A stretch of 51,326 nucleotides of DNA from Acidobacteria bacterium 13_1_20CM_3_53_8 (GTDB taxonomy: Bacteria > Acidobacteriota > Blastocatellia > Pyrinomonadales > Pyrinomonadaceae), in NCBI GenBank assembly GCA_001920415.1, contig MNJR01000035.1:14457-65782 (forward strand). Reading direction: 5' to 3'. The first letter of the stretch is position 1; each line of letters begins with the position of its first letter. Below are positions 1 to 51,326 of the stretch, in pieces. Both the position numbers and the translations under genes were made by a program. The notes under the pieces were generated by a model. The model was not told the origin of the DNA, made no database searches, and saw only the letters and a list, made by a program, of their open reading frames with translations.

Positions 1-155
1 CCCGTTCGAAGCGCAGTAATGTGTGCCTCTACAGGCCTTGATAGAAACACGCAGACGAAGGCGATAAGAGAAATCAGAGAAACTCTCAGAATATATTTTC
101 GCGTCTTCGGTTTCATTCCGAGTTTGCGGGCAGTCTGGCTTTTATGATTGTTCAT
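1..155 (-). CDS. N-terminal fragment of an exported protein, cut by the window edge
   Basis: An open frame starts with ATG at 153-155 and runs off the left edge (51 codons visible). A strong ribosome binding site (TTTAGGAGAAG) sits just upstream. The peptide has a basic N-region (HKSQTARK...KTRK), a hydrophobic core (YILRVSLISLIAFVCVFL) and a small-residue exit (RPVEAHI), which is a classic Sec signal peptide or anchor. The mature protein is outside the window, so the function is unknown. A second in-frame ATG at codon 14 would also leave a good signal peptide, but the ribosome binding site favours the first. Confidence 0.6.
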   Translation of the reverse strand, partial: MNNHKSQTARKLGMKPKTRKYILRVSLISLIAFVCVFLSRPVEAHITALRT

Positions 156-475
156 CGGACTTCTCCTAAATTGGCAAGGTTTTGCAGACGGATAACAGAA
201 ACGCGATGTGTTCCGAGAGAAGAGAAGAGTCTCCCACACAAACTTACGCTTTAATGACGGAACTGGGTCACTCAGTCATTGCGCGAAGGATCACTTTACG
301 TTGTGGAACTTCCTTGAAAGCTGAATACCTGTTGATAGGACGCGCCATTCTATTCCTGATTTACAAAGTTGTAAACAAGAATTTTGCGGCCGTCGTGAAG
401 TTTGGTCTTAATATGCATGAAGGGAATCCCGAAAGAGTTTGGGCCAAAGCGTGCGGAGAATAGCCGACCATATTT

Positions 476-630
476 AACGTGAGTTAGACGTAAGCCTTGA
501 AGAGATAAGAGAAGATGGATGATCCACTAAATCACACGAACCATCACGAATAGAAGAATCCATTTAGTCTCCTTTCGTGTGGCTTCGTGGATGTTTCTCT
601 CTTTCGTCTTTCTCTTTCTTACTTTATTTC
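476..630. repeat. Family B palindrome, copy 1
   Basis: An imperfect hairpin with arms carrying ATCCAC/CACACGAA and TTCGTGTG/GTGGAT. The left end has AACGTGAGTTAGACGTAAG, which matches the terminal repeats of the copies at 4285 and 30069, but the matching right end is missing, so this copy is decayed. The gap 156-634 also contains the presumed promoter of the gene ending at 155. I see no convincing gene in it. Confidence 0.65.
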
Positions 631-634
631 TGGC

Positions 635-3103
635 CTAATAAAGTTTCGTCAACTCTATACCGGTGTAATAATTTTTGAGAATCCTATCGTAAGTCCAGCC
701 TATGCGCGCCAGTCCAAACGCGCCGACCTGACACATGCCAACGCCGTGACCCCAGCCGCGACCTATGAAGGTGAAGCCTATGATGTGACCTGCATCGTCG
801 TAGCGTCGGTCAATGACGAAGAGTTGTTCGCGCAAACCCAGGATAGAACGTATGCGACCGCCGCGAAGATGAGCAGTGCCGTTCGTGCCGATTATTTCAA
901 GATCAATGGCGCGACGCGATGATCCGCGCGCGGCTACGTGAAGGTCTCGCAAGTTCCCAAAAATTCCGTTGACCTGACGAAGACGCTGTTGGGCTTCTGC
1001 CACAGACATCTGCACAGTCCAGTTAGAGAAAGGCGAGTAGTGATCTGCCGCCGCTCCGTTCGGCGCTGGACGAACTTCTAGAAAATCAACATCGCCCACG
1101 GCATTAACGTGGAAGGTCACAGGCTCGCCGCCAACTATGACAACGGAGCGCGCAGGGTAAGAATTGTCGCCGAAAGAGCGAAAGAGATACGCGTCCGAGC
1201 TTACCTGAATCGGCTGATCGTGATTGCGCGCGGAGCGAACTATCAACGCGCCATTACTGGCGGGGCGCGTCGTGCCCTTCTGCAACTGAAAATTGCCGCG
1301 CGATTCCATGATCAATACGATGGTGCGTATGCAGCGTGCGCGCGTCAATGGTTCGCGCGGTCTCAAGGTCGCGTCCGGGTAGAGCGCCAAAAATCCGTCG
1401 CGCAAGAGCATTGCAACGTCTGCGCGATTCTGCTGCGGAACATCTGTGGCGTCGCGGAACGAAAGAAGGTATTCAACGTCCGCGCTGTTCAATAAAGTGT
1501 CCGCGCGCGTTTCACCGAAGACGGCGAGCATAAGAGCGGAACTGAAAGCAGGTGCATGTGTTATGTCGTCGTTTGTGACCAGCGCGTTCTGACGGGAGAG
1601 CCGCGCGACGTTTTGCAACCAGCCGCGCGCTTCCGTCTGCGTGACGGGCGCTGTGAGCCATGCGTCTGTGATGCGTGGCGGAATTTGAAAGCTATGCACT
1701 GCCAGTAGCGCAGCGTCGCGCGCTAATTGCGCGTTCTGCTCTTCACGAATGTCGGCAGTGTCGCGCGAACTCTTTATGGTGAACGGCGCAAACGCTGCCC
1801 TGCCTTCAGCCGCGCACTCGCGCCCGCGCAAGTAAGGCGTCGCTTCGTTGAAGATGTTCTCGACATCCTCTGTGCGCCCGCCGCATGTGGAAGTGTAGAG
1901 CGCGTTGATGGGTTCGCCATTGTATGTTGCTATAAGCCCGCGCGTTGATTCGACTGCGAAGTCCGTGAGCGGGTGCTCCGTTGACATTCCGCCATAAACC
2001 TGCGAGCGCGTGGTCGGCAGAAGATCGAAGCCTTGGGATGCAAACTGCCCGCGATTTTTTACGGCGTAAGTTCTGGCTGCGATGGCCTGCGCTTTGAGAG
2101 CTTCCAGCGCAGGGTAGCCTCCGGGCGACAATTCGTTCGGAACGACGCCGCGCACGTAGGCTTCCAGCGGAATCACGTTCACGACCGTCAGCGTCCCGCG
2201 CTCGTTTGCGAAAACTTCAAGACGACCGCGATAAGGTTTTTCGTTGAAGCGAACAGGCGCGCTCTGTTCATTGTCGGAAGAGAATTGAACGGGCGCACGC
2301 GCGCGAAACAGTGTAGCGGCTGCTGTGGAGAAGGCTACAAGTTCGCGCGTCGGAACGCTCGCGCGAGTTACGGGTCGAACCATGCCGCCCGCATTGGCGG
2401 AACGCGGAAGAGTTGATGAGCGCGCCGTTTGTGCAGGGGATGCTGAAGGCGAAGGCTGCGCGCCGCTTCCTCTTGTATTCATCGAAGCGCTTGTGTCAGT
2501 ACCGCCTGCGGTAGCGGGCGGGTGTCCTATGCTTCCTGTCTGTACAACCGCAGCGTTCACGAATCCTGCATCCTGAAGACGCGAGCGCAAATCTTCTGCC
2601 TCGTTGCGCGTTCCATTTTGTCCAACCTGTATGCGCCAAGTGTTCGTGCGCGCATCTTGAGAGATTTGCGCGTCTTCGTTCGTGGCGCTCTTAATTTCCG
2701 TAGCCGCACGCTCTGCATCAATGCGCGTAGCCGCGCCAGCGATTTCGACGTGATAGTTCGCATCAGGCGACGGCTGAGGAAAATCAGGCGAGAGAGCGCG
2801 GGCTTCGAGTCTGACACGCGCAATCTGTAGCGGTTCGGGCTGCGCCGTCTCGCTCAGAGCGTACATGAGACGACCGCTCGTTGTTATAGAAACCGAGCGC
2901 GCGTCCGTCGAAAGGCCTATGCGAATCAGAGGCTCGGCGCTCGCGTCCGGTATTTGCGAAGATGAAGGCGTTGCTGTTTGAGTTTGCGTCTCAGCGCGTC
3001 GCGGTCGTGTCTGATCTGATGAATTCTGCGCAAGCGCAAACGAAGAGACGAAGAGCAGGATGGCGACAAAACATGCGAGCGTCTTCCTGAAAACCTTTGG
3101 CAT
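635..3103 (-). CDS. SpoIID/LytB-domain protein with SPOR domain and SLH-like insert
   Basis: An 822-residue exported protein that probably binds or cleaves peptidoglycan. Residues 1-25 are a signal peptide ending ALA-Q. Residues ~115-190 look like a SPOR domain (YHVEIAGAATRIDAERA... TWRIQVG). The SpoIID domain begins at ~305 (VVNVIPLEAYVRGVVPNEL; KAQAIAARTYA; STCGGRTE near 405). Its closing segment is at the C terminus (GRGWGHGVGMCQVGAFG, about 780-800). Between them lie about 350 extra residues. Part of this insert (YPDATLRPREPLTRARCI) resembles an SLH repeat. SpoIID acts as a lytic transglycosylase on denuded glycan in sporulators; in non-sporulators the role is less clear, and SPOR domains bind denuded glycan. 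The start has an AAAGGT ribosome binding site. It is monocistronic, flanked by palindromes. Confidence 0.8.
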   Translation of the reverse strand: MPKVFRKTLACFVAILLFVSSFALAQNSSDQTRPRRAETQTQTATPSSSQIPDASAEPLIRIGLSTDARSVSITTSGRLMYALSETAQPEPLQIARVRLEARALSPDFPQPSPDANYHVEIAGAATRIDAERAATEIKSATNEDAQISQDARTNTWRIQVGQNGTRNEAEDLRSRLQDAGFVNAAVVQTGSIGHPPATAGGTDTSASMNTRGSGAQPSPSASPAQTARSSTLPRSANAGGMVRPVTRASVPTRELVAFSTAAATLFRARAPVQFSSDNEQSAPVRFNEKPYRGRLEVFANERGTLTVVNVIPLEAYVRGVVPNELSPGGYPALEALKAQAIAARTYAVKNRGQFASQGFDLLPTTRSQVYGGMSTEHPLTDFAVESTRGLIATYNGEPINALYTSTCGGRTEDVENIFNEATPYLRGRECAAEGRAAFAPFTIKSSRDTADIREEQNAQLARDAALLAVHSFQIPPRITDAWLTAPVTQTEARGWLQNVARLSRQNALVTNDDITHAPAFSSALMLAVFGETRADTLLNSADVEYLLSFRDATDVPQQNRADVAMLLRDGFLALYPDATLRPREPLTRARCIRTIVLIMESRGNFQLQKGTTRPASNGALIVRSARNHDQPIQVSSDAYLFRSFGDNSYPARSVVIVGGEPVTFHVNAVGDVDFLEVRPAPNGAAADHYSPFSNWTVQMSVAEAQQRLRQVNGIFGNLRDLHVAARGSSRRAIDLEIIGTNGTAHLRGGRIRSILGLREQLFVIDRRYDDAGHIIGFTFIGRGWGHGVGMCQVGAFGLARIGWTYDRILKNYYTGIELTKLY

Positions 3104-3202
3104 TTACCTTTAAGAAGCGGCGACGAAAATTCGGAAGGAGAGCAACAGTGCCGCCTTGATGCCTCATACTACTACAAATTCATTCAAACCCTGTAGAAGT
3201 CG

Positions 3203-3336
3203 AACCGCTTTGCGAACTTAAGTTTTACCTTTGCGCCTCCAGCGTGAACCCCCAACCTTCACAACCTTGAGCTTAGAAATAGTTGAGGGTTCACGCTGGA
3301 GGCGCAAAGATAAGAGATAAGCTCGCTAAGCGGGTT
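3203..3336. repeat. Family A palindrome, copy 1
   Basis: Arms at about 3228-3257 and 3282-3309 are nearly perfect reverse complements around the word CTTTGCGCCTCCAGCGTGAA. An outer, weaker pairing joins AACCGCTTTGCGA with TCGCTAAGCGGGTT. The short loop contains CTTGAGCTTAGAAAT, a loop word also seen in the copies at 9970 and 14471. It fills the gap between two minus-strand genes. Confidence 0.8.
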
Positions 3337-3349
3337 TTGAAATGCTCTC

Positions 3350-4267
3350 TTAGTGAACCATGCTCTTCTGTGAATTTGTGCGGTCGAGCGCGGCGCGCAA
3401 ACCGCGCGCGAGTTTCGCGGCATCGTCGTTGGCCCAGAAGTGCATGAAGAAGAGTCTGGGCTGTTCTGTGAGCATGTGGCTGTGAAGCGCCGTGACCTCT
3501 ATGCCGCTCGCGCGCAACGCACGTATCACAGGATTCACTTCGCTTGCGACTAAAACGAAGTCGCCGGTTATTGCTGCGCGACCGCCGCCCGTAGGCTGAA
3601 AGTTAATCGCTGTCGAGACGCCCATAGAGGGCGGAATAATCATCCCCGCGTCGCGTATCTCTTCAGCGCGCGGGATGCTGAACTGGTAAACGCCGCCGTT
3701 CACCTTTCCGCTTCGCCCCATGATGCGATCAATCTCGCTCGTATTCAAATCAATGTTCTGCGCGGCCAGCGCAGCAGGCGGTGAAGTCAAAGGCGTGTGA
3801 GTGAGAGCGAGCGCATCGTGAATTGCGCGAGCCAACTTCACGGCATCGCCGTTCCCGCTGATGTGCATGTACATAATGCGCGGCGTTTCATTCAGCACGT
3901 GGTTGTGTAGCGCCGTCTGCTCTATGCCTCCATCCTGCAACTTTGTCAGAACAGCAGTCACTTCATCTTCCGTCAAGACCAGATCGCCCATCACCATCGT
4001 TTTGTTACCCGTGCGCACGAACGCCAGCCAAGAGCCTAGCGCCAGTGCTGGCCTTATCTCGACATCGCGGACGCGCACGTGTAGGTCACTGCGCGGCAGG
4101 CTTATCTTGTACACACCGTCCGGCTGAACAGTACCGGCTTTCCCTATAGCCTGCTCGACGCCGCTCCAATCGTTTGGCCGTGATTGCGCGCGTGATATAA
4201 AGAGATTCGAGGACAGCAATGAAATAAAGGTTAATGAAAGGATGATGACCCAGGATGAAGCTCGCAT
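3350..4267 (-). CDS. DUF1259 (LppY/LpqO-like) exported protein with two repeats
   Basis: A 305-residue protein with a signal peptide (WVIILSLTFISLLSSNLFISRAQ). Two homologous halves follow (about 32-165 and 170-300). Each has the series GKxGxVxxGVY-SxPR, a segment ending MxGDxVL, a TALHNH or TALHSH motif and a later MHISGNGDAVKLA or MHFWANDDAAKLA motif. This fits the DUF1259 family, whose biochemical role is not established. The start is supported by GAGGAG seven bases upstream of the ATG. A family B palindrome begins about 18 bases upstream of the start, so the promoter must lie in or beyond it. Confidence 0.8.
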   Translation of the reverse strand: MRASSWVIILSLTFISLLSSNLFISRAQSRPNDWSGVEQAIGKAGTVQPDGVYKISLPRSDLHVRVRDVEIRPALALGSWLAFVRTGNKTMVMGDLVLTEDEVTAVLTKLQDGGIEQTALHNHVLNETPRIMYMHISGNGDAVKLARAIHDALALTHTPLTSPPAALAAQNIDLNTSEIDRIMGRSGKVNGGVYQFSIPRAEEIRDAGMIIPPSMGVSTAINFQPTGGGRAAITGDFVLVASEVNPVIRALRASGIEVTALHSHMLTEQPRLFFMHFWANDDAAKLARGLRAALDRTNSQKSMVH

Positions 4268-4284
4268 GAGCGGTCTCCTCTTTA

Positions 4285-4449
4285 TTAACGCGAGTTCGAT
4301 ATAAGCCTTAAGAAGATAATAGCGAATGAATTATCCACGCGCATCACACGAAGCTACACGAAGAGAAGGCTCGTTTCGTGTCGTTTAGTGTGGTTTCGTG
4401 GATAATTCTCTTTTTCTTCTTTCTCTCTCTTATATCGAACTCACGTTTA
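4285..4449. repeat. Family B palindrome, copy 2, with terminal inverted repeats
   Basis: About 165 bp bounded by TTAACGCGAGTTCGATATAA and its near complement ending TCGAACTCACGTTTA. Inside is a second inverted repeat (ATCCACGCGCATCACACGAA against TTCGTGT...TTTCGTGGATAA). The terminal repeats and size are like a MITE, but I cannot define a target-site duplication. It separates the MFS gene from the DUF1259 gene. Confidence 0.75.
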
Positions 4450-4517
4450 TTAAATTTTTTTGAGGAGCTTAGGGATATTACTCCGCCGTGACGAGCAAAT
4501 CCACCCGGCGCGCCGTC

Positions 4518-5744
4518 TCAACTCGCGTATCGCTCCTCGACAGTGATGGCGAAGACCACTGTGCCAATCAGGCCGATGACGCTCGCTGTGAAGAATGGAG
4601 TTTGTGGGGTCAGTTTCCAAAGCAGCCCTCCTATGGCGGCGGCGGGAGTGATGGCTAGGCTGCGAACGAGGTAATACAAGCCTACAGTCCTCGCTCGCAG
4701 AGTTGGTTCTGCAAAGTCAACGATCATGGCTTTGCGTGACGGTTCTCCGATTTCGCGCAGGCCGCCAATGATGAAGGCGAAGATAAGCGAAGCGAACCCT
4801 GAAGAGAGCGCGACCGCGAGCGGGTAGAGCGAAAAGCAGATGAAGGTGGCTATGACGAAAGGCTTGCGCCCTATGCGGTCTGCGATTCTGCTTGCCGGGA
4901 GATAGACTATTATCGAAGTGGAAATCTGTATAGCGATGAGCGTTCCAAAGAACGCGACGCTTATGTGAAGAACATTCGTCACGTAAAGTATGACGAAGAT
5001 GTCCGCTAGACCTTCGCAGGTGCGTATGAAGATGTCTGAGATGAGCAGTCGTTTGAGCGCGCTGTGAAACGAGCGCCAGACGCCGCCTATGTTCACGCCC
5101 TCTGCGGCAGAGGTGCGAATGTTGATTGTGAGCACGAGGAGCGCGGTCAACACTGCTAGAACGAGTGTGGCGCAAAGTCCAATATGCACGCCACGCGTAA
5201 CGCCCAAGCGAGCTATGAGCGCGCCGCCTATGACGGGCGAGATAATCATAGGCACGCGCTTTACCAGAGACTGAACTGTGAAGCCCATGGCGCGGCGCTC
5301 TTTCGGCAGCGCGTCTCCTATGACAGAGAAGATGGCAGGGCTTGCCATGCTGTGCCATGCCATTGCGAAGGCCAGGCCGACGAAGACGAAAGGCCAGGAG
5401 GGGCTGAAAAGATAGACGGTGTATCCTACGGAAGCCAGGGCTATGAAGAAAAGAAATGCGCGTCGTCTTCCCCAGCGATCTGCGAGCCAGCCGCCCGGAT
5501 ATTGATAGATAGCGTCGAAGAAATCTTCAGCCGTGCCGAAAAGCCCGACCGTTGGCGCGCCCGCGCCTAGCGCTTCCATGTACTTCGGCAGAAATTTCTT
5601 CCAAAGCTCTTCGCCAAGGCCGAGCAGGAAAACGGCTGACGATGCTACTGTGACATTCCGCTCAAGGCTCAGGAAATCTGCTGCGCGCACGCGCCATGAT
5701 AATTGATTTTGAGATAAATCCTCTCGTGCCATTTTTGGAAACAT
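4518..5744 (-). CDS. MFS transporter
   Basis: A 408-residue integral membrane protein with about twelve hydrophobic segments in two halves. The loop 2-3 motif GGWLADRWGRRRAF is the major facilitator signature, and the second half has a matching ASRIADRIGRKPF. It carries an unusually polar N-terminal extension of ~30 residues before the first helix. The substrate cannot be read from sequence, although drug or small-molecule efflux is common for this type. No strong ribosome binding site is visible; a second ATG four codons in is possible. A family C palindrome starts about 10 bases upstream. Confidence 0.85.
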   Translation of the reverse strand: MFPKMAREDLSQNQLSWRVRAADFLSLERNVTVASSAVFLLGLGEELWKKFLPKYMEALGAGAPTVGLFGTAEDFFDAIYQYPGGWLADRWGRRRAFLFFIALASVGYTVYLFSPSWPFVFVGLAFAMAWHSMASPAIFSVIGDALPKERRAMGFTVQSLVKRVPMIISPVIGGALIARLGVTRGVHIGLCATLVLAVLTALLVLTINIRTSAAEGVNIGGVWRSFHSALKRLLISDIFIRTCEGLADIFVILYVTNVLHISVAFFGTLIAIQISTSIIVYLPASRIADRIGRKPFVIATFICFSLYPLAVALSSGFASLIFAFIIGGLREIGEPSRKAMIVDFAEPTLRARTVGLYYLVRSLAITPAAAIGGLLWKLTPQTPFFTASVIGLIGTVVFAITVEERYAS

Positions 5745-5751
5745 ACCGACT

Positions 5752-5896
5752 AGGATAAGGCAAAAGTGAAAAGGTAAAAGGCAAAAGTAAGAGGAAAGCC
5801 TTCATCTCTAATTTTTAATCTCTAATTCACGCCTGCAAGGCGTGTCCACACTTTTACCTTTTTACTTTTTACTTTTGCCTTTCCTTTGCCTTATTT
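5752..5896. repeat. Family C palindrome 1 (AAAAGGC/AAAAGTA words)
   Basis: The left arm is a run of degenerate 7-mers (GGCAAAA, GTGAAAA, GGTAAAA, GGCAAAA); the right arm is their complement (TTTTACC, TTTTTAC, TTTTGCC). A small perfect stem, CACGCCT-gca-AGGCGTG, lies in the loop. The right arm overlaps the 3' end of the serine hydrolase gene and encodes its last residues (NKAKERQK) and its TAA stop. Confidence 0.75.
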
Positions 5897-7005
5897 CCTA
5901 GAGCTTCGACCGCCAGAGTGTGAAACTGGCGGCGCACGCTGTTGATGTTGACGAAGGGGAGCGTGTGTGCGTGCGTGCGATTGGTCAGGAGTATGAAAGT
6001 GCGTTCATGGCGGGGATCGTTCCAGCAGCTTGTTCCCGTAAAACCAAGATGGCCGAAGCTGTCGGGCGGCAAGCTCGCACCTGCCGTAGAATCTTTCGTC
6101 GCGGCGAGTTGCCATGCGAGCGAACGCGCTTCCTCCATTCCTTCTGTCATGTTTTCATGAAAGAGCGCGCAGGTTTCTGGCCGAAGCAGTTCGGTTAGAT
6201 TCGCGTGGAACTGATCTGCCATTCGCAGAGTTTCCAACGCAGTCGAAAAAAGTCCTGCGTGCCCTGCCGCGCCGCCAAGAAAATGCGCGTTGCCGTCGTG
6301 AACTTCTCCCCAGATGACATTTTCCCTAAAGTTTACCGCGCCGTATTTTTCAATCTCCGCGCTGCACATCTCGCGCTCGTAAGCGTTGCCTGTTTCGCAC
6401 GCCGCGACGCCTGTTCTGAGCGCTGCTGCGGGATTAAAGAAAGTGCTGGTGAGATTGAGCGCGTCGAAGATTTCGCGTCGCGCTATCTCAGAAAGCTGCG
6501 CGCCGTACAATTTTTCTAGGAGAAGGCCGAGCGTTACGAATCCTAAGTCGCTGTAGATGACATGCGTGCCCGGCTCGTATTGAAGAGGTTCATAGGCGAT
6601 TGCGCTGAGCGCGTTCTCCTTCGTGCGAGCCGTTAGATAGAGCGGGCGCCATGCAGGAAGACCGGAAGTGTGCGTGAGAAGTTGACGAACGGTGATTGCG
6701 CGCTTGTCATCACGGTCAAATTCTAGGAGATAAGCACGCACTTCTTCATCCAACTTCAAACGCCCGCGCTCAATCATCTTTGCAGAGAGCAATCCAGTGA
6801 CGAGCGGCTTCGTCAACGATGCCAGATCGTAAACGGTTTCGAGCGTCGCCCGGTGCTCCGCAGGCTCATGCACAGCGTAACCCAGGGCATCTGCGAAACG
6901 TGCGCGACCCTTTTCAGCTACAACGTAAACGGCGGAAGGGAAGTCGCCCGCAGCTATACGCTCGGCGAGCATCGAAGAGATTTTTTCATTCTGCGCAAAC
7001 ATCAT
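5869..7005 (-). CDS. Class C beta-lactamase-like serine hydrolase
   Basis: About 378 residues. The three motifs of the serine beta-lactamase/DD-peptidase fold are visible: SLTK (SxxK nucleophile, in DLASLTKPL), YSD (Tyr general base, in VIYSDLGFVTLG) and HLGFTGTS (HxGxTG, third motif). It resembles esterase- or EstB-type 'serine hydrolases' more than true AmpC enzymes. I see no signal peptide, so a cytoplasmic location is likely. The frame can be extended to a TTG at 7026, but that stretch overlaps the neighbouring palindrome. The tandem ATGs at 7000-7005 are a better start. The C terminus is encoded in a palindrome arm. Confidence 0.82.
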   Translation of the reverse strand: MMFAQNEKISSMLAERIAAGDFPSAVYVVAEKGRARFADALGYAVHEPAEHRATLETVYDLASLTKPLVTGLLSAKMIERGRLKLDEEVRAYLLEFDRDDKRAITVRQLLTHTSGLPAWRPLYLTARTKENALSAIAYEPLQYEPGTHVIYSDLGFVTLGLLLEKLYGAQLSEIARREIFDALNLTSTFFNPAAALRTGVAACETGNAYEREMCSAEIEKYGAVNFRENVIWGEVHDGNAHFLGGAAGHAGLFSTALETLRMADQFHANLTELLRPETCALFHENMTEGMEEARSLAWQLAATKDSTAGASLPPDSFGHLGFTGTSCWNDPRHERTFILLTNRTHAHTLPFVNINSVRRQFHTLAVEALGNKAKERQK

Positions 7006-7009
7006 CAAA

Positions 7010-7154
7010 ATTGCGGAACATGCCAATTGCGGAATGCGGAATCGCGGAATGCGGATTGAAAAGCTTTAATTTTAAATTTCAAATTTGAGATTTCAGATTT
7101 GAAATTTAAAATTAAAGAATTTAATCTCTATCTTAAATCCGCAATCCGCAATTG
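7010..7154. repeat. Family C palindrome 2 (GCGGAAT and AAATTTC words)
   Basis: Outer arms are GCGGAAT-type words (left) and ATCCGCA/ATTCCGC-type words (right). The middle is a self-complementary run of 7-mers (AAATTTC, AAATTTG, AGATTTC, AGATTTG, AAATTTA). The right arm starts immediately after the stop codon (7156-7158) of the minus-strand oxidoreductase gene. Confidence 0.75.
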
Positions 7155-7155
7155 A

Positions 7156-8139
7156 TTAGGGCTTTAAGGCGTTAATGCCTGCCATCTCGTCGTGCTCGTG
7201 AATTCGTTCAAGAGCGCGTAGCGCAAGCGCGAGCGCGCGTCGTCCTTCCGTGCCTGAGACGGGCGAGGGAAGATTATCTCGCGCGGCAACGAGAAACGCT
7301 TCAATCTCTGCGCGCAGCGGCTCGATGTCTTCTACATCAAGATGGCGCGTGTTGACGCCGGGGCGCGCAGTCGCGCCGAACGCTGGCACCAGGCTGCTGA
7401 TAGAGGCTCGACGCGTAGCGTAATCAACGGCTATGTAATCGTGCGGCTGAAAGAAACGCATCTTCCTGATTTTCTCAGTGCCTATGCGCGATGCCGTGAT
7501 GTTGGCTACAGCGCCGGAAGCGAATTCAAGCCGCGCATTCGCAGCGTCAACCCTTCGCGTCAAGACGGGTATGCCAACAGCGCGCACGTCCACTACTTCA
7601 ATATCTTCGCCCACCAGCCATTGAACTATGTCAAGGTCGTGAATCATCAGGTCAAGCACAACGTCAATGTCCAGCGAGCGCGCTGTGAATTCGCCTATGC
7701 GGTGAATCTCGAAATAGAGTGGGCCGCGAACATGCGGGCGCAGCGCCGCGAGTGCCGGGTTGAATCTTTCAAGATGGCCGACTTGAAGCAGCGCACGCCC
7801 TTTCTGTGCCGCAGCAATCATCCTGTCTGCCTCTTCAAGGTTACGCGAGATTGGCTTTTCCACCAGCACATGAACGCCCGCTTCCAATAGCGCCGCGCTT
7901 ATCTCCGCGTGCGATTCCGTAGGTACTGCAAGGCTCACAGCATCAACGCGACCAATTAGTGTGCGCCAGTCCGTAGTCCATTCTGTCTCGCGCTCCGCAG
8001 CGATTGATAGCGCAGTCTCTTCAACCAGATCGCAGACCGAGACAAACTCCGCCAGACCTTCCGAAGCCAATGCGCTATGAATGCGCGCGTGCTGTCGTCC
8101 CAGATGACCAACACCAATTACTGCTGTTCGTAGCGGCAA
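7156..8139 (-). CDS. Gfo/Idh/MocA family NAD(P)-dependent oxidoreductase
   Basis: 327 residues. The Rossmann glycine motif is at the N terminus (AVIGVGHLGRQHARI), the family EKP motif is in VLVEKPIS, and VGHLERFNPA marks the central catalytic region, followed by the C-terminal alpha/beta dimer domain. These enzymes oxidise or reduce sugar-like substrates, often nucleotide sugars. In several Gram-negative groups a close relative (GnnA type) acts in lipid A precursor synthesis. That role here is only suggested by the divergent GT39 gene. The start is TTG, with AGGAAA about 11 bases upstream; no ATG fits without losing the glycine motif. Confidence 0.8.
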   Translation of the reverse strand: MPLRTAVIGVGHLGRQHARIHSALASEGLAEFVSVCDLVEETALSIAAERETEWTTDWRTLIGRVDAVSLAVPTESHAEISAALLEAGVHVLVEKPISRNLEEADRMIAAAQKGRALLQVGHLERFNPALAALRPHVRGPLYFEIHRIGEFTARSLDIDVVLDLMIHDLDIVQWLVGEDIEVVDVRAVGIPVLTRRVDAANARLEFASGAVANITASRIGTEKIRKMRFFQPHDYIAVDYATRRASISSLVPAFGATARPGVNTRHLDVEDIEPLRAEIEAFLVAARDNLPSPVSGTEGRRALALALRALERIHEHDEMAGINALKP

Positions 8140-8165
8140 GGTTTACAAGTTTCCTGTTTGATGTA

Positions 8166-8320
8166 AAGTAGACAGTAGGTAGTAGGCAGTAGATAGTAGG
8201 TAGTAGATTTATAGAGCATTCTGTGTTGAGAGATAATGATTCAAGACAGCAAGCCTCTCAACCTCTTCATGCTAACCACTAACCACTAACTACTATCTAC
8301 TGCCTACTGACTACTGTTTC
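8166..8320. repeat. Family C palindrome 3 (GTAGGTA words)
   Basis: The left arm holds successive 7-mers GTAGACA, GTAGGTA, GTAGGCA, GTAGATA, GTAGGTA. The right arm holds the complementary CACTAAC, TACTATC, TACTGCC, TACTGAC. It fills the divergent gap between the oxidoreductase and the GT39 gene, so it overlaps both promoter regions. Confidence 0.8.
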
Positions 8321-8335
8321 CACAGGTGACTATAC

Positions 8336-9958
8336 TTGCAATCCTTTCAGCTTGCCAAGCGTCTCAAGCTACCGCTTCTGATTCTTACTTTAATCTTCTA
8401 CTTCTACGGACTGGGCAGACTTCCTCTGCTCGGTTCTGACGAGCCGCGCTACGCCGAAGTCGCGCGCGAGATGCTGGCGCGCAATGAACTGATTACGCCC
8501 ACGCTCGGCGGTCATACATGGTTCGAGAAACCTGCCTTGATGTACTGGATGATGATGGCATTCTTTCGCCTGTTCGGCGTGAACGAATGGAGCGCCAGAG
8601 CACCGTCGGCGCTCGGCGGTGTTATGACCATACTACTTCTCTACTGGATGGTCAGACGTGTTGAGAAGAATGAGGACGAGGGTCTTGCTGTCTGGTCTGC
8701 GGCGGCGCTTGCGACGAGCGCAGGCTGCATAGTCTTTTCGCACGCGGCAAGCTCGGACATGATTTTGACTATGACTGTGACGGCTGCGCTCGCATCTCTC
8801 TTCGCTTCGGAGATTGAACGGGATGCGAAACGGCGTCGCCTCCTCCTGCTAGGGTTTCATGCGGCGGTCGGCTTATCGCTTCTGGCAAAGGGATTGGTCG
8901 GCGTGGTTATTCCATATGGCGTCGCCGGTAGCTATTTTATTTTGCGGCGCGAGCGCCCCAGTAGAGAAACGCTTTTGAGTTTAATCTGGGGCGCGCCGGT
9001 TTCGCTTCTTGTAGCGGGCGTGTGGTACGCGCCCGTAATTGCGCGGCACGGCTGGACGTTCATTGACCAGTTCTTCATACAACACCATTTCTCGCGCTTC
9101 GTCTCGAACAAGTATCACCATCCCCAGCGATTCTATTTCTACTTGCCTATACTGTTAATGCTACTTGTCCCCTGGACTCTGTTTCTAATCATCTCACTCA
9201 TTGGCGCGCGTCGCTGGGATTTTCACGAAGACTCGCCGCACGCACGTCTTCGCGTCTTCTCGCTCGCGTGGCTTGTGTTGCCTGTGCTTTTCTTCTCGCT
9301 CTCTGTCTCAAAGCTTCCAGCATACATCCTTCCAGTTCTGCCAGCCGCCGCCGTGCTCGTAGGTGAACGTCTGAAGAATTTTATGGAAGGCGAAGATAGA
9401 AATTGGATTATGAGGGCGACTGGCGCTCTGCTATTTCTGTTAGCCGTCTTTGGCATTCAATACGTTGCGCGCACGCATGTTGTGTCGTGGAGTTGCGCGC
9501 TGGTGGTCGTTGCGCCTCTTGTGGCAGCAGGCTTGCTCTCACTCATCGCGCCGCGTTTGCGAAAGCTTTGCGTAGTCTCTTGCGGCGCAGTGCTTTTTCT
9601 AGTGCCGGCACTTTTGGTCAACTGCGATATGACAAAAGTAGCGAGCCGCGATTCCGTGCGTGACCTGCTTCAAGCGGCGACAGCGAAAGGCTACGGCGCG
9701 GCGCCTCTGTTTCAATTGCATGAAGCCGAACGCTCGTCGGAATATTACGCCGCAGGAAGACTCGCTTACGGGCAGGACGGCGAGCCGCTCAGGTTGGAAG
9801 ATGTCTCTTATGTGGAGAGCGAGGCTGGCGCGCGCGGCACAATCCTAGTGCTCGTTCCTTCGAAATTCTCTTACCAGCTTTATCAATCGCCGAAGATCAT
9901 CACGCAGGAAATAGGCGACAACGGCGCATTTGCTCTCTACGCAGTTCGCGCGCGATAG
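8336..9958 (+). CDS. GT39 (ArnT/PMT-like) membrane glycosyltransferase
   Basis: 540 residues. This is a GT-C glycosyltransferase that uses a polyprenyl-phosphate sugar donor and acts on the outer face of the inner membrane. The first loop has the catalytic acidic motif DEPRYAEVAREML and the following WFEKPALMYWM motif, both typical of the ArnT branch. About eleven to twelve hydrophobic helices follow, then a C-terminal soluble tail with ESEAGARGTILVLV. The start is TTG, preceded by AGGTGA; the first ATG downstream would remove the catalytic motif. The acceptor is unknown: lipid A or a protein are the usual options. Confidence 0.85.
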   Translation: MQSFQLAKRLKLPLLILTLIFYFYGLGRLPLLGSDEPRYAEVAREMLARNELITPTLGGHTWFEKPALMYWMMMAFFRLFGVNEWSARAPSALGGVMTILLLYWMVRRVEKNEDEGLAVWSAAALATSAGCIVFSHAASSDMILTMTVTAALASLFASEIERDAKRRRLLLLGFHAAVGLSLLAKGLVGVVIPYGVAGSYFILRRERPSRETLLSLIWGAPVSLLVAGVWYAPVIARHGWTFIDQFFIQHHFSRFVSNKYHHPQRFYFYLPILLMLLVPWTLFLIISLIGARRWDFHEDSPHARLRVFSLAWLVLPVLFFSLSVSKLPAYILPVLPAAAVLVGERLKNFMEGEDRNWIMRATGALLFLLAVFGIQYVARTHVVSWSCALVVVAPLVAAGLLSLIAPRLRKLCVVSCGAVLFLVPALLVNCDMTKVASRDSVRDLLQAATAKGYGAAPLFQLHEAERSSEYYAAGRLAYGQDGEPLRLEDVSYVESEAGARGTILVLVPSKFSYQLYQSPKIITQEIGDNGAFALYAVRAR

Positions 9959-9969
9959 CAATTCAAACC

Positions 9970-10281
9970 ATCTTTGCGAGCTTAAGCATTTTCCTTTGCG
10001 CCTTTGCGTGAACCCTCAACCAATACCGAATTGCACAATAAAATAAGGAAGGAAGAGCGGGGGCAAGCCCGCCTTCCAGACCAGTGAGATTAATAATCTT
10101 GAGCTTTGGAATTTAAAGCGCTCAACTTCCATAACCTCATAGGTTGGGAAGGCGGGCTTGCCCCCGCTCTTCCTTCCTTATTTTATTGTGCAATCTGGTA
10201 TAACATGAATCTTGAGCTTTAATAGAATTGCAGGTTCACGCAAAGGCGCAAAGAAAAGAGCAAAGACCGCAAAGGAGTTGA
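9970..10281. repeat. Family A palindrome, copy 2, carrying a nested second palindrome
   Basis: Outer arms with CTTTGCGCCTTTGCGTGAAC at ~9994-10013 and GTTCACGCAAAGGCGCAAAG at ~10233-10252. Between them is a separate inverted repeat (10023-10201). The convergent gap between GT39 and the alpha/beta hydrolase is otherwise empty of genes. Confidence 0.8.
10023..10201. repeat. 55 bp inverted repeat nested in family A copy 2
   Basis: The arms at 10023-10077 and 10147-10201 match over 55 bases with only a two-base difference (CCGAATT against CCAGATT). They carry GCGGGGGCAAGCCCGCC and its complement around a 69-base loop. The near-perfect arms suggest a recent or actively maintained insertion into the older outer palindrome. 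Confidence 0.85.
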
Positions 10282-10285
10282 ACTG

Positions 10286-11404
10286 CTATGGGTTTTGAGG
10301 TGGACTCTGTGGATTGGAATTGAGCGCGCGGTCGAAGAAGTCAATCACGGGACGATCATAAGCTTCGCCCTGCTCGCCGGTGGCCGTGGGCAGGTTGAGT
10401 CCGGTCAAAGGAAGGTCTGTCTTTACCTCAACGCTCGCCTGAGTGGGAAAGCATTGAGCCAACGCTGCGGTTGAAGCACGCAAACGACCCGCGCCCTCTC
10501 CAGAGAGCAGAAGCACGCGACGATTGCCAAGTTGCGCGGCGACCTGACAAGACTGCGTGTTCCCGGTCTTTAGTCCCAGAAAATAGATTCGTGTTCCGAT
10601 GCGCGCCAGCCACAGCGCAAAGTTGTTGTCCATCCCGGCGCACTTCTTCACAGCAACACGCAGCATGTCATCACCGGAAGCTGGAACTGAATCAAGAGCG
10701 AGCGCGCGCACGCTGCTCTCTTGCGCCGCGCCCACCAGCGCAGCATAAGCGCCAAGCTCAGCGCCGTACAGTCCAATCTCACCTCCAACTAGAGGCCGCC
10801 CGGCTTGCGTCTTGAGCGAGCGCAGATAAGCCACAGCCGCAGCAACGTCATCAGCTTCGCGCGCGCCCAGCGATGATTTAGCCACAGGCGGATTCATCCC
10901 ATGACCGCGAAGGTCAGGCCAGAGCACAGTGAAGTTGGTCGTCTCGTTCAGCTTGACGCCCATGTTGAGCAGCCACGAACGATCCGCGCCGTAGTGGTGA
11001 AGCAATATAACTGCGGGCGCGCCCTCCGAGCCTCTGAGCAACCAGCCGCGCGCTTTAGTTCCATCCAGATTGTCCCAAGTTTCGTCCGTAGCCTTCAGGC
11101 CGCGATTGCTCAGTTGAGAGAAATTTTCGGGCGTGAGTAGGTAAGAGCCGCGATGCGGGTGCGCGACACAATAGGCTAGCCAACCCACTGCTACTATGAG
11201 CGCAAGCACTAAAAGCAGCGCCACAGGCAGCAGCGCCTTCAATATCCTTCTTCCCGGTCGCCTTCTAGGAGACAAAATTGGAGAGTGATAAGTGATGAGT
11301 GATGAGTGATAAGAAGGTAAATGGTGAATGGTAAATGGTAAATGGAAGAACTGCTTCTTTCTATTCACCATTAACCATTTACCATTCACCGCTTCTCTTA
11401 TCAC
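10286..11404 (-). CDS. Membrane-anchored alpha/beta hydrolase
   Basis: Residues ~52-80 form a transmembrane anchor (ALLPVALLLVLALIVAVGWLA is the core). The hydrolase domain follows: LLHHYGADRS (oxyanion loop, HxG-like), DLRGHG, and the nucleophile region IGLYGAELGAYAAL, where the usual G-x-S-x-G reads GAELG, so the nucleophile Ser is replaced by Glu. The enzyme may therefore be inactive or use another residue. The first ~40 residues of the longest frame (GTG at 11404) are only translated palindrome (HLPFTIHHLPSYHSS). The true start is more likely TTG at 11275 or TTG at 11242 (AGAAGG upstream). Confidence 0.7.
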   Translation of the reverse strand: MIREAVNGKWLMVNRKKQFFHLPFTIHHLPSYHSSLITYHSPILSPRRRPGRRILKALLPVALLLVLALIVAVGWLAYCVAHPHRGSYLLTPENFSQLSNRGLKATDETWDNLDGTKARGWLLRGSEGAPAVILLHHYGADRSWLLNMGVKLNETTNFTVLWPDLRGHGMNPPVAKSSLGAREADDVAAAVAYLRSLKTQAGRPLVGGEIGLYGAELGAYAALVGAAQESSVRALALDSVPASGDDMLRVAVKKCAGMDNNFALWLARIGTRIYFLGLKTGNTQSCQVAAQLGNRRVLLLSGEGAGRLRASTAALAQCFPTQASVEVKTDLPLTGLNLPTATGEQGEAYDRPVIDFFDRALNSNPQSPPQNP

Positions 11405-11427
11405 TTATCACTTATCACTTATCACTT
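11280..11427. repeat. Family C palindrome 4 (AGTGATA and GGTAAAT words)
   Basis: The left arm has AGTGATA/AGTGATG x4 then GGTAAAT/GGTGAAT x4; the right arm has the complements AACCATT/TACCATT and ATCACTT x4, in matching order. Two different 7-nt words occur in one palindrome. The right edge contains the TGA stop of the minus-strand mobA-like gene, so that gene ends inside the arm. Confidence 0.85.
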
Positions 11428-12009
11428 TAATTCCTCCTTCGCTTGTTCGTAATCTTCCGGTGTGTTGATGTTCATGAAAAAAAGTTTCGCGCCCGGTAAA
11501 TCAGCAAGCTCGTTGAAAGCGGCGCGGCGCGTTCTGACCGCGTTGAGCAATGCTAGCGGGCGGCGCTCGCCTGCCTTTATTAATTCTTCAGAGCGAGCCA
11601 GACAAGCGTCTGTACGGTAAAGCGCGCAGAGCGGCTGCTGCCGACCATCTTCCTGTATGGGCACGACCGCATCGAAATCCTCGCGCAAAGAAGCTAGACG
11701 GCTGAAAAGCTCTGCTGTGACAAACGGAAGATCGCATGCAACGACTGCGCACCAATCGGCCTGACAATTCGCCAGCGCTGCGTGCAAGCCTCCGAGCGCG
11801 CCCCATTCTGCGAAAACGTCAGGCACGCTCGCAATCTGAAGCGAGTATGACGCGCTCGCTCCGACAAGGCTCGTTCCTGTTGTAATTCGAGAGAGCGCCC
11901 CGGAAATTCTCTCTACAAAACTCTGTTGGCCTAGAACCAGCCGAGCTTTATCCCTTCCCATGCGGCTAGACCTGCCGCCCACCAAGATGAAACCTTCAAT
12001 GTTATGCAT
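11422..12009 (-). CDS. mobA: Molybdenum cofactor guanylyltransferase
   Basis: About 195 residues. It transfers GMP from GTP to molybdopterin cofactor to give the guanine dinucleotide form used by some molybdoenzymes. The N terminus has the nucleotidyltransferase signature FILVGGRSSRMGRDKARL, and VVACDLPFVT is the metal-binding aspartate segment. The C terminus has FMNINTPEDYEQAKEE, which is typical of MobA. The frame can be read from an ATG at 12039, but the family normally starts a few residues before the glycine-rich motif, so 12009 is preferred. No other cofactor genes are nearby. Confidence 0.85.
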   Translation of the reverse strand: MHNIEGFILVGGRSSRMGRDKARLVLGQQSFVERISGALSRITTGTSLVGASASYSLQIASVPDVFAEWGALGGLHAALANCQADWCAVVACDLPFVTAELFSRLASLREDFDAVVPIQEDGRQQPLCALYRTDACLARSEELIKAGERRPLALLNAVRTRRAAFNELADLPGAKLFFMNINTPEDYEQAKEELK

Positions 12010-12345
12010 CTTCCGCCGAACAAAATCCGTCAGCCGCATCTCGCGCGCCGGGCAAAGATTGATGGAAAAATTCTTTTCGCTCCCAATAGTTTAAGCCTTT
12101 TACGGCCAGACCGAAACAGTAGGGGGCAGATTGCTGAAAATAAAAGATGCTTTTGGCGGCTGTTGGCCTTACGAACGAAGGCCACTGGCATCGCAAATTA
12201 ACATGCGAAGGCAGGGCGCGGCAAGAGAAACGTTTTGCGACCCGATAGCATCAAAGCAGAGGTCTAGAGGTTTGCTGTCTAAGGTTCAGAGGGGTTTACG
12301 GAACTAACTGTTTTCGACTTTCCTGCTATTAAAAGTTCATAATGC

Positions 12346-12375
12346 TTGACCGGGCGGAAAGACAATAGTTATATT
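12346..12375 (+). promoter_or_regulatory. Possible sigma-70 promoter upstream of the S55 gene
   Basis: TTGACC at 12346-12351 and TATATT at 12370-12375, 18 bases apart, about 90 bases upstream of the start codon. The surrounding gap 12010-12463 has no gene I can support. Confidence 0.4.
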
Positions 12376-12463
12376 CGTTGACGGCCTAGGTGTACGGTTC
12401 CCCCTTTTCCTAGCGCGCGCACGCGGCCTTTCGGGCGAAGCGCTTCCACCGAAATCGAACGAA

Positions 12464-14383
12464 ATGTTTCCACAGGCTCAAATGATAAAAAATTTTAGAT
12501 TAATGAAGAGAACGGTCACTCTCGTCATCGCTCTCAGTTTTACGCTTTCCGTCATCTGCACGGCAGCAGTAGCCCAGCAGAGAACGACCACTCCGCCACA
12601 GTCTTCCAATCAAGCGGACTCGCGTTTCTTTCCGCTTGAAGACATCAAGCCCGGAATGAAGGGCGTGTCTCGAACGGTCTTTTCCGGCTCAGAAACTGAA
12701 GAGTTCGGCGTAGAAATCCTGGGCGTGCTGCCGGGCTTTCCAGGCCCGCGCCAGTCCGCAATCATCGCGCGGCTAGTGGGCGCGAATGTCGAGCGCACAG
12801 GAGTTTTTGCGGGCATGAGCGGCTCACCCGTCTACATTGACGGGCGCCTTGTGGGCGCAATCGCCTTCAGCTTCCCGTTTTCTAGAGAGCCGATTGCGGG
12901 CATCACTCCCATCAAGCAGATGCTGGATGTTTTCGAGCAGGGAGATGAGCGCAACACGCGGTCGCCGCAGGAGCCGCACTCTGTCTCTTTCGCGCAATTG
13001 GCCGCGACCGACTGGCATCCCATTCTGCCTAAGCCCGCAGTGACAGGAATGCCGCTCATCGCGCCCGTTTCTCAAGGCTCGCCGCTCATAGGTCTTTTGG
13101 GCCAACAGTTCCAGCCCATAGCCACGCCCGTAGTCTTCGGCGGAATCAGCCAGGACGCGCTAGCATCATTCGCTCCGCAACTCGTTGCGCATGGTCTTCT
13201 GCCTGTTTCAGGCGTTGGCGGCGCTGCCGCAATCACGCCGCTCGCTCAGGCTAACGAACACACGCTTGCGCCCGGCACATCGGTCAGCGTTCAACTGGTT
13301 CGCGGCGACTATTCCATAGCCGCTTTCGGCACAGTCACCTATCGCGACGCGCAGAGAATTTACGCATTCGGCCACCCGTTTCTGAGCCTTGGGCAATCGG
13401 ACATGCCAATGTCCGAAGCTTCTGTCGTGACGGTCATCTCGAACATGAACAATTCGTTCAAGCTCTCGAATCCGGGCCAGATGGTCGGCTCAATCTCGCA
13501 GGATCGCTCGACAGGAATTTTTGGGCAACTGGGACGAGCGCCGAAGATGATTCCCGTTAAGATCAGTCTACATACGAGCCGCAACCACACGGACACTTAC
13601 AACTTCGAGGTTGCGAACGACGATAGTCTGACTCCGCTCCTTATGAACCTGACGGTCTACAATACAATCATGGCGAGCGAGCGCGGCATGGGCGATTCAA
13701 CCATCGCAGTGAGCGGCCAGATTGATATCGCAGGGCAGCAGCCCGTTCATCTGGAAAGAAGATTTTCATCGGGCAACGCTCCAGTGCTGGCGGCAGGCTC
13801 TGTCGCCGTGCCGCTCGCGACGCTAATGACGAGCGGCTTCGATAATGTTCGCATAGGCGGAATCAATCTGGACATCACATCATCTGACACGAAATATACG
13901 GGCACGCTCGAACGCATTTCGCTAGACCGAACTGAAACGGGGCGAGGCGAAACTGTAGAGATTCAAGCTTACGTTCGCACGGATTCCGGCAGGCAGTTTG
14001 TGCAGAGAATCCCCGTAAAGATTCCGCAGGACGTTCCACTGGGTCAACTGCTGGTCTTCGTGGGCGACGGCAGCGCGCTTCAGGAAGGTTCTGCTGCAAA
14101 GGCTTTCGTCCCGCAGGATTTGGGCCAACTCGTTGACGCCATCAACAAGGTGAAGAAGAGTGACCGTCTCTATGTGAAACTCTTCCGTATCACGAACGGC
14201 GCTGTCATAGGCACGAGCGAGTTGCCGAACCTGCCGCCTTCTGTCGTTGCAACGCTCAACTCTGATCGCACCAGCGGTGGCTACACGCCTACGGTTCTCT
14301 CGCCGATTTACGAACAGGAGTTACCGCCCGCAGAGTTCGTCATCTCCGGCCAGCAACTCATAGGCATTGACGTAGTGCGCTGA
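12464..14383 (+). CDS. SpoIVB peptidase S55 domain protein
   Basis: 639 residues with a signal peptide (the likely core starts at MKRTVTLVIALS; cleavage near AVAQQ). The S55 domain starts at FFPLEDIKPGMKGVSRTVF (about 50-70), and the nucleophile segment is GMSGSPVYIDGRLVGA (Ser in GMSGSP). A second conserved block (YAFGHPFLSLGQSDMPM, ~300) fits bacterial S55 proteins outside Firmicutes. The remaining C-terminal ~250 residues are beta-rich. In Bacillus, SpoIVB triggers sigma-K release; in this non-sporulating lineage the substrate is unknown, and an envelope role is inferred. ATGs at codons 1, 7 and 14 could all start the protein. Confidence 0.78.
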   Translation: MFPQAQMIKNFRLMKRTVTLVIALSFTLSVICTAAVAQQRTTTPPQSSNQADSRFFPLEDIKPGMKGVSRTVFSGSETEEFGVEILGVLPGFPGPRQSAIIARLVGANVERTGVFAGMSGSPVYIDGRLVGAIAFSFPFSREPIAGITPIKQMLDVFEQGDERNTRSPQEPHSVSFAQLAATDWHPILPKPAVTGMPLIAPVSQGSPLIGLLGQQFQPIATPVVFGGISQDALASFAPQLVAHGLLPVSGVGGAAAITPLAQANEHTLAPGTSVSVQLVRGDYSIAAFGTVTYRDAQRIYAFGHPFLSLGQSDMPMSEASVVTVISNMNNSFKLSNPGQMVGSISQDRSTGIFGQLGRAPKMIPVKISLHTSRNHTDTYNFEVANDDSLTPLLMNLTVYNTIMASERGMGDSTIAVSGQIDIAGQQPVHLERRFSSGNAPVLAAGSVAVPLATLMTSGFDNVRIGGINLDITSSDTKYTGTLERISLDRTETGRGETVEIQAYVRTDSGRQFVQRIPVKIPQDVPLGQLLVFVGDGSALQEGSAAKAFVPQDLGQLVDAINKVKKSDRLYVKLFRITNGAVIGTSELPNLPPSVVATLNSDRTSGGYTPTVLSPIYEQELPPAEFVISGQQLIGIDVVR

Positions 14384-14470
14384 AACTTTCAGACAACTTG
14401 ATGACATGAAGCGGGGTGAGATTCATTTCTCACCTCGCTTTTACTTTGATTCGTGGAAACTCTTCAACTC

Positions 14471-14603
14471 CTTAGCGAGCTTAAGCATTTCCCTTTGCGC
14501 CTTTGCGTGAACATGCAATTCTATTAAAGCTCAAGCTAGCCAGAGTTGCTGGTTCACGCAAAGGCGCAAAGATAAGAGATAAGCTCGCAAAGCGGGTTTT
14601 GAA
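14471..14603. repeat. Family A palindrome, copy 3
   Basis: CTTTGCGCCTTTGCGTGAAC (near 14493-14512) pairs with GTTCACGCAAAGGCGCAAAG (near 14551-14570). The outer pairing is AGCGAGCTTAAG with TAAGCTCGC. It lies between convergent genes and ends about 6 bases before the rsmG stop, so it could serve as a bidirectional terminator. Confidence 0.8.
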
Positions 14604-14608
14604 TCTAC

Positions 14609-15244
14609 TTACTTGTGTTGGACTATGAAGAGAAAGCGGCGTTCGGATTTGGGAAGACGGGCGGCGCGGTATGGAAGCGAGAGGCTTTCGATTGTTTCTC
14701 GAACAGCTTCGCCTCCGAAGAGAAGAAGCGTGCTAGCGGGCGTAGACCACTTGACCATCTCTGAAATCTTTTCCGAAAAGCGTTCGAGAGCGCGGCACGT
14801 GATGAAATCAACTTCGGGCGCTGCCACTTTTTCAAATCTCTCATTGACGACGCGCGCTCTGTCTTGCAGCCCCAATCGTCGCAAAGCTTCACGCAGGAAC
14901 ACAGCTTTCTTCATTGACGATTCGATGAGCGTGGCTTGTAAACCGGGGCGTGCAATCAGGCACGGAATGATTGGAAGTCCTGCGCCTGAGCCTATGTCTG
15001 CGACGCGCGCGATCTTCTTAGGAAGAAACCTGAGCGCAACGAGCGATTCGAGCACGTGACGCACGGCGAACTCTTCGGCAGAGCAGGGCGCTACAAGATG
15101 CAGCCGGGCGTTCCACGAAAAAACCGTCTCGTAGTATTCTCTTAAGCCTGAGATGATTTCGTTCGTCAGTTTAATACAGAAACGCGCCGCGTTGGTTTCG
15201 AGCGCGCGTGCGAAATCGTCCGGCGTGTCAGAGCTTTTTATCAT
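14609..15244 (-). CDS. rsmG: 16S rRNA (guanine-527-N7)-methyltransferase
   Basis: 211 residues, the usual length for RsmG/GidB. It methylates G527 of 16S rRNA using S-adenosylmethionine. The cofactor motif is VADIGSGAGLPIIPCLIARP, followed by TLIESSMKKAVFLREA and the family segment ERFEKVAAPEVDFITCRAL. The N-terminal helical region (YYETVFSWNARLHLVAP) is also typical. The gene is divergent from the PLP decarboxylase, with only 32 bases between start codons, so their promoters must overlap. The usual gidA/parA/parB neighbours are absent here. Confidence 0.9.
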   Translation of the reverse strand: MIKSSDTPDDFARALETNAARFCIKLTNEIISGLREYYETVFSWNARLHLVAPCSAEEFAVRHVLESLVALRFLPKKIARVADIGSGAGLPIIPCLIARPGLQATLIESSMKKAVFLREALRRLGLQDRARVVNERFEKVAAPEVDFITCRALERFSEKISEMVKWSTPASTLLLFGGEAVRETIESLSLPYRAARLPKSERRFLFIVQHK

Positions 15245-15276
15245 TCGTCTGATTATACAGTCCTCGAAAAATTTTT

Positions 15277-16737
15277 ATGATGAAAGAATCGCTCATAGCC
15301 GAACACGAACGATTGGGCAAATGGGTCGTCGAATGGATTATTGATTACGTACGCTCGCTGGATGAAGTGCGCCTGTGCTCTGAGGCGACCGCAAGCCAGC
15401 TTGAAAAACTTTTCGACGAACCTTTGCCGCGCGACCGCATGAGCGCCGAAGAGGTTTTCGAAAAATTCAGATTGGACGTTGCGCCGCACGCTATGAACAT
15501 CCCAAGCCCGCGCTACTTCGGGCTGTTCAATCCTACGCCGTTAGCCATAGGCGTCTGGGCTGATGCTCTTGCTTCTACTATCAACCAGAACGGCGCTGTG
15601 TGGCGCAACTCGCCATCGGCGAGCGTTATAGAAACGCGCGTGCTCGGCTGGCTCTGCGAAATCATTGGGTACGGGGAGAAGAGTTTTGGCACGCTCACCA
15701 GCGGAGGCTCTGAAGCGAATCTCATCGCATTGAAATGCGCGCGAGATAGAGCGGCAGAAGGAGCAAGAGACAATGGCGTGCGCTCTTCGACAGCGCGTGG
15801 CAATCTCATTGTTTACGCATCGGAGCAGTGCCATTACTCTTTCGACAAGAGCGTTGACATACTTGGCCTTGGGCGCGCGAATCTCAGGAAAATTGAGACT
15901 GATGACCGCTTTCACATACGAACGGACGCGCTGCGCCGCGAGATTGAGAATGACTTACGAAGCGGCGACACGCCCGTTTGCATTGCTGGCGCTGCGGGCG
16001 CGACTTCTACTGGTGTGATTGATTCGCTCTATGAACTGGCGGACATTTCTGACGAGTACAACATCTGGTTTCACGTTGACGCGGCGTATGGAGGCGCGCT
16101 CGCTCTTTCAGAGAAGCACCGCGAAAAACTTCGCGGGATTGAGCGCGCGGATTCCGTGACGATTGATCCCCATAAGTGGATGTTCGTGCCGTTCGCGTGC
16201 GGCGCTGTGCTTGTGCGCGACGGTGGGCGCGTGCTGCGCGACGGCTTCGACATCACGCCGGAGTATATGAGCGAAGATAGAGGTGGGCATGATGTTGAGT
16301 TCGATCTTTTACGCTACGGACAGTTGGGAACGCGCCGCTTCAACGCGCTGAAAATCTGGATGGCGCTGAAATTTCTGGGCACACGCGGCTACGCTGAAAT
16401 TATTGATAGGCAGATAGAGTTAACAGAATATCTTGCGAACCTTTTGGACGAGATGAAAGATTTCGAGCGCGTGAGTCCGGTCGAAACAGCCGTCTGTTGT
16501 TTTCGCTTTCTCCCCGAAAAAGTTGGAGAAAAAGATTATGAAGCTCAGGACAGATTGCAGCTTGCTCTTCAGCAGCGCGTGGAACGAAGCGGCGAAGCAT
16601 GGATTTCGACAACTGTGCTGAAAGACAGACGTGCCTTGCGCGTGAACATCAATAGTTTCCTGACGGAGCGCAGGCACGTTGATGATCTGGTAGAATTACT
16701 CAGGCGCGAAAGCCGCAAGCTTATAGAAGTGAGGTGA
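15277..16737 (+). CDS. Pyridoxal-phosphate-dependent amino acid decarboxylase (group II)
   Basis: 486 residues. The PLP lysine is in TIDPHKWMFVPFACGAV, the aspartate that holds the pyridine ring is in FHVDAAYGGALAL, and LTSGGSEANLIALKCARDR is the cofactor phosphate region. The aromatic/glutamate decarboxylase family is clear; the substrate is not. The substrate-side N-terminal segment (PSPRYFGLFNPTPLAIGVWADALAS) is closer to the tyrosine/tryptophan decarboxylase-like bacterial group than to GadB. The gene starts with tandem ATGs and lies 1 base upstream of the next gene, so the two are probably co-transcribed and translationally coupled. Confidence 0.85.
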   Translation: MMKESLIAEHERLGKWVVEWIIDYVRSLDEVRLCSEATASQLEKLFDEPLPRDRMSAEEVFEKFRLDVAPHAMNIPSPRYFGLFNPTPLAIGVWADALASTINQNGAVWRNSPSASVIETRVLGWLCEIIGYGEKSFGTLTSGGSEANLIALKCARDRAAEGARDNGVRSSTARGNLIVYASEQCHYSFDKSVDILGLGRANLRKIETDDRFHIRTDALRREIENDLRSGDTPVCIAGAAGATSTGVIDSLYELADISDEYNIWFHVDAAYGGALALSEKHREKLRGIERADSVTIDPHKWMFVPFACGAVLVRDGGRVLRDGFDITPEYMSEDRGGHDVEFDLLRYGQLGTRRFNALKIWMALKFLGTRGYAEIIDRQIELTEYLANLLDEMKDFERVSPVETAVCCFRFLPEKVGEKDYEAQDRLQLALQQRVERSGEAWISTTVLKDRRALRVNINSFLTERRHVDDLVELLRRESRKLIEVR

Positions 16738-16738
16738 C

Positions 16739-18655
16739 ATGGAAATGATGTTGCGATTCACAAAAATCTTTGTACTGACGATCATCTCTCTCCTTGTCTT
16801 CTCAAATTTTAGTCGTTCGGGCGCGCAAAACGGTGCGCCGCGCTCGCTCGCAGAGATAAAGACGCGCGCAGAGTTTGACGAGCTTGCGCGCGTTTACGAT
16901 CCGAATACGCCTTACGCGCTGCCGCACGTTAATTTTGTCATTGACCGGCGCGACAACAATAAAATTTATTACGTCAACACGAAGCGCTACCCGTTTCATA
17001 AAGACTTTGTTAACGGCACGTATCTTTCGCTCGAACGCGGTCAGGAGTTTTTCGAGAACAATTATCTAAAACCCAACCGCCGCTTCATCCTCGGCACGAT
17101 TGCATATCAAACTCCAATCAGGCGATGGACGTTCGAGTTCTGGGAAGGCGATCTGATAACGCCCGATCTTGTAAAGCTCACGGCTGAAGTTATCAAGAAG
17201 AGTTTTTTTGAGGCGGTGGCGTACAAGCCAAACTCTACAAGGCAGGAGCAGGAGTCTGCTTCAATCGAGGGATTAGACCGCGTGCTCCAGAGCGACATAG
17301 CGCGCGAGCAGGAGTACGAGCCGCTGAACGTGGCGCGCGGCGTAGGTCGAATTCATATCATTCCGCACCTGGACGATCACGTCGAAATTGGCTCTAACGA
17401 AATCCTCGTCCTAGACGAAGTGCCTGTGAACTTGCCGCCCGTCGCAGGCATCATCACAACAAAACCTTCTACGCCGCTATCTCACATAAACCTTCTGGCG
17501 AAATCATGGGGCGTGCCTAACGCTTATATCAAGAACGCTCAGGAACTTTTCCGGCAGTACGACGGCTGGTGGGTTGTGTTGGAGACCAAGCACGACAGTT
17601 ACACTGTCAAGAAGGCTGACAACAACGTTCTGGACGAATACCAGCGACGATTGCGCGAGCGGCTTGATGTGATGAAGCCGCACTCCGATCTCTCCGTCCA
17701 GAAAATCGCATCTTTGCGCGAACAGCGTAAAAGTTCCGTCATCGCTTACGGCGCGAAGAGCGCTAATCTGGGTGAGGTGATGAACGCACATCTTCAGGGC
17801 ATAGCCGTGCCTGATGGCTTTACGCTTCCGTTCTACTACTTCGATCAGTTCATGAAGGAGAACGGTCTTGAGGAAGCCATGTACGAGATGCTTCAGGATC
17901 AAAAATTCGTGCATGACCCTGCGTACAGGCGCGACTACCTGAAAAAATTTCGTGAGCGCATACAGCAGGGCAAAGTGAATCCGGCATTACGCGCTGAAGT
18001 TCTGCACATGGCGCATGCGCGTTTTCCGGGCAAAGGGCTTTTCGTTCGCAGCTCGACCAATAGCGAAGACCTGCCGAATTTTAACGGCGCGGGGCTTTAC
18101 ACGACCGTGCCGAACGTTCGCACGGATGAACAGATCATCGAAGCTATAAAAACTGTCTGGGCGTCGGTCTGGAATTTCGAGGCATACGAGGCGCGCGAGC
18201 GAGCCAACATTGACCACTCGAAAATATTCATGGCCGTGCTCATACAGGAAGGCATCAACTCGGAAAGCTCAGGCGTGATGATTACCGCAGACCCTTTCGA
18301 CCGCGAGAACCACGACGCAATCTACATCAGCGCCAAGCGCGGCCTTGGCATACGCGTAGTCGAAGGTCAGAAGATAGCCGAGCAGATAATCTATCGCCCG
18401 CGCGCGAACGCAATACAGGTCTTGACTCGCTCTGAAGAAGACAGCCTGCTGACTTTCGACGAGGCAGGCGGCGTGCGCGAAGTTCCAATCGCGGGCGAGC
18501 GCAAGGTGCTTACAGACGATGTGATACGCGATCTGGTGCGAGCCGCCGCCCTTATCAAGCGCGTCTTCGGCGGGCGCGACCAGGACATAGAATGGGCCTA
18601 CATGCGCGGCCAGATTTACATAGTGCAATCCAGGCCGTACATTGCTGGAGGATGA
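16739..18655 (+). CDS. Exported glucan-dikinase-like protein (PEP-utilising His domain plus PEP/pyruvate ATP-grasp domain)
   Basis: 638 residues. Residues ~5-30 are a signal peptide or anchor ending SGAQ. Residues 35-195 are unrecognised. Residues ~195-295 are a swivelling phosphohistidine domain with TPLSHINLLAKSWGVP (candidate phospho-His 249). Residues ~330-638 are a PEP/pyruvate-type ATP-binding domain: GAKSANLGEV, FVRSSTNSEDLPNFNGAGLY, VWASVWN (473-479), MAVLIQEGINSESSGVM, and a terminal IEWAYMRGQIYIVQSRPY. The His-domain-before-ATP-domain order and the VWASxxN...DHxxxxMAVLxQExIN series match alpha-glucan water dikinases better than PEP synthase, and there is no PEP barrel. The GAGGTG ribosome binding site overlaps the upstream stop. 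An ATP enzyme with an export signal is odd. Confidence 0.75.
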   Translation: MEMMLRFTKIFVLTIISLLVFSNFSRSGAQNGAPRSLAEIKTRAEFDELARVYDPNTPYALPHVNFVIDRRDNNKIYYVNTKRYPFHKDFVNGTYLSLERGQEFFENNYLKPNRRFILGTIAYQTPIRRWTFEFWEGDLITPDLVKLTAEVIKKSFFEAVAYKPNSTRQEQESASIEGLDRVLQSDIAREQEYEPLNVARGVGRIHIIPHLDDHVEIGSNEILVLDEVPVNLPPVAGIITTKPSTPLSHINLLAKSWGVPNAYIKNAQELFRQYDGWWVVLETKHDSYTVKKADNNVLDEYQRRLRERLDVMKPHSDLSVQKIASLREQRKSSVIAYGAKSANLGEVMNAHLQGIAVPDGFTLPFYYFDQFMKENGLEEAMYEMLQDQKFVHDPAYRRDYLKKFRERIQQGKVNPALRAEVLHMAHARFPGKGLFVRSSTNSEDLPNFNGAGLYTTVPNVRTDEQIIEAIKTVWASVWNFEAYEARERANIDHSKIFMAVLIQEGINSESSGVMITADPFDRENHDAIYISAKRGLGIRVVEGQKIAEQIIYRPRANAIQVLTRSEEDSLLTFDEAGGVREVPIAGERKVLTDDVIRDLVRAAALIKRVFGGRDQDIEWAYMRGQIYIVQSRPYIAGG

Positions 18656-18751
18656 AGAGGAGACGCGGAGAGGGGGAGACCGAGGCGACGCGGAGATAAA
18701 ACAAAACCGCTTTTCTCTTTTCCCCGTGTCACCGCGTCTCCGCGTCTTCTG
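18654..18751. repeat. Family C-like palindrome 5 (GGAGACGCGGAG words)
   Basis: GAAGAGGAGACGCGGAGA on the left pairs with CGCGTCTCCGCGTCTTC on the right. The word unit is longer than 7 here. The left arm starts within the TGA stop of the dikinase gene. If translated it would add a spurious N-terminal extension to the next gene. Confidence 0.7.
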
Positions 18752-18767
18752 CTCATCCCTGCTTTTG

Positions 18768-19322
18768 ATGATAAGAATGAAACGAATATTTCTATATTCT
18801 GTGTGCTGCTCTCTTGCGTTCGTCTTCGGCGCGTGTGGGAATCAGCCTGTGGAAGTGAGCAGGAATGTCGCGTCGAACACGAATGCGCCGGGCGCTTCTT
18901 CGGCTAATCCACCCGCAGCATCAGCCCCTGCTGCTTCTCAGGCATCCGGCGGAGGCGAGGCGATTGATACGTCGAAGTATGACGCGGCGATTGATAGCGC
19001 GAAGAAGCAGGCGGACAGGAAACCGAATGATCTTGGTGCACGCTCTGCGCTCGCTCATGCTTATCTGGCGCGAGCGAATGCTTTGAGGGACGCGCGACAG
19101 TACCGCGTTGCGCTGGGCGATTACCGCCGCACGTTGCAGTACGACCCTGAAAACCGCGATGCGCAGCAGAACGCTGCGATGATTATCATGATAATGAAGC
19201 AGATGGGACGCGAAGTGCCTGAGCCGGGCCAAGAGCCTGCACCGCTTCCTTTCCAGGGTGGCGCTGCGAATAGGCCGAGCGCATCCGCGAGTTCATCCGT
19301 TCCGCTTGCAAAATCTCATTGA
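18768..19322 (+). CDS. TPR-containing lipoprotein
   Basis: About 184 residues from the ATG at 18768 (a second ATG three codons later is equally good). The N terminus is a lipoprotein signal peptide with lipobox VFGAC before a Ser/Ala/Pro-rich linker. Residues from IDTSKYDAAIDSAKKQ onwards form about two tetratricopeptide repeats (LGARSALAHAYLARANALRD; YRVALGDYRRTLQYDPENRD), followed by a Met-rich helix (IIMIMKQM) and a disordered tail. It is probably a periplasmic scaffold at the membrane. The frame continues upstream to 18642, but those residues are only the translated palindrome. The gene could be co-transcribed with the dikinase gene. Confidence 0.7.
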   Translation: MIRMKRIFLYSVCCSLAFVFGACGNQPVEVSRNVASNTNAPGASSANPPAASAPAASQASGGGEAIDTSKYDAAIDSAKKQADRKPNDLGARSALAHAYLARANALRDARQYRVALGDYRRTLQYDPENRDAQQNAAMIIMIMKQMGREVPEPGQEPAPLPFQGGAANRPSASASSSVPLAKSH

Positions 19323-19333
19323 TGAAAAGTAAG

Positions 19334-19464
19334 AACTCTTAGCGAGCTTAAGTATTTCCCTTTGCGCCTTTGCGTGAACATGCAACGCGCATGAATCTTA
19401 AGTATTAGGTGAATTGCAGGTTCTCGCAAAGGCGCAAAGATAAAAGATAAGCTCGCAATGAGTT
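19334..19464. repeat. Family A palindrome, copy 4
   Basis: CTTTGCGCCTTTGCGTGAAC pairs with GGTTCTCGCAAAGGCGCAAA (one mismatch in the arm). The outer pairing is AACTCTTAGCGAGCTTA with TAAGCTCGCAATGAGTT. It lies between two plus-strand genes. Confidence 0.8.
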
Positions 19465-19508
19465 GAGTCTTTAGCTTCTTGAGAAATTCTTGCTGGTGAC
19501 GAAAATTT

Positions 19509-20246
19509 ATGAGTGTGTTTGCTGATGGAATACTGAACGGTCGCGTTGCATTTGTGACGGGTGGCGGTACTGGGATAACTGGTGGCGTGGCGCGTGCTTT
19601 ATCTGAGGCTGGCGCGCGTGTGGCGCTCATAAGCCGGAAGATGGAGCACCTTGAGCCTGCTGCCGAACGGATTCGCGCTCGCGGCGGGGAAGCGTTCGCA
19701 GTTGCGGCTGACGTGCGGAATTACGATGAAGTTGAGAGGGCGATTGCGGCGACAGTCGAAAAATTCGGCCATGTTGAGATGTCAGCCAATGCGTTCGGCT
19801 CTGTGGTTGACATTGATCTGAAAGGCACGTTCAACGTCTGTAGGTCTGCATTTTCAGAACTCAAAAAACATAGCGGCCAAATCTTGAACATCTCTGCTAC
19901 GCTCCATTACGTGGGCACGCCTCTTCAGCTTCACGTCTCTGCTGCGAAAGCTGGCGTTGATGCTTTGACTCGTCAACTCGCCGTAGAGTGGGGACGCTAC
20001 CGTATTCGCTCGAACGCCATAGCGCCCGGCCCTATTGAAGACACGGAAGGAATGCAACGGCTAGTCCCGCCTGAGATTAAAGAGAGACTTCTGCGCAGCA
20101 TCCCCGTCGGGCGCTTCGGTCGAATAAAAGATATAGAACACGCGGCGGTCTTTCTCTGCTCCGAAGCCGCAAGCTTCATCAACGGCGCTGTCATTGTGGT
20201 TGATGGGGGTCAGTGGCTGGCATCTGGCCGAACGATTGAGAAGTGA
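19509..20246 (+). CDS. SDR oxidoreductase, 2,4-dienoyl-CoA reductase-like, with an internal deletion
   Basis: 245 residues. The cofactor motif is VAFVTGGGTGITGGVARAL. Later segments (NISATLHYVG, HVSAAKAGVDALTRQLAVEWG, IRSNAIAPGPIEDTEGM) resemble peroxisomal-type 2,4-dienoyl-CoA reductases, which reduce unsaturated fatty acyl-CoA with NADPH. Between FGHVE (residue 90) and MSANAF (91) the family normally has about 17-20 residues including the NNAG motif of strand beta-4; here they are absent while the frame stays open. The protein is therefore short and may be inactive. The gene ends at the left border of the integron cassette array, where the first attC is truncated. Confidence 0.8.
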   Translation: MSVFADGILNGRVAFVTGGGTGITGGVARALSEAGARVALISRKMEHLEPAAERIRARGGEAFAVAADVRNYDEVERAIAATVEKFGHVEMSANAFGSVVDIDLKGTFNVCRSAFSELKKHSGQILNISATLHYVGTPLQLHVSAAKAGVDALTRQLAVEWGRYRIRSNAIAPGPIEDTEGMQRLVPPEIKERLLRSIPVGRFGRIKDIEHAAVFLCSEAASFINGAVIVVDGGQWLASGRTIEK

Positions 20247-20249
20247 AAG

Positions 20250-20331
20250 TTTCGCGCGGCCTTTCGTTCAGGTGTAAAGACAAGCATGAAAGTATTGCTA
20301 TCGGGCGGTCGAGTTGAATGAGTTGTTAGAC
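20250..20331 (-). repeat. attC 1, truncated
   Basis: The right core GTTAGAC (20325-20331) and its arm (GGTCGAGTTGAATGAGTT) are intact and match the other sites. The left half should end in an RYYYAAC core, but the sequence instead runs into the SDR gene stop (20244-20246) without one. The site has lost the half that carries the recombination point. Confidence 0.7.
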
Positions 20332-20366
20332 GCGGGGTGTGAGTAAAGCGCAATCAAAATTAGTTG

Positions 20367-20660
20367 CTAAAGTGTTGCGCGTTTTTCCAACCATCGCTTA
20401 AATGAACTTTGACTCTCACCAGAGGGCTTCCCCAGCAGCAGATTTTCGACACTAATGTCTTCATCAAGGTCAGGCCAGTGAATCCCCTCTTTATCTCCTA
20501 TAAAACGCCAGTTACGCCGTTCCTCTTGTGCCCCATGTAATAGCCGGGGATACCACGCAAGGGGAACCGAAATAGTACGCCCGTCATTTAGATCAACTGC
20601 AAGAGTATCATCTGTGACGGTCACATTCTGCGCTTTGACTTCAGCCGTTAAAATACTCAT
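20367..20660 (-). CDS. DUF2442 protein, second gene of cassette 1
   Basis: 97 residues. VTVTDDTLAVDLNDGRTISV and PLAWYPRLLHG followed by WRFIGDKEGIHWPDLDEDIS are the hallmark series of DUF2442. The family is often found next to DUF4160 genes and has been proposed as the antitoxin-like partner; its activity is not established. It overlaps the upstream DUF4160 gene by 20 bases, so the two are surely co-expressed. The TAG stop lies 36 bases from the attC core. Confidence 0.85.
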   Translation of the reverse strand: MSILTAEVKAQNVTVTDDTLAVDLNDGRTISVPLAWYPRLLHGAQEERRNWRFIGDKEGIHWPDLDEDISVENLLLGKPSGESQSSFKRWLEKRATL

Positions 20661-20877
20661 TCCAACTCCTCAATAAATCGTCTCGATTTTCTTCAACAAG
20701 TTTATGGATGCGATTAATTTCAGGCCTGCTGAAGCCTCCACTATTTTGCAATCTTACAGGTTCCAGCCAAAATTTAGCTTTATCAACATCCCGCTCAATG
20801 TGAATGTGTGGCGGCTCATCACGATCACCAGCATAAAAGAAGAATCTATATGGCCCGCTTCTCAGTACAGTCGGCAT
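20641..20877 (-). CDS. DUF4160 protein, first gene of cassette 1
   Basis: 78 residues. The series YRFFFYAGDRDEPPHIHIERD, AKFWLEPV, NSGGFSRPEINRIHKLVEEN is characteristic of DUF4160. These small proteins pair with DUF2442 proteins and are suspected toxins in a type II-like module, but no activity is proven. A conserved His pair in the EPPHIHIE segment may bind metal or be catalytic (inference). A two-gene cassette is less common than a one-gene cassette. Confidence 0.85.
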   Translation of the reverse strand: MPTVLRSGPYRFFFYAGDRDEPPHIHIERDVDKAKFWLEPVRLQNSGGFSRPEINRIHKLVEENRDDLLRSWNEYFNG

Positions 20878-20949
20878 TGTTTCACACTAATTTCTTGTTA
20901 TCAACACTGAGAATCTATGTGATTACAGAGTGTCAGTCAACAGGCAAGC

Positions 20950-21056
20950 GTCTAACGCCCGAACCCGCCGCCCGACGCGAGCAACAACGCGAATTGAATC
21001 AATAAATGTTCATGAAAGGCAAGCTTAGGGCAGTCGGGTTTAATGAGTTGTTATGC
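20950..21056 (-). repeat. attC 2 (107 bp)
   Basis: Cores GTCTAAC (20950-20956) and GTTATGC (21050-21056). Arms TAACGCCCGAACCCG and CGGGTTTAATGAGTTGTTA pair imperfectly. It belongs to the coiled-coil cassette. Confidence 0.85.
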
Positions 21057-21107
21057 TGCCCGCGATGAGACTCTATGCCAGTGAGGATCATTTTGCATGG
21101 AGAGCAA

Positions 21108-21416
21108 TTACTGCATAGGTTTAGATTCAAGTTTATCCATGCGATCTTCTATTCGTGTTTGATCGGCACGCAACGTAAGCATGTCTTGACTCAGCACATT
21201 CAGCTTGCGCTCAACTGTATCAAGTTTTTGACTCACGGCTAGAATCTCGGCCAGTGCGCGCTCCCAAATTGGTTTTGTATCATAGGACTTTTGTTCAAGC
21301 TTCTGTAATCGTGAATCTAAATCACTCAATCCGGCATCTATAGCATCAAAGCGAGCAAAAACTCGTTCCTCAAAGGAGCGACTACCACTCATATCTTCTG
21401 TTTTTTCTTCACTCAT
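21108..21416 (-). CDS. Coiled-coil hypothetical protein, cassette 2
   Basis: 102 residues, with no recognised domain. From residue ~15 it is nearly all predicted helix with heptad spacing (FDAIDAGLSDLDSRLQKLEQ; LDTVERKLNVLSQDM; IEDRMDKLESK), broken once by DTKPIWERALAEIL. Small proteins of this kind, with a TKPIWE-like break, are common orphan genes in Acidobacteriota and other environmental phyla; no function is known to me. The ribosome binding site is weak. It is alone in its cassette. Confidence 0.65.
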   Translation of the reverse strand: MSEEKTEDMSGSRSFEERVFARFDAIDAGLSDLDSRLQKLEQKSYDTKPIWERALAEILAVSQKLDTVERKLNVLSQDMLTLRADQTRIEDRMDKLESKPMQ

Positions 21417-21490
21417 TATGTGGATTATGAAGGTTATTTAACGAGTATTCAAGCTGAATTAATGTCCGGTAAGAAACCAGAGAGAAAGCG

Positions 21491-21592
21491 GCATAACGCT
21501 CGAATTAACCGGGCGGTAAATTTTGAGAGAAGCATTCGATCTTGCGGATGAAAGGCCCGCTATTCGCGCTCCGGCTGAATGAGTTGTTAGGC
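21491..21592 (-). repeat. attC 3 (102 bp)
   Basis: Cores GCATAAC (21491-21497) and GTTAGGC (21586-21592). Arm TAACGCTCGAATTAACCGG pairs with CCGGCTGAATGAGTTGTTA. Confidence 0.9.
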
Positions 21593-21606
21593 GCAGTCTC
21601 TAAGAT

Positions 21607-21927
21607 TCAAGGGAAATCTATCTCTTCATAACTACCAAGACGCAACTTATATACTGCCTGAACAACCAGAGCAACATTGTTCTTAATCCGAGGCCAATTT
21701 GTCGTCAGCAAAACTACCACAGCGATTCTCCGACCTGACAGATTTTGCTGGTAACGAAGATTCTGATCCGTTGTGATAAGAGCATCAAACCCTTCTGCTT
21801 CAGCCTGAGTTAGCAAATCACCGTTCTTGAGATTGCTCCATCCTTTTTCATAGACTGTCTCGATTGTATGATTCGGTAGGTAATTCCGTAAAGGAACGGG
21901 AGTTCCTTGGTCAAATAGTATTTTCAT
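21607..21927 (-). CDS. DUF5615 PIN-like protein (putative toxin), cassette 3
   Basis: 106 residues. It starts MKILFDQGTPVPLRNYLP (first PIN-like aspartate), then WSNLKNGDLLTQAEAEGFDALITTDQNLRYQQN with the second acidic cluster (TTDQN). This is the DUF5615 family, a PIN-like nuclease fold usually encoded with a DUF433 protein and treated as a toxin-antitoxin module. An RNase role is inferred from the fold. The start codon is two bases after the DUF433 stop, so translation is coupled. Confidence 0.85.
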   Translation of the reverse strand: MKILFDQGTPVPLRNYLPNHTIETVYEKGWSNLKNGDLLTQAEAEGFDALITTDQNLRYQQNLSGRRIAVVVLLTTNWPRIKNNVALVVQAVYKLRLGSYEEIDFP

Positions 21928-21929
21928 TA

Positions 21930-22160
21930 CTATGCTGCTTGAAGATCAGCTTTGAGACTTTGAATTGTATATTCAAGGATAGCCTCTACTTGTTCTTTAG
22001 TGACGCCAGGAAACCACAATAAAAAGTCATCAATAGATGCCCCACCTTCAAGGTTCTCAAATAGCGCGATTACTGGGACACGAGTATTACGGAAGACCCA
22101 TGAACCGCTAACCCTTTCTGGGTCTCGCTCTACTGCGGGACATGAAGACCAATCAATCAT
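21930..22160 (-). CDS. DUF433 protein (putative antitoxin), cassette 3
   Basis: 76 residues. GSWVFRNTRVPVIALFENLEGGASIDDFLLWFPGVTKEQVEAILEY is the DUF433 core (motif beginning at residue 20), a winged-helix-like small DNA-binding protein of the VapB-like antitoxin class. With the downstream DUF5615 gene it makes a complete two-gene module within one cassette. Toxin-antitoxin cassettes are known to stabilise integron arrays, which would fit an array that has lost its integrase. Confidence 0.85.
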   Translation of the reverse strand: MIDWSSCPAVERDPERVSGSWVFRNTRVPVIALFENLEGGASIDDFLLWFPGVTKEQVEAILEYTIQSLKADLQAA

Positions 22161-22209
22161 GAAAGAACAATACCGCCTTTAGTCGGATCAAGGCAAGAGC
22201 GGTCTCTGC

Positions 22210-22299
22210 GCATAACGCCAGGCATCAGCGGCGAGCGCCCGCCCGACGTTGATGAGAGAGGCGCTGTGGCGCGAGTCCGCTGCATGCCGAGCGTTAGGT
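22210..22299 (-). repeat. attC 4 (90 bp), a different subtype
   Basis: Cores GCATAAC (22210-22216) and GTTAGGT (22293-22299). Arms are AGGCATCAGCGG and CCGCTGCATGCC, differing by one unpaired base, as expected for the extrahelical base that sets strand choice. It lacks the AACTCATT-type arm of the other sites, so it probably came from a different integron pool. The dehydrogenase gene's TAA stop is inside the core. Confidence 0.8.
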
Positions 22300-23178
22300 T
22301 TTGTTGCTATGTCCCACAGTTATTACTACATTCCCTTTTTTGTGCCCTTTATCCACATATCTGTGAGCCTCGACGATCTGTTCCAGCGGATAGCACCTAT
22401 CTATGACCGCTCTAAAATGGCCCTCTTCAATTATCTGTCTCAGTCGAACAAGGTATTCGGCGCGCGGCCACGGCATTCCACCGTCTACCGAGACGTACTT
22501 TCCGCCCTGCGCCAGTGCGTTCTTGCACTGTACTTTTAATTTTGAGCTTTTCCTTCTTCCGACGGCATCAAGGATAAAATCATAAAGCTCTAAACTGCTA
22601 ATAGAATCCTCTCTGGTGTAATCAATCACTTTATCTGCGCCCAGAGATTTCACTAACTCTAAATTCGTCGTGCTGCAAACGGCAGTGACTTCTGCGCCAA
22701 GGTACTTAGCAAGCTGCACGGCGGTTGTTCCTATAGCACCGGAAGCTCCGTAGACCAGCACTTTCTGTCCGCTTTGGATATTCCCTTTGTTCATAAAATG
22801 CGACGCTAACATTGCGCCATAAGGGACTGCGGCGGCTTCCTCATAGTTCATCGTAGCCGGTTTGATTGCTAGACAGCCGGTCATCGTCCCTGCTTCCGGC
22901 ATACACGTGTACTCGGCATAAGCGCCCTGCCTAAGACCGGTTGAGCCATAAACTTGATCGCCTTGCCTAAAGAGCTTTACGTCTTTGCCTACTGCTTCAA
23001 CGTCTCCCGCCAGCACAAAGCCAGGCAAGTCAGAGCGGCGCATGAGGGAGTCGCTTGCCGTTACTGCTGTGGCGTAGATTTTTATGAGCACTTCATTATT
23101 TTTCGGCGTAGGTTTTTCCACCTCTTTGAGCTGAAGAACCTCCGGCGGCCCATACTTTGTGCATACAATTGCTTTCAT
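22294..23178 (-). CDS. Zinc-type alcohol dehydrogenase / quinone oxidoreductase-like protein, cassette 4
   Basis: About 294 residues from [17 protein letters not shown]. It is an MDR-superfamily enzyme: N-terminal GroES-like fold ([28 protein letters not shown]), Rossmann motif [23 protein letters not shown], and C-terminal [22 protein letters not shown]. Catalytic zinc ligands are not evident, so it is closer to NADPH quinone reductases. The frame extends to a TTG at 23244, but the ATG at 23178 has GGGGA six bases upstream. Start and stop both fit between attC 5 and attC 4. It is the largest cassette here. Confidence 0.85.
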
Positions 23179-23245
23179 AAGCATCCCCACAAGATTACTT
23201 TTCTTCGACCTTCTACAACATAAATCTACCCGACGAGTTTCCAAA

Positions 23246-23348
23246 ACCTAACGCCCGGCATCACCCGCCGCGCATTCAATCCCGAAATCATTCAAGTTCA
23301 CGATGAGAGGCACGCTAACTCGCGGTCGGCTCCAATGACTTGTTGGGC
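23246..23348 (-). repeat. attC 5 (103 bp)
   Basis: Cores ACCTAAC (23246-23252) and GTTGGGC (23342-23348). Arm CGGCATCACCCGCCGCG pairs with CGCGGTCGGCTCCAATGAC. Confidence 0.85.
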
Positions 23349-23372
23349 TTCGTGTCATCTTTAGCAGACACC

Positions 23373-23804
23373 TCAATTATTGATTGCCGTTATTTTGAAT
23401 GCGCTACTGTTTGGCATCTGATTGAACCATATTTCGCCATCGCCAATCATTACGCCCTGCCAATTAACGAATAACTCGGAAACTCGCTGTCTAGCAAGAG
23501 CCTGTCGAACTCCATGATTGAAAACCAAATTGTACCGCCCCAACAAGTCTACCTTTCGCCTCAGCCTAATTCTGCGCCCTGCGACCCTTACGAAAATAGG
23601 ATAATCAATCATGGATGCAACTTTAGCACGGTTGTCTTCTGCTACGGCTCGCTGCAATTTATAAAAGAAACTTTCAGCCGCAGCAGCATTATCTATGCCC
23701 GCAACTTCATATCTTCCGGTTTGTTGAGCGGAACTAACAGAAACAATCCCGATACTCAACACAATCAGCAGAGCAAGTATAATTTTTAGCACCATACTTT
23801 CCAT
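23373..23804 (-). CDS. Exported hypothetical protein, possibly NTF2-like, cassette 5
   Basis: 143 residues with a clear signal peptide (VLKIILALLIVLSIGIVSVSSAQQ). The mature part has AAESFFYKLQRAVAEDNRAKVASMIDYPIF, then a basic strand pair and LGRYNLVFNHGVRQAL..., ending in VMIGDGEIWFNQMP. The helix-strand order suggests an NTF2-like or SnoaL-like small fold, but this is a guess from pattern. A second ATG three codons in is possible. Exported proteins are a frequent class among environmental cassettes. Confidence 0.7.
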   Translation of the reverse strand: MESMVLKIILALLIVLSIGIVSVSSAQQTGRYEVAGIDNAAAAESFFYKLQRAVAEDNRAKVASMIDYPIFVRVAGRRIRLRRKVDLLGRYNLVFNHGVRQALARQRVSELFVNWQGVMIGDGEIWFNQMPNSSAFKITAINN

Positions 23805-23834
23805 AAGTCTCAGATTACATCACAAAGCGAAGAA

Positions 23835-23936
23835 GCCCAACGCCCGAATTAACCGGGCGCGCATTCAACGCCGCGACGGACAAGTCCTCAATGAAAGATA
23901 AGCTAACTCGCGCTCCGGTTGAATGAGTTGTTAAGT
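23835..23936 (-). repeat. attC 6 (102 bp)
   Basis: Cores GCCCAAC (23835-23841) and GTTAAGT (23930-23936). Arm CGCCCGAATTAACCGGGCG pairs with CGCTCCGGTTGAATGAG. The Nudix-like gene's TAA stop (23931-23933) is in the core. Confidence 0.9.
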
Positions 23937-24548
23937 GGTCTCCGCTGCACCTTTCAAATGTTTGCGACATAATTGAAGTCCCTTGAGGAGAATCGCAGCT
24001 TTTTCATTTCTATTCGTACTCTGTATAAGCTCACAGGCTTTATCGAATGTGAACCAACCAATGTTTACAATCTCACGACCATCCGGTTTGAGGACAATAT
24101 CAGATGTATCCTTAACCATAGCTACTGCTGCCCAATAGGCTTTTCTTCTGAGTTTGATGCTGCTAAGAGGAGTGTCAGCTGCATCGTCTGCTACTAGGCG
24201 TTCACCCCAACGCTCACGAGGTAGCTTTAACATATCGAGATACTCAACATGCCTCAAATAAAACAATTTTCTACGCTCGCTGAGGTCTGACGGTATATTG
24301 ACGCCGCATTCATCATGTATGCAACGATAGAATGCTTCCTGGAATGCCTCTGATAGGTAGACCCCTTCCTGAGGTGGCATCCAGGTTTTTGCGTAAGCGG
24401 ACTCGACCAATAGAACCGATGGAACAGGCGAGCGCGCGAGCACAAATGCAATAACTTCAATTCTGGCACCGCGAATACGAAGTCGATTTGCCTTGCTGGT
24501 TAGCCACATCAAGATGATGTGGCCTTTATCAAAGATGTAGTTAATCAT
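23931..24548 (-). CDS. Degenerate Nudix-like protein, cassette 6
   Basis: About 205 residues from MINYIFDKGHII (AGGA nine bases upstream); a GTG at 24572 inside attC 7 is a less likely start. VIAFVLARSPVPSVLLVES reads like the first Nudix strands, and EGVYLSEAFQEAFYRCIHDECGV resembles the Nudix box. However, the glycine spacing is off by one and the expected RE pair reads RC, so metal binding may be altered. The later part (YWAAVAMVKD..., EIVNIGWFTFDKACELI) fits a Nudix C-terminal half. The substrate is unknown. Confidence 0.6.
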   Translation of the reverse strand: MINYIFDKGHIILMWLTSKANRLRIRGARIEVIAFVLARSPVPSVLLVESAYAKTWMPPQEGVYLSEAFQEAFYRCIHDECGVNIPSDLSERRKLFYLRHVEYLDMLKLPRERWGERLVADDAADTPLSSIKLRRKAYWAAVAMVKDTSDIVLKPDGREIVNIGWFTFDKACELIQSTNRNEKAAILLKGLQLCRKHLKGAAETT

Positions 24549-24570
24549 ATAGACACATCCTAGAAAGACC

Positions 24571-24678
24571 ACCTAACGCTCGAATTAACCGGCGCGAGAG
24601 CAAGCATCCAACCTCCGAATCAAAGGATAATCTTGAGAGAATTGCAAGTCGAGCGTCCGGTTGATTGAGTTGTTATCT
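24571..24678 (-). repeat. attC 7 (108 bp), rightmost site
   Basis: Cores ACCTAAC (24571-24577) and GTTATCT (24672-24678). Arm CGCTCGAATTAACCGG pairs with CCGGTTGATTGAGTTGTTA. Its own cassette should lie to the right, but no gene is seen there. Confidence 0.85.
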
Positions 24679-25205
24679 GGCGCGCCAAATGTGTCGCCCG
24701 CGAGCGCACGCTGTATAGCGATTGGTTTAGCATACAGATTCAATCTGCGATTCAAATCGCGTAGTCAAACAATTCAACTCTCTATTCTATTCAATAAAGC
24801 GAGCGGCGATGAGCAATTTATTATCTCATACCTCTCGCGCTAGCGGCGCAGACCGGATAACTATAATTAGATGTACTAATGGGCGTCATGTATTACGCCC
24901 GCTTAGCTATCTAATACATGGTCACGCGCCGAAATGCCAGCAAATTTTATCGGGTCGGATGATTAGGCGCATCCACAGGAGGAAGATTAGGCTGACCGAC
25001 GAGTAACAGGTAAAAAGCCCCGGGACATGGAGAGCGCAGACCGTCCCGGGGCATGACCTTTGGAAACTTCTGGTTTTGCGCACGCGCGTAAGTTGACTGT
25101 CATCGCAAGCTTGAAAACATTGCTCGCTAGACTCGCACGCGCGCTCCACTTCATCGTCTAGGAGTGGCGAAAAGCTGTCGGGAAGTGACGCCTTATTCTT
25201 ATGCC
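24679..25205. other. Non-coding stretch right of the last attC
   Basis: No gene I can support. It is A+T-rich in its first 300 bases. It could be a gene-less cassette, a decayed cassette or the scar of a lost integron platform. It holds the terminator at 25012-25052. I looked for an attI-like GTTRRRY next to a recombinase gene and found none. Confidence 0.5.
25012..25052 (-). terminator. Strong intrinsic terminator (minus strand)
   Basis: A perfect ten-base stem GCCCCGGGAC/GTCCCGGGGC with a 16-base loop, followed on the minus strand by TTTTT. It lies 154 bases past the stop of the cysteine-rich gene, which it presumably ends, and it would insulate the cassette array from that transcript. Confidence 0.8.
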
Positions 25206-25835
25206 CTAGCTCGCCACCAGTTCCACCTGGAATGCTACCTCGGCACCGAGTTCAGTGAAGCAGGCTTCGAAGCAATAGACGACGAATATCTTGTACGTGC
25301 CCGGTATCGCACCGCGATTTATCATTACCACCTCGCGCGACACGCAGGATTGACCGGGCTTCTGGGGATTGCACGCCGGAATGTCGTCGAAGCAGATCAT
25401 GAAGCTGGGTTTGATGATAACCGAAGGAGTACCGTCGGCCTGATTCGGGACCGCGCCGCCGCTCGCAGTGGTCACAACGAGTTGCAGGGTAAAGTTCTTG
25501 AGCACCACGTTCGAATAGGGATTGCAGACTGTGATGCAGAGAACCTCTGTATCGTCTGTTTCGAGGTGGTCTTGCGGGCCATCGCCCCAACGCAGGCGTA
25601 GGCAGGGCACTATCTTGGGTACTTGGACTGTCTGGCATTCCTTGCTGCGGCAATTCCCGGATGTCAACTCAAACTGTTTCTGCGCGCAAGACCTGCGAAT
25701 CAAGTCGTTGACCAGATTCTCAAGTCTTTCGCAAACCTCTGCGTTGTTTACACCCGCCGCTTGTGCCAGAGGCGCACGCATCGGCCCCGGCGGCAGGGAG
25801 CGTGCGTCACGTTTTTGAGTTTTCTTGGCTGCCAT
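25206..25835 (-). CDS. Cysteine-rich hypothetical protein
   Basis: 209 residues with 12 cysteines and no signal peptide or membrane segment. The N-terminal 30 residues are basic and Pro-rich (KKTQKRDARSLPPGPMRAP). Residues 33-80 include a helix followed by clustered cysteines (SGNCRSKECQ). From ~95 it is beta-rich (EVLCITVCNPYSNVVLKNFTLQLVVT; PGTYKIFVVYCFEACF), like an Ig-type sandwich. I do not recognise a family. AAGGAG lies about 10 bases upstream of the ATG and a strong terminator lies downstream, so it is a real single-gene unit. The cysteines could bind metal or form a cross-linked structure (inference). Confidence 0.65.
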   Translation of the reverse strand: MAAKKTQKRDARSLPPGPMRAPLAQAAGVNNAEVCERLENLVNDLIRRSCAQKQFELTSGNCRSKECQTVQVPKIVPCLRLRWGDGPQDHLETDDTEVLCITVCNPYSNVVLKNFTLQLVVTTASGGAVPNQADGTPSVIIKPSFMICFDDIPACNPQKPGQSCVSREVVMINRGAIPGTYKIFVVYCFEACFTELGAEVAFQVELVAS

Positions 25836-26198
25836 AATTTTTACTCTCCTTAGAAGCAGAACGCTGAGGCGAAAGGCGCAGCGCTAGTGATGGAGACTGA
25901 CAGGCAGACGCCGAAGAAAGGTCAGAGGCTATATTCTAAGTGATTATCAGCAAATTCTAGTGAAGCAGTCTTGCCAGCCTGTCATTCTCCCGGTCAAGGG
26001 GTATTTGCCACTTCATTTCAATAGCTGTGGATTTACCCGCAATCTCTATTCCAGTGATAAATAACTTTATAAGTCATTTGAAACAAGCTGGCTTTATAGG
26101 GAAGATCAATTAAGCATATCTACACTGGTTGACATCCAGAGTAAAAACTGTCTACACACATAGACACCATTATGCCCCATCAATGCTTCAGCGATGAA

Positions 26199-26612
26199 GA
26201 ATTGATTCATTTACTCATTGATTCAATGAGTAATTCATGTTACGCAGTTGAAATATTTGAAAGAAAGCGCTCAATGAGTCTGCGCCAGCAGACGGACAGA
26301 GTAAAGCCCCTGACGAAGCGAAAGCTGAGTCTGGGGTCAGCAATCACATGAACCTACAGAGTCTGCGCGAGCAGACGACAGAGAAGAGACCGAAGAATAT
26401 TTGTAGAGAGAGTAAACATCTGTCGTCTGCTATCGCAGACTCCGACCGTCGCTCTCGTTCTTTACCCCAGACTACGCTAGCGCTCCGTCAGGGGCTTTAC
26501 TCTGGCCGCCTGCTAGCGCAGGCTCATTCGGGCGACTTCGACAAAGTTACTGATGCGTAACATCAATGAATCAATGAATCAATGAGTCAATGAATCAATC
26601 TATCAATCCCTT
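26199..26612. repeat. Large nested palindrome (~414 bp)
   Basis: Three nested levels. Outer arms are tandem ATCAATGA-type 8-mers ending in GTTACGCA and its complement (26199-26250; 26555-26612). Middle arms (26276-26337; 26464-26525) share AGAGTAAAGCCCCTGACG and its complement. Inner arms (26357-26383; 26420-26444) share CGTCGTCTGC-type sequence. Four short hairpins with six-base stems and four-base loops occur at 26278-26293, 26361-26376, 26425-26440 and 26508-26523 (GTCTGC-GCGA-GCAGAC and variants). The rest of the gap, 25836-26198, shows no gene. Confidence 0.75.
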
Positions 26613-26620
26613 TTCATCCC

Positions 26621-29455
26621 TCATCTGAAATCTCTGATTAGAACTACGTCGTCAGTGGTCGTGCCGCGTGAGACTGCGAGTTGATGGCCGTCGTGCGACC
26701 AGAAGAAGTTGAAGATGATGTTGGAGGTGAATTTGGTCACCTGTTTGGGCGGGCTGCCGTCAACAGGTTGATTCCAGACGTTCGAGACGCCGTTCGCATT
26801 ATCAACATAGCTTATAGCGCGCCCGTCCGGCGTCCACCACAGTCCTGCCCAGTCGCTGAGCGTCAAGGGCATGTCAAACGTTTTGACGGGGTTGCCTCCG
26901 TCGAAAGGCATCAACCCGATGGCAGGATGCTCGCCGCCTTGCTTTTCAGTATAGAGGTAGGCGATGAACTTCCCGTCGGGCGAGACCACGGCTACGTAAC
27001 AGTTCACGTCATTCAACTCGACGGGCGCGCCTCCGTCAATCGAAACCTTCCAGACAGCATTCTTGCCGGACCTTTGCGAATTGAAGATCACCCAGCGACC
27101 GTCTGGAGAGAGAGATGGCGAATCATCACGCGCCGCCCCTTCGGTCAATTGCTTAGGGTTGCTGCCGTCCGAATCTATGCGCCAGATGTTCCAGTTGCCT
27201 GAGCGGTTGGACGTGAACACTATGTAATGACCATCCGGCGTCACCGAAGGCCAGTTCTCCTGAAAGGCATCATTCGTCAATTGCTTGCTGCCTGAGCCGT
27301 CTGCGTTCACGCTGAAAAGATCAACGTTGTCGCCTGACTGCGCGAAGTAGATTATGCGACCGTCCGAAGCGTAGTAGAGACCGAAGCGACCGTCGTATTT
27401 CCCGTGAGAGATTTGGCGAGCGCGGCTAGCATCCTCGCCCGCAACGGTTATGAAGAGTTGCGATGAAGTGTCCTCCTGCACAGTGACGATTGTAGAGTTG
27501 TCGGCAGTGAGACCTAGACTCACGCCGCCGTAGCCGCTCAGGTCATTAGTGATGCGACGGGCTTCACCTTGCGGGTAAGAGACGAACCAGAGTTGCGTGT
27601 TCGGCGTCGTCACGTCCGCAGTGGCTGTCATTATTAGACCGCTTCCGTCCGAGAGCCAGATGACGTGATAGACTCTGCCCCATTTTTGAGTTGTGAGCGG
27701 TTTGGGCGCTCCGCCTTCAACCGAGAAAGCCATGACGGTGGAGTTAATATCGCCCGTGCTGCTTCCGACGCCGCAGGCTATAAGCTTACCGTCGGGTGAC
27801 CAAGACATGCCGCTGCCAGTGATGTAATCGGGGCGTTTGCGCGTGGCTATCTGCTGCTCGTTGCTCCCGTCTGCATTAGCAAGAATTAAAGAGGACTCGT
27901 TCGTAGTCTGGTTGTAGCGCAAGAAAGCGATTCGTTTCCCATCGGGAGAGAAAGCAACGACGCTGTTAATGTTCGACAGAATTTTTCGGGAAGTCCCGCC
28001 GAGCACGGGCACTTGATAGAGCGCGCCCGTTGGATTGTTCTTATCACCAAAGGTGTAGTAGATGGATTCACCGTCAGGCGTGAATGCGTTCCCTCGGCAG
28101 AAGCCTTCAGCGGGCTGCACGATTTGCACCAAGCTGTTTGAAGAAACTTGCCTGAGCCAGATGCTGGTCTTCCCGGCTTCATTCGTCGCAAAGACAACGT
28201 ACTTGCCATCGGGCGATATGGTCGCTTCGCCGTCAATCCGCGCGCTGCCAATCATTCCGCCAGTCGTTAGACGCGTAATCTTCATAGTCTTTGACGACGG
28301 CTGCTTATTCGAGCCGAAGAACTTGTAAATTCCAAAAACCACTCCTGCGAGCACCACGATGCCGAGAACGAGCGCGACAGCAACCGCCGTCTTATGACTC
28401 TTTATCTTGCCCGCGACAAACTCTGCGCTCGACACTGTAGGCACAGTTCCAATCTCGCCAGAGCGCGCGGTCGTTCTAGCGCTTGGCCCAACGGTCTGCT
28501 GCTCTGCGCTTTTCGATGAAGTCGAGATGGCGTCCGTCGTCAGCGATGAATGCGGGGCAACTGAGCGTTCAAGGTCAGAGCCAGACTCTATGCGCTGCTT
28601 CAAACGGCGTAGCTTGGCTAACATCTCTTTCGCCGTCTGCGTTCTCTCTTCTCTATCTTTCGTCAGCGCTTCTGCCACAATCAATTCGAGCGCTTCGGGA
28701 ATATCCGGCGTGTAGTGCGCCAGAGGCGGCGGCTCTTTGTCTGTGATTGCGACGATGACGTGGCTTGGGCTTGTGCCCTCGAACGGAAGATGCCCCGTCA
28801 CCATCTCGTAAATCACAACGCCCAGACTCCATATGTCAGAGCGCGCGTCCACCTCGCGCCCTACGGCCTGCTCAGGCGACATGTAAGAGACTGTGCCCAT
28901 GACAGAGCCTGGGTCTGTGTTGACAAGGGCGCGCGTTGCAGCTTCTGAATCAACGGAAGAAGTTTGCTTCTCGGTTAGCTTAGCCAGACCGAAGTCCAGA
29001 ACCTTAATGTAACTGTCGCGGCGTATCATCACGTTCTCAGGCTTTATGTCGCGGTGGACAATGCCTGCGGCGTGAGCGGCTACGAGAGCAGAGGCGACCT
29101 GCGTGGCTATTTCGAGCACTTCCGATAACTTCATCGGTGCGCCCTTCATGCGCTGGCGCAATGTCACTCCGTCAACGAACTCTGTAGCGAAGAAGTGTGT
29201 GCCGTCTTCCTGTCCGATTTCGTAAACAGTCAGAATGTTCGGATGATTCAGAGCCGAAGCAGCTTTCGCTTCCTGTATGAAGCGCTGCATACGTTTCTGA
29301 TTCTCGGCCACGTCAGGCGGCAGGAATTTTAGGGCAACGGGGCGATCCAGTTGCGTGTCCTGCGCAAGATAAACTTCACCCATTCCGCCCTCGCCAATCT
29401 TCGAGATAATGCGGTAATGCGACAAAGTCGTGTTGGCAGATAGTTCTCTATTCAT
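26621..29455 (-). CDS. Membrane Ser/Thr kinase with PD40 beta-propeller sensor
   Basis: 944 residues. Kinase domain 14-290: GEGGMGEVYLAQD, VALK (Lys 43), HRDIKPEN (Asp 136), DFG (154-156) and SPEQ, all intact. A Ser/Thr-rich linker leads to the juxtamembrane motif SSAEFVAGKIKSHK and one transmembrane helix (357-380). The outside part (~395-944) is a run of WD40-like PD40/TolB-type blades with recurring SPDGxxIxF motifs and Asp-rich turns. This is a PknB-like receptor kinase with a propeller sensor. It lacks the N-terminal module of the sigma-linked kinases. The start lies 9 bases after the VOC gene stop, so the two form an operon. Confidence 0.9.
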   Translation of the reverse strand: MNRELSANTTLSHYRIISKIGEGGMGEVYLAQDTQLDRPVALKFLPPDVAENQKRMQRFIQEAKAASALNHPNILTVYEIGQEDGTHFFATEFVDGVTLRQRMKGAPMKLSEVLEIATQVASALVAAHAAGIVHRDIKPENVMIRRDSYIKVLDFGLAKLTEKQTSSVDSEAATRALVNTDPGSVMGTVSYMSPEQAVGREVDARSDIWSLGVVIYEMVTGHLPFEGTSPSHVIVAITDKEPPPLAHYTPDIPEALELIVAEALTKDREERTQTAKEMLAKLRRLKQRIESGSDLERSVAPHSSLTTDAISTSSKSAEQQTVGPSARTTARSGEIGTVPTVSSAEFVAGKIKSHKTAVAVALVLGIVVLAGVVFGIYKFFGSNKQPSSKTMKITRLTTGGMIGSARIDGEATISPDGKYVVFATNEAGKTSIWLRQVSSNSLVQIVQPAEGFCRGNAFTPDGESIYYTFGDKNNPTGALYQVPVLGGTSRKILSNINSVVAFSPDGKRIAFLRYNQTTNESSLILANADGSNEQQIATRKRPDYITGSGMSWSPDGKLIACGVGSSTGDINSTVMAFSVEGGAPKPLTTQKWGRVYHVIWLSDGSGLIMTATADVTTPNTQLWFVSYPQGEARRITNDLSGYGGVSLGLTADNSTIVTVQEDTSSQLFITVAGEDASRARQISHGKYDGRFGLYYASDGRIIYFAQSGDNVDLFSVNADGSGSKQLTNDAFQENWPSVTPDGHYIVFTSNRSGNWNIWRIDSDGSNPKQLTEGAARDDSPSLSPDGRWVIFNSQRSGKNAVWKVSIDGGAPVELNDVNCYVAVVSPDGKFIAYLYTEKQGGEHPAIGLMPFDGGNPVKTFDMPLTLSDWAGLWWTPDGRAISYVDNANGVSNVWNQPVDGSPPKQVTKFTSNIIFNFFWSHDGHQLAVSRGTTTDDVVLIRDFR

Positions 29456-29464
29456 CTCTGTTCG

Positions 29465-30037
29465 TCAGGACATCCCATGTTCGTGTGGGATTTGAGAAGC
29501 AGTCCCTTCAGGCTGCACTAGGAGCGTCTCTAATGGTACGCCGCTCTGGTATTGCGCCAGCAATGCCTCTGGGTCAATCTCCACGCCAACCGGATTCGCA
29601 GCGAAAGCATCACTGTGCATGAAGGCGTGTGCCTCTTCAGACGTGGCGCAGCAGTCAACCTGAAACTCCATACGATTTCCGTCCGGGTCCTGGTAGTAAA
29701 TCGAAAGCGTTACGCCGTGATGAACCGGCCAATAAGGTGTGATGCCGAGTTGCTTGAGGCGCGCGTAGGTTTCTAGGAGTTCGCCTGCGTTCGCATAGGT
29801 ATAGCCTACGTGGTTCACGCCCAATTTGGCTGGCCCTTCATCCACGTCGCTCGTCGGACTAAGCACAGACATGTTAGCGAAGGCGAAGCGATGATGTTCG
29901 TCATCGTAGGTAAGGAAGGCAAAGGCCGGATTTTGATAGACCACCTTCGCCTCGAAAACCTTCTGATACCAATTGATCATTTCCTCGAAGCGTCTAGTCA
30001 TATAAACGACGTGTGCCAATTTTGAAGGTCTTGCCAT
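29465..30037 (-). CDS. VOC-family (glyoxalase/extradiol dioxygenase-like) protein
   Basis: 190 residues. Two beta-alpha-beta-beta-beta modules: KLAHVVYMTRRFEEMINWYQ starts the first, and VNHVGYTYANAGELLETY starts the second. Candidate metal ligands are His in LAHVVY, His in VNHVGY and Glu in RMEFQVD, the extradiol dioxygenase pattern. The substrate is unknown. AAGGAG precedes the ATG. It is the first gene of a two-gene unit with the kinase, and its TGA is 9 bases from the kinase ATG, an unusual pairing. A family B palindrome lies just upstream. Confidence 0.85.
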   Translation of the reverse strand: MARPSKLAHVVYMTRRFEEMINWYQKVFEAKVVYQNPAFAFLTYDDEHHRFAFANMSVLSPTSDVDEGPAKLGVNHVGYTYANAGELLETYARLKQLGITPYWPVHHGVTLSIYYQDPDGNRMEFQVDCCATSEEAHAFMHSDAFAANPVGVEIDPEALLAQYQSGVPLETLLVQPEGTASQIPHEHGMS

Positions 30038-30068
30038 CTTATTTGCTCCTTTGTTGTTAGTGTTCAGT

Positions 30069-30227
30069 TAACGTGAGTTCGACGTAAGAGAGAAAGACGA
30101 AAAGGAGAGAACTATCCACGCGCATCACACGAAACTACACTAAACGAATTCTTCTCTTCGTGTAGTTTCGTGTGGTTTAGTGGATAGTTCACTTGCTCGC
30201 ACTTCGTCTTATATCGAACTCACGTTA
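30069..30227. repeat. Family B palindrome, copy 3, with terminal inverted repeats
   Basis: 159 bp bounded by TAACGTGAGTTCGACGTAAG and CTTATATCGAACTCACGTTA (two mismatches). The inner arms are ATCCACGCGCATCACACGAA and TTCGTGTGGTTTAGTGGAT. It is the best-preserved copy together with that at 4285. It lies upstream of the VOC-kinase operon. The rest of the gap to 30393 shows no gene. Confidence 0.8.
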
Positions 30228-30393
30228 TCTTTAGTTTTCAAGAAGCCATCTGACACGGACTCTAACTGGGAAAAGACGCCCTTACTCAAGTGAAAAGCGC
30301 AAAGAGTTACTACATTTTTCTACAGTGGGAGAGTCAGCCAGCATGACGCCGCCTAGCGTCACACCAGCCAACTCTCTGTCCCTGAGCAGGTGA

Positions 30394-30840
30394 CTATCTC
30401 AGAACCAATTCCCTAGCGGTCTTAGTGCCGAGCACTTCGCGTATCTTCGAGCGATCCTCGTAGCCATGCATCTGAGTCTGATCGTTCCCGGTGACTCGCT
30501 GTGAGAGTGCGTCGGAACGCTCCTCATCGGCTTCCATAGAGGCCATGCTCTTGTATTCTCGAAGGATGAGCAGGTTCCACGAATCACTGTCATCCATCGT
30601 TCTCAGTACCTTATAGGACTTCATGAAACCGCCGCTCACCTGAGCGTCCGACTCCCTCTTGAACTCACCGTCTAGATACTGGAAGTAAGCCTGATCCATG
30701 CCGGGCTTTATCCTTATGGTCGTGACAGTCCACACAGTGCCGGGCGAGTAGTAGCGGTGGATTTGCGCTGCGGCAGAGACCGCAAGGGCAGATAGAGTGA
30801 CGATTAAGGCTAGCACCAATTTGCTATTAACTCTCTTCAT
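30394..30840 (-). CDS. Exported hypothetical protein (possible dimeric alpha/beta barrel)
   Basis: 148 residues with a signal peptide (LVLALIVTLSALAVSAAAQ). The mature protein, TVWTVTTIRIKPGMDQAYFQYLDGEFKRE... WNLLILREYKSMASMEADEE, has the strand-helix-strand pattern of ferredoxin-like dimeric barrel proteins (ABM/NIPSNAP-like), but no catalytic motif is visible. AAAAGGAG lies upstream of the ATG. It is monocistronic; no terminator is evident before the palindrome. Confidence 0.7.
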   Translation of the reverse strand: MKRVNSKLVLALIVTLSALAVSAAAQIHRYYSPGTVWTVTTIRIKPGMDQAYFQYLDGEFKRESDAQVSGGFMKSYKVLRTMDDSDSWNLLILREYKSMASMEADEERSDALSQRVTGNDQTQMHGYEDRSKIREVLGTKTARELVLR

Positions 30841-31197
30841 AATTAGGTTCTCCTTTTAGGGGTTGGGAAAGTAAGACCAAAGAGCCAGTCGGTCTTCAAT
30901 CAGGGTAGGCCACATCGAGCAAGGCCAGTTAGCTAGGCTGCGTATCTGTAGAGCGGCGAGACAATATTACAGGTTAATAGACTGAGTCAATAATTATTGA
31001 ACGCGGCTGCTAATAATCATCCTACTTATTTACAGGTTATTCAGAACCGGGAGGGTTGTCTATCGTTCAGTTCATCTGAGTTCGTACACATTTCGCATAC
31101 AAAATACTTAGAGGGCGCGCCACTTGTAGCTACGAGTCCCGCGTTTTTATGGCCGCCTCAACCATTTCTATTTACAAACCGCCTGTAGGCTTGTTGT

Positions 31198-31240
31198 ATA
31201 AGGGGGCGAACAGCAAAGTTAATTGGCTTGCCCCCCTTAT
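31198..31240 (-). terminator. Stem-loop after the Kelch gene
   Basis: ATAAGGGGGC pairs with GCCCCCCTTAT across a 22-base loop, 33 bases past the stop of the Kelch-DUF4214 gene. There is no clear T-run, so it may be a weak terminator. The rest of the gap 30841-31272 shows no gene. Confidence 0.5.
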
Positions 31241-31272
31241 CGAGATTTAGTCTGGTCATCTTAATCATATAG

Positions 31273-33213
31273 CTACGGTGTACAATCCTGATTGCTGCGG
31301 GTAATGACCGTTCCGAATCTCAACTGATATTCCGTTGAGGTGATGAAGGCGCAGACCATTGAGCGATAGCCGCTCCCGTCCTGCGGCAATCTATTGTTCA
31401 GCACATCCAGCCAGAAGGATTCTCCACCCGTATCCGGGTCACGGCGTAGGTATCCGAAATACTGCATGCGGACGAATGCCCCGTTGTACTCGCGGGTCTC
31501 GAACTCCTGCATCTCAACGACATCTCTCAAGACCTGCGAGCGCGTCTTTATGTTATCGTTTAGCGCATCCATCTCTTGCTTGCGCTCTGTCGTCGAAGAC
31601 ATCAGTTGAGCTGTGTCGAACAGCTTGTTGACGAAATCTTCGGCTGACATGGAGAGCGGATACTGTTGCAGAAAGCCTGGACGCTGCGTCCACTCAGCCA
31701 CGAAAGCTTGCTTCCTGGTTTCAAGATCATCTCCGCCTATGACTTTGCTTCTATCTGAAGTGAACTCTGCATAATTTGGCTGACGACCAAGCGAAGCCTT
31801 ATAGAAGCGATAGACGAAGTAGCCCGTGTCTTGGAACTCTTGCTCTATGAAGAAGGCAGCAGAGACTGCTATGCGTCTATCATGTATGCACTGCTGATTT
31901 GTGCCGCATTCTGTGATCTGGCTTGTCCAGTAGTCCGAGCCTCCTTGATCTGGCTCTCGATTCAGGAAGTCTAGATATTGTTGGCGTATGAAGAACTGAG
32001 AGTCGTCTATAGGATTAGGCACGGAACTGTTGCCAGAGTTGTATAGAATGGCGGAATTGCCACTACCATCGTTGAAGCCGCCTGCGATAAGAACCTGTCC
32101 GTTGAGGAGCAACGTGGCTGTGTGTTCACCGCCGTTGTCTACGTTATCGGCGTTGGTCCAAGTACCTGTGGCGAAGTCGTACAACTCCGCGCTATAGATA
32201 CCGAAATCGTAATCTCCTCTAAACCCTCCCACAACTAGGACGTTGCTGTTCTGCAACAACGTCGCTGTGTGAAAGTCACGGCTCGTGTTGAGGTTGCCCG
32301 TCCCATCCCACGTCTCGGTGGCCGGGTCGTACAGCTCTGCGCCATTGAGGAGGTCGCCATTACCGTTGCCCCCTGTGACCAGAACCGTACCATTGGGCAG
32401 CAGCGTCGCAGTATACGAACTGCGCGCTACGTTGAGGCTGCCAGTAGCGCTCCACCTTCCAGTTGCCGGGTCATAGAGTTCCGCGCTGTTGAGTGTGAGA
32501 GGGCTATTTATACCATTAGTATTATTGCCCCCGGCGACGAGCACCTTGCCGTTGGGCAGCAGCGTCGCAGTATGCAAACCGCGCGCTACGTTGAGGCTGC
32601 CCGTCCCACTCCACGTCCCGGTGGCAGGGTCGTAGAGTTCCGCAGTGTTGAGTGTGAGATAGCTATTAATACCTTTAGTATCAAAGCCCCCTGCGACCAA
32701 AACCTTACTATTGGGCAGCAGCGTCGCCGTTTGAAATTGGCGAGATCTGTTGAGGTTGCCGGTAACGCTCCACGTCCCGGTTGCAGGGTCATAGAGTTCT
32801 GCGGTGTTGAGTGTGAGATAGCTATGAGCACCATTAGTACCCAAGCCCCCGGTGACCAAGACTTTGCCGTTGGGCAATAATGTCGCCGTATGATATCGGC
32901 GAGCCGTGTTGAGACTGCCGGTATAGCTCCACGTCCCGGTTGCAGGGTCGTACAACTCTGCGCTGTTGAGGAAGGTGCCATCACCGTTGCCCCCTGCGAC
33001 CAAAACCTTGCCGTTGGGCAGCAGCGTCGCAGTGTGACCGTTGCGTGGTGTGTTGAGAAAGCCGGTGTAGCTCCAACTCGGAGCAGTAGCTTGCGCAATA
33101 GATAACCCCGCCCGTTCCGGTAAGAGGGCAGCACAAGCTAGTAAACCTGCTGAGACGAGCGCTAGATCGAGCAGGCGCTTGATGGGGCGTCTTCGAGTGC
33201 GTGTGTAGATCAT
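31273..33213 (-). CDS. Exported Kelch-propeller protein with C-terminal DUF4214 module
   Basis: 646 residues. The signal peptide (LLDLALVSAGLLACAALL) follows a basic start. Residues ~46-395 hold seven Kelch repeats of ~45-54 residues with the pattern LNxARxxHTATLLPNGKVLV, a GG turn and AELYDPATGTW, forming one seven-bladed propeller. Residues ~400-646 are two DUF4214-like halves (FFIRQQYLDFLNREPDQGG and QYFGYLRRDPDTGG) with four cysteines (ECG, QC, VCA, DC). The same module ends two other proteins in this window. AAGGAG precedes the ATG. It is probably a cell-surface or secreted binding protein; the ligand is unknown. Confidence 0.9.
   Translation of the reverse strand: MIYTRTRRRPIKRLLDLALVSAGLLACAALLPERAGLSIAQATAPSWSYTGFLNTPRNGHTATLLPNGKVLVAGGNGDGTFLNSAELYDPATGTWSYTGSLNTARRYHTATLLPNGKVLVTGGLGTNGAHSYLTLNTAELYDPATGTWSVTGNLNRSRQFQTATLLPNSKVLVAGGFDTKGINSYLTLNTAELYDPATGTWSGTGSLNVARGLHTATLLPNGKVLVAGGNNTNGINSPLTLNSAELYDPATGRWSATGSLNVARSSYTATLLPNGTVLVTGGNGNGDLLNGAELYDPATETWDGTGNLNTSRDFHTATLLQNSNVLVVGGFRGDYDFGIYSAELYDFATGTWTNADNVDNGGEHTATLLLNGQVLIAGGFNDGSGNSAILYNSGNSSVPNPIDDSQFFIRQQYLDFLNREPDQGGSDYWTSQITECGTNQQCIHDRRIAVSAAFFIEQEFQDTGYFVYRFYKASLGRQPNYAEFTSDRSKVIGGDDLETRKQAFVAEWTQRPGFLQQYPLSMSAEDFVNKLFDTAQLMSSTTERKQEMDALNDNIKTRSQVLRDVVEMQEFETREYNGAFVRMQYFGYLRRDPDTGGESFWLDVLNNRLPQDGSGYRSMVCAFITSTEYQLRFGTVITRSNQDCTP
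32034..33078 (-). repeat. Kelch-coding tandem DNA repeats
   Basis: Seven coding units of about 135-162 bp, with highly similar DNA in units 1-5 (for example TTGCCGTTGGGCAGCAGCGT recurs on the plus strand). The similarity at DNA level implies recent expansion or gene conversion. Confidence 0.75.
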
Positions 33214-33480
33214 GGCTGTTTCTCCTTACCGTGCAGAACTGTTTACCCCTTACTCCACTGTGAAATTAAGCCTCACGCTCTTTGTGGAATCCGTTTTACT
33301 CGTCGAGCTAGCGTGCTCAATGCGAGTTCTGTTAAAATTCGCTCCACTTACTAATGCGCGAATCGCTGCCGAAACCTCTAGAGGTGGCAAGCGGCTTTCG
33401 CCAGGTGACGCATGAATGCTCTTTGCGGGGCGATTGCCTCCTCAATACTTCAATCCGCTTCTTCTCAGGATGGAAGCTCA

Positions 33481-34059
33481 ATGATGCCCGCATCGCATGA
33501 AGTAACTAAACTGCTGAAAGCTTGGAGCGATGGTGATCAGTCGGCGCTGGACAAGCTTATGCCGTTGGTTTACGCCGAGTTGCATCGGCTGGCCCGTCAA
33601 CACATGCGCCGCGAAAAGCCGGGCCATCTGCTGCAAACCTCTGCGCTGATCAACGAAGCGTATTTGCGTCTCGTTGATGCATCACAAGTACAATGGCAGA
33701 ACCGTGCACATTTTTTCGGCATCGCTGCTCGCTTGATGCGACGCATACTCGTGGACGACGCTAGACGGCGTCACTCAGATAAACGGGGTGGCCGCATGAT
33801 TCAGGTGCCCTTGGACGAAGCGTCTAGCGTGCCGCAGGAGCAGGCCGCTAACCTGGTGGCTCTGGATGATGCCTTGAAGTCTCTGGCGGCGATTGACCCG
33901 CGACAGAGCGAGATTGTAGAACTCCGTTTCTTCGGTGGCATGAGCATAGAGGAGACGGCTGAATTCTTGCAGGTTTCGCCCGGCACAGTGATGAGTGATT
34001 GGACTTTCGCCAGAGCCTGGCTCAAAAAAGCAGTGACGAGTGATAAGAACAGTTTTTAG
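33481..34059 (+). CDS. ECF RNA polymerase sigma factor, TIGR02999-like (sigma copy 1)
   Basis: 192 residues from the ATG at 33481 (the frame is open further back). Region 2: LMPLVYAELHRLARQHMRREKPGHLLQTSALINEAYLRL; region 4: SLAAIDPRQSEIVELRFFGGMSIEETAEFLQVSPGTVMSDW. The QTSALINEAYLRL and VDDARRRHSDKRGG segments are typical of the TIGR02999 group found in Acidobacteriota and Planctomycetota. GGAAG lies upstream of the start. The C terminus (KKAVTSDKNSF) is encoded by the left arm of the palindrome that separates it from the kinase gene. It is divergent from the Kelch gene. Same layout as 46788-47366. Confidence 0.9.
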   Translation: MMPASHEVTKLLKAWSDGDQSALDKLMPLVYAELHRLARQHMRREKPGHLLQTSALINEAYLRLVDASQVQWQNRAHFFGIAARLMRRILVDDARRRHSDKRGGRMIQVPLDEASSVPQEQAANLVALDDALKSLAAIDPRQSEIVELRFFGGMSIEETAEFLQVSPGTVMSDWTFARAWLKKAVTSDKNSF

Positions 34060-34171
34060 TTTTCAGTTTTCAGTTTTAAGTAAAAACTTTTCGCTCTTCT
34101 TTCTGAAAACTGAAAACTGAAAACTGAAAACTGTTTCTTGCTCGTCACTTGTCACTCGTCACTTGTCACTG
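34030..34171. repeat. Family C palindrome 6 between sigma copy 1 and its kinase
   Basis: The left arm, AGTGACGAGTGATAAGAACA then GTTTTTA/GTTTTCA words, starts inside the sigma gene and contains its TAG stop. The right arm has CTGAAAA x4 then GTCACTT/GTCACTC words, ending 6 bases before the kinase ATG. The loop contains TTCGCTCTTCTT. The copy at 46713 has the same words and loop. Confidence 0.85.
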
Positions 34172-34177
34172 TTTTTT

Positions 34178-36841
34178 ATGACCCCTGAACGCTGGCAACA
34201 GGTCAAAGAGATTTTTCGTTCTGCGCTTGAGCGAGCGCCGGAACGGCGCGCCGCCTTTTTAGCCGAAGCCTGCCGAGGTCATGACTCGTTGCGCAGAGAA
34301 GTTGAGTCGTTAATCTCCTCGCACGAACAATCCAATCATTTTATAGATTCACCCGCATTCCAAGCTGCGGCTGAAATGTTGGTGGACGGCCAGGAGTTCA
34401 AGCCGGGCGAGACCCTTGGTCATTACGAGATTCGTTCCGTACTGGGCGAAGGCGGCATGGGCACGGTTTATCTAGCCGAAGATAGGAAACTGAAACGTAA
34501 GGTCGCGCTCAAAGTCTTGCCCGCCGACCGCGGCGACGAGGAGGCGCGCAGACGTTTACTGCGTGAAGCCCAAGCGGCGGCGGCGCTCGATCATCCGAAC
34601 ATCTGCGCCATTTACGAAGTTGATGAAGCGAGCGACCGCAGCTACATAGCAATGCAGTACGTCAAAGGTGAAACGCTCGAAGCGCGGATGGCTAAAGAGC
34701 GAATTTCCGTTGACGACTCGCTGAATATCGCCGTGCAGGTCGCAGACGCACTTGCAGAGGCGCACGCGCACAATATCATTCACCGTGACATCAAGCCTTC
34801 AAACATCATGCTCACAGCGCGCGGCCAGGTGAAAGCTCTTGATTTCGGTCTGGCGAAAACAGCAAGCAGCGCTTTAGTCGGGCCGGATGAAGCCGAAACG
34901 AAGCGCATCTTTACAACGCCGGGCATGATAGTTGGAACCGTGCCTTACATGTCGCCCGAACAACTGCGCGGCGAGCCTGTTGATATGCGCACAGACATAT
35001 TCAGTTTCGGCGTCGTAGTCTATGAGATGTTGAGCGGCCAGCGAGCTTTCGCGCGCGCGAGCGACGCTGAAACTATTGGGGCGATTCTGCACGAGCAGCC
35101 GCCCGAACTCTCGTCAATTGATTCAGGCATACCGAAAGTTCTGGAAGATATTGTGGGCAAATGCCTGGCGAAGGACGCGGACGAGCGTTATCAAACTATC
35201 GAGCAGGTTGCGCACGATCTGAATATCGTGCGAAATGGCGAGCTTGTCGCTGTAAGTATTCCCGCCGCGCCCATCGGCAGAGCAGAAATTACCGGCGCAA
35301 CTCATCGTGAGACGGTGCCCACTGATATTAGGGCAGGGCGCACAACGTCGAGCATTGAATACCTAGTGAGCAAGGTCAAGTATCACAGGCGGAGTGCGAT
35401 TCTTGCGACGGCGTGTGTGATCATAGCGGTCGCAGTCTCAGGCTACTATTTTTACTTCGCCAAGGGCGGCGAGGCGATAGATTCGATTGCGGTCCTGCCA
35501 TTCGTGAACGTCAGCAATAACGCAGACACGGAATATCTTTCGGACGGGATAAGCGACAGTCTTATCAATAGCCTTTCGCAGTTGCCAAATCTCAAAAAAG
35601 TTATCCCGTTCAGTTCGGTCTTGCGTTATAAGGGAAAGCAGATAGACCCGCAGTCTGTAGGGCGCGAGTTGAACGTCCGTGCCGTGCTCACGGGCAGACT
35701 CGTCGAGCGCGGCGATGATCTTTTAATCATCGCCGAGCTTGTTGATGTAAGAGACAACAAACGACTTTGGGGCGCGGAGTACAACCGAAAGTCGGCAGAC
35801 ATTCTCAACCTCCAAGGTGAGATCGCGCGGGAGATCTCCGAGAAGTTACGACTGAAGCTGACTGGCGAACAAAACGAGCGGCTGGCTAAGCCCCACACCG
35901 AAAGTGCCGAAGCCTATCAGCTTTATCTGCAAGGCCGCTATTACTGGCATAAGGGTACGGATGAGGCTCGGATCAAAAGCGGCGACTATTTTCAGAGGGC
36001 AATCGAAAGAGATCCGAACTACGCGCTGGCGTATGCCGGATTGGCGGATTACTACGCCGTGATGGCATTCTATGGTCAAATGCCGCCAAAGGAAGCTTTG
36101 CGGAAATCAGAGGAGGCGGCGGTCAAGGCGTTAGCAATTGATGACGCGCTCGGCGAAGCCCACTTTTCATTGGCGGTGGTCAAGGCGTGGTACGACTGGG
36201 ACTGGCTGGGCGGCGAGCGAGAATTCAAGCGCGCTATTGAGTTGAACCCAGAATTTGCAGATGCAGAGTCACACGGTATGTATGCTTTCCTCTTAGATGG
36301 GATGGGGCGGTTTGATGAAGCCGTCGCCGAGGCGAAGCGATCCCAGCGATTCCAGGTGGTTGTGGGACACATTCTCTATAATGCCCGACGGTACGACGAG
36401 GCAATTGAAGAATACCGGAAAGGACTAGAGAACAATCCCGATTCCATACAAGCGCACTTAGGTCTCGGAGAGATTTACGTGAAGCAAGGAAGATACGAGG
36501 AAGCTCTCGCGGAGATGCTCAAGGTGAGACCTCTAGTTAAATCGCCCAGGCACCTAGCGAGAATCGGGTCTGTCTATGCAGCCGCAGGTAAGAGAGATGA
36601 GGCGATCAAGATACTCGAAGAAGTGAAGGGGCTAACCGGCCAACGTTATGATTTAGGGGCACACATCGCTGCCATCTACGCGGCGCTGGGGAATGAAGAT
36701 CAGGCGTTCGCGTGGCTTGACAATGCTTATGAGGCGCACAATTTCGAACTGGTTGAACTGAAAGTGAACCCAATGTTCGACACGCTTCGCTCAGACCCTC
36801 GATACGTAGATCTGCTAGGGCGTATGCACCTAGCGCCGTGA
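34178..36841 (+). CDS. Membrane Ser/Thr kinase with TolB-like and TPR sensor domains
   Basis: 887 residues from the ATG at 34178. Residues 1-65 are a helical module (ERWQQVKEIFRSALERAPER; LRREVESLISSHE) shared only with the kinase at 43676. The kinase domain has GEGGMGTVYLAED, VALK, HRDIKPSN, DFGLAK and SPEQ, all intact. A juxtamembrane SSIEYLVSKVKYHRR precedes one membrane helix (~406-427). Outside: a TolB/FlgO-like domain (SIAVLPFVNVSNNADTEYLS; VRAVLTGRLV; ISEKLRLKLTGEQ), then about eight TPR-like repeats to the end. It follows the sigma gene and its palindrome directly; a kinase-sigma signalling pair is inferred. Confidence 0.9.
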   Translation: MTPERWQQVKEIFRSALERAPERRAAFLAEACRGHDSLRREVESLISSHEQSNHFIDSPAFQAAAEMLVDGQEFKPGETLGHYEIRSVLGEGGMGTVYLAEDRKLKRKVALKVLPADRGDEEARRRLLREAQAAAALDHPNICAIYEVDEASDRSYIAMQYVKGETLEARMAKERISVDDSLNIAVQVADALAEAHAHNIIHRDIKPSNIMLTARGQVKALDFGLAKTASSALVGPDEAETKRIFTTPGMIVGTVPYMSPEQLRGEPVDMRTDIFSFGVVVYEMLSGQRAFARASDAETIGAILHEQPPELSSIDSGIPKVLEDIVGKCLAKDADERYQTIEQVAHDLNIVRNGELVAVSIPAAPIGRAEITGATHRETVPTDIRAGRTTSSIEYLVSKVKYHRRSAILATACVIIAVAVSGYYFYFAKGGEAIDSIAVLPFVNVSNNADTEYLSDGISDSLINSLSQLPNLKKVIPFSSVLRYKGKQIDPQSVGRELNVRAVLTGRLVERGDDLLIIAELVDVRDNKRLWGAEYNRKSADILNLQGEIAREISEKLRLKLTGEQNERLAKPHTESAEAYQLYLQGRYYWHKGTDEARIKSGDYFQRAIERDPNYALAYAGLADYYAVMAFYGQMPPKEALRKSEEAAVKALAIDDALGEAHFSLAVVKAWYDWDWLGGEREFKRAIELNPEFADAESHGMYAFLLDGMGRFDEAVAEAKRSQRFQVVVGHILYNARRYDEAIEEYRKGLENNPDSIQAHLGLGEIYVKQGRYEEALAEMLKVRPLVKSPRHLARIGSVYAAAGKRDEAIKILEEVKGLTGQRYDLGAHIAAIYAALGNEDQAFAWLDNAYEAHNFELVELKVNPMFDTLRSDPRYVDLLGRMHLAP

Positions 36842-36848
36842 AGCTAAA

Positions 36849-36884
36849 GTTCAGAGAGTCCAATCCTCAGGTTGGATTCTGAAC
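36849..36884. terminator. Stem-loop after the TPR kinase
   Basis: GTTCAGA...TCCAATCC pairs with GGTTGGATTCTGAAC, 8 bases after the stop codon. No T-run, so factor-independent termination is uncertain. Confidence 0.45.
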
Positions 36885-36898
36885 TAAGTCGAACCTTA

Positions 36899-37043
36899 TG
36901 AGATTGGGACACACATGAAAACTTTATCCACGCGCATCACACGAACCGACACAAACCAAAACCACGAATGATTCGTGCTATTTCGTGGGGCTTCGTGTGA
37001 TGCGCGTGGATAAAGCTTTTTCTGCCTCTGTCCCAATCTCGTG
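36899..37043. repeat. Family B-like palindrome, copy 4, with different outer arms
   Basis: The inner arms, TTATCCACGCGCATCACACG against CGTGTGATGCGCGTGGATAA, match copies 2 and 3. The outer arms are TGAGATTGGGACA and TGTCCCAATCTCGTGA rather than the AACGTGAGTTCGA type. The core is shared while the ends differ. Confidence 0.75.
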
Positions 37044-37064
37044 AGGACTGATTTAGAGGGAATA

Positions 37065-40000
37065 ATGACCGCCAGAAAAGCAGTTGCTTCACTTTTGCTT
37101 TTTGCCTTTTTTCTTTCACCCTCTATCTGTGCACTTGGTCAAAGCCAAACTACAGGCCGCATTGTCGGGACAGTTAAGGATGAAAGAGGAGCCGTCATCG
37201 CCGGGGCGGAAGTAACCGTCACAAGCCTTGCCACTGCCGAAGAGCGAAAGGTTAGAACTGACGCGGAAGGCAACTACGCCGTGCCGTTCCTGCCTCCGGG
37301 CACATATAGCGTAAGAGTCACAGCCAACGGATTCAACTCGGCTCTCTTCGATTCTGTCCAGGTAGTCATCACCGAAACCACTACGGTCAATGCGGAACTC
37401 ACAGTCGCAGGAGTAATCGTTGATCCAGTCATAGTGCGCATTGCGCCTCTCATCCAAACGGACGGCCCGCAGATGGGGCGCGTTGTTGACTCGCGCGCAG
37501 TCTCAGAACTGCCGCTCGCCACGCGCAACTTCACGCAGATTCTGGCGCTCTCGCCGGGTGCTTCTGTGGCTCTCCCTGACAACACGGCCCTGGGCCGCAA
37601 CTCACAAAATGTTTCGGTCAACGGCGCGCGCGTGACCCAAAATGATTTCGAGATCAATGGCATTGATGCCAATAAAATAGATACAAACTCCGCGACGAGT
37701 TTGGCCGTGCCCGCGCCTGAGACTATTCAGGAATTCAAGGTTCAGACCTCGCTTTACGACGCGACGTTCGGGCGTGGCGGTGGCGGCAATGTTCAGGCGA
37801 TCACTAGGAGCGGCACGAACGATTTCCACGGCGCTGTCTATGAGTATTTCCGCGACGACGCGCTTAACGCCAACAACCCGTTCCTGAAGGCGGCAGGCGT
37901 GCGGCGGCCAACACTGCGGCGCAACGTGTTCGGCGGGCTGCTCGGCGGCCCCGTCAAAACTAACAGGTTGTTCTTCTTCGTCTCGTACCAGGCGACGCGC
38001 GAGCGCAACGGCGCGTCGCGTAATAGTCTCACGTCCAGCGTCCTCGTCGCACAGGGTTTAACCGATGATCGTTCAGAACAAACCCTGCTTTCAACCTTCA
38101 TGCCCCGGTTTCCGAACGGACTGCCCGCGACCTCGATCGATTCGGTGGCGCTGGCTCTCTTGAACGCGAGACTGCCCGACAGCCAATTCCTGATCCCCAC
38201 GCCGCAGGCCGACGGTCGTTACTCCGGCTCGGCCATCTCCACTTATCGTGAAGATCAATTCAACACAAACGTTGACTATCGCATCAACGAGAGCAACTGG
38301 TTGGCGGTAAAGTTTTTCTTCTCGAACGCGCCGCAGTTCTTTGCGCTTCCTGATGGCGGTGCGAACGTTCCGGGCTTCGGCGCAAACCGAAAGCAGAACA
38401 ACCGCCTCGTCTCGCTCCAGGACATTCACACCATCAGCCCTAGAACCATCAACGAAGCGCGCATCGGCTACAGTTTTATTCGCCAAGCCACATTCGGGCG
38501 AAACCCTGTGAGGGATTCGGACTTCGGGATCAGGAGGGCTAACGCCGACGCCTACCCGGGACTTGGGCTGATTCGCATCGGAGCGGCGGGAACGGTGGCT
38601 ATCGGCAACTCCGGTACGAATGTAGATATACAGGTCAATGACTCTTCGACTACGCTGGTTGATATTCTCTCAACCACGCGTGGGCGTCACAGCATTCGCA
38701 CGGGCGCTGGCGTCATCTATTACCGAACCACTTTTACGTGGAATAACGCCCGGCGCGGCCAGATAGTTTTCCAGAGCTTCAACAATTTCCTGCTCGGTAC
38801 GGCCAGCTTCTCGACCTACGGAGACGGCATTAACACTCGAATCTTGCGCGCCGCTGACTATAGCTTCTTCCTACAGGATGATTGGAGGTTCTCGCGTAAG
38901 CTGACCTTCAATCTGGGCTTGCGCTACGAGTTGGACCTTCCGCCTTACGAGACGCGCGGCGCGATCTCGACTTTTGACCCGGCGCTTTATAAACCGAGAA
39001 TGGAGGTGGACAGCAGTGGCAACCCCGTAGGCCCTCCCGTCGGCGGATTCGTGCAGGCAGGCAACGTGATTCCTCAATACGACTTGCCTGATGTGCCAAA
39101 CGTCGGCAAGCGCCTCCTCACGAGCGTTGATCCAAATAACTTCGCGCCGCGCGTGGGGCTAGCCTACTCGCCGCTCGATTCAGGGCGGTTGGTCGTGCGC
39201 GGCGGCTACGGCATCTTCTATTCGCGGCCATCCACAATTTACATAGGCTTTACGACCGTCTCCCCGCCAATGTACACCATTCGCCGGAGTCCGACCGGCG
39301 CGACGGTTCGTTTGGCGGACCCTTTCTTTCCTTTGCCATCGCAAGATCAATTCCCCACGTTCGTGAGGGGCGTCGCTCTCGCCAACACTGCGTTTGATCG
39401 CCGTCTGTGCACGCCTTACGTCCAACAATACAACGCTAGTGTTCAGTATGCGTTGAGTAATGACCTGCTATTTGAAGTCGCCTACGTTGGCACGCGTGGG
39501 CTAAATCTATTTCGCGGCATCGCCATCAACCAGGCGCGGCTTGCCAGCCTGCAGCATCCCGTAATAAACGAAGTCACCGGGCAGGTGATTACAACCAACA
39601 CGCCCGCGAACGCGCAGCTTCGAGCGCCGTATCAGGGTGTCGAGGTAGCTGGCTTCAATCAGATTCAGTCCACCGCTGAATCAACTTACAACTCGCTACA
39701 GGTGAGTTTGACCAAGCGGCTCTCTAAGGGGGTGCAACTGCTCGCGTCATATACTTATGCCAAGTCGCTCGACAACGCCTCGGGCAATAGTGACAGCACG
39801 GGAGACTTTGCTGCGGATGCGGCCAGCATTGCCGGTAACCAGCTTGAATCCAGCGCCAATCGTGGGGTATCTGACTTTGACCGCACGCATCGCTTTGTCT
39901 TGAGCTATCTGTGGGACTTGCCGCGTCCGGCTTTCGCCCGAAAATCAACCGTCGGGCGCCTTCTACTGTCCAATTGGCAAGTGGCGGGGATCATCACCGC

Positions 40001-40544
40001 TATGTCCGGTCTGCCGATTGACATTGTGGACACCGGGGCCGGCTCGCTCTATGGGTTAAGCGGCACTAATTTTACGCTCGCGCGGCCAAGTTGGGCATCG
40101 GGCGCGACGCGCAGCACCGCGACCAGCAACGTCCCGGCTGGATATTTCTTCAACCCATTTGCCTTTGTTCGCCCCTTCGTACAAGCTAATCAACTGATTC
40201 CAAGCTCAAACGGTACAGCCCGAGCGGATGCACTAGGCACCGACATCGGCAATATTGGTCGCAACGTCTTGCGCGGCCCCGGTCAAATCAACGTGGATTT
40301 CTCAGTCATCAAGCGTTTGCCGATTCGTGAATCAAAAAACATAGAGTTCCGCGCCGAGTTCTTCAATCTTTTCAATCATGTAAACTTTGCAAATCCTATC
40401 AACAATCTCAACGCCGTCCCCTCATCTGGCATCAATCAGAATAGCGGCCAGATCATTCCCGGCAGTGCAGGTGATTTCGGGCGCATTATCTCGACGAGCA
40501 ACAATCCGCGGCTGATTCAACTCGCAGTGAAGCTCAATTTTTGA
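37065..40544 (+). CDS. TonB-dependent receptor with N-terminal carboxypeptidase-like domain
   Basis: 1159 residues from the ATG at 37065 (GAGGGA five bases upstream; a GTG at 37041 lies in the palindrome). A signal peptide (VASLLLFAFFLSPSICALGQ) is followed by a carboxypeptidase regulatory-like domain (TGRIVGTVKDERGAVIAGAEV ... FLPPGTYSVRVTANGF), a plug (NFTQILALSPGA; QEFKVQTSLYDATFGRGGGG) and a long outer-membrane barrel with many aromatic-alternating strands, ending RLIQLAVKLNF with the terminal Phe. This is the OmpA-like/SusC-distant TonB receptor type expanded in Acidobacteriota, usually for large polymers. The substrate cannot be read. Confidence 0.9.
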   Translation: MTARKAVASLLLFAFFLSPSICALGQSQTTGRIVGTVKDERGAVIAGAEVTVTSLATAEERKVRTDAEGNYAVPFLPPGTYSVRVTANGFNSALFDSVQVVITETTTVNAELTVAGVIVDPVIVRIAPLIQTDGPQMGRVVDSRAVSELPLATRNFTQILALSPGASVALPDNTALGRNSQNVSVNGARVTQNDFEINGIDANKIDTNSATSLAVPAPETIQEFKVQTSLYDATFGRGGGGNVQAITRSGTNDFHGAVYEYFRDDALNANNPFLKAAGVRRPTLRRNVFGGLLGGPVKTNRLFFFVSYQATRERNGASRNSLTSSVLVAQGLTDDRSEQTLLSTFMPRFPNGLPATSIDSVALALLNARLPDSQFLIPTPQADGRYSGSAISTYREDQFNTNVDYRINESNWLAVKFFFSNAPQFFALPDGGANVPGFGANRKQNNRLVSLQDIHTISPRTINEARIGYSFIRQATFGRNPVRDSDFGIRRANADAYPGLGLIRIGAAGTVAIGNSGTNVDIQVNDSSTTLVDILSTTRGRHSIRTGAGVIYYRTTFTWNNARRGQIVFQSFNNFLLGTASFSTYGDGINTRILRAADYSFFLQDDWRFSRKLTFNLGLRYELDLPPYETRGAISTFDPALYKPRMEVDSSGNPVGPPVGGFVQAGNVIPQYDLPDVPNVGKRLLTSVDPNNFAPRVGLAYSPLDSGRLVVRGGYGIFYSRPSTIYIGFTTVSPPMYTIRRSPTGATVRLADPFFPLPSQDQFPTFVRGVALANTAFDRRLCTPYVQQYNASVQYALSNDLLFEVAYVGTRGLNLFRGIAINQARLASLQHPVINEVTGQVITTNTPANAQLRAPYQGVEVAGFNQIQSTAESTYNSLQVSLTKRLSKGVQLLASYTYAKSLDNASGNSDSTGDFAADAASIAGNQLESSANRGVSDFDRTHRFVLSYLWDLPRPAFARKSTVGRLLLSNWQVAGIITAMSGLPIDIVDTGAGSLYGLSGTNFTLARPSWASGATRSTATSNVPAGYFFNPFAFVRPFVQANQLIPSSNGTARADALGTDIGNIGRNVLRGPGQINVDFSVIKRLPIRESKNIEFRAEFFNLFNHVNFANPINNLNAVPSSGINQNSGQIIPGSAGDFGRIISTSNNPRLIQLAVKLNF

Positions 40545-40649
40545 AAGTAGGCAGCGAAGGCCACGCTCGTCACCTACATTAATCTAGCCCAAGCGTAACA
40601 CAACCCCCTCGGGCGCTCTTATAGCTGTTTGCGATTGGGTGTGTCCCAT

Positions 40650-40698
40650 GTTTAGAATTCAAGCTTCAGCCAAGCACGCTAAAGCGTGAACTCTAAAC
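40650..40698. terminator. Stem-loop between convergent genes
   Basis: GTTTAGAATTCA pairs with TGAACTCTAAAC (one mismatch); inside, CACGCT and AGCGTG pair. It lies between the TonB receptor and the broken kinase and could end both transcripts. The rest of the gap 40545-40857 shows no gene. Confidence 0.5.
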
Positions 40699-40857
40699 AG
40701 GCTGCATTCATTTGCAACACGCTATAGTATAGCTGAGTATCACTGAGTTCTTCTGAGTTCGCATACAAATTCGAGTGAGAAGATGTTGTTCGCCCATTCC
40801 AGACTGTGCCGAACTGCGAGCAGATTCCGTAACTCCCCAATCTCCCTCACTCATCAA

Positions 40858-41475
40858 TCATCTGAAATCTCTAATCAAGATGATGTCGTTGCTGCCCGTA
40901 TACCGCGCGACAATGAAGCGCTTGCCGTCACGCGATACGTCGAAGTTGCCTATGAACTCAGAAGTGAATTTCGTCAACTGTTTCGCAGCACCACCAGCGA
41001 CAGGCTGACTCCAGAGGTTGCCTATGTCGTTGCGCGAGTCAATGTAGATATAGTCTCTGCCGTCTCCAGACCACATGACGTTACCTGCGGTGGTGGGCAT
41101 GTCGAGAACTTTGACCAGTTGGCCGTCTTCAAAGGAGATGAGCGCCTGACGGTATCTGGGCGGGCTGGCGGATTCATCGTAATACCAGCAAGAGAGCAGT
41201 TTTCCATCGGGCGAGAAGATGGGGTTGCGGGCAACGCGGTCGGAGATTTGCACGGCTTCGCCCCCGTCAATAGACACTTTCCATAAAGTTGATTTGCTTG
41301 TCCGAAAAGAGTGGAAGGCTACCCAACGTCCATCGGGCGAAACTGCCGGATTATGATCTTCTGTTCCTGAAGTAAGCTGCTTCTGGTTGCCGCCGTCCGC
41401 GTCCATGCGCCAGATGTGCAGGACGTTATCAGGGCGGAAGGACTGGTAAACTATGTAGCGTCCGTCGGGCGACAC
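40858..41475 (-). pseudogene. C-terminal fragment of the broken PD40 kinase
   Basis: About 205 residues of PD40 blades (SPDGRYIVYQSF, SPDGRWVAFHSF, SGDGRDYIYIDSRNDIGNLW, ending DIILIRDFR), which correspond to the end of the kinase at 26621-29455. It overlaps the upstream fragment by 25 bases in another frame. Reading further back in this frame gives KPLTSDAFTDSRPKV and then a stop. So the true gene is one reading frame broken near 41500-41530. The overlap contains no sensible start signal, so separate translation is doubtful. Confidence 0.75.
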
Positions 41476-43613
41476 TTTGGGCCGACTGTCGGTGAAAGCA
41501 TCGGACGTGAGCGGCTTCGCTCAAAAGAACATCCCCAAATTCCGTCCTGCTTGCCGTTCGTAATTCGCTTCGCATGGCTCTCGTCGTCATTCGGCGCTGC
41601 GAGCCATATCCTTGAAGACCATTCGGATAAAATTGTGGCGATGGTAGAGGAGTCCGCAGTCACGCCTAGGCTCGCACCGCCGTAGTCGTTCAGGTCGTTG
41701 GTGACTCTCTTTACTTCGCCATCCGGGTAAGAGATGTGCCAGATTTGTACGGGATCGTCCGATCTCTCCATACCGTTCACAATCAGACCTCTGCCATTTT
41801 CTACCCAGAGCACGCGGAAAACTGCATTCGTCCACTTGTGATCTGTGATAAGCCTCTCCTGCCCGCCTTCCGCAGCTATCTCGACCAGCATGTTGCTTGC
41901 GCCTCCAGTAGTAGTCGCTGCGATGAAGGCTATTCTTTTACCGTCGGGCGACCACGCGAATCCTCCGGGAATCCAGTCGTTGCCCTGCCGTGATACTAAC
42001 TTTCTAGGCTCGCCGCTGCCGTCTGTGTTAGCAATAAAGAGTGCGGTTTCACCAGTGCTTTCGTAGCTGCGAGCGAAAACGAACTGTTTGCTGTCGGGTG
42101 AAAAGGAGATTGCAAAGCTGAGATTATCCAGAATCTTCTTAGGCTCGCGCCCTCCCAGCACTGGAATCTGGTAGAGCGAGCTAAGCGTGTTCGTCTTATT
42201 GTTCCCCATGACGAAGTAGATAAGCTCGCCGTCGGGTGAGAAGGTCGTGCCGCTAATCCATGCCTCTTCAGCGGGCGGAACGATTTGCACTGAAGTATCT
42301 TGCGATACCTGTCTCACCCACAAGCCCACCTTGCCAGCATCATAGAGCGCGTAGGCTACGTATTTACCGTCGGGCGAGATGCTGACGCTGCCAGGTCTTC
42401 CTGTAAGTCCCGTGACGAGCCGCGTAATCTTCATCTGATGCTCGGACGCCGTGGCTTTGCTCTGTCGTATGAACTTGTACCAGATGAGAGCAAACGCTCC
42501 TGCGGCGATTACCAGAGCAGCAAGCGCAAGAGCCGCGCCTCTTTTGTGTCGCTTGATTTCCGTGAAAATGTACTCGGCGCTTGAAACATTTGTGCGAGTC
42601 GCTGTGGTCTCACTAGTGCTCTCGGTTTGTCGCTCGGCAGTGAGGATGCTTGTCGGCTGCTCGCCGCTCGGCAAGAGGGCGGCCTCAGGGATAAGACTGC
42701 TCCTTGAATCAGGCGAGGCTGAGTGTTCAAGATGAGATGTGACATCAAGCTCGCGCTGCAAAGCTTTGAGGTCAACAAGCATCTCTCTGGCCGTCTGGTA
42801 ACGCTCGTCTCTATCTTTCCGAAGAGCCTTCTTGATGATGACTTCAAGCTCTGCTGGTATATCGTAATTCAGGCGCGCCACAGCTTCGGGCTGAGCGTGA
42901 ACTATCCTGTCAATCGTCTGCGTCAAACTTGAGCCTGAGAACGGCACGCGCCCCGTTGCCATCTCATAGAGCACCACGCCAAGAGAGAAGATGTCTGTGC
43001 GCTGGTCAACCTCTTTTCCCATAGCCTGCTCAGGCGACATGTAGTTCACTGTCCCCATCACAACGCCGGGACTTGTCTTCACTCTCGTCGCAAGCTCGCT
43101 CTCAGGTGTATCATTCGTCGCTGCTGGAATCGCGTCCAGCTTTGCCAATCCGAAGTCTAGAACTTTAACTTCGCTTTCACGCGAGACGATAACATTCTGC
43201 GGCTTGATGTCGCGGTGCGTCACACCTTTCGAATGCGCCTCTTCGAGCGCGCGTGCCATCTGAACAGCGATGCGTGTTATCTCTGCCGCAGGCATCTGTC
43301 GCCCTTTTATCTTCTCGTTGAGCGGCTGGCCTTCTACGTACTCCATAGCTATGAAGCGCAGGCCGCGTCCTTCGCCAATCTCGTATATGTGCGCGACGTT
43401 CGCGCCCTTCAACTTCGACGCGGCGCGAGCCTCTTGCAGAAAACGATGAAGACGCTGCTGGTCTGAGGCTATTTCTGCGGGCAGAACTTTCAGCGCGACC
43501 ACGCGGTCAAGCTGCGTGTCCTGCGCAAGGTAAACTTCGCCCATGCCACCTTCGCCCAGTTTCGAGCGGATTTCATAGCGTCCAAGTTTTGTGCCTGATG
43601 AGATGTCTACCAT
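41451..43613 (-). CDS. Membrane Ser/Thr kinase with PD40 sensor, 3' end frameshifted
   Basis: About 720 residues. The kinase domain is intact: GEGGMGEVYLAQD, VALKVLP, HRDIKPQN, DFGLAK and SPEQ. The linker ends in SSAEYIFTEIKRHKR before a membrane helix, and PD40 blades follow. The frame then goes out of register after NGKQDGIWG, with a nonsense tail rich in Arg/Ser/Pro. Compared with the paralogs, about 30-35 residues are missing at this point, so a deletion that is not a multiple of three has occurred. The kinase could still be made with a shortened propeller. No N-terminal sigma-linked module is present. Start: ATG at 43613, no clear ribosome binding site; it lies 62 bases after the kinase at 43676, in the same direction. 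Confidence 0.85.
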   Translation of the reverse strand: MVDISSGTKLGRYEIRSKLGEGGMGEVYLAQDTQLDRVVALKVLPAEIASDQQRLHRFLQEARAASKLKGANVAHIYEIGEGRGLRFIAMEYVEGQPLNEKIKGRQMPAAEITRIAVQMARALEEAHSKGVTHRDIKPQNVIVSRESEVKVLDFGLAKLDAIPAATNDTPESELATRVKTSPGVVMGTVNYMSPEQAMGKEVDQRTDIFSLGVVLYEMATGRVPFSGSSLTQTIDRIVHAQPEAVARLNYDIPAELEVIIKKALRKDRDERYQTAREMLVDLKALQRELDVTSHLEHSASPDSRSSLIPEAALLPSGEQPTSILTAERQTESTSETTATRTNVSSAEYIFTEIKRHKRGAALALAALVIAAGAFALIWYKFIRQSKATASEHQMKITRLVTGLTGRPGSVSISPDGKYVAYALYDAGKVGLWVRQVSQDTSVQIVPPAEEAWISGTTFSPDGELIYFVMGNNKTNTLSSLYQIPVLGGREPKKILDNLSFAISFSPDSKQFVFARSYESTGETALFIANTDGSGEPRKLVSRQGNDWIPGGFAWSPDGKRIAFIAATTTGGASNMLVEIAAEGGQERLITDHKWTNAVFRVLWVENGRGLIVNGMERSDDPVQIWHISYPDGEVKRVTNDLNDYGGASLGVTADSSTIATILSEWSSRIWLAAPNDDESHAKRITNGKQDGIWGCSFERSRSRPMLSPTVGPKCRPTDAT

Positions 43614-43675
43614 ATTCAAATTTGATTGAGATAAAGAACACGAAATCGCTTTAAACCCATGGGGCGCGAAGACTG

Positions 43676-46600
43676 CTACCTTTCGCTATTTATCAGAACT
43701 ACGTCTCTGATTACGTTCCCGCGCACGAGAGCGATTGTGCGGCCATCGCGCGCTAGATTGAATGCGTAAATCTGGTCTGTAGAAAAATTGGTCAACTGCT
43801 TTGGAGACGAGCCGTCAACGGGCTGGCTCCAGAGGTTTGCCCCTCCGCCGCTCGAATCAATATAGATGATGGAACGACTGTCAGCCGACCATCTGTACTC
43901 AGGCAGAGCAGGATGAATGGAGAATGAGATCAGAGGTGCGCCGCCTTCAACAGGGATGATGCCGATTTTGAAAGCCTGTGGCTGAGAATGCTCGTCGAAG
44001 AATAGGCAAGCGATCCGTTTCCCGTCCGGCGATACGACAGGGATGGTTGCAATGTAGTCTGTGACGCGAACAGCTTCGCCTCCGCCAACGGGAGCTTTCC
44101 AGATGTTGTATTGACCGGAAGTGTCTGCGGCGAAATAGACCCACTGCGAATCGGGCGTCGTACTCGGACGAATTTCGTGGCTGCCGTTGGTTAGCTGTAG
44201 AGGGTTGCCGCCATCCAGTCCCATGCGCCAGACGTGCGACATGCCCGTGCGGTTCGAGTGAAAAAGTATGTAGCTCCCGTCGGCTGTCACCCACGGACGG
44301 TCATCAATCGCTGCGTCGGAAGTTAGAGCCTTCTGGTCGCTTCCGTTCCCGTTCATAATCCACACGTCCGGGTTGCCGTTAGACCTTGTGGTGTAAACAA
44401 TCCTTCCATCAGGAGTCCAACTCAGACCAGCAAGTCCGTCATGATTATTAGTTGTAATCTGCTTTGCGCTGCCAGCATCATTCGATTGTTCCAGCCAGAT
44501 GTTCGACAACTGCTCGGATTGAATCGTTGCCAGCGATGAGGAGTCAGCCGTAAGACTGATGCCTATGTAGTTATTCGCGTCGTTGGTTACTTTGCGCGTT
44601 TGACCGCCGGGATATGAGACGTGCCAAATCTGGTGTAGCCCGGAGGCCGTCTGGTCAGACGCAGCCACTATTAGACCGCTACCGTCGGCAAGCCATGCAA
44701 TCTGTCCGATTGAATACCAACTGACGTTCGTGAACTGTTTTTCTGAACCGTCGCGTGCGCTAACGGCGTAGAGATCGCGCGACGATCCGGCTCTCTCTAA
44801 AGCTCTGACGCCGATTACTATGGTCTCGCCGTCCGGCGACCACGCAGGCCCCCACGCGCTACGCAACTCACGGCTCGAAGGATATAGCGATGATGCTTTA
44901 TGACGAGCGAGTTTTTGTTCTCCAGTGCCGTCCGAGTTCGCTATCATCAGCAGGTCTTCCGCCGGATTAAGTGTGCCGCGTATGAAGGCCAGACGTTTTC
45001 CGTCGGGCGAGAGCGAGATTGACGAGTCAATGTTTTCGATAAGTTTCGTAGCGTGTCCACCGAGAACGGGCACGCGATAAAGTGTGCCAACATCGCTCGT
45101 CACCTGTATGTAGTAGATGAAGCTGCCGTCGCGCGAGAAGGCCAGTCCAGTATAATTTGTGTTGCTGACCGCAGGCACTATCTCCTTGTCGCTGCCCGTT
45201 GCTATGTGCCTTATCCATATGCTCTGCTGTCCTTCAGCGCCCGTCACATAAACAACGTACTTACCGTCGGGCGAAACTACAGCATCACCTGCCTTGCCGT
45301 TATTGGTCACCTTAGAGACTTTAATCCTGTCGAAAGGCTTGGCTGAGATCGCCGCATTCTTGGGCATGAATTTCAGAGCATAGAGAAGCGCTGCGCCGAC
45401 TACTATAATCGCCAGTAGAGCTACGACTACGCCGCGCTTGTGTCGCTTTATCTCGCTGACAATGTATTCGGCGCTGGACGCAGTGCGCGTTCCCATGTCG
45501 CCGGTCGAAGCCCGGTGTTCGCCTACGGTTGAAGCTGCTGCTTGCTTGCTGATGGTTGCGATTCGTTCAGTTTCGTTCTCACCCGTTGAAGCGGAGCGAC
45601 CTGAGTAAGCTTCAAACTCCAGACGCTGTTTGAGCGCGCGCAAATCCGTGAGCATCTCTACAACAGTCTGGTATCGCTCGTCCCTCTTTTTGCGCAGCGC
45701 CTTCTTGATAATCCACTGCATCTCGTCCGGCGCATCGGGCGCAAAGCGCGCCAGAGGCTGCGGCTCGTGATGAAGAATAGAGGCAACAGTGTCCGTGTTG
45801 GTCTCGCCCTCGAACGGCCTGCGTCCCGCGACCATCTCGTAGAGCACAACGCCCAACGCCCATATATCTGTGCGCGCGTCAACCTTCTGCCCGCGCGCCT
45901 GCTCAGGCGACATGTAGCTGGCCGTGCCCATCACCATCCCTGTGTCCGTGTTGACCATCTCACGCGTAGCGGCTTCAAGGTCTGCTGCCTCGTGCGCGCC
46001 CACACCCTCGGCAAGCTTGGCTAGTCCGAAGTCTAGAACCTTAACGATGCCGTCACGGCGCACCATTATGTTTTCGGGTTTGATGTCGCGGTGAATGATT
46101 CCTGCATCGTGCGCTGCGGCGAGCGCAGATGCTGACTGCGTGGCGATGTCCAGCACGTCCGATAGCTTCATCTGCGCGCTCTTCATGCGCTGGCGAAGGG
46201 TTTCGCCTTCTATGAATTCGGTAGCAATGAACTGGCGGCCTTCCGCTTCGCCGATTTCATAAATGGTGACGATGTTCGGATGGTTGAGCGCAATGGCCGC
46301 GCGAGCCTCTTGCTGAAAGCGGCGCACGCGCTGCTCTTCGCTTGTGAAATAGCCGGGCAGGAGTTTCAGGGCAACCTTGCGCCCCATCTTTGTGTCCTGT
46401 GCAAGGTAGACTTCGCCCATGCCGCCCGTGCCTATGTGCTTGACTATCTTGTATTGATTGAGAGAGCCGCTGACCGACGACGCCTTTTTACTGCCCGCGA
46501 TTACTTTAGCGTCAACCTCTATCGCTGGTTGCTCTATGAAGCTGCCAGCCTTTTCATACGATGCGATTAAGGATTCGACTTCGCCGCGCAAAGTTGGATC

Positions 46601-46702
46601 GCTCGCACACGCCTTATCCAGAAACGCACGCCTCTTCTCCGGCGCCAAATCAAGCGCCGCCTGAAGAAGACCATCAACCTGTCGCCATCTTTCGGAGGAC
46701 AT
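43676..46702 (-). CDS. Membrane Ser/Thr kinase with PD40 beta-propeller sensor, sigma-linked
   Basis: 1008 residues. Residues 1-65 are the sigma-linked helical module (ERWRQVDGLLQAALDLAPEKR; LRGEVESLIASYE). The kinase domain (~87-370) has IGTGGMGEVYLAQD, VALKLLP, HRDIKPEN, DFGLAK and SPEQ. A juxtamembrane SSAEYIVSEIKRHKR precedes a membrane helix (~435-455). The rest is PD40 blades (SPDGKYVVYVTG, SPDGKRLAFIRG, TPDGRIVYTTRS, SPDGKRIACLFF). It is the second gene after the sigma factor at 46788, separated by a palindrome. The organisation repeats that at 33481-36841 but with a different sensor. Confidence 0.9.
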   Translation of the reverse strand: MSSERWRQVDGLLQAALDLAPEKRRAFLDKACASDPTLRGEVESLIASYEKAGSFIEQPAIEVDAKVIAGSKKASSVSGSLNQYKIVKHIGTGGMGEVYLAQDTKMGRKVALKLLPGYFTSEEQRVRRFQQEARAAIALNHPNIVTIYEIGEAEGRQFIATEFIEGETLRQRMKSAQMKLSDVLDIATQSASALAAAHDAGIIHRDIKPENIMVRRDGIVKVLDFGLAKLAEGVGAHEAADLEAATREMVNTDTGMVMGTASYMSPEQARGQKVDARTDIWALGVVLYEMVAGRRPFEGETNTDTVASILHHEPQPLARFAPDAPDEMQWIIKKALRKKRDERYQTVVEMLTDLRALKQRLEFEAYSGRSASTGENETERIATISKQAAASTVGEHRASTGDMGTRTASSAEYIVSEIKRHKRGVVVALLAIIVVGAALLYALKFMPKNAAISAKPFDRIKVSKVTNNGKAGDAVVSPDGKYVVYVTGAEGQQSIWIRHIATGSDKEIVPAVSNTNYTGLAFSRDGSFIYYIQVTSDVGTLYRVPVLGGHATKLIENIDSSISLSPDGKRLAFIRGTLNPAEDLLMIANSDGTGEQKLARHKASSLYPSSRELRSAWGPAWSPDGETIVIGVRALERAGSSRDLYAVSARDGSEKQFTNVSWYSIGQIAWLADGSGLIVAASDQTASGLHQIWHVSYPGGQTRKVTNDANNYIGISLTADSSSLATIQSEQLSNIWLEQSNDAGSAKQITTNNHDGLAGLSWTPDGRIVYTTRSNGNPDVWIMNGNGSDQKALTSDAAIDDRPWVTADGSYILFHSNRTGMSHVWRMGLDGGNPLQLTNGSHEIRPSTTPDSQWVYFAADTSGQYNIWKAPVGGGEAVRVTDYIATIPVVSPDGKRIACLFFDEHSQPQAFKIGIIPVEGGAPLISFSIHPALPEYRWSADSRSIIYIDSSGGGANLWSQPVDGSSPKQLTNFSTDQIYAFNLARDGRTIALVRGNVIRDVVLINSER

Positions 46703-46712
46703 AAGGATGAAA

Positions 46713-46812
46713 GCAGTTTTCAGTTTTCAGTTTACAGTTTTCAGTAACAAGCATTTCGCTCTTCTTCTGAAAACTGTAAACTGAAAACTAAAAACTGTCC
46801 TCACTTGTCACT
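46713..46812. repeat. Family C palindrome 7 between sigma copy 2 and its kinase
   Basis: One arm is GTTTTCA/GTTTACA words; the other is CTGAAAA/CTGTAAA words continuing into CTCACTTGTCACTGC inside the sigma gene. It contains the sigma stop (46788-46790). The loop has TTTCGCTCTTCTTC. It is the same design as the palindrome at 34030. Confidence 0.85.
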
Positions 46813-47366
46813 GCTTTATACAGCCATGCTTTTGCTGCGCGCCATTCGCGTTGAACTGTGACGGGGGCGATTTTCAGAACTTCCGCTACTTCTTCAATGG
46901 TCATGCCACCGAAGTAGCGTAACTCTACAATCCTGCTCTTGCGCGGGTCAATTCTGGCGAGCGCTTCGAGCGCTTCGTCCAGTGCGATGAGTTCTTTTGC
47001 GCGCTCTGGCGACATTAGCGTCACCTGATCTAAAGATATTTTCCTGGCATCGCCGCCGCGCTTGGCGTAATGATGCTCGCGCGCGTGGTCAATCAGAATG
47101 TGGCGCATGACCTGCGCGGCTACTGCGAAAAAATGGGCGCGGTTCTGCCAGCGAACGTTCTTGCGTTTGACCAGCCGCAGGTAGGCTTCGTTGACGAGCG
47201 CAGTGGTTTGCAGCGTGTTGCCGGGCTGCTCGCGGTTCATGTAACGATGCGCAAGCCGTCGCAACTCTTCGTAAACCAGCGGAGTCAACTTGTCTAGCGC
47301 CTCACGCTTCCCGCTGCTCCATTCTTCGAGCAACTGAGTCACTTCATTTGACGAAGCGACGGCCAT
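46788..47366 (-). CDS. ECF RNA polymerase sigma factor, TIGR02999-like (sigma copy 2)
   Basis: 192 residues. Region 2: LTPLVYEELRRLAHRYMNREQPGNTLQTTALVNEAYLRL; region 4: LARIDPRKSRIVELRYFGGMTIEEVAEVLKIAPVTVQREW. It resembles sigma copy 1 along its whole length and ends KAVTSEDSF, close to KAVTSDKNSF. AGAGGA lies 8 bases before the ATG. The first gene of a predicted sigma-kinase-kinase operon (to 40858). No anti-sigma factor is encoded nearby, so regulation by the co-encoded kinase is a reasonable inference. Confidence 0.9.
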   Translation of the reverse strand: MAVASSNEVTQLLEEWSSGKREALDKLTPLVYEELRRLAHRYMNREQPGNTLQTTALVNEAYLRLVKRKNVRWQNRAHFFAVAAQVMRHILIDHAREHHYAKRGGDARKISLDQVTLMSPERAKELIALDEALEALARIDPRKSRIVELRYFGGMTIEEVAEVLKIAPVTVQREWRAAKAWLYKAVTSEDSF

Positions 47367-47385
47367 CTAGGAAATCCTCTCGAAG

Positions 47386-47525
47386 TCAAAAGGTAGAGGA
47401 AAGGCAAAAGGTAAAAGTAAAAAGGCAAAAGTGTGGCGGAAGCCACTTTTACAGATTAGAGAAAGAGTAATAGAACTCTCTTCATCCTTATCCCTTTTGC
47501 CTTTTACCTTTTTACTTTTGCCTTC
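47386..47525. repeat. Family C palindrome 8 (AAAAGGC/AAAAGTA words)
   Basis: Uses the same word set as the palindrome at 5752: AAAAGGT, AAAGGCA, AAAAGTA on the left, TTTTGCC, TTTTACC, TTTTTAC on the right. An inner GTGTGGC-GGAAGCCAC-like stem lies in the left arm. It sits between the start of sigma copy 2 and the divergent ScyD gene. Confidence 0.75.
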
Positions 47526-47622
47526 ATAAAGTCGCGGCGGATTATAGCACCATTTCAACATGAGTCTCCGGCTTCGTTTCTGCCTTAAAAAAAATCTCAG
47601 ACCGGATGAGGGAATTTAGTTT

Positions 47623-47650
47623 CAGTTCTCGCTATAGAAAGTGAGAACAG
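47623..47650. promoter_or_regulatory. Palindromic possible operator upstream of the ScyD gene
   Basis: CAGTTCTCGCT-atagaa-AGTGAGAACAG, two mismatched positions in an 11-base arm, 77 bases upstream of the ATG. No regulator gene is nearby, so operator status is a guess. Confidence 0.3.
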
Positions 47651-47726
47651 TTATGCGACTTCGCGGACGAGCCAAACTATGTTGGCTCTCCTCCAACGAA
47701 GTGCGCCTTTTCGAGAGGAGAATATT

Positions 47727-49628
47727 ATGAGCTACAAAAAACTCACGCTGCTCACAATTATGGCGTTTCTAATCTGCGCTTTGTCTCAGACCGAAAGCTT
47801 CGCGCAGTGCCCTGTTTCAACTTTCGCAGCCGGACTCAAAGCGCCTAACAAAGTTCTGATGACGCCCGCAGGCCAGATGCTCGTAGCCGAAGCAGGGAAC
47901 GGGGCGAACACGGGTCGCGTCTCGGTCGTTGACCGCACGGGCACGCGCCGCACGTTGATTGACAATCTGCCGTCCGGGTTTGCTCCGCCGAACGGTGATC
48001 CTTCCGGGCCTTCTGGATTGGTGTTGCGCGGGCGCACCATCTACATACTGATAGGCTCAGGCGACGCAACACAGAGCGGCCCCGCGCAAGGCTCTGAAGT
48101 TCCAAATCCGAATCCTTCATCGCCCATTCTTAGCTCCATACTCAGGCTTCAGCTAAACGCTGATGTTGAAAGCGGCGTCTCCGGTTTCGCGCTCACTTTC
48201 AACGATCAGACGAATCTGAAGACGGGCGCGACCGTGAACCTGAGCAGCGCTACGGGCGCGAGCGCCACCATAAAGCTCGTAGCGGATTTTCCCGATTACA
48301 CACCGAATCCCAGCCAGAGCGTGCCGAACGGCGTGCGCGCTTCAAATCCATTCGGCATAGAGTTGGTGGGCGATCAGTTTTATGTCACGGACGCCAGCCA
48401 GAATGCGCTCCTGAAAGTTGACAGCCAGACGGGAGCGACTTCTACGCTAGTGAATTTTCCGCCCGTGCAGAACACTCTGCCATTTGGCCCGCCTGTCTCC
48501 GAAGCAGTGCCCGACAACATTCACTTCTACAAAGGGCAACTGCTCGTCACGCTCCTTACAGGCTTTCCGTTTCCGCCGGGCAAAGCGGGCGTGCGAGTGA
48601 TTGACCCGGCGAGCGGTAACACGCAAACGCTCTTTGAAGGGTTGAGGATGATGATGGACGTTCTGCCCATTGGCATACGCGGCGGCACAGACCTCTATCT
48701 CACGCTTGAATTCAGCGCAGACCCTCTGGCTCAACAGCCCGCGCCGGGTCTGCTGAAACTGATTGGCCTGCCCAACCACCAGCCCGTAGTCATCTCAGAT
48801 TGTTTGATTACGCCTACGAGCATGGCGCGCGACACGCGCACAGGCGACATCTTCGTGACTGAGATTTTCACGGGACGATTAATGCGTGTGAGCGCCGCGA
48901 AGGTCTTCGTGCGCGATCACTATCTGGATTTCCTTGCGCGCGAGCCTGACCAAGGGGGATTGGATTACTGGACCAGCCAGATAGAGTCTTGCGGCGACGA
49001 CGTGCAGTGTCTCAGGCGCAGGCGCACGGATGTTTCCGCAGCCTTCTTCGTCGAGCAGGAGTTTCAGCAAACAGGCTTCTTCGTCTATCGCCTGCGCGCG
49101 GCATCTTTGGGCGCGCAGCCAAACTTCGCGCAGTACACTACGGACCGCAACCAGCTTGGCGCGGGCACAGACGCTGATCGCAAATCTTTCAGCGAAGCGT
49201 TCGTGCAAAGGGGCGAGTTCCTGGCCTCTTATTCGTCGGGCATGAACGGCTCGGACTTCATCAACGCGCTGCTCAGTTCCATCAAACAGAGTTCCGGCGT
49301 TGATCTTTCCGCGAAGAGGCAGGAGCTTGTGAACGAGTACATCAGCGAGAGCACACAGACGGCTAGCCGCGCTCGTGTGCTGCGCAAGCTCATAGCTTAC
49401 TCAGAATACGCCAACTCGGAATACAATCGCGGCTTTGTGTTGTCGGAATACTTCGGCTACTTGCGGCGCGATTCAGATACGGGCGGCTATTCCTTCTGGC
49501 TCAACGTGCTCAACAACCGCGAGCCTAACAACTATCGCGGAATGGTCTGTTCCTACATCACTTCAGCAGAATATCAGCAGCGCACCTTCCCGATTGCGCT
49601 CGATGCCAACAACGAATGCGGAGGATGA
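47727..49628 (+). CDS. Exported ScyD/ScyE-like propeller protein with C-terminal DUF4214 module
   Basis: 633 residues from the ATG at 47727 (AGAGGAG upstream; the frame is open 16 codons further). Signal peptide LTLLTIMAFLICALSQTESFAQ. Residues ~25-390 match ScyD/ScyE-type beta-propellers (STFAAGLKAPNKVLMTPAG; VVDRTGTRRTLIDNLPSGF; NPFGIELVGDQFYVTDASQNAL). Residues ~395-633 are the DUF4214 module (VFVRDHYLDFLAREPDQGG; EYFGYLRRDSDTGGYSFW) with cysteines SCG, QC, VCS and ECGG. ScyD/ScyE were named from cyanobacterial scytonemin clusters, but this family is widespread; no scytonemin genes are here. Confidence 0.88.
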   Translation: MSYKKLTLLTIMAFLICALSQTESFAQCPVSTFAAGLKAPNKVLMTPAGQMLVAEAGNGANTGRVSVVDRTGTRRTLIDNLPSGFAPPNGDPSGPSGLVLRGRTIYILIGSGDATQSGPAQGSEVPNPNPSSPILSSILRLQLNADVESGVSGFALTFNDQTNLKTGATVNLSSATGASATIKLVADFPDYTPNPSQSVPNGVRASNPFGIELVGDQFYVTDASQNALLKVDSQTGATSTLVNFPPVQNTLPFGPPVSEAVPDNIHFYKGQLLVTLLTGFPFPPGKAGVRVIDPASGNTQTLFEGLRMMMDVLPIGIRGGTDLYLTLEFSADPLAQQPAPGLLKLIGLPNHQPVVISDCLITPTSMARDTRTGDIFVTEIFTGRLMRVSAAKVFVRDHYLDFLAREPDQGGLDYWTSQIESCGDDVQCLRRRRTDVSAAFFVEQEFQQTGFFVYRLRAASLGAQPNFAQYTTDRNQLGAGTDADRKSFSEAFVQRGEFLASYSSGMNGSDFINALLSSIKQSSGVDLSAKRQELVNEYISESTQTASRARVLRKLIAYSEYANSEYNRGFVLSEYFGYLRRDSDTGGYSFWLNVLNNREPNNYRGMVCSYITSAEYQQRTFPIALDANNECGG

Positions 49629-49790
49629 GAGTAAGGGATGAGGGAGGAAATGAGGGATGAGGGATGAAGAAAAGAGTGGCAGGAAGCAGGAGCAGGAGGC
49701 AGGAAAGATGAATGGCTCTCAATCTCCCTGCCACCTGCTCCTGCCGTCTGCCTCCTCCTTTTCATCCCTTCGCCCTCATCCCTCATCCCT
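49629..49790. repeat. Family C palindrome 9 (GGGATGA and GCAGGAG words)
   Basis: Left: GGGATGAG/GAGGGAT words then GCAGGAA/GCAGGAG words. Right: the complements (CTGCCAC, CTCCTGC, CATCCCT, CTCATCC). It begins right after the ScyD TGA stop and ends at the subtilase TGA stop (49791-49793), so it fills the whole convergent gap. Confidence 0.85.
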
Positions 49791-51326
49791 TCAAAGGCAT
49801 TCGCTGTTTGTGCGAGTGACGGCGGGGCTGAATCGCCTTTGATATTCGGCGCTGGTGATAAACGCACAGGTCATTGACTGGTAATTTCCGGCCACTCTGT
49901 TATTGAGCACATCCACCCAGAACGAGTAGCCGCCTTCGTCTGGATTCCTCTTCAGGTAGCCGAAGTATTGCATCAGGACGAACGCTCGATTGTATTCCGC
50001 CTGCTTGAACGCGCTCTCCTCTATTGCGCTTCTCAGCGCAAGGCTGCGGCTTTGTGCGACGCTCGTGCCCGCGCCGTAGCTCGCCAGAAGAGCATCGCGC
50101 TGGCCGCTCAAATCAACGCCGCTCGATTGAAGAACAGTTTGAACGAGCGCATCAACGAAACTCTCTGCCGTGGTCGCGCTGCCGTACTTACCCAAAAATT
50201 CGGCGCGCTCGACGAATGCGTCCGCGAACGCCGCGCGGTCTGCTCCGACCGAAACTTTCGCGCGGTCTGCGCTCTCTTCGTCGAAGCCCGGACGACGACC
50301 GAGCGCGGCCTTGTAGAGACGATAGACGAAATAGCCGCTCTCCTGAAATTCGTAGGACATGAAGAATGCAGAGGCTACGCTGGCCCGTTCGCGGCTCAAA
50401 CATCTCGCATCTGCGCCGCATGCTGAGAGCTTCGCGCTCCAAAAATCCAATCCTCCTTGATCCGGCTCACGCCCAAGAAAGTCTAGATACTGCTCTCTGA
50501 CGAAGAACTCCGCAGTATCTAGCGGATTGGCTATCTCGGCTATTGGTTGAGCCATGAACGGCGCATCTGCGCTGCTGCCCGCGATTGAGAACGAACGGCT
50601 GGCCGGAGTGAACTCATAATTAACGCGCGCGGGCGTGATGGTGTAGAAACCTGAAGCGCCCACGTTGTTGAATGTGTAGTTGCCGCTCGCGTTGGTGATA
50701 GCACGCGCGCTCTGCGAGCCACTGAGCGTAACGACCACGCCGCCGAGCGGCGCTCCGTCTGAAGTTGTAATCCGTCCACTGATGACTGTGGACGAAGCTG
50801 TCGGCAACGTTGCCTGAACCGCGTGTGCCAGATTGAGACGACCCGATGAGACAACCTTGCCTGACCACTGCGGTGACTGGTCAACAGTATTGATGAGTAT
50901 GGATTTTATTGAGGCGACGGTCAGGCTTGGATTGATTGCGGCAAGCAGCGCAGCGGCTCCGGCTACGTGCGGCGCGGCCATAGAAGTGCCGCTGCTGTAG
51001 GTATAGTCTGTAGTGTTCGGCCCCCATGTGCTTAGAATACTGACGCCGGGCGCGGCCAGATCAACTGTCGTCGCACCATAGTTGGTGAACGACGCAGGGT
51101 TATCGTTCTGATCCGAGGCGGCGACCGCGACGATGCTGGGCGAATCGTAGCTGGCAGGATAAAAGGGCGTGACATCGTTGTTGTTCGCGCCGTTGCCTGC
51201 GGCGAAGACATTGATGATGCCGGCATTGCCCGCAGCATCAATCGCATCTTTGAGCGCCTGATCGAAGCCCCCAGCCTCCGGCGCGCCTCCCCAACTGCTG
51301 TTCGTCACGCGTACATTGACGCCGCG
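49791..51326 (-). CDS. Subtilisin-like serine protease (S8) with carboxypeptidase-like and DUF4214 domains, N terminus outside window
   Basis: At least 511 residues; the frame is open to the right edge (RGVNVR precedes VTNSSWG), so the catalytic Asp and His and the signal peptide are off-window. Visible: the oxyanion segment FAAGNGANN, and the catalytic Ser in GTSMAAPHVAGAAALLAA. A carboxypeptidase regulatory-like domain follows (STVISGRITTSDGAPLGGVVV ... YTITPARVNYEFTP). Then comes the DUF4214 module (EFFVREQYLDFLGREPDQGG; QYFGYLKRNPDEGGYSFW) with cysteines ACG, RC, TCA and EC. It is exported. The same C-terminal module ends the ScyD-like neighbour. Confidence 0.88.
   Translation of the reverse strand, partial: RGVNVRVTNSSWGGAPEAGGFDQALKDAIDAAGNAGIINVFAAGNGANNNDVTPFYPASYDSPSIVAVAASDQNDNPASFTNYGATTVDLAAPGVSILSTWGPNTTDYTYSSGTSMAAPHVAGAAALLAAINPSLTVASIKSILINTVDQSPQWSGKVVSSGRLNLAHAVQATLPTASSTVISGRITTSDGAPLGGVVVTLSGSQSARAITNASGNYTFNNVGASGFYTITPARVNYEFTPASRSFSIAGSSADAPFMAQPIAEIANPLDTAEFFVREQYLDFLGREPDQGGLDFWSAKLSACGADARCLSRERASVASAFFMSYEFQESGYFVYRLYKAALGRRPGFDEESADRAKVSVGADRAAFADAFVERAEFLGKYGSATTAESFVDALVQTVLQSSGVDLSGQRDALLASYGAGTSVAQSRSLALRSAIEESAFKQAEYNRAFVLMQYFGYLKRNPDEGGYSFWVDVLNNRVAGNYQSMTCAFITSAEYQRRFSPAVTRTNSECL

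Follow-up and report, generated by a model that had tools for sequence, protein, structure and literature searches.

The palindrome at 26199-26612 of the window (the whole stretch of 51,326 nucleotides that was analysed) is neither a one-off cruciform nor an RNA gene, but one copy of a dispersed element, which occupies 26234-26566 and is very probably a MITE of an IS4-type parent. The odd palindrome is in this way placed in a group of MITEs that is found in three families of one class and has one end type and one target motif. The interiors of this group are many and different, mostly hairpin-rich, and a likely transposase can be named for it. The DDE transposase encoded by a same-ended insertion sequence of about 1.1 kb would act in trans, binding and cleaving the terminal repeats, and would insert the element at TTANTAA-like sites with duplication of 7 bp. 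The interior would then be non-coding cargo, a symmetric array of short hairpins (H1-A-H2 followed by H3-B-H4), probably kept because it can form hairpins in DNA, either where single strands become exposed or in a cruciform.

Geometry of the palindrome and its parts

The sequence-only reading had described a triple-nested palindrome of 414 bp containing four mini-hairpins with 6-bp stems and 4-nucleotide loops (6+4). The nested inverted repeats are present, far beyond chance. The outer repeat (26201-26246 with 26554-26599) is 46 nt long and 89 % complementary, and the inner one (26273-26382 with 26419-26528) is 110 nt long and 78 % complementary (86/110; random places in the window, 1,000 in number, gave 27.7 on average and 43 at most). 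All four mini-hairpins are perfect (26278-26293, 26361-26376, 26425-26440 and 26508-26523), the last being the variant GCCTGC-TAGC-GCAGGC, whereas 100 shuffled versions of the element had on average 0.46 and at most two perfect 6+4 hairpins. A weaker control gave the 16-mer, with up to three mismatches, eight matches in the window where 2.7 were expected, and eight were reached in 1 of 100 shuffles. Folding of both strands as RNA, a check proposed in the same reading, gave very stable structures, with z-scores of -14.2 on the plus strand (26230-26568) and -15.4 on the minus strand (26199-26612); the z-score for DNA on the plus strand was -18.2. Judged from its sequence, formation of a large cruciform by the palindrome is possible.

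The nesting is thus real, but the length of 414 bp is that of a composite. The element itself covers only 26234-26566, and the flanking 35 bp on the left and 46 bp on the right come from a different repeat with an 8-bp unit; the palindrome looks triple-nested and 414 bp long because the copy inserted into an array of this repeat. The statement that no gene explains the palindrome holds, as no open reading frame of at least 80 amino acids overlaps the region. Both neighbouring genes are on the minus strand, 25206-25835 (209 amino acids, with only a sub-threshold zinc-finger match) and 26621-29455 (a Ser/Thr kinase with PD40 repeats). The features of the region are the following, without strand unless one is given.

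26199..26233: left array of 8-bp TTGATTCA-type repeats, the host repeat entered by the window copy; it contains a perfect 11+1+11 palindrome, TTACTCATTGA-T-TCAATGAGTAA
26227..26233: decayed 7-bp target duplication on the left, TGAGTAA, which shares 5 of 7 positions with its right counterpart
26234..26566: mobile element proper (very probably a MITE), 333 bp, 51.7 % G+C, recognised by copies, ends and target duplications
26234..26247, plus strand: left terminal inverted repeat TTCATGTTACGCAG (common form CTSATGWTACGCAG)
26278..26293: mini-hairpin H1, GTCTGC-GCCA-GCAGAC
26306..26337: medium hairpin A, GCCCCTGAC...GTCTGGGGT
26361..26376: mini-hairpin H2, GTCTGC-GCGA-GCAGAC, followed by GACAGA
26425..26440: mini-hairpin H3, GTCTGC-TATC-GCAGAC, preceded by TCTGTC
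26465..26495: medium hairpin B, CCCCAGAC...GTCAGGGGC, the mirror of A
26508..26523: mini-hairpin H4, GCCTGC-TAGC-GCAGGC
26553..26566, minus strand: right terminal inverted repeat ATGCGTAACATCAA (common form ...GCGTAACATCAG)
26567..26573: decayed 7-bp target duplication on the right, TGAATCA
26567..26612: array of 8-bp repeats of the TGAATCAA type on the right, which forms the palindrome's outer arm

Phased TTGATTCA/TGAATCAA arrays, several of them hairpin-forming, are also found between genes in genomes of the same family which do not carry the element (L041-L049, L272). Since the arrays occur in relatives without the element, they are not part of it, and the outer arrays in the window are a separate repeat into which this copy inserted. 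The window query matched 17 of 59 genomes other than the source genome (G000), mostly through the 8-bp repeat.

Copies, ends and the likely transposase

Homologs, the search for which had also been proposed, were found as dispersed copies, with ends of their own and target duplications that the first reading had missed. The source genome, a 6.1-Mb draft of 155 contigs and 95.9 % completeness, contains about 45 related copies. A search by DNA similarity found 40 places, with 73-85 % identity over lengths of as much as about 350 bp; being palindromic, many of these match in either orientation. Hairpin and end patterns yielded five further loci (L050, L051, L055, L056 and L057), together with a lone hairpin (L054). 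The pattern AGTCTGCGNNAGCAGAC has 61 sites per strand in this genome and none in the 36 other genomes of the same search; 118 of the 122 sites were in fetched loci, 117 within elements and one alone, in L054. Most copies start with CTSATGWTACGCAG and finish with its complement, the element ends being CTSATGWTACGC and its complement with 12-14 conserved terminal bases in inverted order.

Duplications were counted only in elements with both ends closely matching, leaving out copies with damaged ends. Perfect 7-bp duplications flank 12 of 32 elements of the source genome, compared with 0.7 in shuffled right flanks (maximum 6 in 5,000 shuffles), and 20 of 35 short elements of relatives, compared with 1.05 (maximum 6); these sets hold a few chance end pairs, among them L069 and a 211-bp pair in L239. 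The consensus of the duplication is TTANTAA in the source genome as well as in the short elements of relatives. In a looser set of 47 rows, chance pairs included, 14 had perfect 7-bp duplications, and the 7-bp frame was the strongest (identity 0.632 vs. 0.431, s.d. 0.022); an 8-bp frame was weaker but raised (0.439 vs. 0.349, three perfect).

None of 49 elements is spanned by an open reading frame in a simple ORF model, and in four of them the end of one overlaps by 4-19 bp. Their neighbouring genes are oriented in tandem in 27, convergently in 11 and divergently in 10 cases, one being undetermined. Such placement is what selfish elements preferring AT-rich intergenic targets would leave. The group thus has dispersed non-coding copies, terminal inverted repeats, a target duplication and ends shared with an autonomous element, as MITEs do. 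Some observations count against the MITE reading, among them the following: the duplication of the window copy agrees at only 5 of 7 positions, and the element, with a G+C fraction of 0.517 (window 0.534), does not have the AT-rich body that passages of PMC10969869 give as typical, not as required. The mean pairwise identity of 0.74 among 40 aligned copies does not point to recent movement, and movement in the source genome is probably past.

Intact transposases of 357-366 amino acids are encoded between the same ends in four loci (L238, L239, L240 and L242, in G005, G007, G041 and G072). Three of these insertion sequences are 1,113-1,124 bp long and one is 1,342 bp. Perfect duplications flank L240 and L242 (TAAGTAA and TTAATAA, the G005 and G072 copies), and in the remaining five of seven same-ended insertion sequences the duplications match at 5, 5, 4, 3 and 1 of 7 positions. 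As a set, 11 pairs of insertion-sequence length, four of them chance pairs, were not above shuffles, 652 of 5,000 reaching the observed value. The link to the parent therefore rests on the ends, on the target motif in the good cases and on co-occurrence in genera. A same-ended transposase was not found in the draft of the source genome by several searches, the control of one of them having matches in 5 of 14 genomes, so that the elements are either orphaned or their parent is missing from the draft; this, too, counts against the MITE reading.

All four intact transposases score above the cut-off of the NCBIfam model IS701_2 (NF049921; 322-342 bits vs. 250) and below that of NF033540 (76-86 vs. 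150). The catalytic residues, assigned by motif, are invariant in all four (D75, D171 and E280; Y273, R276, E280 and K287), and both the D(60-110)D(100-150)E and the Y(2)R(3)E(6)K signatures of the IS4 family are present. The DDE transposase of the same-ended insertion sequences is the likely mobiliser of the MITE, which would be moved by it in trans.

The parent is best called IS4-type, near ISPepr1 in duplication length and target taste, but shorter. According to passages of PMC2266710, the ISPepr1 subgroup of IS4 shares with the parent DDE spacings of about 95 and 108, a full YREK, 5'-CT ends and an AT-rich duplication (7 bp in the parent, 7-8 bp in ISPepr1). It differs in length (1500-1600 bp vs. 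1.1 kb, one copy 1.3 kb), and the ends of the parent agree only partially with its consensus YT-AA-YTT, while NCBIfam scores the parent as IS701_2. The 7 bp fit the IS4 duplication range of 7-13 bp over subgroups, within that of the ISPepr1 subgroup only. The IS701 family provides the best NCBIfam model, above cut-off, but the parent differs from it by 7-bp instead of 4-bp duplications, by 1.1 kb instead of 1400-1550 bp and by its complete YREK. Full YREK and DDE residues are described as IS4 hallmarks, and the tyrosine as present in only 4 of 27 IS701 elements, in the same passages of PMC2266710. The parent is called IS4-type because of its full YREK and DDE and its 7-bp duplication, IS701 elements being mostly without the tyrosine and having duplications of 4 bp.

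The conserved hairpin array and its possible roles

The core alignment comprised 40 copies over the four mini-hairpins, five partial copies being left out. Over chosen columns of three stems, identity was 1.0 in H1 (identical in all copies), 0.985 in H2 and 0.915 in H4. The parts of the medium hairpins had identities of 0.96-0.99, compared with 0.43-0.52 in the spacers and the centre. Four perfect 6+4 hairpins are present in 33 of 45 copies, three in 8 and two in 4. Part of H3 is lost in L002 and one of its arms is altered in L012, L017 and L057, and an arm of H2 is altered in L031 and L032. The second stem pair of H4 is never broken; 22 of the 40 copies have C-G there and the other 18 T-A. 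Covariation, the analysis of which had been proposed at the outset, is present but slight overall, with compensatory changes in 6 of 59 predicted pairs and a covariation term of -0.47. Boxes are found beside the inner hairpins, G[AG]CAGA after H2 in 30 and TCTG[CT]C before H3 in 38 of the 40 copies.

The loops of H1 and H4 are reverse complementary in 11 of 40 copies (5.1 expected, P 0.004) and those of H2 and H3 in 15 (7.6 expected, P 0.0008), and crossed loop pairs did not exceed chance. The mirrored arms are thus sometimes alike, and most copies keep only the local stems. Among 164 perfect 6+4 hairpins, 142 have a GNNA loop on one strand, the other 22 having TTTA, TAAA or TTAA. The GCGA loop had been singled out as GNRA-type, but it is one of many, the third base of the GNNA loops being a purine in 78 of 142 with no preference for GNRA. 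According to the title of Nakano et al. 2002, d(cGNNAg) is among four stable DNA tetraloop motifs. GNNA without a GNRA preference is more in keeping with hairpins of DNA than with tetraloops of RNA. Stems that are conserved around free GNNA loops point to a constraint on DNA hairpins, suggesting their maintenance as structures of DNA; formation of DNA structure is probably the reason for their conservation.

Arrays of the same layout also occur without the ends, and were reached from weak DNA matches in other genera. One has four perfect hairpins (L268, in G033), two in G029 have three perfect hairpins and, by eye, a degenerate fourth (L267 and L270), and two are partial (L269 in G012, L271 in G029). 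In stretches of about 700 bp around the arrays of G012, G029 and G033 no left end was found; a single weak match resembling the right end lies in L269, far from the array. Elements of the 260-bp group share this layout and differ in their stem sequences (mirrored hairpin-GACAGC-ATAAAGCCC-hairpin). Since arrays of this layout stand without ends in other genera, the array appears to be cargo that was captured on more than one occasion. A parasite of two tiers is a tentative possibility, in which a REP-like array of DNA hairpins, self-standing in some genomes of the family, was repeatedly captured between IS4-type ends, the c-GNNA-g module now being spread by a double-strand DDE transposase. If true, this would give CGTC REPs, and other tagged hairpin repeats that lack their own transposase, a concrete way to spread.

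The array might instead be a REP/REPIN-type module moved by a single-strand (tyrosine, RAYT-like) transposase, with the DDE-type ends added secondarily. The end-less arrays of G029 and G033 (L267, L268 and L270), the boxes beside the inner hairpins and the DNA-hairpin type of the loops would agree with this. It is made rather doubtful by the 7-bp duplications, which indicate DDE-type insertion, and by the occurrence of the hairpins of the source genome almost only within whole elements (117 of 118 fetched sites).

The 16-bp GTCTGC-N4-GCAGAC dyads might also be operator-like sites for a dimeric DNA-binding protein, the element spreading such putative sites. The stem sequence is conserved in the 40 copies beyond what pairing demands and the centre is free, as operators would have it, but the loop ends are constrained too (G..A on one strand in 142 of 164), and group b of the same layout has other dyads and yet G..A loops in 10 of 14, so this explanation is considered unlikely.

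A bidirectional transcription terminator or insulator, selected between genes, is very unlikely. It would explain the intergenic position of the copies, and a pattern scan of 26100-26700 found four terminator-like sites where 0.5 were expected. One is in the left 8-bp repeat and three are in the element, two of these three at medium hairpins A and B, each with TTTACTCT behind it, one per strand. Convergent sites are, however, not enriched (11/49), divergent ones being equally common (10/49), and the T tail is short and poorly conserved: of 40 copies, 13 carry GGGGCTTTACTCT at hairpin B and 26 the mirrored form at hairpin A, the tail being broken by other letters in most of the remaining copies.

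The structured RNA of the sequence-only reading, which as a transcribed palindrome would act as a hairpin RNA, RNA-level regulator or mRNA stabiliser, is highly improbable, although both strands fold very stably, many copies lie less than 100 bp from an open reading frame and MITE transcripts are said in passages of PMC10969869 to form stem-loops: no Rfam family was matched (three microRNA families below threshold, E 0.16-0.39), the neighbours of the 49 elements have no bias to convergent ends, a scan of 26100-26700 gave no promoter-like sites, the GNRA bias of RNA tetraloops is absent (78/142), covariation is slight (6/59 pairs) and transposon ends with duplications explain the dispersal.

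Other interiors and known systems

The MITE reading extends to elements with other interiors. The end TAACTGATGTTACGC was found in 16 of 162 genomes of the class, a reversed control giving none in all but two. Of 396 genomes of the phylum, five were found to carry a form with two boxes, CTGATGTTACGC-N17-25-TTGAC; all five belong to Blastocatellia. Many other groups have this second box, TTGAC, about 35 bp in; the window group is without it, which counts against the reading. Such ends also enclose about ten other groups of short elements, distributed over three families of the class; sorted by eye, the same-ended elements make about a dozen groups. Their interiors differ, and the 7-bp duplication is shared. 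A group of 260-262 bp (L052, L053 and L129) and a single 202-bp element (L058) belong to the source genome. Groups of 174 to 296 bp (L059-L062, L064-L066, L071-L077 and L259) occur in other genera of the family, and elements measuring 177 to 399 bp in two further families of the class. Of 22 representatives checked, 18 have one or more perfect hairpins of at least 6 bp and 15 of those have two or more, with 0.2-0.5 in shuffles; in groups d and j none was found.

In the passages of PMC10969869 and PMC3733652 that describe them, MITEs from insertion sequences (BrickBuilt of Porphyromonas gingivalis, QMITE2 of Coxiella and Nezha of Cyanobacteria) are, like the window element, short and non-coding with terminal inverted repeats, and they share with it AT-rich target duplications, intergenic position and a transposase gene with the same ends elsewhere. 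The window element differs in its interior, a symmetric set of four mini-hairpins and two medium hairpins that is not AT-rich, and its ends differ in enclosing many interiors with one end type in three bacterial families. With 333 bp it lies slightly above the MITE range of 70-300 bp, and its 12-14 conserved terminal bases are fewer than the 15-30 bp of MITEs, both as given in passages of PMC3733652.

REP or CGTC-tagged palindromes and REPINs, as passages of PMC3733652 describe them, resemble the array in being short stem-loops in inverted pairs, the inner hairpins of the array being flanked by TGTC/TGCC and the tag of CGTC-tagged REPs being CGTC, TGTC or CCTC; REP dimers within longer palindromes are also described there. 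The array has 6-bp stems instead of 8-9 and no AT at the stem foot. It is not a CGTC-tagged REP, as its stem starts with G-C and TGTC/TGCC stands beside the inner hairpins only; no GTAG tag, which together with a RAYT tyrosine transposase marks GTAG REPs and REPINs, was seen by eye at the hairpins of the aligned copies. In contrast to REPs, it is not singly dispersed in its own genome and is carried by a DDE-type element. In passages of PMC3733652, Di Nocera et al. leave open whether tagged palindromes without their own transposase use other transposases, of which the window element is a possible case. What appears new is that the hairpin array is conserved and that one end type encloses a variety of interiors; a literature search on MITEs or insertion sequences in Pyrinomonadaceae or Blastocatellia gave no paper, and a broader one on MITE, IS701, REP and Acidobacteria gave no description of the element in titles and abstract starts, though it may still be published. 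The 19-base end of G056 and an array pattern had no match in viral contigs.

Several further elements were observed. In G045 the transposase gene of a same-ended insertion sequence (L153:1481-2854) is broken by a hairpin array of about 250 bp, the ends of which resemble TCAAGAAAA/TTTTCTTGA, and which is perhaps another MITE. In G007 (L259) a hairpin-rich element of 296 bp (298-593) lies 5 bp from a damaged same-ended insertion sequence (599-1725) that carries the CTCACCTTACGCG variant of the ends.

A GalE beside a single end in G023 (L063) was rejected as transposase, being a UDP-glucose epimerase. G048 has a same-ended element of 3.3 kb (L128:1057-4333), the duplication of which is 8 bp long (TTACTTCA). 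It contains a gene for a Tn5-like transposase and, nested in it, an IS701-like element. The Tn5-like transposase, at first taken as the parent, was rejected, as compact same-ended insertion sequences carry another transposase and array boxes lie on both sides of the gene; it is more likely, in our judgement, cargo or an insertion. The nested IS701-like gene was likewise rejected, having ends of its own, TTAGGACTTACGCA. Hymenobacter relatives of the Tn5-like element have, by eye, other ends, CTTGTCCTTACCCA. Four of the Hymenobacter elements (L174, L175, L182 and L194) have GC-rich hairpins just inside both ends, and duplications of 10-14 bp were seen by eye in L175, L182 and L194.
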